Source of the DNA: an uncultured bacterium
GTDB lineage: Bacteria > Hydrogenedentota > Hydrogenedentia > Hydrogenedentales > CAILVY01
NCBI GenBank assembly: GCA_937951485.1
Contig: CALEDJ010000025.1
Location: forward strand, 29,346-93,345
Length of the DNA: 64,000 bases
Direction: 5' to 3'
In this document: positions 1-64,000 of the stretch, piece after piece
How the letters are laid out: every line of letters begins with the position of its first letter
Position numbering within the stretch: position 1 is the stretch's first letter
Translations under genes and position numbers: made by a program
The notes under the pieces: generated by a model
What the model was told of the DNA's origin: nothing
Databases searched by the model: none
What the model saw: the letters and a program-made list of their open reading frames with translations, nothing else

Positions 1-720
1 CACTGACGGCTCCACTTCCCAGCGGATCCCGATTTTGCGCCCCGTGGTGACCACTTCCACGATCTGCCGGTCATCCAGCCATGCCTCGATTTTTTCCCCG
101 TACACGCGCAAACGCACCCGGTACCATCGGCCGTTGTCAAAATGGACGATCCGGGCGGTCATATTGTTGGCTGCGTCCTCATAGTCAATGCTGGAGAGGC
201 CGACCAGCGATCCGCCCCACCCGCCCAGGATCAGAGAACACGGATCCGGACCCACCGGGAAGGTCAGCCCGCAGAAGAAATCACTTCCCGCCACGCGCAT
301 TGCCTCCAGCGTAATCTCGTAATCATTTCGAACAAGCGGCCCCCGCCAGGTGACCCCCGTCATGTCGTTGCCCTCTTCCAGGAACAAAACGCCGTCCTCC
401 ACCCGGACGTTCCCCTTCCCGTAGAAATCCGATACGCGCCAGTCGGCACTCTCCTGCATGGGGCCGGGGCGCGGCGCGCCGTCAGGACCGAGATTGTGCC
501 GGAGCACGAAACCCGGCACCGGCTCCAAGTCCTCTTCCGGCGCGGGCGCTTCCGGAACCTGGACAGTTCCCTCACGTTCTGGTGCGCGCGCATTACCTGC
601 TTGCACTCCGATGGTAGAGCAGGACGCCAAGGAGATCATTGCCGGCAGAAGAATCGGTAAACCGCCCCGCCTGATCACCCGCAAAAATCGATCACAAAGC
701 GATTCTTCAACATACGACAT
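1..720 (-). CDS. DUF1080 / LamG-like lipoprotein, 3' end outside the window
   Basis: The minus strand is open from an ATG at 720 to the window edge (240 codons, no stop), so the C-terminus is missing. AGAAGGAGG lies about 11 nt upstream of the ATG. The N-terminus has a basic stretch, a hydrophobic segment and a lipobox ending at Cys34 (LASC), so the product should be a lipid-anchored exported protein. A low-complexity Pro/Glu/Ala linker follows. The folded part then has DUF1080-like features: WRVSDFYGKGNVRVEDG, a beta-rich core, and the RWYRVRLRVYGEKIEAWLDD segment typical of this jelly-roll fold, which occurs in 3-keto-glycoside hydrolase-type and other carbohydrate-active proteins. The exact substrate cannot be told. 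A LamG-type binding domain is the alternative reading. Confidence 0.75.
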   Translation of the reverse strand, partial: MSYVEESLCDRFLRVIRRGGLPILLPAMISLASCSTIGVQAGNARAPEREGTVQVPEAPAPEEDLEPVPGFVLRHNLGPDGAPRPGPMQESADWRVSDFYGKGNVRVEDGVLFLEEGNDMTGVTWRGPLVRNDYEITLEAMRVAGSDFFCGLTFPVGPDPCSLILGGWGGSLVGLSSIDYEDAANNMTARIVHFDNGRWYRVRLRVYGEKIEAWLDDRQIVEVVTTGRKIGIRWEVEPSV

Positions 721-971
721 ACCTTGGTCAGCCTCCTTCTCAGCGCCCGAAGCGTTGGCTTATTCCCACACGTCAATGCGCGGTCATCCCATATGTATTC
801 TCCAACTACGATTTCATAATAGCCATCCTCGGTCGGCAAATGCTACCCCCTGTCCTCAGCGGGCTTTTCTATTGCCTGGTTTTGTGTTACCCTTATGGAG
901 GACGACCAAGGTGCGTCCAGCGCGCAAGCGTTGTCATTGGCGAGGCGTGTCCTGGTGGGAGGGCAAGCGGT

Positions 972-1364
972 ATGGAATCGAAGCCGAACTGTCGAGAGTT
1001 CACCAGAAGCGAAGTGAACGCAAAAATGGAGGTGCGCCTTCCCAGCGGGATCGTTCTGGATGGGTGCAGCCGGAATGTGAGCCTGAGCGGCGTGCTTTTC
1101 GCCACGGAGCGCTCCCTGCCGGTGGGGAACAGCGTGCAGGCAACGCTACTGCTTCACCACGGGCATGACGAACACCGCATCGCCGCGGAGGGCTTTGTGG
1201 TGCGTGTGACGGATTGCGGCGTCGCCATCGAATTCACGAAAATCTCCCCGGAGAGCCTGGAGCAATTGCGCCGGCTGATCATGGACGCTGCCAGTGATGC
1301 CGAACAGGTGGAACGCGAGTACCAGTCGCATTTGAAATCGAAACGCAAGAAGGAAGATGCCTGA
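972..1364 (+). CDS. PilZ domain protein
   Basis: A 130-residue protein with the two c-di-GMP-binding signatures of PilZ domains: RxxxR (REFTR, about residues 12-16) and (D/N)xSxxG (NVSLSG, about 38-43), followed by the expected beta-barrel strands. I chose the ATG at 972 because GGAGGG lies about 8 nt upstream; the reading frame continues further upstream but without conserved features. The C-terminal 25 residues are charged and probably helical. The stop overlaps the start of the following acyltransferase/hydrolase gene by 8 nt, so the two are very likely co-translated. This suggests that c-di-GMP tunes the downstream lipid enzyme, which is inference. PilZ domains can also act in motility or polysaccharide export. 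Confidence 0.85.
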   Translation: MESKPNCREFTRSEVNAKMEVRLPSGIVLDGCSRNVSLSGVLFATERSLPVGNSVQATLLLHHGHDEHRIAAEGFVVRVTDCGVAIEFTKISPESLEQLRRLIMDAASDAEQVEREYQSHLKSKRKKEDA

Positions 1365-3630
1365 CGAACGGCGTCCTCGTTTGGGGCGCAGTGCGCAGGC
1401 GGCCCATACAATGCCATCCACCTTTGCCTTGTCACTGAGCAAATGGGCGTTGGACGTCGCGACGAAAATCGTCAAAGCGGACGTCCGACTCCACCACGCC
1501 GATGTTGTTCGCGACGATCTGGCCATCGTTTTCGTGGTCAACCATTTTACGCGCCTCGAAACGCTGCTGCTGCCCTATGTGCTTTACAAGCACACCGGGC
1601 GCGAGGTGATGGGACTGGCCGCCGCGGAATTGTTCCAAGGGCGCATCGGTCGGTTTCTGCAATCCACGGGCGCTGTTTCCACTGCCGCGCCCGACCGGGA
1701 CAAGATCATCGTCCGGTCCCTTCTGAAGGGGGACCATCCTTGGATGATTTTTCCTGAAGGGGCGATGATCAAGGACAAAAAGGTCATTGACCACAAGGGT
1801 GAATTCGCAGTTTATAACAACGGACAGCGACGTCCCCCCCATAAGGGCGCAGCGGTGCTGGCGCTGCGCGCCGAATTTTACCGCCGCAAGATCGAATGCC
1901 TTTACCACCGCCCCGGACGGGAAGGCCTGCAAGCGGCCCTTGAAAAATTCGGATTGGATTCCGCCGAGGAGGTCCTGGGCCGAAGAACTGTTATCATCCC
2001 CGTGAATATCACTTATTTCCCCATGCGCGCCCATGACAACGTGCTGCTGCGCATGGCCACACGCTTCGCCGAAGACCTGAGCCAGCGCGCTATCGAGGAA
2101 TTGTCGGTGGAGGGCACGCTTTTATCCGAAGACACCGACATTGACATCACCCTCGGCGACCCCATTGAACTGGACGAATACTTGAACTTGCCGGAATACG
2201 CCTCACTCATGGCTTGTGGTGCGCGGGACTTGGACGACCTGGAAATGGACCCCTCTTCGCTATTCAATGATGCCGCGCGCCAACTCATGATCCGTTATAT
2301 GCGGGAAATCTATGAACTGACCACCGTCAACTATGATCACCTCTTCGCGAGCCTCCTCCGGCACCTGATTTTCAACCGATTCGATGATCGTTGTCTTCGC
2401 GAGCGCGCCTTTCTTTGCGCATATCACTTGCGACGTCTGGGGGTACGCCGCATGCACAGTCTGCTCGAGCGCACCTACCGGGGGCTTGTTTATGAGGACT
2501 CTTTCCAGAAATTCGACGATTTCCTCGCCCTGTGCCTGCAGGAAGGCGTGGTAACACAGGAAAACGGCGCGCTGGCGCGGAAGCCCAAGCCGCGTGTCGG
2601 AACGGAAGATTTTCACACCATGCGCGCCCGCGAACTCACAGAGGTGATCGCCAACGAAATCGAACCGCTGCCACGCCTGTGCGAGCATATCCGCCGGGTG
2701 GCGCGCCTGCCGCGCGTCATGGTCGCGTGGCGGGTGCGTGAACTGCTGCTGCAGGAAGACATGCGGCTTTTCGAGGAGGACTACTCGCGCTATTTCAATC
2801 CCGGTCTGAGCAAAGGCCCGGAAGTGGGCCGACCTTTCCTGCTTCGGCCGCTGTGGGTGCGCGGCGGCGTTGTGCTTGCCCACGGTTACATGGCGGCACC
2901 GCTGGAAGTGCGCGCGCTGGCCGAGTATCTCTGTCAAAGGGGCTACGTGGTCTACGGCGTACGGTTGAAAGGACATGGCACCTCGCCGGAGGACCTCGCG
3001 CATAGTGCGTGGGAAGAGTGGTACGAAGCAGTCAGTCGCGGTCACGCCATCGTGCGCACGTTCACAGACCAGGTGTTCGTTGGTGGTTTTTCCACCGGCG
3101 GCTGCCTGGCGCTTATTGCCGCCGCGCGCAAGCCCCGACATCTGCGCGGCGTCTTCTCCATCTGCGCTCCGCTCAAACTGCAGAACTATTCCGTGCGGCT
3201 TGCGCCGTCCATCGTCACGCTGAATTCGCTGCTTCGGCGTTTCGGCCGCAACCGCGAGTCCTGGGAATATGTGGACAATGATCCCGAAAACAAGCATATC
3301 AACTACACCCGCAACCCACTCACCGGCATCTCCGAACTGGTGAAGGTCATGGATGCGATGGAGGGTTGTCTGCCGCAGGTGAAGATCCCTGCACTCGTCG
3401 TCCAAGGCTCCAAAGACCCCACGGTGAATCCTGTCAGCGGCGCCCTCATCTTCGACCAACTGGGGAGCGCCCGCAAAGAACTTGCACTTTTCGAACGCGA
3501 ACGCCACGGCATCATCAACGGCGATGGGGCGGTGGAAATTTTCGACCGCGTGTATCACTTTCTGCGCCGCGCCGGCGCGAAAAGCGCAGTCCCGGAAACC
3601 GCCGCACGCGCCACTCCGGCGGTCTTATGA
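1357..3630 (+). CDS. PlsC-like acyltransferase fused to an alpha/beta hydrolase
   Basis: A 757-residue two-enzyme fusion. The N-terminal part resembles glycerol-3-phosphate/lysophosphatidate acyltransferases: NHFTRLET at 62-69 corresponds to the NHx4D catalytic motif, with Glu68 in place of Asp, and FPEG at 132-135 is the substrate-binding motif. A middle region of about 250 residues has no assignment. The C-terminal part (about 490-740) is an alpha/beta hydrolase of the monoacylglycerol-lipase/carboxylesterase type: an HGYMA oxyanion segment, the nucleophile elbow GFSTG with Ser579, an acid in GSKDP and His in RHG. No signal peptide is seen, so a cytoplasmic or membrane-face role in acyl transfer and hydrolysis of lipids is likely. 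The ATG at 1357 overlaps the PilZ stop and is preceded by AAGAAGGAAG. The fusion is unusual; the substrate is unknown. Confidence 0.8.
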   Translation: MPDERRPRLGRSAQAAHTMPSTFALSLSKWALDVATKIVKADVRLHHADVVRDDLAIVFVVNHFTRLETLLLPYVLYKHTGREVMGLAAAELFQGRIGRFLQSTGAVSTAAPDRDKIIVRSLLKGDHPWMIFPEGAMIKDKKVIDHKGEFAVYNNGQRRPPHKGAAVLALRAEFYRRKIECLYHRPGREGLQAALEKFGLDSAEEVLGRRTVIIPVNITYFPMRAHDNVLLRMATRFAEDLSQRAIEELSVEGTLLSEDTDIDITLGDPIELDEYLNLPEYASLMACGARDLDDLEMDPSSLFNDAARQLMIRYMREIYELTTVNYDHLFASLLRHLIFNRFDDRCLRERAFLCAYHLRRLGVRRMHSLLERTYRGLVYEDSFQKFDDFLALCLQEGVVTQENGALARKPKPRVGTEDFHTMRARELTEVIANEIEPLPRLCEHIRRVARLPRVMVAWRVRELLLQEDMRLFEEDYSRYFNPGLSKGPEVGRPFLLRPLWVRGGVVLAHGYMAAPLEVRALAEYLCQRGYVVYGVRLKGHGTSPEDLAHSAWEEWYEAVSRGHAIVRTFTDQVFVGGFSTGGCLALIAAARKPRHLRGVFSICAPLKLQNYSVRLAPSIVTLNSLLRRFGRNRESWEYVDNDPENKHINYTRNPLTGISELVKVMDAMEGCLPQVKIPALVVQGSKDPTVNPVSGALIFDQLGSARKELALFERERHGIINGDGAVEIFDRVYHFLRRAGAKSAVPETAARATPAVL

Positions 3631-3663
3631 TATGGGTGCAGCAAAACGGAACCCATGCTGCCC

Positions 3664-5274
3664 CTATGAGCGGCCACTGCCGACGCTGTCGCGCGGGACC
3701 ATCTCATTTTTCACAACCCCTTCACTGACCAGAAAATCCCGGATGTATGCGCCGATGATATTCGTTTTGAGTTCGAGGCCAATAGGTGTCATATGACAGA
3801 TGTCGAAAAAGTGGTCGTCGCCGGCAACAAAACGTTCCGCCACGGGCACATAGAGGATGCCCTCGTTTTCACACATCCGCTTCAGGACGCGGTTGTACAG
3901 GGCCATGATCTGCCGGTAGGTGGAGAAATACAGGGGGCCGCCGTGCCATACCTCGCGCAGGTTCACGTCGTAGTAGCGGCGCGCGCGGAAATGATGCCAG
4001 GAAATGGTCGGATAGGCGAAACTGCAGACCGCCATTTGGACATTTCGTTCGCGCGCGGCGACAGCCATCGCCCGCAGGTTGCGCATGGTCGTGGCGTTCA
4101 TGAATGCCGCAAGAACATCGTCCGGAGGCAGAAGCCTGCGGTTAAATATCCGCCGCAGCAGCCGCGAACGGTTCAGGGCGCTGCGCCACGGATTCGGAGC
4201 GTCCAGCCAAATCGGAAAATGTTTGTGGCAGACATCATTGACAGCGTTGTAGTAGAGGATGAGATCAGGTTCCAGGTCCAGATAGTCGTTGATACGGCGG
4301 CGCTCGGTATACGATGTCAGACCACACAAGCCGGCATTCACCACGTCAATCTTGTCCGTGTTCAGCCATTCCCGCAGTTTGCGTTCCATGATGTTGGGAT
4401 AGGTGGAGGCGTTGTCATTGCCTTCTTCCGTGGTGGAGCCGCCGACGCAGACGATGCGAAACACGCCCGGCGGTTTGGGCAACACCACGTCGTCGTCACG
4501 GAAGCCATAATTGTTGGTGCTGAGGATGCTTTCCGGCATGGTCCAGTTTTTCTTATACGAAAAGAAAGGCTTTTCCCACGGGGATTCCGGCGGCGGCTCG
4601 CTGAGAATCTGCGCTTCGATGGGCAATGCGTCGGTGATCTCACGGGCGATGACCTCGACGATATCCCTTTCATCCCGTCTCGGGGCGACTGTCACCATGT
4701 AATGATGCGGCAGCATTGGAAACGTGGTTTCCACATAATGCGTACGGAACGTTGTAACAGCGTCCACCGTGCGGATGGCGTCGAACACCGCCTGCCAGTC
4801 GGGACGCGGCTCCCAGTCGCTCTCGCCACCCAGATAGCGCCGAAGATACTGTTCGAGAAGCGGCTCGCCGTGCGCCTCCAGCAGCGTCCCGTCGCGGGTG
4901 AAACACAAGTGCAACTCGCCTTGGAGGGCCAGAATGACGCTGCGGTGTTCCGGGCTTTGTCCGGCATAGTCTTCCCTGGATTGCCTCACCGATTCTTTCG
5001 CGATGGTGGGAGATGCGGGCACTGAAACGGCCCACCCCCGATCGCTTTGTGGAATAGTGAACTGGTGTTCTGGGCGCTTCAGTTCTTCCAGCGGCGCCAT
5101 CCGATACACCTTTCGGTTTTGCGCCTCAAAATAGCGCTCGTAGGCGCGCTCGGCGATCAGAACCCGGCCGCGCTCAAAAACTTCCAACCCCAACGCGATG
5201 ACCAGAAGCCAGACGAGGGCAATGCCGAAGCAATAGGCGCAGCGGGCGATCATTTGCACGACCTTGCGAACCAT
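3664..5274 (-). CDS. membrane-anchored SGNH/GDSL-family hydrolase
   Basis: 536 residues. An N-terminal membrane segment (about 15-35) is followed by roughly 200 residues of unassigned extracytoplasmic sequence and then an SGNH hydrolase domain (about 265-530). The domain shows block I CVGGSTTEEG (nucleophile Ser about 280), a block II-like VNAGLCG, block III-like YNAVND, and block V-like DICHMT with the catalytic His. Such enzymes are esterases or O-acetyltransferase-type acylhydrolases on glycans or lipids. The ATG at 5274 is preferred over an in-frame ATG at 5298 because GGAGAGG lies just upstream of 5274. It follows the minus-strand membrane/TPR gene after 66 bp and is probably co-transcribed with it, suggesting extracellular polysaccharide modification. 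Confidence 0.8.
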   Translation of the reverse strand: MVRKVVQMIARCAYCFGIALVWLLVIALGLEVFERGRVLIAERAYERYFEAQNRKVYRMAPLEELKRPEHQFTIPQSDRGWAVSVPASPTIAKESVRQSREDYAGQSPEHRSVILALQGELHLCFTRDGTLLEAHGEPLLEQYLRRYLGGESDWEPRPDWQAVFDAIRTVDAVTTFRTHYVETTFPMLPHHYMVTVAPRRDERDIVEVIAREITDALPIEAQILSEPPPESPWEKPFFSYKKNWTMPESILSTNNYGFRDDDVVLPKPPGVFRIVCVGGSTTEEGNDNASTYPNIMERKLREWLNTDKIDVVNAGLCGLTSYTERRRINDYLDLEPDLILYYNAVNDVCHKHFPIWLDAPNPWRSALNRSRLLRRIFNRRLLPPDDVLAAFMNATTMRNLRAMAVAARERNVQMAVCSFAYPTISWHHFRARRYYDVNLREVWHGGPLYFSTYRQIMALYNRVLKRMCENEGILYVPVAERFVAGDDHFFDICHMTPIGLELKTNIIGAYIRDFLVSEGVVKNEMVPRDSVGSGRS

Positions 5275-5303
5275 GAATATCCTCTCCAGGTGATTCATTC
5301 GTG

Positions 5304-5324
5304 ATGCAGGCGTTTCGCCTGCAT
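5304..5324. repeat. perfect 9-bp inverted repeat (hairpin)
   Basis: ATGCAGGCG at 5304-5312 and its exact complement at 5316-5324 flank a TTT loop. It lies in the 66-bp gap between two minus-strand genes and resembles the CAGGCTTCAGCCTG hairpins found elsewhere in the window. There is no T-run next to it, so a terminator role is not supported. Confidence 0.7.
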
Positions 5325-5340
5325 GAACAGGGTGGAACCT

Positions 5341-7887
5341 CTACTCCAGAACTGTAACGCAGGCGCTCCGCCGGCGATCAACATGAAATTCCTCGAAAAG
5401 TTGTTCGAGGGTGTCCGAAAACGCATGCAAGTAGACCGCGCTGCCATATAGCAGTTCCGGATTCAGGGCAAGCGCGCGCCGCAACGCTTCCTGCGCGACG
5501 CTGCGATCACCCGCTGTCAACAACGCTTTGCCCAGAAAATGCCAGGCACAGGATGATCCGGGAGATGATTCGGTAATTGCGCGCCATCCCGCGACGCGCG
5601 CCCGCAAGCCGCCCCGTCGTTCAAAAAAATCATCCAGGGCATTGGCGGCGACAGGTTCGTGGGGATTCGCAGAGAGCAGCATTTCCAAGTTTCGCTGCGC
5701 CGCATCCGTGTCTCCCGCCTTTTCCTGAAGCGCAGCCAATTCCAGAACGGTTTCCATGCGCCAAGGTTCGACTTGCGCCGCTTCCTGCAACAGATGCAGG
5801 GCCTCAGCATTCGCGCCCGATGAGGCCATCTCCCGCGCACGACGGCGTAGTTGCTGGTGATATGACTCACCGTATGGCACAAAACAGGGATTGACATCCT
5901 TCTGTCTCCATTGGATTTGCTGTGATCGCCGCATTGCAAGGGGCGGTTCGGGAATGCCGATATTCATGATCAACCCGAAGGCTCCAATATGGCGCACCGT
6001 GTGCATGGCGCGCAGTTCCAGCCCTGAATCGTCAGGCAGCAGGATGCCGCGAAAACGACTCCATCGCCTGAGGTCCACTGATTCATAAACAGGCAGGAAA
6101 TAGCGGATAGCGCCTTCACCGGGCAAATAATCGGGGTATGCGGTAAGTTTGTGTGAGAAATCATGTATTCCTTCATAGAGAACCGAAAAGCACGGTACAT
6201 GGCCCGATATATCAAAATCCAGAACGACATAGGATGTAAGAAATGTCTTTTCCTCCCACAGCGGACCTTCCGGGCGAAGCGCCAGGGGCTTCATTGGACA
6301 ATAGAGACGTCCTGCCGGGTCGTTTCTTGCCGACATTTCAACTGGCTGCAACTCAGCGGCGGCGCACTGCGCCACCAGGGCATCTACTTGACGCATCTGG
6401 ATATAACGTGCGACATGGAGGGGTGCGGCGATAATCAGCACTGCGGCGCCAGCGAAGATGGCCGTATTCCGCAGAGAACGCCCCTGCCATTGTCGCGGCC
6501 TAAGAGCGTCCTCCAGGAGGTTTCGACGCGGGTCTGAGCGACGCCGCGCCCGGACGGTGGCGAGAATCCAGTCGGCCGACAGCCCGGCGAACCAATACGG
6601 TGCGAATGCCAGATGGAAACTGTGCCGGTACAAGTACTGGAGGCTTGTGACTCCGGCGTAATAGGCAAGGAAAAAAGCAACGAACGCCGCCAATCGCAGA
6701 TTCCTGCCGGCCATGCACAGCAAGGTCGCGGCGGCAAGAAGCACCCACAGCGCATTGGGCGATTTTGAATAGGTGGGGACGCCGCTTAGCACTTGTGCCA
6801 CCGCCCCCCAACTTCGTGTAATTATATCTCCGGGAAATGTGCACGCCATTGCGACCAGAAAATCCCGTTTGGCGCGATCGGGATACAGGCGGTATTTTTC
6901 CATGAAAACGGCAGAATCGTTCGTCCTTTCCGCAAAACTCATGGCGGTTTCGCTGGCATAGAGGTCGTGCAGAACGTAGATGCGTTCATAGGAAGCGCGG
7001 GACAATCCTGCGTTGTCATCCGAAACGGTGGCCAATCCCATGATCATGTCGTGATAGCCGAGCGTGCCATGTTCCTGAAAACTTTTCAGAATGGGCCAGG
7101 CAGCGAGGAAAAACGCGGCCAGCATCAGAGCAGCACCCGCAAGCCGTTCCATGATGGCAACGCGCATTGGAGGCCGTGCACACACCAAAGGGACCAGTCC
7201 GGCGGGCAACAGAAACACCATGAGATCGCGGCGGAATCCCAAGCCGATGCCGATGACCAGCCCCAGCAGCGCGCACATTGCCCAGAACCAGCGGGTGCGG
7301 CGCGGTCTGACAATGATTGTTCCAAGGATGATCAACGTCGCAATGATGAACGGCGCTTTGGCGAAGTCGCGCAGGGTGGGCAATATCACCAGCGGGGCGG
7401 GAGACGCAATAAATGCGGCCGCAACCGTGGCCGCGAACGGGCGCCGCATGGCCAGACGCGCCACCCCATAGATCAGCAACACGGTCAGCACATAAAACAA
7501 AACGCACACACCGCGCACCACATCCCATGAAACACCAAAGCACCGCCACGCCGCGCCGACCGTCCAGATCAGATACTGGTGATATTGCTGGTAGACATCC
7601 AGAGGCTGAAACTGCAAATTGTCCGGCAGCAGGTTCGCGGGAAAGGTCATTTCCTGAAAATCGAGAAAGGCGCGCAGTCCCGGAACATCGGCGGGTTCCA
7701 CATTGACCAACCCGTGCCCATGCCCCATCATCAGCGAAGGAATATACAGGTCGTTGGTAAGCGATCCCGCCGGACCCTGCCAGTCGGACAACGCCCGCAC
7801 CGCTGTCATGGCGGCGAGCAATGTCAGTACAGCGACAAATGGGATATCCCCGAAGCGCCGATATGCGCAGATGACCGGGCTGTTCAT
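5341..7887 (-). CDS. polytopic membrane protein with C-terminal TPR region (possible glycosyltransferase)
   Basis: 848 residues. The N-terminal about 480 residues contain around ten hydrophobic segments, arranged like PMT/ArnT-type or dolichol-phosphate-sugar-dependent glycosyltransferases, although I do not see a clear catalytic acidic motif. A large soluble region follows after a further membrane segment. The C-terminal about 180 residues form TPR-like repeats (for example EALHLLQEAAQVEP and AQRNLEMLLSANP). The ATG at 7887 is chosen over a longer in-frame start at 7989, because the extra 34 codons run through a 9-bp repeat array and AAGGA precedes 7887. Neighbours on the same strand are a PHP phosphoesterase upstream and an SGNH hydrolase downstream, consistent with envelope or exopolysaccharide work. 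Family assignment is tentative. Confidence 0.6.
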   Translation of the reverse strand: MNSPVICAYRRFGDIPFVAVLTLLAAMTAVRALSDWQGPAGSLTNDLYIPSLMMGHGHGLVNVEPADVPGLRAFLDFQEMTFPANLLPDNLQFQPLDVYQQYHQYLIWTVGAAWRCFGVSWDVVRGVCVLFYVLTVLLIYGVARLAMRRPFAATVAAAFIASPAPLVILPTLRDFAKAPFIIATLIILGTIIVRPRRTRWFWAMCALLGLVIGIGLGFRRDLMVFLLPAGLVPLVCARPPMRVAIMERLAGAALMLAAFFLAAWPILKSFQEHGTLGYHDMIMGLATVSDDNAGLSRASYERIYVLHDLYASETAMSFAERTNDSAVFMEKYRLYPDRAKRDFLVAMACTFPGDIITRSWGAVAQVLSGVPTYSKSPNALWVLLAAATLLCMAGRNLRLAAFVAFFLAYYAGVTSLQYLYRHSFHLAFAPYWFAGLSADWILATVRARRRSDPRRNLLEDALRPRQWQGRSLRNTAIFAGAAVLIIAAPLHVARYIQMRQVDALVAQCAAAELQPVEMSARNDPAGRLYCPMKPLALRPEGPLWEEKTFLTSYVVLDFDISGHVPCFSVLYEGIHDFSHKLTAYPDYLPGEGAIRYFLPVYESVDLRRWSRFRGILLPDDSGLELRAMHTVRHIGAFGLIMNIGIPEPPLAMRRSQQIQWRQKDVNPCFVPYGESYHQQLRRRAREMASSGANAEALHLLQEAAQVEPWRMETVLELAALQEKAGDTDAAQRNLEMLLSANPHEPVAANALDDFFERRGGLRARVAGWRAITESSPGSSCAWHFLGKALLTAGDRSVAQEALRRALALNPELLYGSAVYLHAFSDTLEQLFEEFHVDRRRSACVTVLE

Positions 7888-7962
7888 GGCGCTGCAATCC
7901 TTCAGGCGTCTGATTTTCCAGGGTGCGTTTTGCAAGGGGCACTCGGGAGGTTCTTCGTGTCT

Positions 7963-7990
7963 GTCGGACAAGTCGGACAGGTCGGACAAG
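7963..7990. repeat. 9-nt-period intergenic array (GTCGGACAN x3)
   Basis: Three consecutive GTCGGACAA/G units lie just upstream of the membrane/TPR gene. Related arrays with the same exact 9-nt period occur at several other intergenic sites in this window. Confidence 0.8.
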
Positions 7991-8029
7991 CCAGGCGACC
8001 CGAATGCGGTGCGGTGTGTCCGTTCATGG

Positions 8030-9448
8030 CTATTCTACCGACACAGGTGTCCAATAGCGGTCATAAAGCCGCTCGGTCTGGCCTTGGAGCGCGCGGAGCC
8101 GGTCCACCGCAGTCTCATCGCCCGCGGCGTACTGGATCATCAACCGGCCCTCCTCAAAGCAGAGTTCATCGTGTTGCGGAAACACTTCGCGCAGCAGAAA
8201 CATGGTGTATTTAACCAGCCGAAAGGGACCATAAACACGCGGCAAGGTGCCCGCCGGCGCTTCGACCGCCACCGATCTCTGGTCCTTGATCGCGGCAATG
8301 AGATCAGCCGCGTCCGGAGACGGCGCGAAACATACGGTGAAATAGCGGCCAAAGTCATCACTGCCCTCAACCCAGTGTGTGTCGCTGACGCCGCAGATCG
8401 CGATACGCCGCCCTCTGGCGCGTTCTTCCTGGTATCTGGCGACCTGGATCGCGTTGATGTCCCGCGCGTGCGACGATTCCCAGTCGGAGCCACTGATCAT
8501 TTCCAGCGCGTCGAAAACCTCCGTTTCGAATAAGTAGTTCAGCAGTGCTTCTTCCACATTGTACCGGTTGCCGGTAACCCAATAAGGGTGACAGAGCATA
8601 CTCAGGCCGCCGCGTTCGCGGATGCGTGCGGACGCCCACACGCACGCTGCATAGTGAAACCTGTTCACGTGGGGCGGAGTGGGGGGGAGCGACTCCATCA
8701 AGATCGCGACTTCCGCGCGATACGTGGTCTCGTCGTCCCGATACAATTCCGTGATGCCGGCGTTCGCGCTGAAACTGACAATGTGGACCGGATTGTCCGG
8801 TGTGTGCACCTCTTCGCCGGGGTAAATGCGCAGATCGATCGGAAGACCGGCGAAAGCCTCCCGCGCCTCAATGGACGTGTCATACAAATGATGGTCGGTC
8901 AGCGCCATGAAATCCAATCCGGCGCGGCGGCACGCTCCCGCGACGTACGGCGGCGATTCCACCCCGTCGGACCGGTGGCTGTGCATGTGGATATCGCCCT
9001 TATACGGGCGCAATGCGTACAAATCCGGCCCAAGCGAATATACATGAAAGATGACCGAGCGCCTCTTGTCGCCGCAGGTCTGCTCAATAACGAACATGTG
9101 TTCCTGCTCGCCTTCGAACAACATCTTTATCCGGCCCCGTCCATTCTCGGCGGTGATCGGTATCTTCGTTCCCGGCGCCCATCCGCCCTTTTGCGGCGGC
9201 GCTTCCATCGGCGCATAGGTCAGTTCATAGGTGCAATCCTCGCGGAGGCGTACATGATCAAACAGCGGCACAATTTCGATCACAGACTCCTGATCCGCCG
9301 GAACAATGCGCGGCAGCACATCGAAATAGCGGTTTTCCGGGCGGATTTGCGCCCCGCTCGGCAATTTAGGACACAACAAAGGAGAGCCCGCTGCCGTGCC
9401 CACCAGGACGATACTGAACATCACGGCAAGTATTCTGAGTCTGCTCAT
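8030..9448 (-). CDS. secreted PHP-domain metal-dependent phosphoesterase
   Basis: 472 residues with an N-terminal signal peptide (MSRLRILAVMFSIVLVGTAA). An N-terminal beta-rich region of about 140 residues precedes a PHP domain. Its metal-binding motifs are GDIHMHSHRSDG (HxH plus D), ALTDHH, GEEVH and LCHPYW, with a later SDTHW. PHP proteins of this layout hydrolyse phosphoesters, but the exported form and its substrate are uncharacterised here. The ATG at 9448 has AAGGAGGA about 8 nt upstream; an in-frame GTG six bases earlier sits too close to it. It may begin the minus-strand transcription unit with the membrane/TPR gene and the SGNH hydrolase, with gaps of 142 and 66 bp. Confidence 0.8.
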   Translation of the reverse strand: MSRLRILAVMFSIVLVGTAAGSPLLCPKLPSGAQIRPENRYFDVLPRIVPADQESVIEIVPLFDHVRLREDCTYELTYAPMEAPPQKGGWAPGTKIPITAENGRGRIKMLFEGEQEHMFVIEQTCGDKRRSVIFHVYSLGPDLYALRPYKGDIHMHSHRSDGVESPPYVAGACRRAGLDFMALTDHHLYDTSIEAREAFAGLPIDLRIYPGEEVHTPDNPVHIVSFSANAGITELYRDDETTYRAEVAILMESLPPTPPHVNRFHYAACVWASARIRERGGLSMLCHPYWVTGNRYNVEEALLNYLFETEVFDALEMISGSDWESSHARDINAIQVARYQEERARGRRIAICGVSDTHWVEGSDDFGRYFTVCFAPSPDAADLIAAIKDQRSVAVEAPAGTLPRVYGPFRLVKYTMFLLREVFPQHDELCFEEGRLMIQYAAGDETAVDRLRALQGQTERLYDRYWTPVSVE

Positions 9449-9799
9449 GAACACATTCCTCCTTCGAAACGCATGTCAACCGTTTCTTCGTCGCCGACCG
9501 ACCCATAAGGCATCTTCCACGCCTGAAATAAGACCGCCGTGGTTAATATGCGCACCTGCCCTGCTCTGGACCTGCTCCGCCGCTGTTTCAGATTATCCTG
9601 ATTTTGCCTGCAAAAACCAGTTCGGCGTGCATCAGCCGAAACAAAGTTCCGGAGTATGGTTTCATCTTGCGCAATAACGCCATGACCCTTATACCAACTT
9701 CGCCGTTTGCCGTTTGTAATGACAGAATTTCTCAAGAAACACCCGCCTCAGGCAGGCACACTGCCACGACAATTCCCAACCATCAATCATCGGGCCTCT
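9449..9799. other. intergenic region, nothing recognised
   Basis: About 350 bp between the PHP gene and the 3' end of the GH116 gene. Apart from the ribosome binding site of the PHP gene next to 9449, I see no coding signature, RNA gene, array or strong promoter. Confidence 0.5.
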
Positions 9800-11878
9800 T
9801 CAGAAACCGCGCGTTGGCGCGTGCGCAGCCGGTCGTCCAAGCGCGGCATGGCCTTCCTGGTCCAGCGCCTGGAACAGGGTCCACACGCAGGTGTTCGAGT
9901 AATAATGAATGCCCCAACTGATTTCCCCGGTGTCGGGCTTGTAGGCCCAGGGGATATTCCACGGGTTTCGCTGGCGCAGGGCGATGTTGGCGTAACTTTC
10001 CTCGAAGAGCCGGACCGCCTCCTCGGTGCGGCCCGCGAAGGCGGCCATGGCGCAGAAGTTCCACACCTCCCCGATGGTAATGACGGCGGAATGCGCCGCA
10101 AAAGAATCGTCAATGCTTCCATCGGAGCGGACACCGTTCACCGCGCCGTATTCCGTGGCGCGGGCATTCAGTCGCAGCACGGCGTCTATCGTGGCGCGCA
10201 GTTTTTCCTCCGGTACGATGCGGCCCAGGCCGGCGGTGAAGGCGAACCACTGCCCGCACAGGGCGTTGGTCAGCGAGGTGTCGCTACGGCGCATGCCGGC
10301 GGGGTCGTTGTAGAGGCGGTAGTATTCGCCGGTCCAAAGCAGCCGGTCGAACGCCTCGGCGGCGCGTTCGCGGGTTTCCCGCATCAGTTCGGCGAAGGTC
10401 GCATCGCCCATACGGATTGCGGCGGCTTCCATGGCGTGCAACGCGGCGAGACTGATGCTGCCCGTATAGACGCTTGTGCCGTACCACGGCCAAACGTCGT
10501 AATACTGGTTGGCGGGGAAGCCGCTGTCACTGCCCGGCGCGTCGTTCACCAGCCCGTTACCGTCGGTATCCAGGGTCATGGCGAAACGCATCGCGCGCTG
10601 CATCGCCGGGTAAACTTCCCGCAGATAGGCGTCGTCGTTCCAGAGTCGGGCGTTGCGCCAGCAGGTGAGCACAAACTCGGTCGAAACGATGGGCTTCTGC
10701 AGGTCCCACATCGGCGTCCGTGTGCCCATCGGGGTCCCGAAACCAAAGGCGATTTGCCCGGATTCCGCCTGGGTGCGGATGAATTCCCGCATCGTCGCTT
10801 TTTCACATTCCGGCCACAGCAGCGCCAGGGGAAAAGACCCGTTAAAACGGCAGACGAACGTTTCGGTGATCGGGCAGCCTGTGAAGGATTCGTTCAGGAA
10901 GAATCGTCCGTCGTCCATCCACCACGAATTGCGGCCCAGAATGTACAGACCGTTGATCAGCGCATCCTGGAGCATCGGAGGAATGTCGCTGTGGTAGATG
11001 CGCTCCTGCCACCGGACAATCGCGGCCTCGATGGCCCTGCCCTGCGGCAACGCGGCGTCCAGCACCCGCGCGGCGTCCGCATAGGTCGCGGCGTAGCGGT
11101 GGCGGAGTCGTTCCCCGTCGCTGGAGTCCCACTCCGGAAAATGCCATGCCAGCGCGAACAGCACATCGGCGGACTCACCGGGTTGCAGCATCTTCAACGC
11201 CGAGCACCACATCAAGGTCTCATCTTTGCCGTGCTGTATTGTCCATCCCTCGCCCAGCGCGCCGATGGCGTACGATCCCTTCGCGATCCGGCAGGCGAGG
11301 CCGTGGCGGGGTGCTTCCGGCTGGGCGGGGTCTTCGCCGAAAAACCGCGCCCTCCGCACCTCATCCTGCATCGGGTCCCAGTCAAACCGTATGGCTGCCT
11401 CCTTGGGCAGTATCCCGCTGTTTTCCACGGTGAAGCGGAAGAAAATCACAGGCATTTCGGACGCCGCGTAGTCATGCGGAATCAATGGCGCAAACGCGCG
11501 CAAATGAACGCGGGCATCCCTGAATCTGTCGCCGAAATCCACATCGGCGCAGGGGAAATGCCCCCAGAATCGCAGACCTGTTCGAGGAGGATGCGCGGAA
11601 AACATCGGAAATTCCTCGCCTCCGATGCGCAACAGGAAGCCGCAGCGCGGCCCCGTCGGCGCGGGCGACAGCCAGTTGTTCTCCAGCGTGTTCGCACCAA
11701 GGACTCCCGCTGAAGTGAACTCCACAAAGCCGGTACCCAGCGCTCCCAGCGGAACCCCTTCGGCGGCGTTGCCGCACTCATACCACACGCCGGATACGGA
11801 CCCCGCATAGCCCGGGGCGTTAAAAACGGCGATTTCCGACTGTGCATGTAACAAAAGAAGAGAGATCATGATCGTCAT
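9800..11878 (-). CDS. GH116-family beta-glycosidase (GBA2/glucosylceramidase-like)
   Basis: 692 residues. The N-terminal domain begins with the family-typical GVPLGALGTGFVEF stretch and continues through a beta-sandwich. The C-terminal (alpha/alpha)6 barrel has ETFVCRFNGSFPLALLWPE, around the region of the nucleophile in GH116. It also has TDGNGLVNDAPG and NQYYDVWPWYG, the latter aligning with the acid/base Asp segment. GH116 enzymes cleave beta-glucosides, beta-xylosides or beta-N-acetylglucosaminides. The start is the ATG at 11878, preceded by AAGGGA; the frame is open further upstream but carries no homologous sequence. The short hydrophobic N-terminus (MTIMISLLLLHAQS) may be a signal peptide. 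It is a stand-alone minus-strand gene. Confidence 0.85.
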   Translation of the reverse strand: MTIMISLLLLHAQSEIAVFNAPGYAGSVSGVWYECGNAAEGVPLGALGTGFVEFTSAGVLGANTLENNWLSPAPTGPRCGFLLRIGGEEFPMFSAHPPRTGLRFWGHFPCADVDFGDRFRDARVHLRAFAPLIPHDYAASEMPVIFFRFTVENSGILPKEAAIRFDWDPMQDEVRRARFFGEDPAQPEAPRHGLACRIAKGSYAIGALGEGWTIQHGKDETLMWCSALKMLQPGESADVLFALAWHFPEWDSSDGERLRHRYAATYADAARVLDAALPQGRAIEAAIVRWQERIYHSDIPPMLQDALINGLYILGRNSWWMDDGRFFLNESFTGCPITETFVCRFNGSFPLALLWPECEKATMREFIRTQAESGQIAFGFGTPMGTRTPMWDLQKPIVSTEFVLTCWRNARLWNDDAYLREVYPAMQRAMRFAMTLDTDGNGLVNDAPGSDSGFPANQYYDVWPWYGTSVYTGSISLAALHAMEAAAIRMGDATFAELMRETRERAAEAFDRLLWTGEYYRLYNDPAGMRRSDTSLTNALCGQWFAFTAGLGRIVPEEKLRATIDAVLRLNARATEYGAVNGVRSDGSIDDSFAAHSAVITIGEVWNFCAMAAFAGRTEEAVRLFEESYANIALRQRNPWNIPWAYKPDTGEISWGIHYYSNTCVWTLFQALDQEGHAALGRPAAHAPTRGF

Positions 11879-11972
11879 GGCGGATTTCCCTTCTCGCTGT
11901 GTTTCAATATCATAGCGGAATGGGGCATGGAACCGCGAACATCGCGTGATGGGGAGGAGGCCATCCTCTCTT

Positions 11973-12096
11973 GTTATACCGCTCCTGCGGTGTAACGCAA
12001 AGGTATCTGAGATGATGTGCCGCCGGATCATTGCGTTGCCCCGCAGGTGCGGTGCAACGAGGCCTACAGGTTCTATATGTCCTATCAGGCCTGTTC
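11973..12096. repeat. two GTTGC-type hairpins followed by a 9-nt-period array
   Basis: Two imperfect inverted repeats occur: GTTATACCGC / GCGGTGTAAC at 11973-11996, and GTTGCCCCGC / GCGGTGCAAC at 12034-12057. Each has 10-bp arms, a 4-nt loop and one mismatch. Four 9-nt units (GGCCTACAG, GTTCTATAT, GTCCTATCA, GGCCTGTTC) follow at 12061-12096. A similar hairpin-plus-array composite occurs at 32274-32353. Confidence 0.7.
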
Positions 12097-12116
12097 TCTC
12101 AAAAATATAAGCGTGA

Positions 12117-13607
12117 TTACTTGAGAATTTTCCGGCCTTCGGAGGACTTGATGCCGGAAATAATGCGCTCAAAGCCTTCCTCGTTGCTGCACGCGGAAAT
12201 GGCTTCCTCTTTGGTGACCAGGCCCTTTTGATAAAGTTCCACGGCGTACTGGTCGAAGGTGCGCATGTCGCCGTCAATTTCCATGATCCCGTGGAGTTTG
12301 TCGAGGTCTCCCTCCAGAATGGCATCGCGGACGATGGGACGCCCGCCGAGCAGGATTTCCACGCAGGGGATACGTCCGCCGCCGATGCGTTTGAGCAGTC
12401 GCTGGCAGACGACGCCCTGAAGGGTGTAGGCAATTTCCTGGCGAATAAGGTCACGCTCGTTTTGCGGGAAATAACTGATCATGCGGTTGATGGTGTCCAC
12501 GGCGGTGGTCGTGTGCAGGGTGCTGAAGACCAGATGGCCGGTTTCCGCTGCGCTCAACCCGGCGCGAATGGTGTCAATGTCCCGCATTTCGCCGACCAGG
12601 ATTACATCGGGGTCTTCGCGAAGCGACCCGCGCAGCGCGTTGGCGAAAGACAGCGTGTCGCGCCCCACCTGACGTTGCGAGACGATGCTCTGCTTGTCGG
12701 TGTACACGTATTCGATGGGGTCTTCGATGGTGATGATGTTCACCTTTCGGGTGGCGTTGACGTAGTCAACCATGGCCGCCAGCGTGGTGGATTTGCCGCT
12801 GCCGGTAACCCCGCAACAAAGGAACAAGCCACGGTGTTTGTGGCAAATCTGCCGGACCACGTCCGGGATATGCAGTTTTTCGAAGGGCAGCGGATTTTCC
12901 GGGATCAACCGAATGGCAAGGGCGGTGGCGCCGCTTTTAATATAGCCGCTGATACGGAGATAACCGATACCCGCCGCGTGGTACTGGAAACTTGATTCCC
13001 GTTCGGTTTCCAGCAGGTTCAGTTCGGATTCCCCGCCGAGTTGCAACATGATTTCGCGCATGTCCTCGGCGGATATCACCGGCATGTCCAGCGGCATCAG
13101 ATCATTGTCCACCCGGATGAAGGGCCGGTTGCCCGCACGCAGATGAAGGTCCGACGCATTACGCTTTCGCATCAACTCGATCATCAAATTGATGTTGAAG
13201 CCGGACTTGACATACGAGTCAACATCCAATGTCCAAGTCTTGGACCGCATGGTCTCTTTCGCGAAGGATTCAACCATTTTGTCCAGCGGCAGCAACTGTG
13301 AGATTTGTCGCCATTCAAAAGGCGGGGCCGTCAGACGACAGATGCCGTCCTCCATTTTCACCCGTCCGCCGATCTGCGATGATTTCATCGCAGCATCAAC
13401 CTCTTCGGGATTCACGCCCTCCCGCAGGACGAACGAGACCATCATGTAGTTGACCCGTTTGCTCAGGTCCGTCCCTTTCGCATGAATGGAGCACCCCGAT
13501 GTCTTGAAGTGTACTTCAGCAGGCGTGCCGCACTGCCGGATGACCTCGTGCAAGCCGATGCGGAAAACATCAAGGATTGTACTGCTGGATTGACTGCCGA
13601 TGAACAT
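12117..13607 (-). CDS. pilT: PilT/PilU-like type IV pilus retraction ATPase with extra N-terminal domain
   Basis: 496 residues. The C-terminal about 350 residues are a classic PilT ATPase: the N-terminal PilT subdomain ASDLHLRAGNRPFIR, Walker A GVTGSGKST (about 265-273), the Asp box IITIEDPIEYV, Walker B ILVGEMRD, and the His box STLHTTTAVDTINRMI. PilT hexamers power retraction of type IV pili at the inner membrane. The first about 130 residues (start to the KTWTLDVDSY region) are extra relative to the usual 345-370-residue PilT, and I do not recognise them. The ATG at 13607 has AAGGTGG just upstream. It is divergent from the cytochrome c peroxidase gene. PilZ and prepilin-like genes occur elsewhere in the window, but no pilus operon is adjacent. 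Confidence 0.9.
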   Translation of the reverse strand: MFIGSQSSSTILDVFRIGLHEVIRQCGTPAEVHFKTSGCSIHAKGTDLSKRVNYMMVSFVLREGVNPEEVDAAMKSSQIGGRVKMEDGICRLTAPPFEWRQISQLLPLDKMVESFAKETMRSKTWTLDVDSYVKSGFNINLMIELMRKRNASDLHLRAGNRPFIRVDNDLMPLDMPVISAEDMREIMLQLGGESELNLLETERESSFQYHAAGIGYLRISGYIKSGATALAIRLIPENPLPFEKLHIPDVVRQICHKHRGLFLCCGVTGSGKSTTLAAMVDYVNATRKVNIITIEDPIEYVYTDKQSIVSQRQVGRDTLSFANALRGSLREDPDVILVGEMRDIDTIRAGLSAAETGHLVFSTLHTTTAVDTINRMISYFPQNERDLIRQEIAYTLQGVVCQRLLKRIGGGRIPCVEILLGGRPIVRDAILEGDLDKLHGIMEIDGDMRTFDQYAVELYQKGLVTKEEAISACSNEEGFERIISGIKSSEGRKILK

Positions 13608-13819
13608 AGACCACCTTCATAACGCCGCAGAACGCAGACCTCGCGGTTGGTTTCAAGGGGAGGGAAGCATAGCACAAGACGTTCAGGACAGTCAAAAGCC
13701 GCGCGCGCTTGACATTGTAGTCGCATTTGCGCGAATCTGTAGGAAATGGAAGGCCGGTCGGGTGAGGCAAGCCTGCGACCGGCGTGTGCGGCCAAACCAT
13801 TACCAAAGGGAGGCATCTC

Positions 13820-15199
13820 ATGAAACGACTGATTGTTGTTCTGATTGTTCTCGTTTTATTTTCCCTGTCGCTTCCGGTGTCCAACCTGATTGCGGGTCTT
13901 CCGGCCGGCACGCTGCGCACAGTCACCTCGGACGATCCGCTATATCGCAACGCAATGGCGGTGCTGGGGGCGAAATGTGTGAACTGCCATACTCCGGAAT
14001 ACAAGCTGCCATTCTATGCGGCTTTCCCTATTGCCAAGGGCATCATTGAGCATGACATCCGCACCGGTCTCAAGTTCATCAACTACCTGGAAACCCTGAT
14101 TCCGGAGGAAGGTGAACCGGTATCCGAAGTGGTGCTGGCGAAGACCGAGCAGGTCATCGCGGATGGGAGCATGCCGCCGATGCGCTATCTTGCGTTGCAT
14201 TGGAACGGCGGACTTACGAAGGCGGAACGTGAAACGGTGCTTAAATGGATTCAAGATGTTCGCGCCCAGCACTATGCCACCGAAGGGGTTGCGCCGAAAT
14301 TCCGGCATGAAATGGTGCAGCCGCTTCCCCCAGTGGAAAGTCTGAACCTCGATGCGCGAAAGGTCGCCCTCGGTGACAAACTGTTCCACGATCCGCGCCT
14401 TTCCACCGATAACACCATTTCCTGCGCCAGTTGTCATGACTTGCAGAAGGGCGGCACCGACCAGGCGCGATTTTCCACGGGCGTGGGCGGCGCCGTCGGC
14501 GACATCAATGCGCCGACTGTCTTCAACGCCGGCTTCCAGTTCATGCAGTTCTGGGACGGCCGCGCCGCCGATTTGCAGGAGCAGGCTGATGGGCCGGTCA
14601 ATAACCCCATCGAAATGGCGTCAAACTGGCCGGAGGTCATCGGAAAACTGGAGCAGGACGAGGCGCTCACGCGGGAATTTCTGGCTGTCTATCCGGGAGG
14701 TTACAGCAAAGATACCATTACCGAAGCCATTGCAGTCTTCGAGGAATCTCTGCTGACCCCTTCACGCTTTGACCGCTATCTCCAGGGTGAGGAAAACGCC
14801 TTGACCGATAATGAGAAACGCGGCTACGCCTTATTCAAGCAGTATGGATGCGCCACCTGTCACGCAGGAAAAATACTTGGCGGACAATCGTTCGAGAAGA
14901 TGGGGCTGTATCAGGACTACTTCGCGGATCGGGGTAATGTGCACACCCCGGATTACGGGCGCTTTAATTTCACACAGCGCGAAGAAGACCGCTTCAAACT
15001 CAAGGTGCCCACCCTGCGCAATATCGCCATAACGTTCCCCTATTTCCACGACGGCACGACCAGCGACCTCAAGGAAGCGGTCAACACCATGGTGAAATAT
15101 CAGACGCGCCATGCGCGCATCAGCGACCGCGAAGCGGACCTGATTGTCGCTTTTCTCAAATCGCTGACCGGCGAATTGGCGGGGCAGCCGCTCCAGTAA
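13820..15199 (+). CDS. three-haem cytochrome c peroxidase (YhjA/MauG family)
   Basis: 459 residues with a strong N-terminal hydrophobic export signal. Three CxxCH haem-binding motifs are present: CVNCH (53-57), CASCH (202-206) and CATCH (344-348). The last two lie in a di-haem peroxidase domain with LGDKLFHDPRLS, NAPTVFNAGF, FWDGRA and the C-terminal VPTLRNI segment. The extra N-terminal haem module resembles quinol-peroxidase proteins such as E. coli YhjA, which reduce hydrogen peroxide in the periplasm with electrons from the quinol pool. The ATG at 13820 is preceded by AAAGGGAGG; a longer in-frame start lacks support. It is monocistronic and divergent from pilT. Confidence 0.88.
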   Translation: MKRLIVVLIVLVLFSLSLPVSNLIAGLPAGTLRTVTSDDPLYRNAMAVLGAKCVNCHTPEYKLPFYAAFPIAKGIIEHDIRTGLKFINYLETLIPEEGEPVSEVVLAKTEQVIADGSMPPMRYLALHWNGGLTKAERETVLKWIQDVRAQHYATEGVAPKFRHEMVQPLPPVESLNLDARKVALGDKLFHDPRLSTDNTISCASCHDLQKGGTDQARFSTGVGGAVGDINAPTVFNAGFQFMQFWDGRAADLQEQADGPVNNPIEMASNWPEVIGKLEQDEALTREFLAVYPGGYSKDTITEAIAVFEESLLTPSRFDRYLQGEENALTDNEKRGYALFKQYGCATCHAGKILGGQSFEKMGLYQDYFADRGNVHTPDYGRFNFTQREEDRFKLKVPTLRNIAITFPYFHDGTTSDLKEAVNTMVKYQTRHARISDREADLIVAFLKSLTGELAGQPLQ

Positions 15200-15234
15200 C
15201 AGAAGCGATGTCTTCAAGCGGGTTTCCGATCGAC

Positions 15235-15339
15235 GCATTTGCGAAATAGGCTTTTTCCCGGAACATCAGAAAAATTTCTGTCGGAAATAGCAGGAGTTTT
15301 CGATCGCAGGGTCGGCAGCAATGCTCATTTCGCAAATGC
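15235..15339. repeat. GCATTTGCGAAAT inverted-terminus element, copy 1
   Basis: GCATTTGCGAAAT at 15235-15247 is repeated as its exact complement at 15327-15339 (13-bp perfect inverted termini, about 105 bp in all). Two related elements lie at 41064-41159 and 51551-51649. No coding capacity is seen. Confidence 0.75.
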
Positions 15340-15395
15340 CTGCGTTCCGAATTCTGGCACAGAATCGGAATCCCGCGCCCCTTTTCGTTCATGAA

Positions 15396-15897
15396 CTATC
15401 TTGTCATGTAACGGGGAATTACAGGGCGTTGCCAAGTACGCTGACACCATACAGTGTTCGCGCCGTGGTCGCATTCGCGGGGGGGCTTTCCGGTGGGGAC
15501 ATATTGCACGAACTCCGCGTGGCCATCCATATACAGGGTATTTGCGCCACCCGGCACATGGTTCATGGCAAACCCCACACCGGAAGAGGAGGGTTCTTCA
15601 TTTACCACGTCGAACGCGACAATGATCGTGGACTGCGCCTGCGCGCTGGCCGCCGGGTTGTTGATGTCGGTGATCATGAAGTGCTCGATGCCTTCCCGAA
15701 GCCGATAGATGGTGCTGCCTCCCCGCAGTCCAAAGGGCGGATGGACCTGGAGATCGCTGTCGAAGTGTGCGGCGCGCCTCTGCGGCTTGCTGCGGCGGCA
15801 ACTCAGAGGTGGTAAGGGCATTTCCGCTTATTCCAATTACCACAAGTAACTTAATCAACTTGAACCCCCAGCGTTTTTTGCTTGAACATGGCTTCAT
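15396..15897 (-). pseudogene. decayed DUF1559 prepilin-like gene
   Basis: From an ATG at 15897 (AAAGGAGAA just upstream) the reading begins MKPCSSKKRWGFKLIKLL, a degraded prepilin leader in which the conserved Glu after the cleavage Gly-Phe has become Lys. After about 30 codons the homology shifts into another frame. It resumes directly with the C-terminal part of the family: [16 protein letters not shown] and NHVPGGANTLYMDGHAEF, ending at 15396. The middle of the protein, roughly 130-150 residues judging by the intact relative at 26728-27591, is missing. The leader Glu change, the internal deletion and the frameshift together make this a clear pseudogene. Confidence 0.85.
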
Positions 15898-16024
15898 TTC
15901 TCCTTTCATGCCAACAGGGATCATCGCCCTGCCACTGTATGATGCGTCGTAACAACGCCAACAACAGCCTTCATCATATCAGATATGCGGAAAATACGAA
16001 AGACTTATAACGCGAGGTGGGCAG

Positions 16025-17176
16025 TCAATCTGTTGCGCCGGCGTTATCAGGCTTTTGCGCGAGCGTGCGCAGGAGTCCCTCGGCGTAGAGCGCGCGGCGG
16101 CAGGGTCCCAATCCCGGTACTGCCGCCAGTTCTTCCGGGGTTTGCGGATTGAGGCGGGCGATTTCCCACAGGATGTCACGGGGCATAACCACGTCCGACT
16201 CAACGCCCCGGCTCTGGGCGGCTTCTTTCCGCCATTGCTGCAACAAGCGATAGCGGTTGCTGATTTCCCTGGGTTGCCTCGTATTGGCCTTGGGGAGTTC
16301 GGGGGTGCGTTGGTGTTTGCTTTTGGCGATGGCCGCAAGAATGCGCGGGCCGTAGCGGTCGGCGAGTTTCGAGGGGAAGCCTTGCAGGCTGCGAAGTTCC
16401 TGGACGTCGGCAGGGGCGCATTCTGCAAGCAGCAGCAGGTGGGCATCGCTCAGCACTTTGAACGGGGGCAGATTGCGGCGTCGGGCTTCCGCATCGCGAA
16501 AGGCATACAGCGCCCTGAGGATGGCGCGCGCCTCCGGCGCGATGCGACGCGCGCCCCGCACCGACCAGAATCCCTCCACGCCGTCGTTTCGGTCCTCCAG
16601 CACGATGTAGCGTTCCTGATCAAAGATTTCCAGCGCCTCTTGCAGCCGCCCCGCCGCGTCGAGCCGCGCCGCGAGATCATCGCGAAGTCGCAGCAGGTAA
16701 TGGGTATCCATTCGGGCGTAGTCCAGCAGCGCCTTGGCGATGGGGCGCGCCGCCCAGTTGGCTTTTTGGTATTTCTTGCTCAGCGCAACCCCGTAAAATT
16801 TCTGGAGCAGGCCCGCCAGTCCCATGCTCTCATAACCCAATACCCGCACCGCCCACATCGTATCAAAGAGATTGGTCACGTCCCATCCATAATGACGTTT
16901 CAGCAGTAATAAGTCATAACTGGAGGCATGAAAAACCTTTTCGATGCCGGAATCGGCCAGAATTTCGCCCATGCCGCACAGGGGGAATCCGGCCAGGGGG
17001 TCTATGATGAAATCGCGGTCCGCCGTGGAGACCTGCAAGAGGCAGATGCTTTCCTGGTAGGCGAAGAGGCTGTTCGCTTCCAGATCAACTGCAATACGCG
17101 GCTCCTGGCGAAGGATTTTAATGCATCCTTGCCAGGCTTCCGGCGTTTCAACGAGTTCGTAGGCGGGTAATTCCAC
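16025..17176 (-). CDS. rnd: ribonuclease D
   Basis: 383 residues. The DEDDy 3'-5' exonuclease core is complete: Asp31 and Glu33 in VDLEANS, Asp88 in HASSYDLLLL, and Tyr153/Asp157 in LDYARMDTHYLL. An HRDC domain follows (about 210-290: RILRALYAFRDAEAR... VLSDAHLLLLAE), and then a second HRDC-like helical segment. RNase D trims the 3' ends of tRNAs and other small RNAs in the cytoplasm. The start is a GTG at 17176 with AAAGG about 7 nt upstream, giving the canonical N-terminus; no ATG is available in frame nearby. It is monocistronic, between the DUF1559 pseudogene and the GH31 gene. Confidence 0.9.
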   Translation of the reverse strand: MELPAYELVETPEAWQGCIKILRQEPRIAVDLEANSLFAYQESICLLQVSTADRDFIIDPLAGFPLCGMGEILADSGIEKVFHASSYDLLLLKRHYGWDVTNLFDTMWAVRVLGYESMGLAGLLQKFYGVALSKKYQKANWAARPIAKALLDYARMDTHYLLRLRDDLAARLDAAGRLQEALEIFDQERYIVLEDRNDGVEGFWSVRGARRIAPEARAILRALYAFRDAEARRRNLPPFKVLSDAHLLLLAECAPADVQELRSLQGFPSKLADRYGPRILAAIAKSKHQRTPELPKANTRQPREISNRYRLLQQWRKEAAQSRGVESDVVMPRDILWEIARLNPQTPEELAAVPGLGPCRRALYAEGLLRTLAQKPDNAGATD

Positions 17177-17275
17177 AAATACCTTTTATCCTTCATGACT
17201 GCCCTATTATACAATCTTTGTTGAGGCCGGCACATCTCCCCGTGACATGGGACCGCTCATCACCATGGCGTTGCC

Positions 17276-19051
17276 TTATTCCCAGTGAATCACATACATG
17301 TGGGCGCTGGTGTCTGAACTGCGGACGATGACCCGGTTCTTCTCGGGCAGATAACCCCATGCATCGCTGTCGAGAGAGCGGCCGTCGCATTCAATCCGGG
17401 TGGGGCGGCGTTCAGCGAAAATACGCAATATGTGTGGTTTGCCGATGCCGTCCAAGGCGATCCGCGTTGTCGCGCCGTGCGCCACCGTCACGGTCAACGC
17501 GCCGCTGTAGTCCGTGTGGTGGACGGTGAACCGGTTCTCCCCGCAGGGGTAGAGGTTCAGCGTCAGGAAACCTTCCCAGTCACGTTCGCCGATGCCGGTA
17601 TAGTCGCGGGCTATCTGCATGGGGATGATGGCGCCGTCACGGACATAAACCGGGAACTTCTCGACGGGAAAATCGCTGGTGAAGGTTGCGGGGCCTTCGA
17701 TGAGTTGCCTGTCATCGAAGAAATAACGCCAGCGTCCCGGCGGCAACGCCACCTCGCGCGACTCGCCGGGCCGGTACATGGGCGCAACCAGGAAATCATC
17801 GCCAAAGAGATAATGATATTTCCCTTCTTTCAGGGGGCGCATGAGCGGTTTGCCGCCGTGGTGGCAGGCGACGGTGTGGCTGTACATGTAGGGGACCAGT
17901 TCGGTGTGCAGCCAGGAGAAGCGGCGGATGAGTTCCAGTTCGAGTTCGCTGCGCTTCCACATGCGGCGCTCGCCATGTCCGCCGTTCAGAAAGAGGCCGC
18001 AAAACGTGGAGAACTGCGCCCAGCGGATGTACAGCGCGGGGGGGATTTCTCTGCCGCCGTGATAGCCGCCGATGTCTGATCCGATGATGTTGTAGCCCAT
18101 CCTGGCGCTTTCCAGAATCAGCCGGATGGCGCGTTCCAAACCCCGCCGTTCCTCTCTCCACTCATGACGGGTGTCGCCAATCCAGTTGACGGGCGAGGCG
18201 TCAAAGGGCGAAAACCCTTCCGGATGCCCCCAGGGCATGACACTGTCCAAAGACCGCGACAGTGTGATAAACTCCGGGTTCCGGGTTAAGCCATGTTGGT
18301 ATTCATCGCGGTAATAATGGTCCATGTAGCGGCGGGTGGTTTTCCATCCGCCATGTACGCGCTTATAGGGGATGGGGACTTTTCCTCCGACCCAGTTCGC
18401 GAAATAGGTCGCGGTACCGTCCAGTTTCCAGCCGTCAACGCCCCAGTCAAAAACCTGCTGTTGCAGGCCGCGCCACCAGCGCATCGCCTCGGGATTCGTG
18501 TAATCAATCAGCCCGCCACGCCCTTTCCACCAGGGTATTTCGGCGTCGTCGGTCGCAAGATATCCTTTACGCACGGCTTCCTGAAACCAGTCACCGGAGT
18601 CCTGGATGGCGGTGTCCTTGCTGTAACTGTTGACCATCCCCGTCATCCAGAGGACCACGCGGATGCCCCGGTCTTCCAAATCCTTGAAGAATTGCGCGGG
18701 ATTGGGGAATCGCGCCTCGTCCACGATAAAATCGTTGTAGCGCGTGGACCATGGACTGTCAATCAAGATCGTGCGCACGGGGAAATCATGCTCCAGATAG
18801 CCGTTGAGCAGTTCCAGCGTGAACTCGGCGGTGTTATAGTCGTCTTCCCACAGCCAACACTCCAACGCCCAGGGGGGCGTGATGGGCGGTCGCGTGTGCC
18901 GCTGGGCGTTGAATGGCATGCCCCAGAAGGGCAACACGACAGAGAAGTAAAAAAAGACCAGCAAAAAAATCAACGCGCCTGCAATACCAATCGCGAAACG
19001 CCGCAACCAGGTTTTCCACCGGCTGCGTCTCTGATGATTTCCAATCGCCAT
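17276..19051 (-). CDS. membrane-anchored GH31 alpha-glycosidase
   Basis: 591 residues. An N-terminal membrane anchor (about 14-42) is followed by a GH31 TIM barrel. It has WALECWLWEDDYN, the nucleophile region GVDGWKLDGTA, the substrate pocket segment FSPFDASPVNWIGD, and the acid/base region IIGSDIGGY. A C-terminal beta-sandwich follows (YLFGDDFLVAPMY, VYVRDGAIIPM). GH31 enzymes hydrolyse alpha-glucosides, alpha-xylosides or sulfoquinovosides; which one cannot be read from sequence alone. The ATG at 19051 has GGGAGA 7 nt upstream. The frame stays open for about 2 kb upstream only because it is antisense to the next gene. It is divergent from the GH106-like gene across about 130 bp. Confidence 0.88.
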   Translation of the reverse strand: MAIGNHQRRSRWKTWLRRFAIGIAGALIFLLVFFYFSVVLPFWGMPFNAQRHTRPPITPPWALECWLWEDDYNTAEFTLELLNGYLEHDFPVRTILIDSPWSTRYNDFIVDEARFPNPAQFFKDLEDRGIRVVLWMTGMVNSYSKDTAIQDSGDWFQEAVRKGYLATDDAEIPWWKGRGGLIDYTNPEAMRWWRGLQQQVFDWGVDGWKLDGTATYFANWVGGKVPIPYKRVHGGWKTTRRYMDHYYRDEYQHGLTRNPEFITLSRSLDSVMPWGHPEGFSPFDASPVNWIGDTRHEWREERRGLERAIRLILESARMGYNIIGSDIGGYHGGREIPPALYIRWAQFSTFCGLFLNGGHGERRMWKRSELELELIRRFSWLHTELVPYMYSHTVACHHGGKPLMRPLKEGKYHYLFGDDFLVAPMYRPGESREVALPPGRWRYFFDDRQLIEGPATFTSDFPVEKFPVYVRDGAIIPMQIARDYTGIGERDWEGFLTLNLYPCGENRFTVHHTDYSGALTVTVAHGATTRIALDGIGKPHILRIFAERRPTRIECDGRSLDSDAWGYLPEKNRVIVRSSDTSAHMYVIHWE

Positions 19052-19180
19052 GTTTCTGTCTCCCATAGCGCTAGTGTCATGCCGTCCCCGGCGTCTATCG
19101 TACCTGCTGCGCAGACCGATTGTCACATAAAGTCCCCTCTTATGGTTGCCCTGGCCTCGGACGACCCCCGGAGCCGCACG

Positions 19181-21046
19181 ATGGATGAAAATACAAGGCC
19201 GCTGCTGGATGTGTTCCGTGACCCGCCCCGGAAATACACCCTCGTTCCGTTCTGGTTCCTTAACGACGACCTGGACGAGGCGGAATTGCGCCGGCAAATT
19301 GATGATTTCGCCGATCACGGCGTTTACGGATTCATCCCCCATGCCCGCATCGGACTTGCGGAGCATATCGGTTTCATGTCGGAACGCTGGCTGCACTATA
19401 TCAAGGTCTGCGTGGACTATGCGGCCCAAAAAGACATGCTGGTCATTCTCTACGACGAGGGCATGTATCCTTCCGGGTCTTGCGCCGGCCAAGTCGTGGC
19501 CGCCAATCCCCGCCACGCCACCCGCTGTCTCGTGCGCGTGCCGACCGGAAATGAATCGCTGGAGGACGACGACGAGATCATCGCGCGCGATGATCGCTTT
19601 GTCTATGTTCACACGCGGTCTCTGGGGACGATTCGCGGGGTGCATTACGGACAGGACGACCGGGAACCCGGCGCGCCGCCTTCCGGCGACATTCTCAACC
19701 CGGAAGCGGTGGCCAGTTTCCTGCATCTGGTCAACGACCGCCACTATGAAGCGCTCAAGGACCATTTCGGCAAGACCGTCATCGCGATTTTCACCGATGA
19801 GCCGGATGTGCTCGGACGCGGCCATCGCAAGGACGCCCGCCCCTGGACCCGGGGTTTTGAAGACTATCTGGAAAAGCGTCTCGGCTACGATTTCCGCCCC
19901 TGGCTCCACACCCTTTGGGACAGCGACGCACCGGAAGCCGAACGCCGCCGCAAAGATTTCTATCTCACCGTGAACACGCGCCTGGAGGAGGTCTATTACA
20001 AGCCCTACCGCGACTGGTGCGACGCCCACGGCGTCGCCCTCACCGGGCACCCCGCCGGGCCGATGGACATCGGCACGCTCAAGTATTTCCATATTCCCGG
20101 TCAGGACGTGGTCTGGCGCTATCTGGAACCCTTCCAGGACAAATCTCTCGAAGGGCCGCAATCCACCATGGGGAAATGTTCCGCGTCGGCGCAAGTGCAC
20201 TACGGACGCGCCCGGAATCTCAACGAATGCTTCGGCGCATACGGCTGGGAATTCACCTGGGGGGAAATGCGCTGGCTCACCAACTGGCTCTTCGCGCGCG
20301 GGGTCAACATGCTCGCGCCGCACGCCTTCTACTATTCCATCCGGGGCAAGCGCCGCGATGAGCGCCCCCCGGACGTCGGCCCGAACAACGTCTGGTGGGA
20401 CCAATACAAGACCTACGCCGACTACTGCCGACGGGTCTGCTGGCTCCTGGCCGAAGGCCGACAGGTCTGCCGCATCGCCATCCTCGGCGGACCGACCTGG
20501 CTGCCCTGGCGCGCCGCGCGCGTCTGCTACGAACGCCAGCGGGATTTTAACTACCTCGATACAGACACGCTTTGCGATCGCGCCGAAGTCACCTCGGACG
20601 CCATCACCGTCGCCGCCATGCGCTATGAAGCGCTCATCATTGACGGCAATGACGCCATACGTCCCGAAGTGTTGACCCGCCTCCAACCCTTCCTCGACTC
20701 CGGCCGCGTTATCGCCTACGGCGAACCCGTCCCCGGTGTGCCGACGCTGGCGGGGAATCCCGGCGAACTTATCAGCGCACTCGATGCCATCACCCCGCCC
20801 GACGTTCAACTCGACCCGCCGGCCCCCGACATCCGTTACCACCACGTGCGCCACACTGATGCCGACCTCTATTTCTTCGCCAATGAAGGGCCTGGTCCCG
20901 TGGATGCCGCCCTCGCCGTCGCCGCGCGCGGTCCCCGCGCCTGGTGGGACCCCGAAACCGGCCACCCCGTCCCCGACGCCGACCCCGCCCGCATCCAACT
21001 CGATATGTTCAAGGCCCTGGTGCTGTATGTCCCGGATAGCCAATAG
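19181..21046 (+). CDS. GH106-like glycoside hydrolase (alpha-L-rhamnosidase superfamily)
   Basis: 621 residues. The N-terminus carries features of the GH106-type barrel: LVPFWFLNDDLDEAELRRQI, a short GVYGFIPHARIGL, then VILYDEGMYPSG and later AIFTDEPD with acidic residues placed like catalytic ones. A C-terminal region of about 200 residues looks like a Rossmann/beta-galactosidase-trimerisation fold (YEALIIDGNDAIRPEVLTRL). No signal peptide is evident, so it may act inside the cell on imported oligosaccharides. The length is shorter than most GH106 enzymes. CGGAG sits 8 nt before the ATG at 19181; an earlier in-frame ATG at 19142 lacks a site. It is divergent from GH31. A related unclassified family is possible. 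Confidence 0.7.
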   Translation: MDENTRPLLDVFRDPPRKYTLVPFWFLNDDLDEAELRRQIDDFADHGVYGFIPHARIGLAEHIGFMSERWLHYIKVCVDYAAQKDMLVILYDEGMYPSGSCAGQVVAANPRHATRCLVRVPTGNESLEDDDEIIARDDRFVYVHTRSLGTIRGVHYGQDDREPGAPPSGDILNPEAVASFLHLVNDRHYEALKDHFGKTVIAIFTDEPDVLGRGHRKDARPWTRGFEDYLEKRLGYDFRPWLHTLWDSDAPEAERRRKDFYLTVNTRLEEVYYKPYRDWCDAHGVALTGHPAGPMDIGTLKYFHIPGQDVVWRYLEPFQDKSLEGPQSTMGKCSASAQVHYGRARNLNECFGAYGWEFTWGEMRWLTNWLFARGVNMLAPHAFYYSIRGKRRDERPPDVGPNNVWWDQYKTYADYCRRVCWLLAEGRQVCRIAILGGPTWLPWRAARVCYERQRDFNYLDTDTLCDRAEVTSDAITVAAMRYEALIIDGNDAIRPEVLTRLQPFLDSGRVIAYGEPVPGVPTLAGNPGELISALDAITPPDVQLDPPAPDIRYHHVRHTDADLYFFANEGPGPVDAALAVAARGPRAWWDPETGHPVPDADPARIQLDMFKALVLYVPDSQ

Positions 21047-21127
21047 CGCCATCATCATCTGAATCCCTGGGGCGTGCATTGACGAACAGGCAGATGGCTG
21101 TTATCATCAATACGGGAGTGATTCACC

Positions 21128-22792
21128 ATGCCGCAGGTAATCATCGAACAACCAGGCGTATCCCCGATGACGGCGCCGTTGACGGGTTCGGAAATCCGCT
21201 TTGGCCGCGCTGAGGATAACGACGTGGTGCTGGTGGCGGACGAGGTGTCACGGCACCATGCAAAGATTTGCCGGCGTGGCGGCAAGATGGTGCTGGTGGA
21301 CTGCAAGAGCCTCAACGGGACCTATGTCAACCGTCAGCGGGTGGTGGAACGGGTGCTCGCGCATATGGATGAAATCTGGTTTGGCAGCAAGTGCCGCCTG
21401 GTTTACCGCGACGACACGCAGGTGGGCAGACCAGCCCAGGACGAGACTACGTCCGCCTCTGACAGCCACATCATGCAGAGCGTGGTGAAAATCCGCGATG
21501 AAATGAACCGCGTGGGCGACCACATGACCATTATCGGCGGACGCACCACCCAGCCGGATGCGATGCAAACGGCCGCCATGCCCGCCGCTACGCCCGAAGA
21601 CTTGGTCCGGATGGGGCGCGCCTACCGCCGGATCGCCGCCTTGTACAAGGCGAGCCAGGTGATGGCATCGCATTTTGACCTGAACCAGCGGCTGGCGCGT
21701 GTCCTGGACATTGTGATGGAAGTCCTGAACGCGGAACGCGGCTTCGTTTTGCTGCGCCAGGAAAACACGAACAATCTGATGGTGAAGGTGGCGCGTGAAA
21801 TGGGGCAGGACCTGCAGGCCAGTTCGCCAAGCATGGGCATCGCCGGTCGCGCCGCCATTGACGGCGAACCGGTGCTCATGAATGACAGTTCGCTGGACCA
21901 GGATTTCGGCATGCGGGAGAGTATCATCGTCAACCGCATCGCTGGGGCCATGTGTGTGCCGCTGCGCATCGAAAACCGTATTCTCGGTTCGATTTATGTT
22001 GATACGCGCAAGAAAAATGTGACCTTTTCCGAAGAAGACCTCGAACTTTTCTGCGCCCTCGCGGCCCAGGCCGCACTCGCCATTGACGGTGTGCAGGCGC
22101 ACGAGAAGGTGGTCGAAGCGGAAAAGAAACGGCAGCATTTTGCGCGTTTTCTTTCGCGGCAGGTTGTCGAAAAAATCATGAACGACGATACGGGCCTCAC
22201 GTTGGGCGGCCAGAAAACGGTGGTCACCACGCTCTTCTGCGACATTCGCGGCTCCAGCAAGATCGCCGAACAACTCACCCCGCAAGAACTCGTCATGCTG
22301 CTTAATGAACATTTCACCGCAATGACCGAGATTATCTTCAAGTATGGCGGCACGCTTGACAAATACATCGGGGATGAAATCATGGCCGTGTTCGGCGCGC
22401 CCATTTCCTCCGGCGATGACGCCTTTGATGCTGTCTGCACGGCCTTGGAAATGCTTCATCGCAACGAGGAACTGAACAGGGAGCGGGCCAGGGAAAAACG
22501 GCCGGAACTGTTGTTGGGCATCGGCATTGACACCGGCGAGGTTATCGCGGGCTATATCGGATCTCCGATGCGCATGGAGTTTACCGTCGTCGGAGACCGT
22601 GTCAACACCGCCAAGCGCTTCTGCGACATGGCCGGCCCTGCAAGCATCGTTGCAGGGCAGGAGACATGGGCCGCTGTCAAGGACCGGGTGAAGGGAAACC
22701 CCATCGGCACAATTATGCTCAAGGGCAAAGAAGTTCCTGTGCAGGCGCATAAAATCCTCGGACTTAAGCCCGGCGCCGCCCGGAAAGCATAA
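21128..22792 (+). CDS. FHA-GAF-class III adenylate/guanylate cyclase
   Basis: 554 residues in three modules. An FHA domain (1-95) has GR at 26-27, SRHHA at 41-45 and LNGTYVN at 62-68, and binds phosphothreonine partners. A GAF domain (about 165-325) includes ERGFVLL and RIENRILGSIYVD. A class III cyclase domain (about 345-545) has both metal Asp residues, D372 in FCDIRGSS and D416 in YIGDEIMAVFGAP, plus the transition-state region GDRVNTAKR. The protein is cytoplasmic, with no membrane segments, and should make cAMP or cGMP in response to kinase-dependent and small-molecule signals. GGGAGTG precedes the ATG at 21128 by about 8 nt. Adjacent genes give no clue to the pathway. Confidence 0.9.
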   Translation: MPQVIIEQPGVSPMTAPLTGSEIRFGRAEDNDVVLVADEVSRHHAKICRRGGKMVLVDCKSLNGTYVNRQRVVERVLAHMDEIWFGSKCRLVYRDDTQVGRPAQDETTSASDSHIMQSVVKIRDEMNRVGDHMTIIGGRTTQPDAMQTAAMPAATPEDLVRMGRAYRRIAALYKASQVMASHFDLNQRLARVLDIVMEVLNAERGFVLLRQENTNNLMVKVAREMGQDLQASSPSMGIAGRAAIDGEPVLMNDSSLDQDFGMRESIIVNRIAGAMCVPLRIENRILGSIYVDTRKKNVTFSEEDLELFCALAAQAALAIDGVQAHEKVVEAEKKRQHFARFLSRQVVEKIMNDDTGLTLGGQKTVVTTLFCDIRGSSKIAEQLTPQELVMLLNEHFTAMTEIIFKYGGTLDKYIGDEIMAVFGAPISSGDDAFDAVCTALEMLHRNEELNRERAREKRPELLLGIGIDTGEVIAGYIGSPMRMEFTVVGDRVNTAKRFCDMAGPASIVAGQETWAAVKDRVKGNPIGTIMLKGKEVPVQAHKILGLKPGAARKA

Positions 22793-22935
22793 TGCGCGAG
22801 CATGGATTGGTGAAGAATTGGTTGTATCGAGAAGAGGAATCGAAGAGACGAGAAGGACGGGAGATATCTTGTTTGCCGGCGTGAAACTGAAAAGGGGAGG
22901 GCGTTTTATCGGCAGGCAGGTGTCTATAATGGGGA

Positions 22936-23532
22936 TCAGATGAAAACCATTTTTTTCAGAACAATTGCGGCAAGGACAATCCCTATCAAAGCCATTGTGA
23001 TATGTCCACCCCATTGCCGCATCCATCCGGGGCTTCCCGGTGAAAGGCCGGGCAGGTGAGGCGTCTCATCGGGCGTAATCTCCACAGGTTGGGGGCGTAA
23101 ACGCGCCTCCACTGACGCAGCCATGTCGCGGGCGCGCCGGGCGAGTTCAATTTCCTGGCGGAGGATCGGGCGGCGACCATCCGGAGTATCCATAAAGACA
23201 TAGCCGGCGGCGTCCCAACCTTGTTCGAGGCGCTTACGGCGCAGAGCGGGCGGCTCATAAGTGTATTCCCGCACGCGGCTCAATACCGTTGGAAATGACG
23301 GCTGGGGGTTCCACGGCGTATCAAAGACCACTTCGATGCGACGCAGTCCTGACTCCAGGTCCTGAGGATCGTTCACCCAGTCATTTCCTCTGCGAATGCC
23401 GCCGACGTACTCGCTTTCATCGTTCTGAAAACGGAGTTTGAACGTCGCGGCATTCTCCGGTACAGCACCGAAAAAGAAAGTGTTGTTCTGGGAAACCAGG
23501 ATGAAAATGATTATCGGCATCATATGTATCAT
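22936..23532 (-). CDS. small envelope protein with C-terminal membrane anchor, unknown
   Basis: About 198 residues; no family recognised. The N-terminus (MMPIIIFILVSQNNTFFFG) looks like a signal sequence. The middle is hydrophilic and beta/alpha mixed, with a basic helical stretch (RRKRLEQGWDAAG and the EIELARRARDMAAS segment). A Pro-rich linker leads to a C-terminal membrane segment (HITMALIGIVLAAIVLKKM). This layout suggests an inner-membrane protein with a periplasmic domain. Three in-frame ATGs (23532, 23523, 23520) are possible starts; none has a good ribosome binding site. It is divergent from the lipoprotein gene at 23669, and a shared function with that gene is possible but unproven. 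Confidence 0.55.
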   Translation of the reverse strand: MIHMMPIIIFILVSQNNTFFFGAVPENAATFKLRFQNDESEYVGGIRRGNDWVNDPQDLESGLRRIEVVFDTPWNPQPSFPTVLSRVREYTYEPPALRRKRLEQGWDAAGYVFMDTPDGRRPILRQEIELARRARDMAASVEARLRPQPVEITPDETPHLPGLSPGSPGWMRQWGGHITMALIGIVLAAIVLKKMVFI

Positions 23533-23668
23533 GGTATTCAGTATAGAATGCGGCGGCGTGAGTCTCAAGCAAGGCTTTGCACATGACGGGGGCCTTCCGA
23601 GTGGGGAATAACACAGCCAGTGCGCTTGAATTTGAAACCTTATCAACAACCTGTGTATCAATAGCATT

Positions 23669-24709
23669 ATGAAATTCAACATATATCGCAGTCGTTGGTG
23701 CGTGCCGCTGGCGGTGCTGGCGGTGCTGGGCTGCGCTTCACACGGAAAGCCGCCAAAACCCTATCCGCCGTATGAAGGCCCCAGACCGGCGGACGCGGTG
23801 GATTTTCCGCGTGTGACGCTGACCCGGGATTTCAGCCCCTTGGATGACACGGTGCGATGGGTCGGCGAGCGCATTGGCGGCGGTCTGGTGACAATGAACG
23901 GCATCGGGGACCGGCCGTTGCCGCCGATGAAGATGAAGCGGAAGCCCTACGAACATCTGGTCGCGCAACTCGCCATGTACACGGGCTGCCGATTCCATGC
24001 CGGACCGTATTATTTCTTGCTGTACGCGCCCGGATATGAGACCCTCACCAACATTTCCCTGCAAGACCGGCTGCATGATCGGTATGCCGGCTTGAGCGGC
24101 GCGATGGCTTTCGGCGCCAACACGGAACTCTTCAACGTGTTCGCGATGCTGAGCAAGAGCCTGGACATCACGGTCATCGCCGACAATCCCATTGCGGACA
24201 GCCGCTGCGGTGAGATGGCGCTGGCGGAAATCCCGTTGCGAGCGGCGTTGGAGGCCATTCTGCAGTCGGCGCGCATTGCCCCCGGCGCTTTCAGCGTGGA
24301 CAGCACGGAAGAGTACATCTTTCTTCATTCCCTGCAAAACCCGAACCCGCGTTCCCTGTTGCTGAACGAATCCGAACTCAACAGCGACCAACTCGGCCTC
24401 TTGAATCGCAAGATCAGCCTTATGTTGCCGGAACCGCCAATCGTCACGGCGGGCATGGTGTTCCGGCACAATGCATCGGCGTTGGGTCAGGTGCTGGGGC
24501 CGATGTCCAGCCAGATGGGCGTGCGGGTCGGCGTGGATGACGCGCGCCTGCTCCCGCTGCCGGTGAATCCGTGCGTGATGAACAATGTCCGCATCCGCAC
24601 CGCGATGGATTTGCTTATCCGCCAATGGCCGCTGCCCGAATTCGGTTATGTGCTGCGCGGAGACCAGATCGTGATTGTACGGCGGAACGCGGTTCCGGCG
24701 GCGCAATAG
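23669..24709 (+). CDS. lipoprotein with secretin/TonB short N-terminal-like domains
   Basis: 346 residues. The lipobox AVLGC gives Cys22 after the signal peptide, so the mature protein should be lipid-anchored. Repeated short beta-alpha-beta blocks follow: LDITVIADNPIADS with IPLRAALEAILQSA, and VRVGVDDARLLPLP with RIRTAMDLLIRQW and YVLRGDQIVIVRR. They match the pattern of secretin N-domains and the STN domain of TonB-dependent transducers, which interact with periplasmic partners. It lies next to, but on the opposite strand from, exbB and the tonB-like gene, so a role in an energised envelope complex is plausible. No beta-barrel secretin domain is present. Confidence 0.65.
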   Translation: MKFNIYRSRWCVPLAVLAVLGCASHGKPPKPYPPYEGPRPADAVDFPRVTLTRDFSPLDDTVRWVGERIGGGLVTMNGIGDRPLPPMKMKRKPYEHLVAQLAMYTGCRFHAGPYYFLLYAPGYETLTNISLQDRLHDRYAGLSGAMAFGANTELFNVFAMLSKSLDITVIADNPIADSRCGEMALAEIPLRAALEAILQSARIAPGAFSVDSTEEYIFLHSLQNPNPRSLLLNESELNSDQLGLLNRKISLMLPEPPIVTAGMVFRHNASALGQVLGPMSSQMGVRVGVDDARLLPLPVNPCVMNNVRIRTAMDLLIRQWPLPEFGYVLRGDQIVIVRRNAVPAAQ

Positions 24710-24728
24710 GCGGATGCGGCGAACCGCA

Positions 24729-25349
24729 TTATTGCCCCTGGTAATGCTGCAATTTCACCAGGAATGCCGTGGCGCGGTCTTGCATTTCCGTGGCGAGTTC
24801 ATCCACACGCTTGTTGAACAGGCTGTGGAAGGCAAGCGCGGGTATGGCGATCATCAGCCCCGCCACGGTGGTGACCAGCGCCTTGGATATGCCCGCGGAG
24901 AGCACCTGCGGGTCGCCGAGTCCCCGTGCGGTGATGGCATCGAAGACCTGGACCAGCCCCAGCACGGTGCCGAGGAGTCCCAACAGCGGGCTGATCCCCG
25001 CGACGATTTCCAGCACGGTCAAGCCGCGCTCCAGGCGTCCCACCTGGGTGCGCCCCACCGCACGCAGACTTTCCACCGCCTGCGCGTGGTCGAGTCGCCG
25101 GTTGCGGATAACCTCCGCGAGAATGCCCGCAAAAGCCCCTGCGCAGCGCTGGCAGGCGATGAGCGCCGCCGGCGCTGATGCCTCGCCCTCGTAGTCCTCG
25201 ATGATCCGCAGGGTGACGGGGTCAATCACGCGGTTGCGACGGAGCGCCATCGCCCGCTCGATGATGATAGTCAGCGCCACCACCGAGCAGATGCCCAAGG
25301 GAAGCATTGTCCAGCCGCCCTGGCGGACCATATGCAGCGTTTCAAACAT
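24729..25349 (-). CDS. exbB: ExbB/TolQ/MotA family proton channel protein
   Basis: 206 residues with three predicted membrane segments: about 15-35, 110-140 (IVAGISPLLGLLGTVLGLVQVF) and 150-180 (ALVTTVAGLMIAIPALAFHSL). The GISPLLGLLGTVLGL signature is typical of ExbB/TolQ. The protein would form the proton channel that energises a TonB or TolA partner in the inner membrane. The ATG at 25349 is preceded by GGGAG. The TonB-like gene lies upstream on the same strand across 258 bp, but no exbD/tolR gene is found in between or nearby. That is unusual, because the channel normally needs that subunit. Confidence 0.88.
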   Translation of the reverse strand: MFETLHMVRQGGWTMLPLGICSVVALTIIIERAMALRRNRVIDPVTLRIIEDYEGEASAPAALIACQRCAGAFAGILAEVIRNRRLDHAQAVESLRAVGRTQVGRLERGLTVLEIVAGISPLLGLLGTVLGLVQVFDAITARGLGDPQVLSAGISKALVTTVAGLMIAIPALAFHSLFNKRVDELATEMQDRATAFLVKLQHYQGQ

Positions 25350-25388
25350 GCCCGAACTCCCGACCGCGTCGGCGCGCCGTGCTCAGAG

Positions 25389-25415
25389 GACGCAAACGAC
25401 ACAAACGACGCAAAG
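25389..25415. repeat. 9-nt-period intergenic array (GACGCAAAC type)
   Basis: Three units, GACGCAAAC, GACACAAAC and GACGCAAAG, sit in the gap between the tonB-like gene and exbB. Confidence 0.7.
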
Positions 25416-25607
25416 AACGTATCTGATAAGCGCAGAATCGGGTGCATTATAAGATAGAAATGACAGCAAGGGCGAAAAAGGCATGAGGACGTTCTAGCGA
25501 TTGTACTTTTGTGGCCGGTCTCCAGATCGTGCCGCAGATGCGACCGCGGGTCTCCACTCCAGATCGCTGGTGCGCGCATTGGGGGCCTTTTGCACCCGCC
25601 TTGTCGT

Positions 25608-26576
25608 TTATCGCTGAAGGAAACTGAAAGTCCATCGAATTTCCAGGTGCTTCTCGCGGTACAAGTCCGGCATCTCAAAGGGGAACGGGGGGAATGGCGC
25701 GGCCTGTTCCAGTGCCGCCCTGCACAGCGCAGCAAAAACCCGGTCCTGCGGCCGGCCCACGATGCGGGCAAAAAGAAGCGACCCATCCGGCGCGATGGCG
25801 CAGTCAATCACGGCTTCGGTCGGATGGACACCTGAATAGCGCGTCAGCAGGGCGACATGCCAGCGGCGCTCGACGCGGCGGCGCACCTCGCGCAGATAAG
25901 GCGCGATCTGATCCTGCATCGCCTCGAATCCGGCAAGGCCGCGCTGCTTGACCTGATCCCGCACCCGCCCTTTGGTGGTGCGCGATTCCTCTTCCAGAGG
26001 GGCGGGCCTGTCGGCGGCGGGGCTGTCATAGTCAGGAAACGACGGGGGCATTGACGGCGGCAGAGGAACGTGCGGCGGCAAGATGGGGGAGGGGGTGGAG
26101 ATGCGTGCATCCGCCACACGCAACGGCGCATCCGGGACTGTGTCAGGTTCCAACTCGGTCATCTGTGCGGGGGATTCCGCAGTGGCGTCTGTGGCGTCTT
26201 CTTGCAGCATTGGTTGCGGTGGGGCCGGCGGGGTGGGCGCCGCAGGCGCGGGGCTTGCGGCGAGCATGTCGAACTCCGCCACTTCGTCCACCTGTGGCCC
26301 CGCTTCCCCGCCATCGCGCAGCACTTCGTCCGCGGCCTGCGCGTCAAATTCGCCGATGAGGTCGGTCGGTTGCACCGGTTCCCCGGCGGGGGTCTGCACA
26401 TCCGCGAGACGCCGGATGGCTTGCGGCGGTTGCAGGTTCAGCACCAGCGGCGCGTGATGCGGAGTCAGTCCCCAAGAATCCCGCGCGGACCGCGCACTCC
26501 ATGGCGCCGCCAACAGCAGGACATGGATCAGCACCGAAGCGACCGCCGATCTTTTCATGCGCTGTGCGTATGTCAT
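25608..26576 (-). CDS. TonB-like energy transducer
   Basis: 322 residues. A single N-terminal membrane segment (about 8-28, RSAVASVLIHVLLLAA) is followed by a long Pro/Ala/Glu-rich periplasmic spacer. The C-terminal TonB-type domain is about 235-320, with YLREVRRRVERRWHVAL, VIDCAIAPDGSLLFARIV and ALCRAALEQAAPFPPFP. TonB-like proteins carry proton-motive energy from ExbB to outer-membrane receptors. The start is the ATG at 26576, or an internal ATG at 26558; neither has a strong ribosome binding site. Gene order is tonB-like then exbB, without exbD. No TonB-dependent receptor is in this window, so the partner is unknown. Confidence 0.8.
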   Translation of the reverse strand: MTYAQRMKRSAVASVLIHVLLLAAPWSARSARDSWGLTPHHAPLVLNLQPPQAIRRLADVQTPAGEPVQPTDLIGEFDAQAADEVLRDGGEAGPQVDEVAEFDMLAASPAPAAPTPPAPPQPMLQEDATDATAESPAQMTELEPDTVPDAPLRVADARISTPSPILPPHVPLPPSMPPSFPDYDSPAADRPAPLEEESRTTKGRVRDQVKQRGLAGFEAMQDQIAPYLREVRRRVERRWHVALLTRYSGVHPTEAVIDCAIAPDGSLLFARIVGRPQDRVFAALCRAALEQAAPFPPFPFEMPDLYREKHLEIRWTFSFLQR

Positions 26577-26727
26577 CGCCTGTCCAGATCGCCCGTTTCA
26601 GACTTGCAACCGGCATTCTGTTGTCTCGTCTGATTCCACATCATGGATGAACTGGATGCGATAACGCCCTGCGAATCTGCGAAGAAGACTGATTCATGAG
26701 GTCCTGAAACCTTTGTGCCGGCACCGG

Positions 26728-27591
26728 CTAAAAGATTTCCGTGAGATGCATTCCCACGTAATTCGCCGGAAATTTGCTTGGCCAGCGCAGAAACTCGACA
26801 TGGCCATCCATGAACAGACAATTTCCGCCTCCCGGCACATGGTTGAAGGAAGTGGCCCCGCCTTTATAAGCGATTTCATCCCACATGATGGGAATCTCGC
26901 TGGCGGCCTTGGCGCTGGCGGCCGGGTTGTTGATGTCGGTGATGAAGAACCGCTCGATGCCCATGCGCAGGCGCGGGATGGGACCCAAATCCTGGTGCAT
27001 CAGTTTGACCCCTTCGCGTACAAGGTCCTGCCCTGAAAGCGTCGTGAGCACGGCAACCAGTTCCAATATTTTCATGACAACTTCAGGACGAAGGTAGGTG
27101 AGCAGTTGCATGGGGTCCGGCAAGCGGTAATGCGGCGGCTCGACGCCCGGCTGCAACAGCCGGTCTTCCATGAACGCGTAGCCGAGATAATAGTAACTAC
27201 CCCGTGCCAGGCGGCATGGATCCACGGGTTTGTTCAGATCGTTATCCTGGTGAAACGCCCTGCGCACACTCTCAGCGTCGGAATCCGAGGGACACACGCA
27301 GACATTTACATCGGTCAGGTATTCAGGATAAACCGCCGGACCGTTGAAAGTCGCGTCACCGCTGAAATCTCCATTGCAATTTAACAGTTTCTTTGTCGGG
27401 AACATGTTGCCAGGCGCTTCATTCGCATACATGTTGAAAACAAGCCCCATCTGCTTCAGATTGTTCTGGCAGGAGGCGCGTCGGGCCGCTTCGCGCGCCC
27501 GCGCCAATGCCGGCAGCAGAATCGCCGCCAGAATCCCGATGATCGCAATGACCACCAATAACTCAATCAGAGTGAATCCCAGTCTTTTCAT
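26728..27591 (-). CDS. DUF1559 prepilin-like protein
   Basis: 287 residues. The N-terminus [19 protein letters not shown] is a type IV prepilin/pseudopilin leader. Cleavage would fall between Gly5 and Phe6, with the conserved Glu at mature position 5 and a hydrophobic helix behind it. The body has the family features [20 protein letters not shown] and, near the C-terminus, [19 protein letters not shown], an H-x-DG motif with one residue more than the usual H-X9-DG spacing. The likely role is a minor pilin or secretion pseudopilin processed by a prepilin peptidase. GGGAGGAAGG precedes the ATG at 27591. It is an intact relative of the pseudogene at 15396-15897. Such genes are strongly amplified in Planctomycetes-like lineages. 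Confidence 0.88.
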
Positions 27592-27771
27592 GACCTTCCT
27601 CCCTTGCAATGCAGTAATCAATGACTTTTGACCACGCCGCCCGCCGTGCCCATGCAGCGTTCCGTAGCAGGTTCTATTGTAAACCTTTCATGGTGAAATG
27701 CAAGCGGAGTTTTTCGCAGTTCGGCGAGGTGAAAAAGGGAGCCGACATCCTTCCATCTGTTACGTGTGTTT

Positions 27772-27870
27772 GTCGGACCAGTCTGACATGTCGGACCAGT
27801 CGGCCGCCTCGGCCATTGTTTCTCAGATGATAAGAGAAAAGTTCTGGAATACAGGCTTTAGCCTGTCGGG
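27772..27870. repeat. 9-nt array plus ACAGGCT-TT-AGCCTGT hairpin
   Basis: GTCGGACCA / GTCTGACAT / GTCGGACCA / GTCGG units begin at 27772. About 45 bp downstream is GGAATACAGGCTTTAGCCTGTCGGG, with perfect 7-bp arms at 27851-27857 and 27860-27866. The rest of the 330-bp gap (27592-27921) holds nothing recognisable beyond these repeats and the prepilin ribosome binding site. Confidence 0.75.
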
Positions 27871-27921
27871 ATCACAGGCAAACCGCACCTGCTACTTCGT
27901 TCCGCACTCCGCATTCGCGCG

Positions 27922-28614
27922 CTACTCCAGTTTTCGAATCACAATGTTTCGGTACCAGGCTTCCCCGCCGTGATCCTGAAGCATCAGCATTCCCTCAAGC
28001 GGCAAGTCATTGTAAGCGATCTTGAATTTTCCGAGGGGGATGGTCATTTTGGACAAATCCGTGTGGATGATCCGCCACCCATTCATGAAAACGACGACCT
28101 CTTTCCCTTTCACGGTAATATCGAAGGAATTCCACTCGCCGGCGGGTCGGGACATGTTAAACATGGGAGTGACAATGTCGTAGATGGACCCGCAACTGTT
28201 CTTGCCGGGCGGCTTGCCGTGGTCTTCGAGCACCTGGATTTCAAAGCCGCGCTGAACGGGGTCATTGGGCTGGGAACGCAGAAAGACGCCGCTGTTGGCG
28301 CGGCGGGCGAGTTTGAATTCGATGTGCAATTCAAAATCGCCAAAACGCTCAGGCGCATACCCCACATACCGGAGAGGATAGATGGTCTTCCCATAGATAT
28401 GCAGCGTGCCGTCTTTGATCTCGAAAATGTCTTTGTCATCGGTAATGTTTTTCCAGCCCGGGGCGTGTTCCGCATCCAGAAGATCAATCCATCCCTCGCC
28501 TTCAGGGCGGGGCGTGGGTTGACCCAGAGATGCAGGGCCTTTTGAGGGGCCGCCGCACGCGGTAAGTGCCATGGCGTACAGCAGCGTACAGAACAAAGGG
28601 ATGATGTTTTTCAT
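27922..28614 (-). CDS. DUF1080 lipoprotein (3-keto-glycoside hydrolase-like)
   Basis: 230 residues. A signal peptide ends in the lipobox LTAC (Cys20). The DUF1080 jelly-roll follows: GWIDLLDAEHAPGWKN, WEIKDGTL-like DIFEIKDGTLHIYGK, FGDFELHIEFKLARRANSGVF, RGFEIQVLEDHG, and C-terminal MLMLQDHGGEAWYRNIVIR. These blocks are hallmark motifs of the family, members of which act in the oxidation-dependent (3-keto) route of glycoside cleavage. The ATG at 28614 has GGAGGA 7 nt upstream. It is divergent from the GH109/Gfo-Idh-MocA gene, a common partnership because that route needs a sugar oxidoreductase. Joint function here is inference. Confidence 0.85.
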   Translation of the reverse strand: MKNIIPLFCTLLYAMALTACGGPSKGPASLGQPTPRPEGEGWIDLLDAEHAPGWKNITDDKDIFEIKDGTLHIYGKTIYPLRYVGYAPERFGDFELHIEFKLARRANSGVFLRSQPNDPVQRGFEIQVLEDHGKPPGKNSCGSIYDIVTPMFNMSRPAGEWNSFDITVKGKEVVVFMNGWRIIHTDLSKMTIPLGKFKIAYNDLPLEGMLMLQDHGGEAWYRNIVIRKLE

Positions 28615-28711
28615 GGTTGAATCCTCCAATGCAACAGATAGGACCGGCAAGACAAAGCACTTGGGTGGCCGGCATGAACTGCACGACTTTTCAAGCGCCA
28701 TATGTGTAGTT

Positions 28712-28747
28712 GATTTTATGGGTTCTACAGGTTCTATGGGGCCTGTT
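28712..28747. repeat. 9-nt-period intergenic array (GGTTCTAYR type)
   Basis: Units GATTTTATG, GGTTCTACA, GGTTCTATG and GGGCCTGTT lie between the divergent DUF1080 and GH109-like genes. They share the GGTTCTA core with the array at 12061-12096. Confidence 0.65.
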
Positions 28748-28855
28748 TCATCTTTCAAACCCATGCTTGTCGCCGCCTCGACTGATGTTATACTGTACCG
28801 GATCATGGGATGCAAGGCGACCGGCAAGACCCCGGACAGGCAAGGAGACAAGGAC

Positions 28856-30166
28856 ATGCAAACAGGGATGAATCGGCGGCATTTTCTGGGGGTGGCGGCG
28901 GGCGCGGCGGTGGCGGCGGGAATGGCGACACACCGGGCTTCAGCAGAAGCGGGCAAGCCGGTGCGGGTGGGCGTGATCGGCACGGGCAACCGGGGACGTT
29001 CGCTCTCCGGCACGATGCTGCACATGCCGGATATAACGATTCCGGCGGTATGCGATATCCGTGAGGCAGCGGTGGAGGCCGCGCAAGATTTGGTGGAAAA
29101 GGCAGGCCATCCGCGACCGGAGGCTTACACAGGCGATGAATACGCATACCGCAAATTGCTGGCGCGGGACGACTTGGACGCCGTAATCATTGCGACACCC
29201 TGGAACTGGCACACGCCGATGGCGGTGGATGCGATGCGGGCGGGCAAATACGTTGGTGTGGAAGTGCCCGCCGCGATTACTTATGAAGAATGCTGGGCGC
29301 TGGTGAACACCTGCGAGGAAACAAAGGTGCCCTGCATGATGCTGGAAAACTGGAGTTTCCGACGCGACAACCTTGCTCTCCTGAACATGGTGCGGCAGGG
29401 GCTTTTCGGCGAAATTGTGCATGTACACTGCGCGCATTCGCACGATTGCATAGACCACTGGTTTTTTGACACCGAAGGGAACATGCGCTGGGGCGGCGAG
29501 TTCCTCGTAAAGCGCAACTGCGATCAATACCCCACGCACAGCCTGGGACCGGTCCTGAGTTGGATGGATATCAACTGTGGCGACGCCTTCGCCACGATGA
29601 CCTCAACCGCGACGGCTTCGCGCGGGATCAACGCCTATTTCATTCGAAAGTTCGGACCGGACCATCCCAACGCAAAACGCGAGTACAAACAGGGTGACAT
29701 CGTCACTTCGGTGGTGCGCACGCAAAACGGCAAGACGCTGGTCATCAACTACGACATGCAACTGCCGCGCCCCTATGACAACCGCTGGATGCTGCAGGGC
29801 ACGCTGGGCGTGTACAGCGAGATGCGCGATGCGCTGTATCTTGAAGGCCGCAGTCCCGGGTACCATGAATGGGAGCCGTTCCCGCCGTATCAGGAGGAAT
29901 TTGAGCACCCCTGGTGGCAGGCGATTCTGGCGGAAGCGGCGCAACATGGTCATGGCGGCACCGATTACCTGGAATTGAAACTTTTCCTCAAGGCTGTGCG
30001 CGATAAAACGCAAACGCCGATTGACGTGTACGATTCGGCCACGATGAGCAGCGTCATCCCCATGTCGGAGGAATCCATCGCCAAGGGAAGCGCGCCCGTC
30101 ACCTGCCCGGACTATACGCGCGGCGCGTGGAGAACCCGAAAACCGACATTCGGCGTGGTCACATAG
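28856..30166 (+). CDS. GH109-like Tat-exported Gfo/Idh/MocA protein (NAD-dependent glycosidase)
   Basis: 436 residues. A twin-arginine signal (NRRHFLG at 6-12, followed by Ala-rich AAGAAVAAGMATHRASA) sends the folded protein across the membrane. The Rossmann domain starts with VRVGVIGTGNRGRSL. The central blocks TPWNWHTPMAVDAM, VEVPAAITYEECWALV, MMLENWSFRRDNLALLNMV and GLFGEIVHVHCAHSHD match GH109 enzymes, which use bound NAD to cleave alpha-N-acetylgalactosaminides through an oxidised intermediate. AAGGAG lies 9 nt before the ATG at 28856. It is divergent from a DUF1080 lipoprotein and converges on a glycosidase-like gene. It could instead be a simple sugar dehydrogenase, but the GH109 segments make glycosidase activity the better guess. 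Confidence 0.82.
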   Translation: MQTGMNRRHFLGVAAGAAVAAGMATHRASAEAGKPVRVGVIGTGNRGRSLSGTMLHMPDITIPAVCDIREAAVEAAQDLVEKAGHPRPEAYTGDEYAYRKLLARDDLDAVIIATPWNWHTPMAVDAMRAGKYVGVEVPAAITYEECWALVNTCEETKVPCMMLENWSFRRDNLALLNMVRQGLFGEIVHVHCAHSHDCIDHWFFDTEGNMRWGGEFLVKRNCDQYPTHSLGPVLSWMDINCGDAFATMTSTATASRGINAYFIRKFGPDHPNAKREYKQGDIVTSVVRTQNGKTLVINYDMQLPRPYDNRWMLQGTLGVYSEMRDALYLEGRSPGYHEWEPFPPYQEEFEHPWWQAILAEAAQHGHGGTDYLELKLFLKAVRDKTQTPIDVYDSATMSSVIPMSEESIAKGSAPVTCPDYTRGAWRTRKPTFGVVT

Positions 30167-30168
30167 CG

Positions 30169-32181
30169 CTATTCAATCACCAGCACGTTGTGGATCGCAA
30201 GACCTGCAATGTGCGCGGTGAGCGCGCCGTCTTTCCAGGTCCAATCCAGACCCGCTTCGTCGGGGGCCATGTAGCAGCGGCGCGGCCGTTCGGACAATGG
30301 CACGCGCACGGTGAAGGCGCCTGCATCCGGCACATGTTCAACCATGTGCCGGTCGGGTGCGAGATAGCCTTGCGCCGCGCGGTTTACGAACTGGATCAGC
30401 CGGCGCCCATCCTTCTTGCGCGCGGCCATTTCGATGTGCCACGGTCCATCATGCTTGATGATCCCAGGCGCTTCCAGCGCCGCCAGGGCATCGCCGATGA
30501 AGCGACGCAGTCCCGGATAATGGCTTTGATGATAACCGCGGAAGATGGGGCCGTGAATCGCGACGACGACGCCATCGCCGAATCGGTTCACCGTGGCCGC
30601 GGCCATGTCGCGGCGGTTCAGTTCCGGCTCCTGCTGGTACAGCATCGGCGCGAGTTCCGATGCGCCGACGAGATTCGTAGCCTGATACGCGCCGGCAGCG
30701 ATTACCGCGCCATTGCCCACCGGCAGCCATCCGCCGTGGCGTTCCTCGCCGCGCGCCTCCACGCCCGCGAGTTCTCCGTACTGCGCCGCAACGTGCGCGC
30801 CGCTGATCAGCAGGCGGCCGCCGCCGCGTACATAGGCCGCAATCGCTGCTCTCACGTCGTCGGGCACATGCTCCTGCTCCGGCACGACCACGATGGCATA
30901 TCCGGTGATCCGTTCCATCAGCGTCGGCTCATTGAGAATATCCGCGCTGTATCCGTTTTCCAGCACGGCGTGGAGCGCGCCTTCCATGGGGTGATTGGCC
31001 TGCGCGAAATTGAAGAGCGGATCATTGTGACGGTAATACGACGTTTCGCTGTGCAAGATAGCGACCTGTGGGATGGTTTCGGTCTGAAAGCAGTATTCCC
31101 TGCGTTTCCGGCAGAAATCCGCCACCTGCCCCAGCAGTTCCTGATGCCATTCGGTGAGGCGTCCGGACCGTTGCGGCTGGTTGTAAATAAACACCGCGCC
31201 GCCCTGCGCCAGCACCATGGAAACCTCCTGGCATAGATGCGGAACGGTCTTCATGGTCCAGCCCTGCCCGCCGGTCTGCAGGAACGACCACGCCATCAAA
31301 TCCCACGGCTTGCCGCGACTGGCCAGAAAGCGCGCTTCGGCGCATGCGCGCGCCGCGCCGAAGGACGGATCAAAATCGCCGCTGAGATAGTCCACCGGCG
31401 CGGAGATGGCCTCCGGTTGCCGCACGCTGTACATCCAGTTGCTGCATATCAGACAGGACGGCTTGACCTCATGGACGGCATTGACGACATTTGTGACGTG
31501 TTGCGTGAAAAGGTCGCGGTGGAATGCGAGCCAATCGTGCCAGTGGGGGTCATCGGGCTTGCGCGGAATCTCGCGGATACCGGTCTTTTCGGTGAACGCT
31601 TTCTTGCACGATTCGCTCCAGCAAGGGTGGCTCGCCCAGTTCTCGCCGTCAATCCACATGCCGTCCACATCGTATTCGCGGACCACCTCGATCAACTGCG
31701 GGATCATCAGTTCGGCGTCGTAATCGCTGAGGCGGCAGGTATTGTTGGGGTCGGGTTTGCCGTGCTGATCAATGCGCGCCCATTCAGGATGCAGTTCGAT
31801 GGCGCGCGTATCCCACACGCCGGAATAGTGGATGGAAAGCGGAATGCCCATCTCGCGGGTGATTTCCCGCCACACCTTGAGCGCATCGTTCACGATGCCC
31901 GGCGATGGCGACCCAATCCTGGTGGGATAGCCGGTATAGCCGGGATGGCCCTTGCAGTCATACTGCACGAAATCCGGCCGCACCTTTTCCAGCATGGCGC
32001 GGACATGATCATGCGTCGTCTCGCGCCCCAGTTCCGTATCCCCGGCATTCGGGTGAAGATCATAATGCAGCCCGAAAAACGCCGTGTCCCGCCAGTTGCC
32101 TTCGCCCATCGCCGCGCTCCCCGCTGTTGTCGCCACAACCCCCAAACAGATCGCTGTCCAGACAGGAAAAACACACTTCAT
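30169..32181 (-). CDS. secreted glycosidase-like protein: fucosidase/GHL-type barrel plus beta-galactosidase trimerisation-like domain
   Basis: 670 residues with an N-terminal signal peptide (MKCVFPVWTAICLGVVATTA). The first about 350 residues form a TIM-barrel related to GH29/hypothetical-glycosidase families. Motifs are FFGLHYDLHPN, PDFVQYDCKGHPGY, IPLSIHYSGVWD and DVDGMWIDGENW, with an Asp placed like a nucleophile. A Rossmann-like domain (about 410-520) follows, with YAIVVVPEQEHVPDDVRAAI and GGGRLLISG, as in beta-galactosidase trimerisation domains, and then a C-terminal beta-sandwich. GGGAGG precedes the ATG at 32181 by 8 nt. The stop lies 3 nt from the end of the convergent GH109-like gene. 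Substrate uncertain: alpha-fucoside or beta-galactoside. Confidence 0.68.
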   Translation of the reverse strand: MKCVFPVWTAICLGVVATTAGSAAMGEGNWRDTAFFGLHYDLHPNAGDTELGRETTHDHVRAMLEKVRPDFVQYDCKGHPGYTGYPTRIGSPSPGIVNDALKVWREITREMGIPLSIHYSGVWDTRAIELHPEWARIDQHGKPDPNNTCRLSDYDAELMIPQLIEVVREYDVDGMWIDGENWASHPCWSESCKKAFTEKTGIREIPRKPDDPHWHDWLAFHRDLFTQHVTNVVNAVHEVKPSCLICSNWMYSVRQPEAISAPVDYLSGDFDPSFGAARACAEARFLASRGKPWDLMAWSFLQTGGQGWTMKTVPHLCQEVSMVLAQGGAVFIYNQPQRSGRLTEWHQELLGQVADFCRKRREYCFQTETIPQVAILHSETSYYRHNDPLFNFAQANHPMEGALHAVLENGYSADILNEPTLMERITGYAIVVVPEQEHVPDDVRAAIAAYVRGGGRLLISGAHVAAQYGELAGVEARGEERHGGWLPVGNGAVIAAGAYQATNLVGASELAPMLYQQEPELNRRDMAAATVNRFGDGVVVAIHGPIFRGYHQSHYPGLRRFIGDALAALEAPGIIKHDGPWHIEMAARKKDGRRLIQFVNRAAQGYLAPDRHMVEHVPDAGAFTVRVPLSERPRRCYMAPDEAGLDWTWKDGALTAHIAGLAIHNVLVIE

Positions 32182-32273
32182 CGCATGAGCCTCCCTCTTG
32201 AAATGCCTGTTGCCATATGCCATCACTTTCACGTCGTCACGGCTTTTTCAAGCGCGGCGCGTTTCCCCATCCC

Positions 32274-32353
32274 GTTGCTCCGCAGGGGCGGGGCAACAGC
32301 GTCCGACAAGTCCGACAAATCCAACTGGTCCGGCATGTCCGACATGTCCGACT
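32274..32353. repeat. GTTGC-type hairpin followed by six 9-nt units
   Basis: GTTGCTCCGC / GCGGGGCAAC (10-bp arms, one mismatch) occupies 32274-32297. Then come GTCCGACAA, GTCCGACAA, ATCCAACTG, GTCCGGCAT, GTCCGACAT and GTCCGACTC at 32301-32353 (last unit partial). This is the same hairpin-plus-array composite as at 11973-12096. Confidence 0.75.
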
Positions 32354-32362
32354 CCCCAAAAA

Positions 32363-33259
32363 TCATTCCGCATGCTCGACGTCCGTTGCCGGACGCAGAC
32401 GCGCGGCAGGACGAATGCCCTCCACCGTGGTCCGCACCTTGTACAGTCCGCTGCGCGCCGTCACATAGAGCGTTTTCCCGTCGTCATCCCCGAAGGTGCA
32501 ATTCGCGGGCGCTTGCGGGAAACGTATGCTCTGCAGGGGCTCCCCGCTGGGACTGAAAACCTCCACGCCCGCGCCGCCGGTGCACCAGATATTGCCGTTT
32601 ACATCCACCTTCATGCCGTCCGGCCAGCGGATTTCACAGATCACCCTGCCATTACCCAGCGAGCCGTCCGCCGCCACCTCGAATACACGGATATGTTTGG
32701 CCTCGGTGTCTGCGATGTACAACGTTTTTTCATCCGGCGACAAAGCGAGGCCATTGGGTCTCTTGAAATCCTTGACCAGCAGTTTGACCTCGCCGGCCGG
32801 GGTGATGGCGTAGACGCCGGAAAAGCCCAACTCGTCGTTGGGACCACCCGGGCCGCCTTCAAGGCCATACGGCGGGTCTGTGAAGAAGACCATGCCGTCG
32901 GACCGCACAATGACATCATTCGGACTGTTGAAACGTTTGCCGTCATAGCGGTCGGCGAGCGTTTCCACCGTCCCGTCGGCATTCGTCCGGCTGACGCGCC
33001 GGTTCTTGTGTTCCGCCGCGATGAGCCGGCCCTCCAGGTCCAGCGTCAGGCCGTTGGATTGCCCGCTGGGATGACGGAACACCGTCTTGTCGCTGCGATA
33101 GATGGTGTCGGCGGGAATGTCGCTGAATATCAGTTCCCCCGATGGCAGCCACAGCGGCCCTTCGGTGAATTGAAACCCGTCTGCCGACAGTTCCACCTCA
33201 CCCGCCAGGAATCCTGCTTCCGCCCCCAAGAGCAGCGCACTCAGCAACAACATTGACAT
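32363..33259 (-). CDS. secreted SMP-30/gluconolactonase-type lactonase
   Basis: 298 residues with an N-terminal signal-like stretch ([20 protein letters not shown]). It is a six-bladed beta-propeller of the SMP-30/LRE family: [17 protein letters not shown] with the metal-ligand Glu, [29 protein letters not shown] with the Asn-Asp ligands, [16 protein letters not shown] and [17 protein letters not shown]. These enzymes hydrolyse aldonolactones such as gluconolactone with a divalent metal. GGAGGA is 8 nt before the ATG at 33259. It is upstream of, and divergent from, the sugar ABC importer and follows the glycosidase cluster, so it fits periplasmic processing of oxidised sugars. Confidence 0.85.
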
Positions 33260-33314
33260 GGCTTGTTCCTCCTGTCGTTCACGATATACATGCCCTCAGT
33301 ATAACCCGCCCAAG

Positions 33315-33480
33315 TTCTGGAGTACAGGCTTCAGCCTGTCGGGGATAGAAGCAAACTTTTCGGTGTTTCCCATCTCCCGCACGCTAAAGCGTGTACTCCA
33401 GACTTTGCCCCGTTCAGGAACAGGGGGCTTCAGCCTGTCGGGATTTTGGAGTCCGGGCTTCAGCCTGTCCGGAGGCGTAC
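33315..33480. repeat. hairpin repeat block, left flank of the sugar ABC operon
   Basis: 33315-33409 holds GGAGTACAGGCTTCAGCCTGTCGGGG (arms at 33324-33330 and 33333-33339), then a CACGCTAAAGCGTG hairpin (33380-33393), ending in GTGTACTCCAGACTT. This whole ~95-bp unit recurs in the same orientation at 37071-37166. Two more GGGCTTCAGCCTGTC copies follow at about 33425-33470. No gene lies in the 274-bp gap. Confidence 0.8.
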
Positions 33481-33533
33481 ACCACCCCTGCGCTTGTCCG
33501 AAGGCGCTTCGCGCCGATACAATCGGGTCGGCC

Positions 33534-34904
33534 ATGAAAATAATGTGTCAATATGTCGTCGCCCTGTGCTGCGCGGCTGCGCTGTTGAGTGGCTGCGACG
33601 CAGTGCGCCGCAGCGGCGGCGATGCTTCGGAAGAAGTGAAGGTTGAAGTCGCGGTGTTTGAAGGCGGCTATGGCGTTCACTGGCATATGGGGGTCGCACG
33701 GCGTTATGAACAGGAAATGGCGGCGCAGGGAAGGACAGTGCGCGTTGATTTATGGGGTGATCCCCGGCTCTCGGAGAAAATAAAGCCCCGTGTTCTTCGG
33801 GGGGACCCGCCCGACCTTGTCTTGATGCACGACCTGCCGTTATGGTTGCTCATTGCGGCAGGGAAGGTGTTGCCGTTTGACGATGTGCTGGACCAGCCGG
33901 CGGTGGGCGCCGACGGACGATGGCGCGATCTGTTCATGCCCGGCATGTTGGCCACGTACCGGGCCGATGACAGGACCTTTGCGGTTCCATCCGCGGTACA
34001 GGCGTGGGCATGCTGGTACGATGCGCGGCTTTTTCGCAGGCACGGCTGGACACCGCCCGCCACATGGGCGCAGTTTATGGCGCTGTGCGACAGCATTCAA
34101 GCAACGGGTATCGCACCGCTCGCGTTTCAGGGCAAATATCCGGGCTATGCCTGGTTCACGTTCATTTCGCTGGTGCAGCGTTGCGGGGGTCTGGCGGCCA
34201 TCAATCGCATCAATCTCATGGAAGAAGGCGCATTCAGGCACCCGGATGTGGTCTGGGCCGCGTCGCTGCTTCAGGACATGGCGCGTCAGCATTTCCAGCG
34301 CGGCGCAATGGCCATGACCCACACCGAGAGTCAGTTGCAGTTCGTGAACAACCAGGCGGCGCTCATCTTCTGCGGTCTGTGGCTGCACAATGAAATGAAA
34401 GCCTCCACGCCACCGGGCTTTGAAATGCGCTGTTTTACCGTGCCCGCCGTAGAAGGCGGCAAAGGCAATCCGCGGCTGATAAACGGCGCGGGCTCGGAAT
34501 TTTTCTTCGTGCCCGCTGACGCCCGCCGTCCGGAAGAAGGCTTCGCATTCGCGAGGTACATGATTTCTCCGCGCAACGCGCCGGAAATGGGCAGGGCCAT
34601 CGGCGTGTTGTCGCCGTTGCATGGCGGTACGCCGCGTGAGGCCCTGGACCCGCCGCTTCAATCCGCGATGGACATGATAGACCAGGCGGAGGGGTTCTTC
34701 TATGAACGCACCTTTGAATTACTGTTGGAATGGACCAATCAGGTGATGCAACCCGGCCTTGCCGCGCTTTTGCGCGGCGAGTTGACGCCGGAGGCCTATT
34801 GCGCGGCATTGGACCGGGGCATGGCCGAAGCGAAAAAGAATCCGGACCTCATCATTCCCGTATATACGCCGTTTGATCTGACGCAATTTGGGGAGACGTC
34901 ATGA
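33534..34904 (+). CDS. sugar ABC transporter substrate-binding lipoprotein (family 1)
   Basis: 456 residues. The signal peptide ends in the lipobox LSGC (Cys21). The mature protein is a two-lobed family 1 solute-binding protein: PPDLVLMHDLPLWLLIAAGK, VPSAVQAWACWYDARLFRRH followed by WTPPATWAQFMALCD, and an INGAGSEFFFVPADARRPEEGFAFARY-like C-lobe (the INGAGSEF and FAFARYM segments are seen). It captures oligosaccharides for import by the two permeases directly downstream, with the 3' gene overlapping by 4 nt. The ATG at 33534 lacks a strong ribosome binding site. The ligand is unknown; the surrounding glycosidases suggest plant- or algal-type oligosaccharides. Confidence 0.88.
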   Translation: MKIMCQYVVALCCAAALLSGCDAVRRSGGDASEEVKVEVAVFEGGYGVHWHMGVARRYEQEMAAQGRTVRVDLWGDPRLSEKIKPRVLRGDPPDLVLMHDLPLWLLIAAGKVLPFDDVLDQPAVGADGRWRDLFMPGMLATYRADDRTFAVPSAVQAWACWYDARLFRRHGWTPPATWAQFMALCDSIQATGIAPLAFQGKYPGYAWFTFISLVQRCGGLAAINRINLMEEGAFRHPDVVWAASLLQDMARQHFQRGAMAMTHTESQLQFVNNQAALIFCGLWLHNEMKASTPPGFEMRCFTVPAVEGGKGNPRLINGAGSEFFFVPADARRPEEGFAFARYMISPRNAPEMGRAIGVLSPLHGGTPREALDPPLQSAMDMIDQAEGFFYERTFELLLEWTNQVMQPGLAALLRGELTPEAYCAALDRGMAEAKKNPDLIIPVYTPFDLTQFGETS

Positions 34905-35818
34905 ACCGCGATTATGGCCGGAGCATATTCATTGCGGTATTTCTCGCGCCGGCCCTGGTATTGTTCACCGCATTCGTGGCGCTGCCCGGCGTGCGCGCGC
35001 TGCTCTACAGTCTGCAACGCTGGGACGGGTTGACCGAAGCGAGATGGGTTGGCCTGGACAATTTCGCACGCCTCTTCCGCGAGGGCGATCTGTTTCTCAT
35101 CGCGCTGGGACACAACCTTTTCCTGCTGGCCGTGGCGGGATCGCTCATTCTTGTTCTGGCCCTGGCCTTCGCTGCGATGCTGCACCGGCGTATCCGGGGC
35201 GCGGGGCTTTTCCGCGTCGCGTTCTTCTTTCCCAACGTGATCGCGGCGGTGGCCGTGGCGCTCTTGTGGATTCTGCTCTACAGCGCCACGGATTTCGGCG
35301 TGATCAACGCCGCGCTCGGCGCGTTCCAACGCATGTGCCATTCCTTCGGATGGGACTGGCCGCGCGTGCCCCTGCCGTTTCCATTTCTTGATTCCCGGTA
35401 TCTCCTTTATTCGTTGATCCCGATGATGGTCTGGAGCGCGGTGGGCTTTTACATGGTGCTCTTTCTCGCGGCGATGGAAGGGATTCCGGAGGAGTATTAC
35501 GAAGCGGCGAAGATTGACGGCGCGACGCCCCTCCAGCAGTTTCGCCACATCACGCTGCCGCTGATCCGCGAGGTCTTCACCGTCGGCGTGGTGTTTCTCG
35601 TGATCACGAGCCTGAAGTTTTTTGATCCCATCTGGGTTATGGAAAATCAGCGGCCGACCCGTGACTCGCATGTCCTGACCACACTGCTGTACCAGAAGGT
35701 CTTCACCGAGTACAACGTCGGCTACGGGTCCGCCGTAGCCGTGATGCTGTTTCTGCTGGTCTTCTGTGCGACGCTGATCAGCCTCAAACTGTCGCGCGCG
35801 GAAAGGGTCGAATACTGA
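34901..35818 (+). CDS. sugar ABC transporter permease (MalF/UgpA type)
   Basis: 305 residues with six predicted membrane segments. The cytoplasmic EAA loop contacting the ATPase is present as EEYYEAAKIDGATPLQQF, near residues 195-215. The ATG at 34901 overlaps the stop of the binding-protein gene (ATGA), and its own stop overlaps the start of the second permease (TGATG), showing tight translational coupling. Together with the next gene it forms the transmembrane channel of a carbohydrate importer. No ATPase gene follows; a shared MsmX-like ATPase encoded elsewhere is likely. Confidence 0.9.
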   Translation: MNRDYGRSIFIAVFLAPALVLFTAFVALPGVRALLYSLQRWDGLTEARWVGLDNFARLFREGDLFLIALGHNLFLLAVAGSLILVLALAFAAMLHRRIRGAGLFRVAFFFPNVIAAVAVALLWILLYSATDFGVINAALGAFQRMCHSFGWDWPRVPLPFPFLDSRYLLYSLIPMMVWSAVGFYMVLFLAAMEGIPEEYYEAAKIDGATPLQQFRHITLPLIREVFTVGVVFLVITSLKFFDPIWVMENQRPTRDSHVLTTLLYQKVFTEYNVGYGSAVAVMLFLLVFCATLISLKLSRAERVEY

Positions 35819-36936
35819 TGCGCGTCACTCTCGCCAAATCGGCCGCATGCCTGCTTCTTTGCGGGTGGTTCGCCGCCGTGGCGTTGCCCTTGGGATGGGT
35901 TTTTCTGAATTCACTGCGCAGTTCCCAGGAATTCGTCGCCAATCCCTTCGGATTGCCGTGGTTTCTGACCGGCTCCCCGCCGGACGGACGCCTCTCCTTG
36001 GAAGAACTGGATGCGGCAGGGGCCCGCCATGACGCACCAGAGATAGACCTGCCTCGGCAACTGCGGACGCAGTTTGATCTCTTGGACGCCGACGGCAACG
36101 GCTTCATCACCGAAGAAGAAGCGCGTGCGGCCGGACTGGGAGAGGCGCAGTGGGGGAGGTCGCTGCGCCTGGCGGACCGGCCGGGGTCGCGGCGCGCCGC
36201 CTGGAAGGAAGTGAAGGCGAACTACGCGAAGGCGTGGGTGGAATCGCGTTTCAGCAGTTTCTTCACGAACAGCATCATTGTCACGGGTACCTCTTTGGCG
36301 GGCATACTCGCTGTCGGCGCAATGGCGTCCTATGTGCTCGCCCGATTCACCTTCGCCGGATCCCGCGCATTGTTTCTTTTCTTCATCAGCGGCATGATGA
36401 TCCCCGCGCAACTGGTGCTGGTGCCGCTGTTCTTCCAGTTCACCTGGATGTCGCAGGCCGGCACGCGGCTGCTGCAGCCATTCGGCCTCGAACTGCAGAT
36501 GCACGATTCGCTTTCCGGACTCATCGTGATCTACATCGCCCTGAGCCTCCCCTTCACCATTCTGGTGCTCACTGGATTTTTCAAAACCCTCCCCGGCGAA
36601 CTGCGCGAAGCGGGCATCATGGACGGCTGCGGCGAATACCGCGTCTTCTGGCATATCATGCTCCCGCTTGCGCGGCCCGGCATCATCACCGCTGCCATCT
36701 TCAACTTCATCGGCCTGTGGAACGAGTACCTGTTCGCGCTGGTTTTTGTAAATGCGGCGGACAAGAAGACACTCCCGCTGGGGCTGGCCAGTGTCAGCAT
36801 GCAGTCGCAGTACAAGACCGATTTCGGCCTGCTCTTCGCCGCGTTGGTGATCACCATTGCGCCGACCTTGCTGGTGTATATGCTGCTGCAACGCCGCCTG
36901 ACACGCGGGATCACGGTCGGCGCGCTTAAGGGGTGA
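35818..36936 (+). CDS. sugar ABC transporter permease (MalG type) with an EF-hand insertion
   Basis: 372 residues, about 90 longer than usual MalG-type permeases (270-290). The first membrane segment (about 8-32) and the core membrane region with EAA loop ELREAGIMDGCGEYRVFW are typical. Between membrane segment 1 and the core, residues about 55-140 form an insert with a canonical EF-hand loop, D90-A-D92-G-N94-G-F-I-T-E-E-E101 (nt 36085-36120), preceded by the amphipathic helix LRTQFDLL. Upstream, PPDGRLSLEELDAAG looks like a second, degenerate EF-hand half. The topology puts the insert in the periplasm, where calcium could bind. The gene starts at the stop of the first permease. Ca2+-dependent gating or binding-protein docking is inference. 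Confidence 0.88.
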   Translation: MRVTLAKSAACLLLCGWFAAVALPLGWVFLNSLRSSQEFVANPFGLPWFLTGSPPDGRLSLEELDAAGARHDAPEIDLPRQLRTQFDLLDADGNGFITEEEARAAGLGEAQWGRSLRLADRPGSRRAAWKEVKANYAKAWVESRFSSFFTNSIIVTGTSLAGILAVGAMASYVLARFTFAGSRALFLFFISGMMIPAQLVLVPLFFQFTWMSQAGTRLLQPFGLELQMHDSLSGLIVIYIALSLPFTILVLTGFFKTLPGELREAGIMDGCGEYRVFWHIMLPLARPGIITAAIFNFIGLWNEYLFALVFVNAADKKTLPLGLASVSMQSQYKTDFGLLFAALVITIAPTLLVYMLLQRRLTRGITVGALKG

Positions 36937-36965
36937 TGGACTGGGGCGCGGAGTCGGGCGGACGA

Positions 36966-37019
36966 GTCGGACCGGTCGGACACGTCGGACATGTCGGATA
37001 TGTCAGTCATGTCGGACAC
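36966..37019. repeat. 9-nt-period array, six units of GTCGGACAN
   Basis: GTCGGACCG, GTCGGACAC, GTCGGACAT, GTCGGATAT, GTCAGTCAT and GTCGGACAC lie immediately downstream of the permease operon, 54 bp with no interruption in the 9-nt register. Confidence 0.85.
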
Positions 37020-37070
37020 CTCGAACTATTCGCGGCGGCTTGGTTGCAGACCAGACTTTCGCCTGAAGAG

Positions 37071-37190
37071 TTTTGGAGTCCAGGCTTCAGCCTGTCGGGG
37101 AACGAAGCAACCTCTTGGGTTTTCCCAATCCCTTGCACGCTAAAGCATGTACTCCAAACTTCGTCCAGTTCTGGAGTCCAGGCGTAAACC
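37071..37190. repeat. hairpin repeat block, right flank of the sugar ABC operon
   Basis: 37071-37166 repeats the block at 33315-33409 in the same orientation: GGAGTCCAGGCTTCAGCCTGTCGGGG, then GAAGCAA, then CACGCTAAAGCATG, then TACTCCAAACTT. A further partial copy GGAGTCCAGGCGTAAACCTG ends near 37190. The remaining 70 bp before threonine synthase hold nothing recognisable. Confidence 0.8.
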
Positions 37191-37262
37191 TGCTGCAATG
37201 CAGCGAGATACCCACCGCAAGTTCAGTGGTCTCCTTTATCCTCTTCACGCATCTGTGCGACA

Positions 37263-38531
37263 ATGCGTCGCATGAGAACCAGAATCAAAACTCCGGCCTT
37301 CGATTGGATTTGCCACGGATGCGCCAAACAATCCCCGCTGTCGGAGGAACATACGTGCCCTGAGTGTGGAGAGCCACGCGCCTTGTACGCGCTGGCCGAG
37401 CCATCGGCGCGGTTGATGTGCCGCACACCTGCATCGCTCTGGCACTACGCGCCGTTGCTGCCGGTTTCGCAGCGCCGCTGCCGCATAACGTTGGGTGAAG
37501 GCGCGACGCCGCTTGTGGCGGCGCCGCGTCTGGCAAAAATCTTCTGTCTTGGGGAACTGCAAATCAAAAATGAAGGGGCCAACCCCACAGGTTCCTTCAA
37601 AGACCGTCAGGTTTCCGTGGGCATTTCGCACGCCAGGGAACTGGGTGCGAGAACCGTGGCGGCGGTGTCATCGGGCAATGTCGCAACGGCGACGGCCGCC
37701 TATGCGGCCCACGCCGGAATGCGCGCCGTGGTGTTCATGCACGCCCACGCGGGCGCGGGCAAGATCACTCAGGCGATAATGTATGGCGCGACGGTTATCC
37801 GGGTGGACTCGGACGCGCCTAGCGCGGTGTTTCGACTATGCATGGACGCCTGCGCCATATACGGCTGGGCGCACCTCTCCACCGCGGGCATGTATGAACC
37901 TTACAATGTGGAAGGCGCGAAAACCATCGCCTATGAGTTGTTTCAGCAATATAAGGGCGATTTGCCGGACTGGGTCGTCATGCCCGTGGGCGGCGGCGGA
38001 TTGCTGGGCGGCGTCTGGCGCGGCTTCACTGACCTGCAACGACTCGGCCTTATTGACCGTTCTCCACGTCTGGTCGGGGTGCAGGCTGCGGGGTGCGCTC
38101 CGCTGGTGAAGGCGCTCAAGGAGGCAAAGGACTATCTGGATACCCTCAAAGACCCCTGGCCGAATCCGAAGACCATTGCCGGTGGCATCGCGGACGACAT
38201 ACTCTTCGACGGGCACACCGCGCTGCCCGCCATTCGCTGCACCGGCGGCGCGGCCTTCGCCGTACCCGATGAGGCCACCTGCGCCGCGCAAAAGATGCTT
38301 GCGGAGGAGGAGGGATTGTTGTGTGAGTTGACCAGCGCTGTTGTGTTCGCTGCGTTGGAGAAAATGGTTGACCGTATCGCCGGTGAACGGGTGTGTTGTA
38401 TCATGACCGGCAGCGGGTTTAAAGAATTGGCGCAGATGATGGAAAATGCGCCGATGCCGCCGGTAATTCCACCGGATATCAACGCGCTGGCGAATATGCC
38501 GGCGACAATGGGGGAGCGCAACAGCCTGTGA
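37263..38531 (+). CDS. thrC: threonine synthase-like PLP enzyme with N-terminal zinc ribbon
   Basis: 422 residues. An N-terminal zinc ribbon (Cys17, Cys20, Cys32, Cys35: CHGC and CPECG) precedes a fold-type II PLP domain with Lys113 in NPTGSFKDR, SSGNVATATAAYAAHAG and the phosphate-binding loop PVGGGGLLGG. Threonine synthase converts O-phosphohomoserine to threonine in the cytoplasm. The zinc ribbon is common in bacterial paralogues of this family, so a close relative such as a cysteate- or diaminopropionate-type lyase cannot be excluded. The ATG at 37263, or the ATG at 37272, lacks a clear ribosome binding site. Its stop overlaps the GTG start of the next gene by 4 nt. Confidence 0.8.
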   Translation: MRRMRTRIKTPAFDWICHGCAKQSPLSEEHTCPECGEPRALYALAEPSARLMCRTPASLWHYAPLLPVSQRRCRITLGEGATPLVAAPRLAKIFCLGELQIKNEGANPTGSFKDRQVSVGISHARELGARTVAAVSSGNVATATAAYAAHAGMRAVVFMHAHAGAGKITQAIMYGATVIRVDSDAPSAVFRLCMDACAIYGWAHLSTAGMYEPYNVEGAKTIAYELFQQYKGDLPDWVVMPVGGGGLLGGVWRGFTDLQRLGLIDRSPRLVGVQAAGCAPLVKALKEAKDYLDTLKDPWPNPKTIAGGIADDILFDGHTALPAIRCTGGAAFAVPDEATCAAQKMLAEEEGLLCELTSAVVFAALEKMVDRIAGERVCCIMTGSGFKELAQMMENAPMPPVIPPDINALANMPATMGERNSL

Positions 38532-39520
38532 GCGCGCGGATGTTGCTTTTTGCGTTGGTCATTCTGACCGGATGCGGGTCGCGGGAAACCGTTGTGATAT
38601 ACAGTCCGCATGGAGCAGCGATGCTCAGTGACTATAAGCGGCTTTTTGAGTCTGCCCATCCCGGCGTGAACGTGCGGTGGGTCAACATGGATTCAGAAGA
38701 GACATTCAACCGGATTTCCTCGGAGCGGGCCGCCCCTGTCGCTGATGTGTGGTGGGGCGGCCCAGTCGCTGTGTTTCAGCGGGCCGCCGGCGAAGGATTG
38801 CTTGAGACCTATCGGCCCTCATGGGCGGCTCAGGTTCCGGATGCATACAGGGACCCGGACTGGCGTTGGCACGCGACTTTTCTCTCGCCCATGGCGATTG
38901 TGTTCAACATGCGGAAGTGGAGTTCCGCCGATGTTCCGCAAACCTGGGATGAATTGCTCCAACCCAAATGGTCGGGTCGTATTGTGCTCTGCAATCCGGC
39001 CTCTTCAGAGGTCATGCGCCTGTTCCTCTGTGCGATGATCCTGCGTGCGCCCAGCGAGAAAGCCGGTTTCGCCTGGCTGAAAGCGCTGCATGCCGCTACG
39101 CGCGACTATCCTGAAAACCCGGCATTTCTCTTCGATCTTCTGAGCAGACGGGCAGACCTCATCAGTGTGTGGTTGCAGTCGGATGTCATGATCCAGCGCG
39201 AACGTAACGGGTTTCCATTGGATTGTATTGTGCCGCCGGACACCCCGGTGTTCTCCGAGGGGATTGCCATTGTTGCAAATGCTCCCCACCGGAACGTCGC
39301 CGAAAAGTTTTACGAATTCGTCACGAGTGAACACACCCTCGCCCACCAGGCGCATATATATTCCAAGCGTCCCGCAAGAACGGATATAGACTTGGCGCTG
39401 CTTCCGGAATGGATGCGTGAGTCTTCCCTGGTCCCCATGAACATGGAGGAAAAGGCGTTGGAGGCCAAGGGGCGGGAATGGTATGCCCGGTGGGAATGGG
39501 ATGTCTATCAGGCAAGATGA
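38528..39520 (+). CDS. extracellular solute-binding lipoprotein (iron/AfuA-like), no cognate permease nearby
   Basis: 330 residues. A GTG start at 38528 (GGGGAG about 11 nt upstream) overlaps the threonine synthase stop. The lipobox LTGC gives Cys16. The fold is that of family 8/Fbp-like binding proteins: TVVIYSPHGAAMLSDYKRLFE, then VADVWWGGPVAVFQRAAGEGL, MAIVFNMRKW, PQTWDELLQPKWSGRIVL and VFSEGIAIV. Relatives bind ferric iron, polyamines or phosphonates. No permease or ATPase genes are nearby, so it may work with components elsewhere or act as a sensor subunit. The reason for coupling to threonine synthase is unclear. Confidence 0.8.
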   Translation: MSARMLLFALVILTGCGSRETVVIYSPHGAAMLSDYKRLFESAHPGVNVRWVNMDSEETFNRISSERAAPVADVWWGGPVAVFQRAAGEGLLETYRPSWAAQVPDAYRDPDWRWHATFLSPMAIVFNMRKWSSADVPQTWDELLQPKWSGRIVLCNPASSEVMRLFLCAMILRAPSEKAGFAWLKALHAATRDYPENPAFLFDLLSRRADLISVWLQSDVMIQRERNGFPLDCIVPPDTPVFSEGIAIVANAPHRNVAEKFYEFVTSEHTLAHQAHIYSKRPARTDIDLALLPEWMRESSLVPMNMEEKALEAKGREWYARWEWDVYQAR

Positions 39521-39776
39521 ACGGCGTCCGCCTGGAAGAACCTCCTCCGCGTTGCTTTGAAGAGGAAGGGGAGGATGTTTTCCCGCGGCATTTGTGAGGA
39601 AAATGTCATGTGCCGCATCATCGGAACGCAGGCGTGAAAAGGAATAATCAGCAATTTCAATGCGGTTTCTTTCATGGATGCTTTTTTGTGTCCTGTTGTT
39701 GTGCCTGCGGTGCCTGCGGCCGTAAAATAAATATTGTGTGCTGCAGGCTGTCATCACAAGGGAATCGAGGGTGTCA

Positions 39777-40892
39777 GTGTCATCAAGGCGCCGAAACAAA
39801 GCGGTTGATCGTGTTGCGCTGTTCGCAAAGAAAGGATACCAGGTCGCTCACATCGTGGTGAGCCGGGCTTTACGTCTTCCCCCCCGCTATCTGCCCATCG
39901 TCCTGCTTTTCATCACCTTCCGCTGCAATCTCCGCTGTAAAATGTGCGGCGTTTGTGAACACATACTTGCGGGGGAAAGAGCGCAGGAACTGTCCACGGA
40001 GGAATGGAAGACGGTTATTGATTCGACCGCGTTGCTGGGAACGATGATTGTCTCCATCTCGGGCGGGGAACCACTTCTGCGTCCCGACCTTTATGAAATC
40101 ATCCGTTATATTCGCGACAAGGACATCGCTGTGCATCTTTGCACCAATGGCGTGCTGCTTGACGCGCGGCGGGTCGCCGGACTCAGGGAGTCCGGTGTGA
40201 ACACCGTATCCGTGTCTATCGAAAATGTTGACCGCGAAGTGCACGAAGCATTGCGTGGGGGGAATACCTTCGATCCCGCCATCGAAGGGATTCGTCGCCT
40301 TCGGCGTGACGCGCCTGAAATCCGCGTGGGCATCAACTGCGTATTTACGACCCGAAATTTCCGCAACATGGCCGCATTGATTCCCTTTGCGGAGGAACTG
40401 GGGGTTCATCAGGTGAAGTTCGCCCCCATACACACCAACCTGCTCCATAAACGCAAGCATCTCGAACAGTATTCCGACTTGATTTTCAGAGAAGAAGATC
40501 TGCCCGAACTGGACCGCGAAATGAAAGCCGTGATGCGCGCCGCCGCCCAAAGCAAAGTGCAAACCACTTCTTCGATGTTCCTGGCCGGCGCTTCCAGCCT
40601 GTATCGTCAGCCCCGCCGTTTCACCTGCTATGCCGGCTATATCACATGCGCAATAAACCCCGACGGCAATGTGGCGCCCTGTTGTGATATGGACGGATCG
40701 GTTTCGGTGCGGGAGAGGCCGCTGGACATTGTCTGGCGCAGCCCGGAATTCCACGGCCTGCGAAAACAGGTGCACCGCTGCAACAGTGCCTGCTGGGACA
40801 CCACCAACACCGAACTCAGCCTGAGGCTCAGACCTGATGCGCTCCTTCGGGAATTGCGTCAAACATGGCGCGACGTTGGTTTTTATTTCTGA
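39777..40892 (+). CDS. radical SAM/SPASM-domain protein
   Basis: About 371 residues from a GTG at 39777; in-frame GTGs at 39771 and 39738 are alternatives, with GAGG just upstream of 39777. The radical SAM [4Fe-4S] motif is CNLRCKMC (Cys50, Cys54, Cys57), followed by SISGGEPLLRPDLYE. The C-terminal SPASM-like region has CYAGYITCAINPDGNVAPCC and CNSACW, which bind auxiliary clusters. Members modify peptides or sugars or act as coenzyme-maturation enzymes. I see no precursor peptide next to it. Upstream, about 39689-39720, 9-nt-spaced TGTCCTGTT-type repeats occur. The frame was chosen because the family N-terminus begins close to VDRVALFAKK. Confidence 0.78.
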   Translation: MSSRRRNKAVDRVALFAKKGYQVAHIVVSRALRLPPRYLPIVLLFITFRCNLRCKMCGVCEHILAGERAQELSTEEWKTVIDSTALLGTMIVSISGGEPLLRPDLYEIIRYIRDKDIAVHLCTNGVLLDARRVAGLRESGVNTVSVSIENVDREVHEALRGGNTFDPAIEGIRRLRRDAPEIRVGINCVFTTRNFRNMAALIPFAEELGVHQVKFAPIHTNLLHKRKHLEQYSDLIFREEDLPELDREMKAVMRAAAQSKVQTTSSMFLAGASSLYRQPRRFTCYAGYITCAINPDGNVAPCCDMDGSVSVRERPLDIVWRSPEFHGLRKQVHRCNSACWDTTNTELSLRLRPDALLRELRQTWRDVGFYF

Positions 40893-41063
40893 CGCAATGG
40901 GACATAAGAAGCACATTTTGCAGGCGGATTATGGTGAATATGCCCGTCGAATCAGAACCAGAAGCCGCTTCTCAGGGCGCCTCCGGAAACAGCCTTCGAG
41001 CGGCGCACAGGCTGGAAGTGCGCCCTCCAGTACCATAACCTTTTGCGGACCTCTGCAACCGAG

Positions 41064-41159
41064 GCATTTGCGAAATGGACCGTTTCTGGGCATGGGAGCA
41101 TGAAGTATCCGGGGTTTTTTGGATAGAATTCAGGTCCGGAACCGCCATTTCGCAAATGT
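41064..41159. repeat. GCATTTGCGAAATGG inverted-terminus element, copy 2
   Basis: Arms GCATTTGCGAAATGG (41064-41078) and CCATTTCGCAAATGT (41145-41159) match at 14 of 15 positions. The interior, read on the minus strand, aligns along its length with copy 3 at 51551-51649. Just upstream, 41012-41030 holds a CTGGAAGTGCGCCCTCCAG hairpin. The 390-bp gap 40893-41282 contains nothing else recognisable besides the ribosome binding site of the next gene. Confidence 0.8.
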
Positions 41160-41282
41160 CTCACCACAACAGGCGTCTCCGGAAGGGGCATCTCGCTGAT
41201 ATTCACTTATCACAAGCGCCCGATGCGGGTATAATCACGTGCCGGTGGATTCGTCCCGCGGGAGAAGAAAGGAGGATGTTCG

Positions 41283-43223
41283 ATGGGAAACAGTGGCCTG
41301 CCGGTTTTCATCGTTGTGACGACACTGGCGTTTTCGTGTGATACCCACGCCGCAATGCGCGCCGTCGCAACTCAATCCGTTGGCGGGTGGCGCATCGAAA
41401 TTCGTGATGGGGAACGAATGGTCTTCAGTGGAATTCAGGACGGGGCTTCATTGCTGGCTACGCTGGCAACCGCGAGCGGCGGTGTCGTTCATCCGGTCTT
41501 TTTTCAGGATGCACGTGAAACAGAGGAGATGGTGCGCGTTTCGGGCGGGAAGGCCGGTCCGTTGGAGGTCGAGGAGACATATCGCATGAGCAGCGCCAAT
41601 CTCATTGAAAGGACCGTAACGGTGCGTGCGCTTGCGGACACACGATATTTTCTGGATTTTGGATGGAAAGTTGGTGTGGCCGGTGATTTCTATTCATTTA
41701 CCGGTCAAGAGAAAAATCCGGCACATTACAGCCCGGGATGTTCGGGTCCGGAATTCGGCGGCGGGGCGCTGCAGACCTTTCCGTTTCTTGGATGTCTGCA
41801 TGCAGACACCGTCTACGGGCTTATAGGCGATACTCCGGGACATTGGGAAAACAGGTCATTCATGGGCTTCGATCCGGAAAACCGCCGATTCACACTCACG
41901 AACGGAGACGGGTCACCGCGCCGGGTCATCGCTATTCCGCGTGATGTTGATGCGACTTCGGTGTACCGGGCGGTATTCGACGGTTGGCAGCGAATCGAAG
42001 CGGGAGAGACGCAGACGTGGACCACGTGGATGTTTTCGTCGCCCGCCAAGTCCCTCTACGATATTCAACTTGCGGCTCATCTTGCACTCGCAAACGCAAA
42101 GGGTTTCAATCAGTCCGGGCTCGAGGCAATCCTGCGCAATACCTCCTATTTGCTGCTGCGAAGAAACCTGTTGCGCCCTGAGAGTGACTATATCTTTATT
42201 TCCGGGGTGGGTTACGGCTGGAAACAATGGGTGACGGATGGATTTTACATGAGCCGGGGACTGAATGACCCGGAATACGACGCATCCGCCCATGCCGCCG
42301 TGTTCTACGAGCGCATTCATTACGAGGATAATGCACAGTATTACCTGATTTGGTCCGTGCTCGTAAAACGCGCGGGCGGCGATATTGACATGCGCACCGT
42401 CCAGAGGGCGTACCATTTCATCCGGCAGCACGAAGTGGATGGTCTTTTCATACCCCCTCGACTCAAACCGGATACGACCTCCTTCAAAACGTATCACGAC
42501 CTGCTGCCCTATGATGACGATGACGCTCCCTCCTCAAACCAGGGTTTTCATTGCGGCGCGTTGATGGCGGCCCGAGAATTGGGATTCCCGGTTGCACAAG
42601 AAGATATTGAAAAGGCCAGGCAGGGCTACCGGCGAATGTTTAATCCAGACGGCGGATATATGGCTACAAGCCTGAAACAGCGGGAACACATCGGCCAGGA
42701 TGCTCTCTATGGCGAAGTGCTGACCTATGCGGTGTTTGGCGAAACGTTGCTTCCCGATGAAATGGTGAAAACCCACATTGAGACCACCATGAGGATTCAA
42801 TCCCCCTACGGCATGCGGGTCATTTCAAAAGCGAACGGCGATTTGCTGGAAGGACACAGCGGTGTCTATGTTTTCGGCGGATCCTGGTTTCTCAACGATG
42901 CGTGCGTTTACCTTGACGGACTCATTCACGGCATGGACGCGGATTGGATTGACGAAAAACTTCTCTGGCGATTGGAAAAGGAATTGGCTTTCATGCCGGC
43001 TTTTCACGAATCCATCAGTACGGTTGACGGTCATCCCCATGGGCACCACCTTTACTCATGGAACTCTGGTTTCTGGTGGCTGCGGCGGGAAGTCCGGAAA
43101 CGGCTGGGGATGGAAGGTCCCGATCTCTTGGCGGCAGCGTTGGATGACCGGCTGGGCGTCGTCCACCGGGAGAATTTGCTGGTTCTGGAACCGGACCGTG
43201 CGCTCCTCAGGCCTGAAAAATGA
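41283..43223 (+). CDS. secreted (alpha/alpha)6-type putative glycosidase, family unknown
   Basis: 646 residues with a signal peptide (MGNSGLPVFIVVTTLAFSCDTHA). A beta-rich N-terminal domain of about 260 residues (GWRIEIRDGERMVFSG... WTTWMFSSPA) is followed by a helical region with repeated hairpins: YGWKQWVTDGFYMSRGL, NQGFHCGALMAARELG, GYMATSLKQREHIGQDALYGEV and the C-terminal LYSWNSGFWWLRREV. This layout is that of six-hairpin glycosidases (GH15/GH63/GH78-like), but I cannot assign a family. Candidate catalytic acids include the Asp/Glu residues in YGWKQWVTDGF and QDALYGEV. GGAGG is 8 nt before the ATG at 41283. It is monocistronic. Confidence 0.6.
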   Translation: MGNSGLPVFIVVTTLAFSCDTHAAMRAVATQSVGGWRIEIRDGERMVFSGIQDGASLLATLATASGGVVHPVFFQDARETEEMVRVSGGKAGPLEVEETYRMSSANLIERTVTVRALADTRYFLDFGWKVGVAGDFYSFTGQEKNPAHYSPGCSGPEFGGGALQTFPFLGCLHADTVYGLIGDTPGHWENRSFMGFDPENRRFTLTNGDGSPRRVIAIPRDVDATSVYRAVFDGWQRIEAGETQTWTTWMFSSPAKSLYDIQLAAHLALANAKGFNQSGLEAILRNTSYLLLRRNLLRPESDYIFISGVGYGWKQWVTDGFYMSRGLNDPEYDASAHAAVFYERIHYEDNAQYYLIWSVLVKRAGGDIDMRTVQRAYHFIRQHEVDGLFIPPRLKPDTTSFKTYHDLLPYDDDDAPSSNQGFHCGALMAARELGFPVAQEDIEKARQGYRRMFNPDGGYMATSLKQREHIGQDALYGEVLTYAVFGETLLPDEMVKTHIETTMRIQSPYGMRVISKANGDLLEGHSGVYVFGGSWFLNDACVYLDGLIHGMDADWIDEKLLWRLEKELAFMPAFHESISTVDGHPHGHHLYSWNSGFWWLRREVRKRLGMEGPDLLAAALDDRLGVVHRENLLVLEPDRALLRPEK

Positions 43224-43542
43224 ACAAAAACGTTTTATTCCATCTGCTTGTGCAGGCGTGGCACCCTCACGTACCAGATTGATTTTGCAAATCCCGCCGG
43301 AGAAGCCCAGGGGCACGCAATACGCAGACGCCTTGGCCTGCCGCCTCGCTGTCAAATGCAACCCAATACAAACAAGTGAACCTGTGTTGTCCAAAACAGA
43401 TTATCAAGAAGATGAAAGACCATGCTCAAAACCCTTGGAAAATCCTGTTGAATCAAGATGATGTGGCGGGCTTGTTCCATACGCAAACCTATGGGATTCC
43501 TGAGGCATCATTGACACGTGTGCCAAGGTGTCCTGTTTTGTT

Positions 43543-43763
43543 CCCCCTCACCCCACCCCTCTCCCAGAGGGAGAGGGTGTATATGGCGTCACCTGCGGCA
43601 TGCTGTTGCGCCCTCTCCCAGCGGGAGAGAGGGTGTTTGCCGCGTCACCTGCGGCATGCTGTTGCGCCCTCTCCCAGCGGGAGAGAGGGTGTTTGCCGCG
43701 CAACCTGCGGCATGCTGTTGCGCCCTCTCCCTCTCCCTTCGGGAGAGGGGTGGGGTGAGGGGG
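43543..43763. repeat. 23-bp perfect inverted repeat enclosing three 56-bp tandem units
   Basis: The outer arms (43543-43565 and 43741-43763) are exact complements rich in CCCCTCACCCC / GGGGTGAGGGG. Between them, a 56-bp unit starting GCGTCACCTGCGGCATGCTG repeats at 43586, 43642 and 43698. The first two are identical over the full unit; the third diverges after GCGCCCTCTCCC. Each unit carries its own CTCTCCCagcGGGAGAG hairpin. Confidence 0.85.
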
Positions 43764-44312
43764 AAGGCCAATATGATCATAGGCTATGCTCAACGCGAAG
43801 AATATTTTGGACAGCACTGCAAGTGAACCATGATTGCGCAAAAACGGCATTGCCATTCCGGCCATGGAACTGTATTGCCGCTCACCCGCAGCAAACCAAT
43901 ACGCTGTCCTCTCTGTCTCTGATGTCCCTGGTGTCCTTGTTGTTCCTGATGTCCTTCTCGGGTTCTGTTCCGCTTCCCACACCCTGGAAAACCGCAAAAC
44001 AGCAAAATATCCCTTCTCCTGCGAAGCGCCGTCGAAGACAATGGAGCAATCCGCAATGACATGGATGGTGTTTTGGGCAAAGCACATGGCCAATGTTGGC
44101 GGTTTCGTTCGTCTGCGACAGGGCGGCTACAACAGTCTTCAATTAGATTTCTCTCGTCAATACCATTACACTATGCGGCAACCCGCCCGCATAACCGCCG
44201 CCGGTGCGCCGTGACGAACATGTGGGCGGGCGCATAACGCCATGATGGGCAGGGACACACAATAATCCGCGCCAGACGGCGCGGCGATGGAAATGAAGGA
44301 AAAAGCGTTCCC
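43764..44312. other. non-coding gap with a 9-nt-period tract
   Basis: About 550 bp before aspartate kinase. A tract at 43909-43962 has units CTGTCCTCT, CTGTCTCTG, ATGTCCCTG, GTGTCCTTG, TTGTTCCTG and ATGTCCTTC, in an exact 9-nt register. I see no conserved coding frame; the short open frames here are repeat-derived. The 320 bp before the tandem block (43224-43542) likewise show nothing recognisable. Confidence 0.6.
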
Positions 44313-45623
44313 ATGAGCGGCATCACCTGCAAATTCGGAGGCACCTCGCTGGCCGATGCGGCCAGTGTGCGACAGGTTGTCAATATCATTCAGGCCGACC
44401 CTGACCGAAGGTTTATCGTTCCGTCCGCCCCGGGCAAACGCCACCCGCAGGACAAGAAAATCACTGACTTGCTTTATGCATGGCACAACATCGCCCAACA
44501 GGATTTGGACGCATCGGAGCCGGCGGATATCATTGCCGATCGTTTCCTGGAATTGGCACGCGAACTGGGCGTCGCATTTGATATTCAAAAACATCTTGAC
44601 GCCATCGGCGCACAGGTGAAGCGTCACAAAACCCCTGATTACATGGCTTCGCGCGGGGAATATCTGAACGGCCTGTTGCTGGCCGAAGTGTTGGGCGCGA
44701 CGTTTGTGGACCCCGCGGACTGCATCAGATTTAAGGAAACCGGGGAACTGGACCCGGAATCCTACGGCCTTCTTGGCGAACGACTGAAAGGCGGGGGACT
44801 GTTCGTAGTGCCAGGATTCTACGGCGCTATGCCGAATGGCGAAATCAAAACCTTTTCCCGGGGCGGCAGCGATGTCAGCGGCGCCATTGTCGCCCGCGCC
44901 ACCCATTCGCGTATCTATGAAAACTGGACAGATGTTTCCGGCTTCCGCATGGCGGACCCGCGCATTGTGCCCGATGCCCGGCGCATTGAAGAAATCACCT
45001 ACCGGGAACTGCGCGAATTGTCTTATATGGGAGCAACTGTTCTGCACGATGAGGCCATCTATCCCGTGCGCGAGCCGAAAATTCCCATTCACATCCGCAA
45101 TACGAAAGCGCCGGATGAACCGGGCACGATGATCGTCGCGGAGCGAGTGAGCGTCAAGCCGGTGGTCGGCATTGCGGGGCGCGCCGGTTTCTCCATGATC
45201 AACATTGAAAAGGCATTGATGAACAAGGAACGGGGCTTCGGGCGTCGCGCCCTTATGGTGTTGGAGGAATTCGGCGTTGGTTGGGAACACATGCCCACCG
45301 GCATTGACACCATGTCCATCATCATTCGCGATGAAGAGTTCAATGGAAAAGGACCCTTGATTGTCAAGGCGATCGAGGAACGATGCAAACCCGACGAGAT
45401 TAACCTGGTCACCGGACTTGCCATGATTGCAACGGTGGGGCAGGGCATGAACCATCATATCGGCATCGCTGCGCGCCTCTGTGGCGCGATGGCCGAGGCC
45501 AGAGTCAATATCCGCGTGATTGATCAAGGTTCTTCAGAAATGAATATCATTGTCGGCGTAGAGGAGGCAGACCTGGAAAAAGCGGTGCGCGCCATTTATT
45601 ACGCCTTTGCATGGTGGGAGTGA
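44313..45623 (+). CDS. lysC: aspartate kinase
   Basis: 436 residues, full length for a monofunctional aspartokinase. The amino acid kinase domain starts with CKFGGTSLADAASV and has FIVPSAPGKR, the catalytic region IKTFSRGGSDVSGA, and the DPRIVPDARRIEEI and LSYMGATVLHDEA segments. Two ACT domains follow (GRAGFSMINIEKALM and RVIDQGSSEMNIIVGV), which bind feedback amino acids. It phosphorylates aspartate, the first step to lysine, threonine and methionine. AAGGAA precedes the ATG at 44313. It is the first gene of a six-gene unit; the pyruvate kinase start is 3 nt after its stop. Which amino acid inhibits it cannot be read. Confidence 0.93.
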   Translation: MSGITCKFGGTSLADAASVRQVVNIIQADPDRRFIVPSAPGKRHPQDKKITDLLYAWHNIAQQDLDASEPADIIADRFLELARELGVAFDIQKHLDAIGAQVKRHKTPDYMASRGEYLNGLLLAEVLGATFVDPADCIRFKETGELDPESYGLLGERLKGGGLFVVPGFYGAMPNGEIKTFSRGGSDVSGAIVARATHSRIYENWTDVSGFRMADPRIVPDARRIEEITYRELRELSYMGATVLHDEAIYPVREPKIPIHIRNTKAPDEPGTMIVAERVSVKPVVGIAGRAGFSMINIEKALMNKERGFGRRALMVLEEFGVGWEHMPTGIDTMSIIIRDEEFNGKGPLIVKAIEERCKPDEINLVTGLAMIATVGQGMNHHIGIAARLCGAMAEARVNIRVIDQGSSEMNIIVGVEEADLEKAVRAIYYAFAWWE

Positions 45624-45625
45624 AC

Positions 45626-47137
45626 ATGTCGCGGCGCACCAAGATCGTCTGCACCATCGGGCCGGCCTCCAGGAAACGGGAGACCATCCGGCGCCTGATT
45701 GACGCCGGGATGGATGTCGCCAGACTTAACTTTTCCCACGGAGACCACGCGGAACATGAAGAAACCTTCGGCCACATCCGTGCGACCAGCGAGACGCTCG
45801 AAGCGCACGTTGCGGTCATGATGGACCTTCAAGGCCCGAAAATCCGCATGGGCCGAATGAAAGACACGGAGGATGTCGAACTTGAAAAGGGCGCACCCGT
45901 CACCATCACCACCGACGACGTCCTGGGCGATGCGCGGCGTATCTCCACCACATATCAGCATTTTCCGGCGGATGTGCGCCCCGGCGACCGGGTCTTGATT
46001 GCTGATGGCTCGGTGGAACTGCGTGTGTGTTCCGTGGAACCGCCGGACGTTCACTGCGAAGTGGTGCGCGGCGGTCTTGTCGGGCAGTACAAGGGCATCA
46101 ACCTGCCGGGAGTGCGTATTACGGAGCCGTCGCTCACCGAAAAAGACCGCGAGGACCTTGTGTTTGGCCTGTCGCTGGGGGTGGACTATGTGGCGTTGTC
46201 CTTTGTGCGTTCGCCGCAGGACCTCCGCGATATCCGCGCAGTGATAGACGCGGCGGGCGCGGATGTCGGGGTGATTGCGAAAATCGAGCGCCCGGAGGCG
46301 GTGCAATGTTTTGATGAAATTCTGCCGCTCTGTGACGGGATCATGATTGCGCGCGGCGACATGGGCGTCGAGATGTCTCTGGAGGCGGTGCCCGTGGTGC
46401 AGAAACGCCTGATTCGCGCCTGCAACGAACACGGCATCCCCGTCATCACCGCCACGCAGATGCTGGAGTCCATGACGCGCGATTCAAGGCCCACCCGCGC
46501 GGAGGTCGGCGATGTCGCCAACGCCGTTTTCGACGGCACGGATGCCGTAATGCTTTCCGCTGAAACCGCTTCCGGACGATATCCTGTCGAGGCGTGCGCA
46601 ACGATGGCGGGCATCGCGCGCGAAGCCGACGAGGAAATGGGGCGGACCATGTCCGAAGCGCGTTGGGGCTGGTTGCGGGCGGCCAGTTTGCGTCATCGGA
46701 ACAAAATCTCTCCGGAAGATAAACAGACGCCACAGGAGCTTTTCGCGGGCTCGCTGGGGCTTGCTGTTGCGCAGATGGCCGGCGCGCTGCGCGCGCGGTG
46801 CATCGTGTGTTATACAAGTTCCGGCTACACCGCCGCCGCAATCGCGCGCTACCGCCCGACAGCGCCCATCTTCGCCATCACCGACCATCCGTCGGCGTGC
46901 AGGCGGTGCGCCCTGCACTGGGGCGTCGCCGCATGCTGCGCCGAGGAAGTGGACGGTATCGAGGCCATGTTTGCGCAGGTGGACCGCCTGATGATTGAGA
47001 AACATCTGGCCGAACCGGGAGACACGGTGATCATCGCTGCGGGAACGCCGCTGCCCGTCGCGGGACGCGCAAACCTGCTTAAACTGCACACCGTCGGGGA
47101 AAGCGCCAGCGGGGTCGAGGAGCCGCAGACGGCGTGA
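45626..47137 (+). CDS. pyk: pyruvate kinase
   Basis: 503 residues. It has RTKIVCTIGPASRKRETI, MDVARLNFSHG, MMDLQGPKIRMG, the catalytic Lys in VIAKIERPEAV, metal ligands in IMIARGDMGVEM and the signature PVITATQMLESM. The C-terminal allosteric domain is complete. The enzyme makes ATP and pyruvate from phosphoenolpyruvate. The ATG at 45626 follows GGTGGGAG and lies 3 nt after the aspartate kinase stop. Its own stop (TGATG) overlaps the start of the methyltransferase. Coupling a glycolytic enzyme to aspartate-family and bacillithiol genes is uncommon. Confidence 0.95.
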   Translation: MSRRTKIVCTIGPASRKRETIRRLIDAGMDVARLNFSHGDHAEHEETFGHIRATSETLEAHVAVMMDLQGPKIRMGRMKDTEDVELEKGAPVTITTDDVLGDARRISTTYQHFPADVRPGDRVLIADGSVELRVCSVEPPDVHCEVVRGGLVGQYKGINLPGVRITEPSLTEKDREDLVFGLSLGVDYVALSFVRSPQDLRDIRAVIDAAGADVGVIAKIERPEAVQCFDEILPLCDGIMIARGDMGVEMSLEAVPVVQKRLIRACNEHGIPVITATQMLESMTRDSRPTRAEVGDVANAVFDGTDAVMLSAETASGRYPVEACATMAGIAREADEEMGRTMSEARWGWLRAASLRHRNKISPEDKQTPQELFAGSLGLAVAQMAGALRARCIVCYTSSGYTAAAIARYRPTAPIFAITDHPSACRRCALHWGVAACCAEEVDGIEAMFAQVDRLMIEKHLAEPGDTVIIAAGTPLPVAGRANLLKLHTVGESASGVEEPQTA

Positions 47138-47910
47138 TGAGCGATAGCCGGAATGAAGAACCAGTTGTCCCGAAGGACTGGTATGAGGATGCCTTTGGCG
47201 CGTTCTATCCCGTCATCTATGCTCACCGAACCGTGGAATCTGCGGCGAAAGAAGCGGCGTTCGCGGCGGCGCAAACGCAACTTTCTTCCGGCGACACGCT
47301 TCTGGACCTCTGCTGCGGAAACGGCCGGCATCTGGCGCATCTGGTCCCCCGCGCCGGGCGTTCCGTCGGCGTGGACTATTCGCCGCCATTGCTGCGCCTG
47401 GCACATTGCAACGCCCCGGGCGCGCTTCTCTTGCGTGCGGACATGCGTGCCCTGCCGTTTGTGGAATACTTCAACGTCGTTGTCAATTTCTTCACCAGTT
47501 TCGGGTATTTTACGGAAGACCGGGACAATCGGGCCGTACTTTCCGCCATGTGCCAGGTGTTGCGACCGCAGGGCCGATATTTCCTGGACTACCTGAATCC
47601 CGTCCATGTGGAGACCGAATTGCATCCGCACACAACGCGCCATCTCGGAAAATACCGTATCGAGGAAAACCGCTGGATTGATCGCGCCGCCCGCCGCGTC
47701 AATAAGGTTACTCAGGTGTGGCTGCATGGCGACTGCGTGGCGCAGACCACCGAATCAGTGCGCATGTATTCTCTGGATGAGATGGAGGCGATGCTCGTCG
47801 GGGCGGGTCTTGAAATTGATCGCATCTTTGGCGATTATGACGGCGCTTCATTTTTCAATGACCGGCCGCGGATGATCATCATCGGCCACAGGGGACGTCA
47901 TGGCGCGTGA
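47137..47910 (+). CDS. class I SAM-dependent methyltransferase
   Basis: 257 residues. The Rossmann-type SAM motif is TLLDLCCGNGRHLAHL, with SVGVDYSPPLL holding the acidic residue that binds the SAM ribose, then LLRADMRALPFVEYFNVVVN and VLRPQGRYFLDYLNP. The substrate is unknown. Its position between pyruvate kinase and bshC, overlapping bshC by 11 nt, suggests a link to bacillithiol or to detoxification, but general methylation is equally possible. The ATG at 47137 shares bases with the pyruvate kinase stop. Confidence 0.82.
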   Translation: MSDSRNEEPVVPKDWYEDAFGAFYPVIYAHRTVESAAKEAAFAAAQTQLSSGDTLLDLCCGNGRHLAHLVPRAGRSVGVDYSPPLLRLAHCNAPGALLLRADMRALPFVEYFNVVVNFFTSFGYFTEDRDNRAVLSAMCQVLRPQGRYFLDYLNPVHVETELHPHTTRHLGKYRIEENRWIDRAARRVNKVTQVWLHGDCVAQTTESVRMYSLDEMEAMLVGAGLEIDRIFGDYDGASFFNDRPRMIIIGHRGRHGA

Positions 47911-49465
47911 TTTCTGGGAGGATTACTGCGGGGAAAACCCGGCGCTCATGTCCTTCTTCGCCGGTTCGCCGCGCAGTATCGGCGCCGGGGTGACAACCGC
48001 GCCCCATTGGAATCAGGACCTATTGCAGGCTGTCTTGCAATATCAGTCGCGCCTCGGACTGAGCCGCACCTGCGATGACAACGCGGCGGTCATCATCACC
48101 GGACAGCAACCCGGACTGCTTGCGGGTCCCATGTTTACGATCTATAAGGCGATGACGGCGGTGCTGCTTGCCGGGCAAACCGCGGGAAAGACGGGCCGAC
48201 CGTGCGTGCCGGTATTCTGGGTCGCCGCCGATGACCATGATTTCGAAGAGGTGCGGTCCGTTCATCTGCTGGGCAGGAAGCATGAGCGCATAACGCTGCA
48301 ATATGATCCCGATGAGGCGGCCATGGTGGACGCCATGCCGATGCACCGCCTGCCGCTGTCGCAATCACTGCATGAGATCATTGACGAGGCGACCCGCGTA
48401 ACGACAGGTTCGGAATGCCGCGCGGAAATCGCGGCATTTCTCCATGAATCGCTGGATGCGTCGGCATCCATGGCGGATTGGTTCGCGACGATCATGGCGC
48501 GGTTGTTTCGGGATACGCCGTTGCTGGTCTTTACGCCGGCGCTGCCGGCGGCGCGCGCGGCGTGCCTGCCCATTCTGGAAAAAGAAATCGCCGAACCACT
48601 GGAAACCACGCGTCTGCTGCGCGAAACAGGAGACCGTCTTCGAGCGCTAGACTATGCCGTGCAACTCATCAAATCGCCCAGTCAATGCGCATTCTTCATA
48701 GAGATGGGCGGCCGCCGACGGCGGGTCTGCTTCGAGAAGGAACGTTTCGTCATCCCCGATGAAGCCATCTCCTGCACGCCGGATGAAATGCGCACCATGC
48801 TCCACGCCGCGCCGGAACGCTTCAGTCCCAACGCCGCCCTGCGATGCGTCGTGCAGCAGGCCCTTTTTCCCGTTGCTGTTTGCGTGGTGGGGCCGGGCGA
48901 GTTGGCCTACTGGGCGCAGTTGAAGCCGGTCTTTGAACGCCATGACCTGCCGATGCCCATCCTTTATCCCCGCATGCGCGGCGCACTCGTGCGTCTGAAA
49001 ACCGCCAAATTGTTGCGAAAATTCGGTTTTTCGATTGAGGACGCCACATTGCCGGAGGAAACACTGGTGGACCGCGCGCTGCGCGCGGAATACTCCGGCG
49101 ATGCGCTGGCGGCATTGGCGCGCAGAAAACTGGAACTGGGGGCCGTCTTACAGGGATTGGAACACGACCTGGAAACGCTGGGCGCGGCCAAGGCGCCTGC
49201 ACCGCTTATTGCCGGTATGTCGGAACGCCTTATGGAAGGCATGAAGAGAATAGAACAGGCGCTCTTGCATCTGGACGCCGTGAAAACAGAGGCCATCCGC
49301 CGCCAGGTGCGCCGCATCCAAACGGAACTGGCCCCGGACCAGAAGCCGCAGGAACGCATCTATTCGCCCTTTTCTTTTCTCTTTGAGCAGGGATGGGATT
49401 TCGTCCCCCGATTGTTGCATGCTATGGACGTAAACCGTTGCGACATGCAGGAGGTGGCATTGTGA
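47900..49465 (+). CDS. bshC: bacillithiol synthase BshC (cysteine-adding enzyme)
   Basis: 521 residues, close to the 530-540 of Bacillus BshC. Family signatures are AVIITGQQPGLLAGPMFTIY, PVFWVAADDHDFEEVR and, later, SIEDATLPEETLVDRAL, with a C-terminal coiled coil (about 400-470, LERDLETLG-like). BshC joins cysteine to GlcN-malate, the final step of bacillithiol synthesis in the cytoplasm. The ATG at 47900 (AGGGGA upstream) overlaps the methyltransferase gene, and its stop overlaps the bshB1 GTG. With bshB1 and bshA downstream the full pathway is present. Confidence 0.92.
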   Translation: MARDFWEDYCGENPALMSFFAGSPRSIGAGVTTAPHWNQDLLQAVLQYQSRLGLSRTCDDNAAVIITGQQPGLLAGPMFTIYKAMTAVLLAGQTAGKTGRPCVPVFWVAADDHDFEEVRSVHLLGRKHERITLQYDPDEAAMVDAMPMHRLPLSQSLHEIIDEATRVTTGSECRAEIAAFLHESLDASASMADWFATIMARLFRDTPLLVFTPALPAARAACLPILEKEIAEPLETTRLLRETGDRLRALDYAVQLIKSPSQCAFFIEMGGRRRRVCFEKERFVIPDEAISCTPDEMRTMLHAAPERFSPNAALRCVVQQALFPVAVCVVGPGELAYWAQLKPVFERHDLPMPILYPRMRGALVRLKTAKLLRKFGFSIEDATLPEETLVDRALRAEYSGDALAALARRKLELGAVLQGLEHDLETLGAAKAPAPLIAGMSERLMEGMKRIEQALLHLDAVKTEAIRRQVRRIQTELAPDQKPQERIYSPFSFLFEQGWDFVPRLLHAMDVNRCDMQEVAL

Positions 49466-50172
49466 GCATGGATGTTCTGGCGGTCGGCGCGCATCCCGAC
49501 GACCTCGAAATCGGCGTGGGGGGACTGCTGCATCAGTTAACGCGACGCGGATTGCACATAGCCATGCTTGACCTGACACGCGGCGAGATGGGTACCCGAG
49601 GCACTCCGGAACTGCGCGCCCGCGAAGCCGACGCGGCAGCGCGGCTTCTGGGGGTATCCATCCGAGAAAACGCCGGGTTGCCCGACGGTGCCGTTGCCAA
49701 TACCACGGAACAGCAGCGCGCAGTGATCCCGTTCATCCGCAAGCATCGCCCCCGTCTGATATTGGCTCCCATGTCCCCGGACCGCCATCCCGACCACGCC
49801 GCCGCGCATCACCTTGTGTACGATGCGAATTATTTTTCCGGGCTGGCCCGTATTGACACCGGCCAGGAACCATATCGCTGTTCGGCAATATGGTATTACC
49901 ATCCCTACACTGAATCCGCGATCCCGTTGTTTGTCGTGGACATCTCCGAGGACTACGAGGCGAAGGTCGCCGCACTCCGTGCCCATGCCTCGCAATTCTT
50001 CAACCCCGACTTCGACGGACCGCCAACCTATATTTCTTCCAAGGTATTCTGGGACAGTATCCACACCCGCGCCGCGTACTGGGGTTCGCGCATCGGCGCG
50101 CGCTACGGCGAAGCGCTCTACGCCGACGCCCCCGTCCGGATGGATGTCGCACACTTCCTGCGGTCAATATAA
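49462..50172 (+). CDS. bshB1: bacillithiol deacetylase BshB1 (PIG-L family)
   Basis: 236 residues. The LmbE/PIG-L fold shows VLAVGAHPDDLEIGVGG (zinc ligands His and Asp), TRGEMGTRGTPELR, and SPDRHPDHAAAHHLV (third zinc ligand region). It removes the acetyl group from GlcNAc-malate to give GlcN-malate. The GTG at 49462 overlaps the bshC stop (GTGA) and has GAGG about 7 nt upstream; the ATG at 49468 is an alternative. The RGTPELRAREA and SIHTRAAYWGSRIGA segments resemble BshB1 rather than the general BshB2 group. Confidence 0.92.
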   Translation: MSMDVLAVGAHPDDLEIGVGGLLHQLTRRGLHIAMLDLTRGEMGTRGTPELRAREADAAARLLGVSIRENAGLPDGAVANTTEQQRAVIPFIRKHRPRLILAPMSPDRHPDHAAAHHLVYDANYFSGLARIDTGQEPYRCSAIWYYHPYTESAIPLFVVDISEDYEAKVAALRAHASQFFNPDFDGPPTYISSKVFWDSIHTRAAYWGSRIGARYGEALYADAPVRMDVAHFLRSI

Positions 50173-50222
50173 CATTGAGCGACTTTGCAGTTCAGCCAAC
50201 ATCAGAGATGGAAATGGACAGT

Positions 50223-51380
50223 ATGAAGATTGGGATCACTTGTCATCCTTCCGCGGGCGGGAGCGGCATCATGGCGACGGAACTCGGCCTGGCATTGGCG
50301 GAGCGGGGCCATGTCGTGCACTTCGTCACCGAGGACGCGCCGTTCCGGCTCAAGGGTTTCCACGAAAATGTCTTTGCCCACTACGTCAGCGCCGTGGCCT
50401 ATCCGCTCTTCCGCACGCCGCCCTATTCCCTCTCGCTGGCCGCCAAAATCTGCGAGGTTGCCGAGGAACACGAAATAGACCTGTGGCACGCGCACTATGC
50501 CATCCCCAACGCCGCCGCCGCCATTTTCGCGCGCGAGATGCTGCCGCCGGACCGCCGATTCTGTCTGGTGACCACGCTGCACGGGACTGACATCACCCTT
50601 GTGGGCAGCGACCCGTCGTTCCATCGCGTCACACGCTACGCTATGCTGAAAAGTTGCGCGGTGACCGCCGTGTCGGACTGGCTGCGCCGGGAGACGGAGC
50701 GCGAGTTCGCTCTGGAACGCGCCATCCATGTCATCCCCAATTTTGTGGACCAGGACAAGTTCGTGCCGAATCCCAATCAAAAATGCCCGTTCGCGCGCGA
50801 AGACGAAAAAGTCATCATGCACATTTCGAATTTCCGGCCCGTCAAGCGCGTCACCGATGTTGTCCGAGTCTTCAAGCGAATCCTGGACCGTGTTCCCGCG
50901 CGGCTGATAATGGTGGGGGAGGGACCGGAACGCCTCTCCGCGGTCGGCGTGGCCAAACAACTTGGCATCACGGACAAAATCACCTGCCTCGGAAATTACG
51001 AGAACATAGAATACCTGCTGCCGGCAGCCGACCTCGTCATTCAGCCCAGCGAGCACGAAAGTTTCGGACTCGTGCCGCTCGAAGCCATGTCCTGCGAAAC
51101 CCCCGTCATCGGCACCCGCAGCGGCGGCATCGCCGAAGTCGTCGAACATGGCGTCACCGGCTACCTCTGCGAAGTCGGCGACATCGAAGCAATGGTCCAC
51201 TGCGCCCTGGAAGTCTTGCTCGACCCCGCCAAAGCACGCACCATGGGCCGCAGTGCACGCCAACGCGCCATAGAACGCTTCAGCAAGGAAAAGATTGTGG
51301 CGGAATACGAAGCGATGTACACCCAATCCCTGGAAAACCATCGCCGCGTCCTGGCATGTCAGGATAGTCCCCATTGGTGA
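50223..51380 (+). CDS. bshA: N-acetyl-alpha-D-glucosaminyl L-malate synthase BshA
   Basis: 385 residues, GT4 glycosyltransferase of the bacillithiol pathway. The N-terminus MKIGITCHPSAGGSGIMATE is the BshA hallmark. Also seen are LVTTLHGTDITLVGSDPSF, HISNFRPVKRVTDVV and the sugar-nucleotide-binding EX7E segment in PSEHESFGLVPLEAMSCETP. It transfers GlcNAc from UDP-GlcNAc to L-malate. The start is the ATG at 50223, matching the family N-terminus. Earlier in-frame starts (50175, 50214) would only add unconserved residues. It is the last gene of the lysC-pyk-methyltransferase-bshC-bshB1-bshA unit. Confidence 0.93.
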   Translation: MKIGITCHPSAGGSGIMATELGLALAERGHVVHFVTEDAPFRLKGFHENVFAHYVSAVAYPLFRTPPYSLSLAAKICEVAEEHEIDLWHAHYAIPNAAAAIFAREMLPPDRRFCLVTTLHGTDITLVGSDPSFHRVTRYAMLKSCAVTAVSDWLRRETEREFALERAIHVIPNFVDQDKFVPNPNQKCPFAREDEKVIMHISNFRPVKRVTDVVRVFKRILDRVPARLIMVGEGPERLSAVGVAKQLGITDKITCLGNYENIEYLLPAADLVIQPSEHESFGLVPLEAMSCETPVIGTRSGGIAEVVEHGVTGYLCEVGDIEAMVHCALEVLLDPAKARTMGRSARQRAIERFSKEKIVAEYEAMYTQSLENHRRVLACQDSPHW

Positions 51381-51397
51381 ATGTCCTCGCCATCTCG

Positions 51398-51501
51398 TTG
51401 CAATGCTCCCGCGGTGCAATGTACTCATCGCGGCGCTCCGCGCCAGAAAAGCAAAGGCCACAACGTCTTGCATGCACTACCGCGCGGCGCTGGAGCGCCG
51501 C
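51398..51501. repeat. hairpin-rich segment after bshA
   Basis: A GTTGCAATGCTCCCGCGGTGCAAT stem-loop (51398-51420) resembles the GTTGC-type hairpins at 12034 and 32274. A perfect GCGGCGCT-GG-AGCGCCGC hairpin occupies 51484-51501. These may serve at the end of the operon, but no T-run follows. Confidence 0.5.
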
Positions 51502-51550
51502 CACAGGGCGTGACACCGCCAGAATGGTGTGATGAGATCGTCTGTGTCCG

Positions 51551-51649
51551 GAGGCATTTGCAAAATGGGCGTTTCGGACCTCAGTTCCACAAAAATCCCG
51601 CATATTTCATGTTCTTGAACGCAAAAATGGGCCGTTTCGGAAATGCCTC
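51551..51649. repeat. GCATTTGC-type inverted-terminus element, copy 3
   Basis: Termini GAGGCATTT (51551-51559) and AAATGCCTC (51641-51649) are exact complements. The interior matches the reverse complement of copy 2 (41064-41159) over most of its length. It lies directly upstream of the vapBC promoter. Confidence 0.75.
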
Positions 51650-51663
51650 GTCTATGGCAGTGC

Positions 51664-51692
51664 TTGACATTTTCCCATATCCATGGTATGGT
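51664..51692 (+). promoter_or_regulatory. sigma-70-like promoter of vapBC, leaderless
   Basis: TTGACA (51664-51669), a 17-bp spacer and TATGGT (51687-51692). The expected start point falls at about 51699-51700, on the ATG of the antitoxin, so the mRNA may be leaderless; indeed no ribosome binding site precedes that ATG. CCATAT occurs at 51676 and 51695-51700, possibly operator half-sites. Confidence 0.6.
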
Positions 51693-51699
51693 TTTCCAT

Positions 51700-51924
51700 A
51701 TGAAGACGACATTGAATATCAGCGACAGTGTGATGCGGGCATTGAAGCGCGAAGCGGCAAAACAGGGGAAAACCATGTCGGAACTTGTGGAAGCGGCGCT
51801 GCGGGCGTTGTTGGCGGATCCCCCGAAAAATGAGGAGTTGCCGCCTTTGCCGGCATTCAACAGCGGAGGGGCGCGGGTGAATGTCGCCAACCGCGATGCA
51901 TTGTACGACGTGATGGAGCGCTGA
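51700..51924 (+). CDS. vapB: VapB-type antitoxin (ribbon-helix-helix)
   Basis: 74 residues. The N-terminal MKTTLNISDSVMRALKREAA stretch has the strand-helix-helix pattern of RHH antitoxins, followed by GKTMSELVEAALRALL. The C-terminal tail, unstructured and rich in Pro/Asn, would wrap around the toxin. The ATG at 51700 is used because the family N-terminus starts there and the promoter fits a leaderless start. The toxin GTG begins 2 nt after its stop. As in other VapBC pairs it probably represses its own promoter. Confidence 0.85.
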   Translation: MKTTLNISDSVMRALKREAAKQGKTMSELVEAALRALLADPPKNEELPPLPAFNSGGARVNVANRDALYDVMER

Positions 51925-51926
51925 CG

Positions 51927-52361
51927 GTGTTCGTTGTTGACACCAACATCCTGCTATATGCGGCAGATGGCGACTCGCCGAACCACGCAGTTTGCCGGAA
52001 TCTGCTTGAGACATGGCGCCGCCAGCGGACTCCCTGGTATCTCACGTGGGGGATAGTCTACGAGTTTCTTCGCGTCTCCACCCATCCCAATGTGTTTCGT
52101 AATCCGTTCTCGGCGCGCGACGCCTCGCGTTTTCTGATGGCGGTGCTGGCTTCCCCAAGCCTCGGACTGCTGACTGAAACCTCCCGACACGAGGCGATTC
52201 TGAGCGAAATGATCGAAGCCCTTCCGGCGCTTCGCGGAAATCTTATGTTTGACGCCCACGTCGTCGCGCTGATGCGGGAACACGGCATACGCACCATCTA
52301 TACGCACGACGCCGATTTCCACCGATTCCCGGACCTGACCGTGACCGACCCGACACAATAG
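51927..52361 (+). CDS. vapC: VapC-type PIN-domain ribonuclease toxin
   Basis: 144 residues. PIN-domain acidic residues are seen in FVVDTNILLYA (Asp5), YEFLRV (Glu), NLMFDAHVVALMREHG (Asp) and THDADFHRF (Asp). It is a Mg2+-dependent RNase, in many cases specific for tRNA, held inactive by the VapB antitoxin. It starts with a GTG 2 nt after the antitoxin stop. It sits between the bacillithiol operon and a GH127 gene, with a repeat element just upstream, consistent with mobile placement. Confidence 0.9.
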   Translation: MFVVDTNILLYAADGDSPNHAVCRNLLETWRRQRTPWYLTWGIVYEFLRVSTHPNVFRNPFSARDASRFLMAVLASPSLGLLTETSRHEAILSEMIEALPALRGNLMFDAHVVALMREHGIRTIYTHDADFHRFPDLTVTDPTQ

Positions 52362-52457
52362 GCGCAACAGGTTCTGGGGTTGCCCTCCCCGGCTTTACCA
52401 TCTGGACAAGCCTGTGGTTTGCAGAAGCGCTTTGAGAGCAAAAGGGGAAATCCCAAT

Positions 52458-55235
52458 TCACTTGCTCAACGCTTTTATTTCATCCGTGCTGAGCGCCCGG
52501 GCGAAAAACAGCGCGTCGCTGATACAGCCCCGGAAATGCTCGCCACCCGGATAGCGTGGGTTGGCGCCGAAGGCAACCTCCAGGCTGTGACTTGACAGTT
52601 TCACAGGCACTGTCACTGAGGCTGCGGCTGCACCGTTGACATACAATGTCAATTGACCGCCCTGCTTGACCGCCGCAACATGGCCCCACTCGCCTTCGCG
52701 CAAAGGAACGCCCATTGTACCCGCAAATCCTGCAGGGTTTTCGATGCGCGCATGCACGGCCCCGCCTTCAATCGTGATTCGCAGGGGATCATCCGATGCG
52801 CGGCACCACGCCGAAAAGACCTGCTGCAATCCCGGCGCCCCCGGCGCCTCGGGGCGAATCCATGCCGCAGCGGTGCAATCGGACTCAGGAAAGAAGGGCA
52901 GCCGATAGCGCGCCATGCCGTTGGCAAAGCGCAATGATTTCTCCCCCTCGCCTGCACGGTTTTCGGCAGGCGTCACATTGCGCGCTTCATCGAGCATGCC
53001 GAATATTGGCGCGACGTCGCCGTGCATCGGTGCGTCAATCATGGCGCCATCTTCGCGTATCCCCGCAGAGAACGTCTCCGTGGCGGCGGGGTTCACGCGA
53101 AATCGCCGGGCGCCGCCCACATTCTCCGCTGATCCATGTGCATTTTCCGCTATGACCTTCCAATAGTATTCCCCGGAATCCTTTAACGCATCGTCAACAA
53201 TGATAAAGGGATTGCTCAGACCCTCCCGTTGCACGACGATGTCGGTTAAATCCGCATTCCGCGCGACGCACAGCCGATAGGTGATGTCGGGATGCGCATA
53301 GGCGTCCCAGCGGAACAATATCGCGCCCGGAGCGCCTTCGGCACCGTCTTCGGGGAGGCTCAAGGCAACCGGAACAGGCAGCGGTCTGGCATCGGGAAGC
53401 CATGCGGCATACTCGGTGCCATGGGCTCCCGCGCTCGCAAAATCACACAGCACAATCGCTGTCCCGTCCGCAGCGGAGGCCCGCCACAATCCCATGGGCG
53501 CGAAGCGCCCCACATGCGTTGGAGGCGGCACAGGCATGGGCTGCAGCGCAAGGCTCTCCGGTGCAATTTCGGGAATCTGTGATGGCTCAATGTCATTGAA
53601 GAACGCATCATAGGCCAGCAGCAACGGCCCCCGCAGAAGCGCAATTTTTCCGAAACGGTCCGGCGGCGCCCCTGTCACCTTGCGGACCGACATGTCCAGC
53701 CTCAGAGTAACCGTGTCGCCCGCCGTCCAGGTGCGTTCGATCGTAAAGTAGGAACCTGCCTGCGGCGAAGCCGTTTCCGGGATGTCATTGATGCGCACTT
53801 CCGCATAATTGGCCCATCCGGGAATACGCAGGCGCAAGGGAAATGTACTGGGTGCATCCGGTTCCAGCACAATCTTCACAAGGTTATCGACGGGATAACG
53901 GGTTTCCTGCCGGATGTTCAGATGCGCGCCGTTATCGCAGACAATTGAGAAAGTGGAAGGGCCGTAGTAATTCAGGACGATGGCGCTGCGGTCGCGCAAC
54001 ACCGCCCACTCGGACAGCATGCCCAGTCCACGCGGCGCATTCACGGAGCAGCAATTCAATTCCGGGGACCCTGGCCGATATTGAAAATTGATCTGATGAT
54101 ATGCCGGTGCGCGCACGCCGTTCATCGGCGTGTCATAGGTGCACCAACTGCCCGAAGGGTGCTGCGCGGCAAGGCACTGATTCCAGGTGCTGTATTCCAG
54201 TTCATCCGCAACGGTCGGGTCGCCTGTCAGTTGCAGCACATCCACGCTCAACGCCATCCACGCCACCGTGCAGCAGGTCTCGATGGAACCATGGGCGTGG
54301 ATTGTGCCGAAGGCCTGCTCGTGTGTGGAGAATGCCCCTGAGGGATGCCGGTCGTTTTCGCGGATGCTGTTCCAGAGATTGATCGTCGCATCACGGTAGT
54401 GCGGTTCGCCGCTGATTCGGAACAACTCGACAAATCCCTGAACGATGTGCAGGCTTTCCCACCGCGGGCCGCTTCCCGGCAACTGGTGATACGGCACACC
54501 CGCCGCGCCTTTCCGCAGCCAGTCGCCGTCCCTGGCCAGGTCCTCCTCAAATCGCTGCGCCATCGCCAGGTATCGCGGTTCCCCGGTGCGCCGGTGCATC
54601 AATGCCATTGCGTGCAGCATCGCCAGATTCATCGCGGGCGTGCCCGCCTCGATTGGACGGCGTCCCCCTTCGGGATACACATCACACACAAAATCGGCCA
54701 TGCGGCGCGCACACGCCATCGCCTTGGAATCGCCCGTGGCGTCGTGCCACTGCAACAATCCCAGCATGACATGATAATGCCCCCAGAGGTCCCAATGGGT
54801 GAGCAGGCGTTCATGTTTCGGCCACGGCCCCAGGTATCCGTCCTCATCCTGCGCGGCCACCAGCCCTTCAGTGAAAGCCTCTAACAGCGCGCGCAGACGC
54901 GCATCATCCGTCACGCGCATCGCCTGCACCGCCGAGATCAGGTATTTTCCCGCAAATTCGCCCGCCCAGGGTACCGGCGTCGGATACGGGAGATGACGGT
55001 CCCGGCGGTAAAACATTTCCAGCATGTTCGGATTCGCCCCCGGCGCACGCAGCAGCCAATGATCCAGGTTCGCCTGAATCCGGTCGCCCATGGGGCCGTC
55101 AAATTGAAACTGCGCCGACAAAAATGTGCGCATCTGCATGGCTTCGTCCATTGTTCCACTCTCCGTCACTGCATGTGCCGGCAACAGTCCCGTTGACAAC
55201 AACGCCATTCCAAGAAACACCAGGCTTATCCGCAT
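52458..55235 (-). CDS. secreted GH127-type beta-L-arabinofuranosidase with C-terminal LamG-like domain
   Basis: 925 residues. A signal peptide (MRISLVFLGMALLSTGLLPAHA) leads to an (alpha/alpha)6 domain of the DUF1680/GH127 family. GSIETCCTVAWM and PELNCCSVNAPRGL hold the Glu and Cys residues that in characterised GH127 enzymes bind zinc, one Cys being the nucleophile. FPLRLRIPGWA and LLRGPLLLAYD follow. After about residue 620 there is an Fn3-like stretch and then a LamG/concanavalin-like domain (AAWIRPEAPGAPGLQ, LTLYVNGAAAASV). It should release arabinofuranose from plant-type glycans outside the cell. The ATG at 55235 has AGGAGA 8 nt upstream. It is divergent from a sulfatase remnant. Confidence 0.88.
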   Translation of the reverse strand: MRISLVFLGMALLSTGLLPAHAVTESGTMDEAMQMRTFLSAQFQFDGPMGDRIQANLDHWLLRAPGANPNMLEMFYRRDRHLPYPTPVPWAGEFAGKYLISAVQAMRVTDDARLRALLEAFTEGLVAAQDEDGYLGPWPKHERLLTHWDLWGHYHVMLGLLQWHDATGDSKAMACARRMADFVCDVYPEGGRRPIEAGTPAMNLAMLHAMALMHRRTGEPRYLAMAQRFEEDLARDGDWLRKGAAGVPYHQLPGSGPRWESLHIVQGFVELFRISGEPHYRDATINLWNSIRENDRHPSGAFSTHEQAFGTIHAHGSIETCCTVAWMALSVDVLQLTGDPTVADELEYSTWNQCLAAQHPSGSWCTYDTPMNGVRAPAYHQINFQYRPGSPELNCCSVNAPRGLGMLSEWAVLRDRSAIVLNYYGPSTFSIVCDNGAHLNIRQETRYPVDNLVKIVLEPDAPSTFPLRLRIPGWANYAEVRINDIPETASPQAGSYFTIERTWTAGDTVTLRLDMSVRKVTGAPPDRFGKIALLRGPLLLAYDAFFNDIEPSQIPEIAPESLALQPMPVPPPTHVGRFAPMGLWRASAADGTAIVLCDFASAGAHGTEYAAWLPDARPLPVPVALSLPEDGAEGAPGAILFRWDAYAHPDITYRLCVARNADLTDIVVQREGLSNPFIIVDDALKDSGEYYWKVIAENAHGSAENVGGARRFRVNPAATETFSAGIREDGAMIDAPMHGDVAPIFGMLDEARNVTPAENRAGEGEKSLRFANGMARYRLPFFPESDCTAAAWIRPEAPGAPGLQQVFSAWCRASDDPLRITIEGGAVHARIENPAGFAGTMGVPLREGEWGHVAAVKQGGQLTLYVNGAAAASVTVPVKLSSHSLEVAFGANPRYPGGEHFRGCISDALFFARALSTDEIKALSK

Positions 55236-55484
55236 GGACCGATTCTCCTGTCTTTTTGTCCGCGAGAGGGTGCCAGATGGTATCAGAAAACGTCATGGAT
55301 GCCGCAAGTATATCAACATCATCCCAAAGTGGGATATTGTTTTTTCGTCTGATTCGAACGGATGGGGCACAACATGCTTGAATTCATCCGGCCAGTTCAG
55401 AAAACAAAGCGAAAGCGCCAACCATGAAAACTTCAAGAAGAACATGCTTGCGGCACACAGGAATTGGGCTGTCAAAATTCAATT

Positions 55485-55730
55485 GACGGGGGCTTTGCCA
55501 TTCGTCAACGTCGGTGGAAACTCATTGACTGGCTGGGCGGCGGTGATTGGTGCAGCACGGGTGATCATGCGCACCAGCCCGGCGTCCCGGCCGGACAACT
55601 CCGTTGCATGAATACGGATGTGCGCGAAGAAGGGAGCCTCCGGGAACAGCATCCCGAAATCGTCGAAGAACTCAAGACGCTATTGGAGCGACACAAGGCA
55701 AAGGGCCATAGCCGGTGGCAGGATTCATGA
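55485..55730 (+). pseudogene. C-terminal remnant of a sulfatase
   Basis: The frame reads FAIRQRRWKLIDWLGGGDW, then GVPAGQLRCMNTDVREEGSL, then REQHPEIVEELKTLLERHK and AKGHSR, ending at a stop at 55730. This is the standard end of arylsulfatases (AIRxGxWKLI ... PGQLYxLxxDPxExxNLxxxHPEIVxxLxxLL), with the YDL/DP residues already mutated (RCMNTD). The N-terminal catalytic domain, including the CxPSR/CxAGR formylglycine site, is absent from the upstream 250 bp. The remnant lies between a GH127 and a GH71/99-like gene, suggesting that a sulfatase once belonged to this cluster. Confidence 0.75.
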
Positions 55731-55789
55731 CCGGCTGGTGCGCCGTTGCCAATTACTTACAGGCTATTCCTCAAAGGGAATAACCCCAT

Positions 55790-57517
55790 TCACAGGGCCT
55801 CGTATCTATAGCGGAAACGGCCGAGGGGCGCGGCATCGCCGTTGATGTAGCAGTCGAGAATATCGCCGGGTTTCTGGGAATTGTCCATCCACTTGAATTC
55901 AAGGGTGAAGCGGTCGCCCTGAATACGCAACATGGCCTTTGGGATGGCGACGTGCATGCGATTGCCCTCGACACCCATGTCCACCGCGCCGACTGGCCGC
56001 CAGTTCCAGCCGCCGACGCTCTTTTCAAGCGACGTCTTCCCATCATCGCCGGGTTGCCGGTTGACAAGATAGGAAAAACCTTCCCAGTCCGGCTGGCCGT
56101 CGCCATGCACATCAACGAAAAGCCACATCCAGTTCGGGTCGGTGCAGGGGGAAATGGCCTCCCGGGTTTCGGCGTAGAAATAAACGGCGTCCTTGTCATG
56201 GGTAACCTTGAGCAGGCGGAAATCATTGCGGCCGGTGGTGACCGTATAATGATAGTCCCCGCAACCCCGCTGGTTTCTCGGCATGGTTCCCAAGACATGG
56301 GCGCGGTATTCGGTTTTGACCACGTCCCATTGCGAGAAGTCGCCGGCGATGTTGATGCTTTTACCGCGCCGCTGCGGTTCGACGGGGTCCATCCCCTTGA
56401 AACGCCGGATATTGGCGGCCATTTGCATGTAGTAATTGTCGCCGTAGCCGCCTTGCATCATTTCGACATCCCGGCTGAATTCCAGGTTGTACTGGTCGCA
56501 AAACATGACCGGGCCTTCCTGCTGGTTGAGTTGCATCGCAATCCATTCGTTCCAGCCGGTGATAAAGACCACCTCCGGGTCGAGTTCAAACGCGCGTTCC
56601 CATTGTTCCTGGAAGTTGAAGCCGTATTTCCAGGGTTCCGGACGGTCGTCCATGCGTCCCTTGTGAAAACTCCGACCCCGCGCCTTGCCCGTGCTCATGA
56701 ATTCAACCCGACCGTCGTCCTGATGCAGGTTCTGGCCGACGGACACGTTCACCTGTTCCGGCTTCGCCGGGTCTTCATCATAGGAATAGACCTGCGGATA
56801 GGTCGCTTCCCAGTGCCACGCGTTGTGGGTGTTGACCAGTTGAAAAGGCCAATGAGCCTTGCGCAGCGTGAAAAACGCCTTCACTTCGTCCGAAGCCTCG
56901 GCCGGATCGCAAATCATCAGCGGCCTGCCCTTCCAATGGAACCACAACTCCGGATATAGCCCCGGCTTATAGAGCACATCATAAATCGCTTGGGCGGTCT
57001 GGCCCGCCGCAGTGTTCACCATGAACGCAATCTGCGGCACATGCGCGCCGGTACGGCGTTGCTCGTCAAAGACCTCGCACAGTTTGAGGAATGCCTCTTT
57101 GTAAATGAGAGCGTTGGTGGTGTCGAAGACCAGGAAGTCCACACCCGCGTCAGAGAGCAGCATGGCGTGACGCCGCAGCACCCACGGGTCGTCGCTTCGG
57201 TAATAGCCGTACATCGGCTCCCCCCAGAAATGAAATGCGTGCACCGGTCCCCACGGGGGCGAGGCAGTTGTGTCGTGGGCCGTGGGATTGTCCTTAAGAA
57301 CCTTTGAAACATCAAAGACGTAATCCAGATTCATCCAGAGGAAGTAGAAAATGCCAACATATCGGTCATTCCGAAACGAACCGACCTCGGTCGCTTCCGG
57401 CATCATGCGGCCCAGCGAGTCGGTTCCATACACATGCGCGCCGGGATGACTGGGCGTCGCAGCGTGCAAGGAGTGCATGCACAAAGCGCCCATGATTAGC
57501 GGACCGAAACCCTTCAT
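55790..57517 (-). CDS. secreted GH71/GH99-like glycosidase with C-terminal CBM9-like domain
   Basis: 575 residues. A signal peptide (MKGFGPLIMGALCMHSLHAA) precedes a TIM barrel with VGIFYFLWMNLD, HAFHFWGEPMYGYYRSDD, AMLLSDAGVDFLVFDTTNA, WFHWKGRPLMICDP and FITGWNEWIA. These blocks match the GH71/GH99-type family, which includes endo-alpha-mannosidases and alpha-1,3-glucanases. The last about 190 residues resemble a CBM9-type sugar-binding domain (DAVYFYAETREAI, WMWLFVDVHGDG). AAGGAGAGAG precedes the ATG at 57517. It faces away from the sulfatase remnant. The exact substrate cannot be named. Confidence 0.78.
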   Translation of the reverse strand: MKGFGPLIMGALCMHSLHAATPSHPGAHVYGTDSLGRMMPEATEVGSFRNDRYVGIFYFLWMNLDYVFDVSKVLKDNPTAHDTTASPPWGPVHAFHFWGEPMYGYYRSDDPWVLRRHAMLLSDAGVDFLVFDTTNALIYKEAFLKLCEVFDEQRRTGAHVPQIAFMVNTAAGQTAQAIYDVLYKPGLYPELWFHWKGRPLMICDPAEASDEVKAFFTLRKAHWPFQLVNTHNAWHWEATYPQVYSYDEDPAKPEQVNVSVGQNLHQDDGRVEFMSTGKARGRSFHKGRMDDRPEPWKYGFNFQEQWERAFELDPEVVFITGWNEWIAMQLNQQEGPVMFCDQYNLEFSRDVEMMQGGYGDNYYMQMAANIRRFKGMDPVEPQRRGKSINIAGDFSQWDVVKTEYRAHVLGTMPRNQRGCGDYHYTVTTGRNDFRLLKVTHDKDAVYFYAETREAISPCTDPNWMWLFVDVHGDGQPDWEGFSYLVNRQPGDDGKTSLEKSVGGWNWRPVGAVDMGVEGNRMHVAIPKAMLRIQGDRFTLEFKWMDNSQKPGDILDCYINGDAAPLGRFRYRYEAL

Positions 57518-57764
57518 CTCTCTCTCCTTAAATGCAGGTGTACAGCCATTATGCTCATGATACCGTCGGGCAGACAGCCGTTCAAGGTGGCATGAAGGGT
57601 CTCCTTTGCGGATAGACTGACAGAACGGAAGCGTATTCACCTGTACAAGCGCGACCGCCAGAGACAGACGAGAAGTGGATCATTCCAATAAAAAGCATCG
57701 TTTCCTTCATAATCACGGGACGAGACTGTCGCATATGTTTCTCTTATGCCGTAAAGACAAATTA

Positions 57765-57793
57765 TTGTCAATTATCTGCTTTTTCGATATAAA
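57765..57793 (+). promoter_or_regulatory. strong sigma-70-like promoter in an AT-rich tract
   Basis: TTGTCA (57765-57770), 17-bp spacer, TATAAA (57788-57793), giving an expected start near 57800 and a 5' leader of about 145 nt before the HTH gene. The whole 57690-57930 stretch is AT-rich, in contrast with the GC-rich surroundings, and includes the perfect palindrome TTTTTTCATGAAAAAA (57819-57834). The remainder of the 426-bp gap (57518-57689) shows nothing recognisable. Confidence 0.7.
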
Positions 57794-57943
57794 TCATTCA
57801 TATATATCGGTATTAATTTTTTTTCATGAAAAAATTCTATCCTCTTGTGAGATTTTTTCTTTGTTTTTTTGATTGTGTATTCGATATACTCTACTTAATC
57901 ATTTTTCAGAGACTAATGCTGAAAACCGTGGAGATGTCGCGAT

Positions 57944-58303
57944 ATGGATCAGTTTTTGACAGTAAGCGAAGTCGCGGAAATCCTCAAGATCAAAGAAATG
58001 ACCGTGCGGGAGATGTTCCGTAGCGGCCGATTGCGCGGATTCAAAATCGGGAAATCGTGGCGAACGACCCACACGATGCTTCAAGCGGATTTGGATGGGA
58101 TGTGGCGGTCTCAAATGACTCCTGCGGACGTTACAAAGGAGGATCGGCAGGACAGCGAGGGGGATACGCCGATCAAGAGACGTCGTGGTCGTCCAAGGAA
58201 GGATGAAAGGTTGGAAAACACGCATCCTCCGGAAAAAGTCCCGGCGCCACCGCAAGAAAAGGTGAAGGAACCTGTTGACGATTCGCAAACATATCTTTTC
58301 TGA
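57944..58303 (+). CDS. small excisionase-type HTH regulator with AT-hook-like motif
   Basis: 119 residues. The N-terminal about 60 residues are a MerR/excisionase-type (HTH_17) helix-turn-helix: FLTVSEVAEILKIKEMTVRE, FRSGRLRGFKIGKSWR. The C-terminal tail is charged and disordered and holds KRRRGRPRKDER (about residues 78-89), with the RGRPRK core of an AT-hook that binds the AT-rich minor groove. The protein ends in a Pro/Glu-rich stretch. The ATG at 57944 has GGAG about 10 nt upstream. The AT-rich promoter directly upstream makes autoregulation attractive (inference). No integrase or phage genes are present, so a true excisionase role is unlikely. Confidence 0.75.
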   Translation: MDQFLTVSEVAEILKIKEMTVREMFRSGRLRGFKIGKSWRTTHTMLQADLDGMWRSQMTPADVTKEDRQDSEGDTPIKRRRGRPRKDERLENTHPPEKVPAPPQEKVKEPVDDSQTYLF

Positions 58304-58348
58304 GGAAAACGGTCTTATTCGTTGGGGAAATGCATGAAAGGAATGGTG

Positions 58349-59002
58349 ATGGCCCACGCCAAGGCCGCGGGAAGAGACAAAAGCAAGCAGGTACAAAGGC
58401 CTGAATCTCACAAGACGCCGATAAAAAAGGTTGTTTGGAAACCGGGTACCATGCTGTGCCCGGTTCCAGTTGTCATGGTCACTTGTGTCGGCAGGGACCG
58501 CCCGCCCAATATTGTCACCGTGGCCTGGACCGGCACGGTATGCAGTGATCCGCCGATGCTGTCCATTTCCTTGCGCAAAGAGCGGTATTCGTTTGGTTTG
58601 ATCAAGGAGACGGGCGAGTTTGTGGTGAATATTCCACCGGCGTCGCTGATACCGCAGGCGGATTACTGCGGCGTGGCGACGGGGCGCGAGGTGGACAAGT
58701 TCGCGGCAACCGGCCTGACGGCCCAGCCCGCCGCCACGGTCAAGGCACCGCTCATCGCGGAATGCCCCGTAAGCATCGAATGCGTCGTGCGGCGCTTGCT
58801 GGATTTAGGATCGCACACGATGTTTCTCGCGGAGGTGACGGCGGTGCAGGCGACGGAGGCGCTTGTCACACCTTCGGGACGGCTGGCGTTGGAACGCGCA
58901 GGACTGGCGGCGTATGCGCATGGGGGTTATTACGCATTAGGCAAAAAACTGGGATACTTCGGGTTTTCGGTCTGCAAGCGTAAAGGACCGAAAAAGCAGT
59001 GA
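58349..59002 (+). CDS. flavin reductase-like FMN-binding split-barrel protein
   Basis: 217 residues. The fold is read from PGTMLCPVPVVMVTCVGRDR, NIVTVAWTGTVCSDPPMLSI, LIKETGEFVVNIPPASL and the C-terminal GGYYALGKKLGYFGFS. Members use FMN to reduce flavins or small substrates, or work with a monooxygenase. The start is uncertain: the ATG at 58349 has AAAGGA upstream; in-frame starts at 58334 and 58343 are possible. It lies 45 nt after the HTH gene and may share its promoter. It converges on the P-type ATPase. Confidence 0.82.
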   Translation: MAHAKAAGRDKSKQVQRPESHKTPIKKVVWKPGTMLCPVPVVMVTCVGRDRPPNIVTVAWTGTVCSDPPMLSISLRKERYSFGLIKETGEFVVNIPPASLIPQADYCGVATGREVDKFAATGLTAQPAATVKAPLIAECPVSIECVVRRLLDLGSHTMFLAEVTAVQATEALVTPSGRLALERAGLAAYAHGGYYALGKKLGYFGFSVCKRKGPKKQ

Positions 59003-59023
59003 GTTCTCCGGATTACAGTTCCT

Positions 59024-61573
59024 TCAAGCACAGCGGCGACGGCGCAGGAGTTTGAAGCCCTCGAACCAGACGATTGCCCCGACCCCTGCGGCAACGGCGA
59101 TACCGATGTCGCCGACATGCAGCGGCGCAAAGTGAAAGATATTTTGCAGCCCCGGCGTATAGATGACCAGTGCCAGAAAGGCGAAGGCCGCCCCGGCCAC
59201 CCACCACACCGCCGGATTGCGCACGGCGAAACTCTCGAGAATTGTTCTCGACCACGAGCGATTGGCGAGAATCAGTGCGATGTTCGCCACAATCAACCCG
59301 GCGAAAGTCAGGGTCCGCGCCTCGTTTTCAGCCAATCCCCGCGTCCGCGCCACAGCAAAAACAACGAGCGATACCACCAACACAAGAATCCCCTGCAGCA
59401 GGCTTAGCGCAAAGACGCCCTTTCCAAGCAATGGGGCGTTGGGGGCGCGCGGACGGCGTTTCATGATGCCTTCCTCTTCCGGTTCCATTTCAAAGACGAT
59501 GGAGCAGGCCGGGTCAATGATCATTTCCAGGAAGACGATATGCACCGGCAAGAGCACCAGGGGCCACCGCAACAGCACCGGGATGAGCGTCAGCCCGGCA
59601 ATCGGCGCATGGATGGCCAGAATGTAGGCCATTGCCTTGCGTATATTGTCGAAAATGCGGCGTCCCAGCCGCACCGCTCGGACGATACTGGAGAAGTCAT
59701 CGTCCAGAAGCACGAGGTCTGCCGCTTCGCGGGCCACGTCGGTGCCACGCCCACCCATGGCGACACCGATGTCGGCGGCTTTCAGCGCGGGCGCATCGTT
59801 CACGCCGTCGCCGGTCATGGCGACGATTTCCCCCCGTGCCTTCAACGCTTGTACCAGCCGCAGTTTCTGTTCCGGCACCACACGCGCGAAGATGCGGACG
59901 TCGCGGATGCGTTGCGCCAGCGTCGCGTCGTCCATGGCGTCCAGTTCCGGCCCGGTGATCACGCTGCCATGATGCGGCAGCCCGATTTGCCGCGCGACAT
60001 GGATGGCGGTGGCGGGGTAGTCGCCGGTGATCATCACCACCCGAATGCCGGCTTCATGGCATTCCTGGATTGCGGGCGGCACGGTGTCGCGCACGGGATC
60101 GGAAAAGCCCGCCAGGCCCAGGAATTGGAAATCGAAATCATGCTGAATTTCCGGCATCGGCGGCTCGATCAAGCCTGCCCGCGCCACCGCGATCACGCGG
60201 AGTCCCTCGGCGCCGAGACGGTCCACATCGCGCGCCAGCGCCGCGCGCTCGTCCGGGTTCATGTGGCAGAGGTCCGCAATGGCCTCCGGCGCGCCTTTCG
60301 CCGCGATAACCCGTTTGCGTCGCCCCGGTGATCGCCAGACATGCGACATGGCCAGCAGTTCCTCGGAAAGCGGGTACTCCTGTTCCAGCACCCAGTCCTT
60401 GTGCAGGTGCTCGGTGTCTTTCAGATACCTCTCGCCGAAGGCCCTGAAGGCCCGTTCCATGGGATCAAAGGGATCGATCTGACTTGCGAGGATGCTGAAT
60501 TCCACGAGTTCATGGAATGCTTCCGGGAGGTCGCGGCTGATGCTGTTCGCCACGTCATGGATTTCGCCCGCCACCTGGATCTTTGTCACCGTCATGCGGT
60601 TCTGGGTCAGGGTGCCGGTTTTGTCCACGCAGAGCACGGTCGCCGCGCCGAGCGCCTCGACGGCCGGCGTCCTTCGGGTGAGCACCTGGCTTTGCGCGAT
60701 GCGCCATGCCCCCACAGCCAGGAAGATGGACAGCACCACCGGGAATTCCTCGGGGATCATGGCCATGGCCAGCGTAATGCCCGCCAGCAACGCGCCCATC
60801 CAGTCATCGCGGGTCAGGCCATAAACCACGATTACCGCGAGACACAGAAAAAAACCCATCGCGGCGAACACCTTGACGAGTTGCGCCGTTTGCCGATGAA
60901 GTTGGGTGCGTTCCGGGCGGATCGCTGCGATGGCCTTGCCGATCCTGCCGATTTCCGTATTCGGCCCCGTCGCCACCGCTTCGGCAATCCCTTTCCCCTT
61001 CACCACCAGGGTGCCACAGAAAAGACTGGAACCGCCCTCGCCACCGGGCGATTCCAGTCCCCGCGTGCCGCCTTCGGCGCTTTTTCGCACCGGGATGGAC
61101 TCTCCCGTCAGCAGCGATTCATCCACTGCAAAATGGGTGGTATGCAACAGCACCGCATCCGCGGGCACGCGGTCGCCTTCGGAAAGCACGAGGATGTCGC
61201 CGCGCGCCACCTCGCGGCCCACGATGCGCCGCTCCACGCCGTCTCGAATCACCAGCGCCCGCGGGCTGGACAAGTCGCGCAGCGCCTCGAGCGTGCGTTC
61301 TGTTTTCCGTTGCTGGTAAATGCTGATCCCCATGATGACGAACACGAACAGCAGCAACATCATGGCGTCCGTGGTTTCGCCGATGAGGAGATAGATCAAG
61401 CCCCCCGCCACCAGCAGCAGGAACATGGGTTCTTTGGCGACCTCAATGGGCGTGTCCAGCCAACGCCGCCGTCCGGACGCAGGCAATTCGTTGTAGCCTT
61501 CCGTGGCAAGGCGGCGTTGGGCTTCAGATTCGCTCAGGCCGGTGATCGCGCTGACGTCCAGAGGCTCAGGCAT
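59024..61573 (-). CDS. P2-type cation-transporting ATPase
   Basis: 849 residues. All core motifs are present: TGES (156-159), the membrane-4 motif PEEFPVVL (274-281), the phosphorylation site DKTGTLTQN (Asp317), KGAPE, the hinge MTGDGVNDAPAL and ten predicted membrane helices in the P2 layout. An N-terminal cation-ATPase domain (LSESEAQRRLATEGYNEL) is present. PEEFP in place of PEGLP (Ca2+/Mn2+ pumps) leaves the ion uncertain, with Ca2+, Mg2+ or another divalent metal all possible. It is monocistronic, converging on the flavin reductase gene. Confidence 0.92.
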   Translation of the reverse strand: MPEPLDVSAITGLSESEAQRRLATEGYNELPASGRRRWLDTPIEVAKEPMFLLLVAGGLIYLLIGETTDAMMLLLFVFVIMGISIYQQRKTERTLEALRDLSSPRALVIRDGVERRIVGREVARGDILVLSEGDRVPADAVLLHTTHFAVDESLLTGESIPVRKSAEGGTRGLESPGGEGGSSLFCGTLVVKGKGIAEAVATGPNTEIGRIGKAIAAIRPERTQLHRQTAQLVKVFAAMGFFLCLAVIVVYGLTRDDWMGALLAGITLAMAMIPEEFPVVLSIFLAVGAWRIAQSQVLTRRTPAVEALGAATVLCVDKTGTLTQNRMTVTKIQVAGEIHDVANSISRDLPEAFHELVEFSILASQIDPFDPMERAFRAFGERYLKDTEHLHKDWVLEQEYPLSEELLAMSHVWRSPGRRKRVIAAKGAPEAIADLCHMNPDERAALARDVDRLGAEGLRVIAVARAGLIEPPMPEIQHDFDFQFLGLAGFSDPVRDTVPPAIQECHEAGIRVVMITGDYPATAIHVARQIGLPHHGSVITGPELDAMDDATLAQRIRDVRIFARVVPEQKLRLVQALKARGEIVAMTGDGVNDAPALKAADIGVAMGGRGTDVAREAADLVLLDDDFSSIVRAVRLGRRIFDNIRKAMAYILAIHAPIAGLTLIPVLLRWPLVLLPVHIVFLEMIIDPACSIVFEMEPEEEGIMKRRPRAPNAPLLGKGVFALSLLQGILVLVVSLVVFAVARTRGLAENEARTLTFAGLIVANIALILANRSWSRTILESFAVRNPAVWWVAGAAFAFLALVIYTPGLQNIFHFAPLHVGDIGIAVAAGVGAIVWFEGFKLLRRRRCA

Positions 61574-61636
61574 GGGGGAGTTCTCTTGCCTCGGATGGAA
61601 TGCGAAAAACAGGATGAAGGGAAAAGAGCATCAGCA

Positions 61637-61820
61637 AGGACAACAAGGACAAAAGGGACGCCAGAGACGCAGGGGATGACAGGAACGGCAGAGCCACGAA
61701 AAGCAAGAGCGCCATGAACGGCCACGCCATGAACGATACGTTTTCTCTTTTGCTGTGCATTGTGTCTATTGTGGGCATCGTATCCATGGCCTCTTTGATG
61801 TCTTCCGGCATTGGATTGCC
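61637..61820. repeat. degenerate 9-nt-period tract
   Basis: From AAGGACAAC / AAGGACAAA / AGGGACGCC / AGAGACGCA near 61637 to ATTGTGTCT / ATTGTGGGC / ATCGTATCC / ATGGCCTCT / TTGATGTCT near 61770, a 9-nt register persists through most of the 289-bp gap. It changes strand sense midway (GGAC-type, then GTCC-type). Confidence 0.6.
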
Positions 61821-61862
61821 TTTTCTGTCTTTTTCGTTACAGTCTGCTTTATCCATGGCAAT

Positions 61863-63320
61863 TCATTCGAACAAATCTTCGGGGTCGGGTTCCGCGACAT
61901 CATCCGGCCCCTCCCCTCCTGAAAAGCGCCGGCTTCGCGCGATTTTTCTCCGGACGCGGTTGAGCCGGGCCTCGATGGCGGGGCCTTCTTCCGGAATGGC
62001 CGCCGCCAGCGCCTCCACAAGCAGCGCTTCCGCCGTCAGCAGGTCACGGCTGCGGTGTTCATGGTGCTTGGCCAGTTCAATCCGTGCAGACACATCGTCC
62101 GGAAATTCCTGCACGAGCAGTTCCAAGGCCTGCTGCATGTCCAGCCAGCGGCCGGTCCGCTTGCAGGCCGTGGCCAGCATCCCCAGGCATTCCCGGCGCA
62201 GCGGACTGCGCTCCTCCTGCTCCAGGAACGCATTGGCATGCGCCACCACCTGCTCGTACTGCTTTTGCCGGAAATGCAGCCGCACCAGCGAGAGGCGGTC
62301 TTCGACATGCATGAAGCCGCCGCCAACGGGCGCGGCAAGACACCGCGACAGCCACGCGGTCAGCGCGACCAGCGAAAGCACGTCCATCCGGTGGTGATAG
62401 AAAACGCGGTCGAGCGGGCGGGCGTCGCGTGTGCGCAGGTAATCGAACCACATCTGCGGAATCAGATGACCCGCCACGTCGCCCCGGCGGCGGACCCCCA
62501 GCACGGCGCGCTCGATGTTGCCCAGACTGCAATCGGCGAGACGGCGCTTGTAGAAGCGGCGCGCCGCGTGCACCAGGTCGTAGTGCGGGACACCCTCCAG
62601 AGGGAAGGGGATGCGGTGCTGGATGAAACGCGTGCGCAGCAGCGGCAGATCGAAACTTTTGCTGTTGTACCCCACCACCGAACCACAGTTGCGGAAGCGT
62701 TCCGCCAGGAAACGCAGCATCGCCTCCTCGTCGTCGTAATCACGCAGGAAACACTGGTCCAGCCGAAACATATCGTCGAAAAAGCAGCCGACACCCACCA
62801 GAAACGCGACCGTGCCCGCGCCGCCCGCAAGCCCGATGGTCTCCGTATCCATGAACAACGCCGTTTGCGGATTGAAGTCCGCCAACGCGGAATCACATGC
62901 GGAAAACGCGACATGCGCCGAGAGGCATTGCAGCGCGTCGCCCAGCCGCAGATCGCCCTGCGGATAGTCCAGCGGATAGTCCCGGCGGACCAGAAAAAAC
63001 CGGCTGTCTTCATCGCCGACCAGTTGTCCGGGCATCACGTTGTCAATCTCGAAGTCGCCAGCCTCCCGCCGCGCATCCTGCGCCGCCTTTTCCTGCGCCC
63101 ACTGCGCGCCGCTGCGAAGATTCAGGCGATGAGACAGGTCCAGCAACGTCTTCCGGCGGCGGCGAAGTTCATCCTCGGACAATTCCGCCGCAGGCCCATT
63201 GTCATGGTTCGCGCCGTTGGCGTCATCTTTCGGCGGCGCGCCCGCCGGAACACACTCCGACGCCCGCTTCAGCGAATGCTGCGCCATGAGGTCCGCAATC
63301 TTTTTTCTGATATCCGACAT
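61863..63320 (-). CDS. RNase H-like exonuclease (YprB/RNase_H_2 family)
   Basis: 485 residues. The DEDD-type exonuclease fold shows ALFMDTETIGLAGGAG (Asp and Glu), FRNCGSVVGYNSKSFDLPLL (Asp) and VFYHHRMDVLSLVALT (His and Asp), in the YprB arrangement. A TPR-like helical C-terminus (LVRLHFRQKQYEQVVAHAN, LGMLATACKRTG, ALELLVQEFPDD) follows. It probably cleaves nucleic acid 3' ends in DNA or RNA processing. The ATG at 63320 has GTGGAG upstream; a longer frame to 63557 has no conserved content. Confidence 0.85.
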   Translation of the reverse strand: MSDIRKKIADLMAQHSLKRASECVPAGAPPKDDANGANHDNGPAAELSEDELRRRRKTLLDLSHRLNLRSGAQWAQEKAAQDARREAGDFEIDNVMPGQLVGDEDSRFFLVRRDYPLDYPQGDLRLGDALQCLSAHVAFSACDSALADFNPQTALFMDTETIGLAGGAGTVAFLVGVGCFFDDMFRLDQCFLRDYDDEEAMLRFLAERFRNCGSVVGYNSKSFDLPLLRTRFIQHRIPFPLEGVPHYDLVHAARRFYKRRLADCSLGNIERAVLGVRRRGDVAGHLIPQMWFDYLRTRDARPLDRVFYHHRMDVLSLVALTAWLSRCLAAPVGGGFMHVEDRLSLVRLHFRQKQYEQVVAHANAFLEQEERSPLRRECLGMLATACKRTGRWLDMQQALELLVQEFPDDVSARIELAKHHEHRSRDLLTAEALLVEALAAAIPEEGPAIEARLNRVRRKIARSRRFSGGEGPDDVAEPDPEDLFE

Positions 63321-63559
63321 GGACAGCGCTCCACAGCCCTCAGGTTTCGGATAGAGTATAGCATCTGGGGACGCCGGGAGGCTTGGGTCCGCGGGCCGCA
63401 ATGCGCGTGGGATGGAACGAAACGCAATGGAACCCGGCCCCTCTTTTCCGACGCCGGTGCCTTCCGTTCTCCTGCGCGCATCCTGGATGACCTGTCGGTA
63501 CGCGGCATGCGGCCATAACGTTCCGCCGCGGGATGGCTGCAAGGCGCAACGTTGCAACG

Positions 63560-64000
63560 CTAGGGCCGTATGCGCCGGTATCGCTGCAGGGCGAATGCCG
63601 CGCCAAAAATCAGCGTCAGCGCGCCAATACCAAGAGGAGTGGCTACGGAAAGACTGTTCTCCGGATAGACCGTGAAAACAAAGGGCGGACTCTGGTAAAC
63701 CGCCTTGCTTTCGTCCTCGACCACGAGGTGATAGACGCCTGCATGTTCGTAAGCCGCGAAGGGGATGTGATATTCGGGACCGGTCGCCCCATCAATCGGA
63801 GCGTCGTCTTTGTACCATTGGCACGCCACCTCCCCCGTCAGAGACGTGAACGCGCCGCGCAACAGCACGTCGTCTCCCGACTCCACCCACGCGCGTCCAA
63901 TGATCCGCACGCCCGGCGGCGGCGGATCGATCTCTTCTTCGACTTCCCCCTCACCCTCGCCTTCGCCTACATAAGGCGTTACAACAAATGGAAAATTCAC
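63560..64000 (-). CDS. C-terminal end of an Ig-like surface protein with a sorting tail, 5' end outside the window
   Basis: 147 in-frame codons from the window edge to a TAG at 63560-63562. An EGEGEGEVEEE linker is followed by an Ig-like domain (VRIIGRAWVESGDDVLLRGA, ACQWYKDDAPIDGATG, YEHAGVYHLVVED). Then comes a C-terminal tail made of a short polar stretch, a membrane segment (ATPLGIGALTLIFGAAFAL) and a basic end (QRYRRIRP). This layout is that of CTERM-type sorting signals, recognised by an exosortase- or rhombosortase-like transpeptidase. EGEGE-linked Ig modules are, to my recollection, common in Hydrogenedentota-like secreted proteins. Confidence 0.7.
   Translation of the reverse strand: MNFPFVVTPYVGEGEGEGEVEEEIDPPPPGVRIIGRAWVESGDDVLLRGAFTSLTGEVACQWYKDDAPIDGATGPEYHIPFAAYEHAGVYHLVVEDESKAVYQSPPFVFTVYPENSLSVATPLGIGALTLIFGAAFALQRYRRIRP

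Follow-up and report, generated by a model that had tools for sequence, protein, structure and literature searches.

A predicted EF-hand pair in the first periplasmic loop of a MalG-type permease of Candidatus Hydrogenedentota

Does a sugar importer of an uncultured member of the phylum Candidatus Hydrogenedentota carry a calcium-binding domain in one of its own membrane subunits and, if so, what might such a domain do there? The question is raised by a permease gene in the 64,000-nucleotide stretch of DNA analysed here (henceforth referred to as the window), the product of which was noted in a preliminary description of the sequence as being longer than usual and as containing an EF-hand loop, from which calcium-responsive control of sugar import was proposed.

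The operon and its MalG-type permease

The gene is the third and last of a tightly packed operon with the order SBP-MalF-MalG, in which the start of malF overlaps the stop of the SBP gene (ATGA in the junction sequence) and the start of malG overlaps the stop of malF (TGATG in the junction sequence). The three genes are as follows:

33534-34904, + strand: solute-binding lipoprotein (SBP), NgcE-like (Pfam SBP_bac_1, E 2.6e-21; NCBIfam TIGR03851 NgcE, E 1.3e-70)
34901-35818, + strand: MalF/UgpA-type permease partner, 305 aa, without a P2-like insert in the orthologue alignment (PF00528, E 2.9e-12)
35818-36936, + strand: MalG-type permease with the insert, 372 aa (PF00528, E 1.5e-21; model pLDDT 91.9; Z 22 against E. 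coli MalG)

The SBP-MalF-MalG order is also found in relatives, and orthologues of the SBP adjoin MalF and MalG in other species. Among named contigs, those nearest to the MalG-type protein belong to Candidatus Hydrogenedentota, and a planctomycete origin was rejected on this basis. The C-terminal two thirds of the MalG-type protein constitute a BPD_transp_1 permease domain (PF00528, 77.4 bits against a cut-off of 26.4), and its EAA region reads EAGIMDGCGEYRVFWHIMLPLARPG in translation. An AlphaFold model built with 75 homologues (pLDDT 91.9, pTM 0.85) has the MalG fold, aligning to E. coli MalG (2r6g_G) with a Z score of 22.2 over 273 residues and an rmsd of 4.0. By similarity, the SBP falls in the N-acetylglucosamine/diacetylchitobiose binding-protein family. 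Its score against the NgcE equivalog model TIGR03851 (238.6 bits) lies under the cut-off of 399.65 that would mark an NgcE-type chitobiose/GlcNAc importer, and we therefore assign no substrate to the importer. No ABC ATPase match was found on the contig that carries the operon, and an ATPase encoded elsewhere must therefore serve the importer.

Just downstream of malG, the window contains an antisense open reading frame (36531-37019) that opens with a repetitive MSDMTDISDMSDVSDRSD stretch (window 36937-37019), which suggests a short simple repeat at this place. At window 37263-39520, a second SBP gene, of the SBP_bac_6 type and unrelated to the first, has no adjoining permease genes and shares 4 bases with the gene for a threonine-synthase-like PLP enzyme, the N-terminus of which resembles a zinc ribbon.

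Sequence and predicted structure of the insert

The additional length of the permease, which the preliminary description correctly saw and put at about 90 residues, is nearer 66 residues when measured against orthologues (the sister orthologue has 306 aa), and a difference of about 90 is reached against the shortest homologues. It is accounted for by the following features:

35971-36201, + strand: EF-hand-pair insert, residues ~52-128, between TM1 and TM2, periplasmic (orthologue comparison)
35971-36006, + strand: EF loop 1, residues 52-63, GSPPDGRLSLEE, degenerate (conserved positions in four species; bridge residues 59-60)
36085-36120, + strand: EF loop 2, residues 90-101, DADGNGFITEEE, complete Ca2+ ligand set (Pfam; PDB sequence matches; bridge residues 96-97)

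All six residues that had been singled out beforehand (D90, D92, N94, G95, I97 and E101) are present at the positions given, and the degenerate partner hand that had been proposed was recovered as the loop at residues 52-63. The two loops start 38 residues apart, a spacing that is that of canonical pairs (the loop spacing in the EF pair of calmodulin is 36). The 12-mer of loop 2 fits a PROSITE-type EF loop, with complete ligands at positions 1, 3, 5 and 12 (D90, D92, N94 and E101), and a 12-mer EF pattern occurred in only 85 of 200,000 shuffles of the whole permease; the strict 13-position PROSITE pattern fails in loop 2, where the 13th, hydrophobic position is taken by A102. Four Pfam EF-hand families (EF-hand_5, 6, 1 and 7) match residues 81-104 with E-values from 8e-5 to 1.4e-3, all of them under the curated cut-offs (22.4 against 25.9 bits for EF-hand_5); single EF-hands often score under these cut-offs. 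A profile of the insert from the four species that carry it aligned over both hands with the EF-hand pairs of secreted proteins of the phylum (hhalign; E 9e-6, 48% identity), and a phmmer search of the PDB returned calmodulins and a four-EF-hand calcium-binding protein. The profile was also searched in the 68 genomes of the phylum, all of which belong to one order, and in a total of 386 genomes; its only matches were the four permeases and an EF-hand repeat protein (G021, E 1.4e-6). Of 11 EF key positions picked from the EF consensus, 8 are invariant in the four carriers, compared to 13 of the 77 insert positions overall (hypergeometric p 8e-6).

In the AlphaFold model, the insert has block mean pLDDT values of 72-88 and comprises helices at residues 61-70, 78-84/86-89 and 99-104 and strands at 59-60 and 96-97, where the EF loops bridge (as read from the DSSP string of the model). 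The model thus contains two helix-loop-helix hands with 12-residue loops and a short beta bridge, the entering helix of hand 1 being a short turn only (48-51). Just four alignment rows cover the insert, and the model is there not mainly a result of coevolution. The same insert elements appear in a first AlphaFold model made with 8 sequences (pLDDT 47, poor in the membrane part), residues 52-108 of which align to calcineurin B, CHP1, NCS-1, MCFD2 and calmodulin with Z scores of only 3.4-4.0. Overall, judged by sequence and predicted structure together, the insert is a genuine two-EF-hand domain, with a degenerate first loop and a complete second one.

Both the orthologue alignment and the structure model place the insert between TM1 and TM2, in the first periplasmic loop of the permease, as had been thought most likely. 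It is periplasmic because three membrane crossings separate it from the EAA loop in the cytoplasm, a topology that follows from established knowledge of the family and from the helices of the model. The membrane part of the model, at TM1, aligns to MalF from MalF residue 58, and the sequence profile rejoins MalF at residue 258. MalF P2 comprises residues 91-271 (PMC3150292), and the insert therefore lies at the P2-equivalent place of the other subunit. P2, which contacts MalE in the maltose transporter of E. coli, is likewise an additional domain on the periplasmic side, and its place in the partner subunit corresponds topologically to that of the insert. P2 is, however, ~180 residues long and not EF-hand-like, whereas here MalF is plain and MalG bears the extra domain. 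The protein shares its six-TM fold and its EAA loop with MalG/UgpE/SugB-type CUT1 permeases (PF00528), with Z 22 against both E. coli MalG and SugB; their TM1-TM2 loop, in contrast, is short, and here an EF-hand domain of ~66 residues is added to it.

Occurrence and divergence of the insert among relatives

A clear orthologue is present in 21 genomes of the phylum, in one of them as a fragment only. The insert, ~70-80 residues long, is present in 4 and absent in 16 of the 20 orthologues that cover the TM1-TM2 region; the carriers are the window protein and its counterparts from G016, G026 and G037, three species in a single other genus (family f11). The sister species from the window's own family (G001), with a permease 80% identical outside the insert, has a short linker without the insert, and the loop is also short in about 70 wider homologues from Verrucomicrobia, Armatimonadetes, Gemmatimonadetes, Chloroflexi, Actinobacteria and others. 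This distribution agrees with the earlier statement that an EF-hand is not a normal part of such permeases and rules out a general feature of the transporter family, while the homologous inserts in three other assemblies rule out an assembly artefact. The four carriers do not form one clade in the best core tree; a single clade is not rejected (p-AU 0.33), and the tree is poorly resolved. The insert may have originated by one gain with losses, by two gains or by transfer.

The secreted EF-hand repeat proteins of Hydrogenedentota (e.g. L170, L171, L062 and L211) contain EF pairs similar to the insert in spacing and sequence but are soluble and not inserted in a transporter, and from this similarity they are likely to be the kind of source from which the insert came. 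One of them (L170, G000:C20:57873-58319) has pairs closely similar to the permease insert; it also weakly resembles lanmodulin and members of other bacterial EF-hand families, with every match under cut-off. Two others of secreted type, L171 (G000:C45, ~1060 aa) and L211 (G021:C84, an open frame of ~1425 aa), have some 20 or more EF-hands, which in L171 are separated into blocks by GEGEGE linkers. Long GEGEGEGE runs also lie between the domains of L181 (G000:C5), and similar poly-GE tracts recur in the genome.

Large, unrelated inserts occupy the same TM1-TM2 loop in other MalG-type permeases from this genome and from elsewhere in the phylum, with ~340 residues in L034 (G000:C5:167841-171545), ~70 in L032, ~60 in L033 and ~150 in L066 (G009), and this loop seems to be an insertion hotspot. 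Permeases from this genome whose alignment with the query begins at residue ~79 (e.g. L033) were considered as sharers of the insert and ruled out, their inserts being unrelated and non-EF.

With respect to the ligands, hand 1 of all four carriers retains positions 5, 6, 8 and 12 but no longer has those at positions 1 and 3. Hand 2 of the three other carriers keeps positions 1, 5 and 6 and has Asp or Glu at position 3; its position 12 is V, V or T without gaps (G in the gapped alignment) and not glutamate. From this pattern it follows that the EF fold has been preserved even in proteins whose Ca2+ site may have been lost. The orthologue alignments of MalF and the SBP from the carriers revealed no obvious co-occurring novelty.

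The main rival explanation holds that the insert is tolerated and decaying, i.e. an EF-hand segment that drifts in a length-tolerant periplasmic loop and has no role in transport. We consider this possible, if on the doubtful side. It would account for the patchy distribution over two genera from different families with a sister lacking the insert, for the degenerate hand 1 and the missing Glu12 of hand 2 in three species, and for the fact that same-genome permeases have unrelated inserts, about 60 to 340 residues long, in the same loop. It is also consistent with the fast divergence of the insert among the three close carriers, where dN is 0.45-0.59 compared to 0.10-0.13 in the rest of the protein, a difference of about 4-6 times, and dN/dS is 0.15-0.65 compared to 0.05-0.12; at the widest, omega reaches 0.67 in the insert and spans 0.05-0.2 in the rest. 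However, these dN/dS estimates, which are rough with synonymous sites near saturation, are all below 1 in the insert, the EF key positions have been selectively kept (p 8e-6, as above), and the reading frame is intact in four species from two families.

Proposed role and its meaning

Our best reading, to which we give tentative and somewhat less than even confidence, is that the insert may serve, on the periplasmic side, as a docking or stabilising module that is rare and is itself stabilised by calcium. The MalG-type subunit has acquired, in its first periplasmic loop, a two-EF-hand domain such as occurs in the phylum's secreted EF-hand proteins, the host transporter being a sugar importer of the NgcE/MalE type (CUT1). 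Hand 2 would bind one Ca2+ in the window species and the EF pair would fold into a rigid unit at the outer surface of the permease, where it could stabilise the loop and/or offer a docking surface for the lipoprotein SBP, with Ca2+ acting mostly as a constitutive structural ion rather than as a switch. We infer this docking or stabilising role by analogy with MalF P2 and with AlgQ2, the SBP of an alginate importer, in which an EF-hand-like Ca2+ site contacts the permease (PMC5717064); docking of the binding protein by the insert is plausible. EF-hand-like Ca2+ sites are found in several SBPs of MalFGK-type importers (AlgQ1/AlgQ2, Smon0123 and FusA), whereas here the predicted site is in the permease and the [DN]-x-[DN]-x-[DN] motif was not found in the SBP of the operon. 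Counting against the proposed role, orthologous transporters that are 60-80% identical and have no insert presumably function, three of the four carriers are without Glu12 in hand 2, the dN of the insert is high, and neither MalF nor the SBP has a matching feature.

A calcium-responsive gate, in which the domain would be switched by changes in periplasmic Ca2+ and would thereby control import or the docking of the SBP, appears unlikely to us. The complete ligand set of hand 2, the bridged EF pair of the model and its periplasmic position on the binding-protein side speak for such a gate; against it, the three other carriers have not conserved the ligands, the insert is missing from most orthologues, and there is one complete hand only. 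Regulatory EF pairs usually have two working hands. The preliminary description, which favoured calcium-responsive control of sugar import, named loss of the acidic ligands in orthologues as evidence against it, and such loss is seen in part, in the missing Glu12 of three of the four carriers, 16 of the 20 orthologues lacking the insert altogether. Beyond the ligands themselves, we found no positive support for this form of control, and from the three carriers without Glu12 and the sister without the insert it follows that calcium control cannot be a conserved feature of the transporter. It is likewise improbable that the permease's own periplasmic EF pair binds Ca2+ and directly modulates SBP docking, making this a calcium-tuned importer with its sensor in the membrane subunit. 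A chance resemblance, by which an acidic linker would merely look like an EF-hand, can be set aside as very improbable, for despite Pfam scores under the curated cut-offs and the unmet 13-position PROSITE pattern there are two hands at canonical spacing that are conserved in four species, a profile match at E 9e-6 and a predicted EF fold.

A MalG-type permease with an EF-hand pair is rare, with no earlier description found; searches of the open-access literature turned up no ABC permease described as having an EF-hand, a result that counts as weak negative evidence. Importer permeases seldom have additional periplasmic domains, and those that are known have been informative, MalF P2 having helped to reveal the way in which binding proteins signal through the membrane. 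The EF-hand domain, at the P2-equivalent site of MalG, is an independent natural experiment. Since transporters that are about 80% identical exist with and without the domain, its effect on SBP docking, on stability and on Ca2+ dependence is directly testable.
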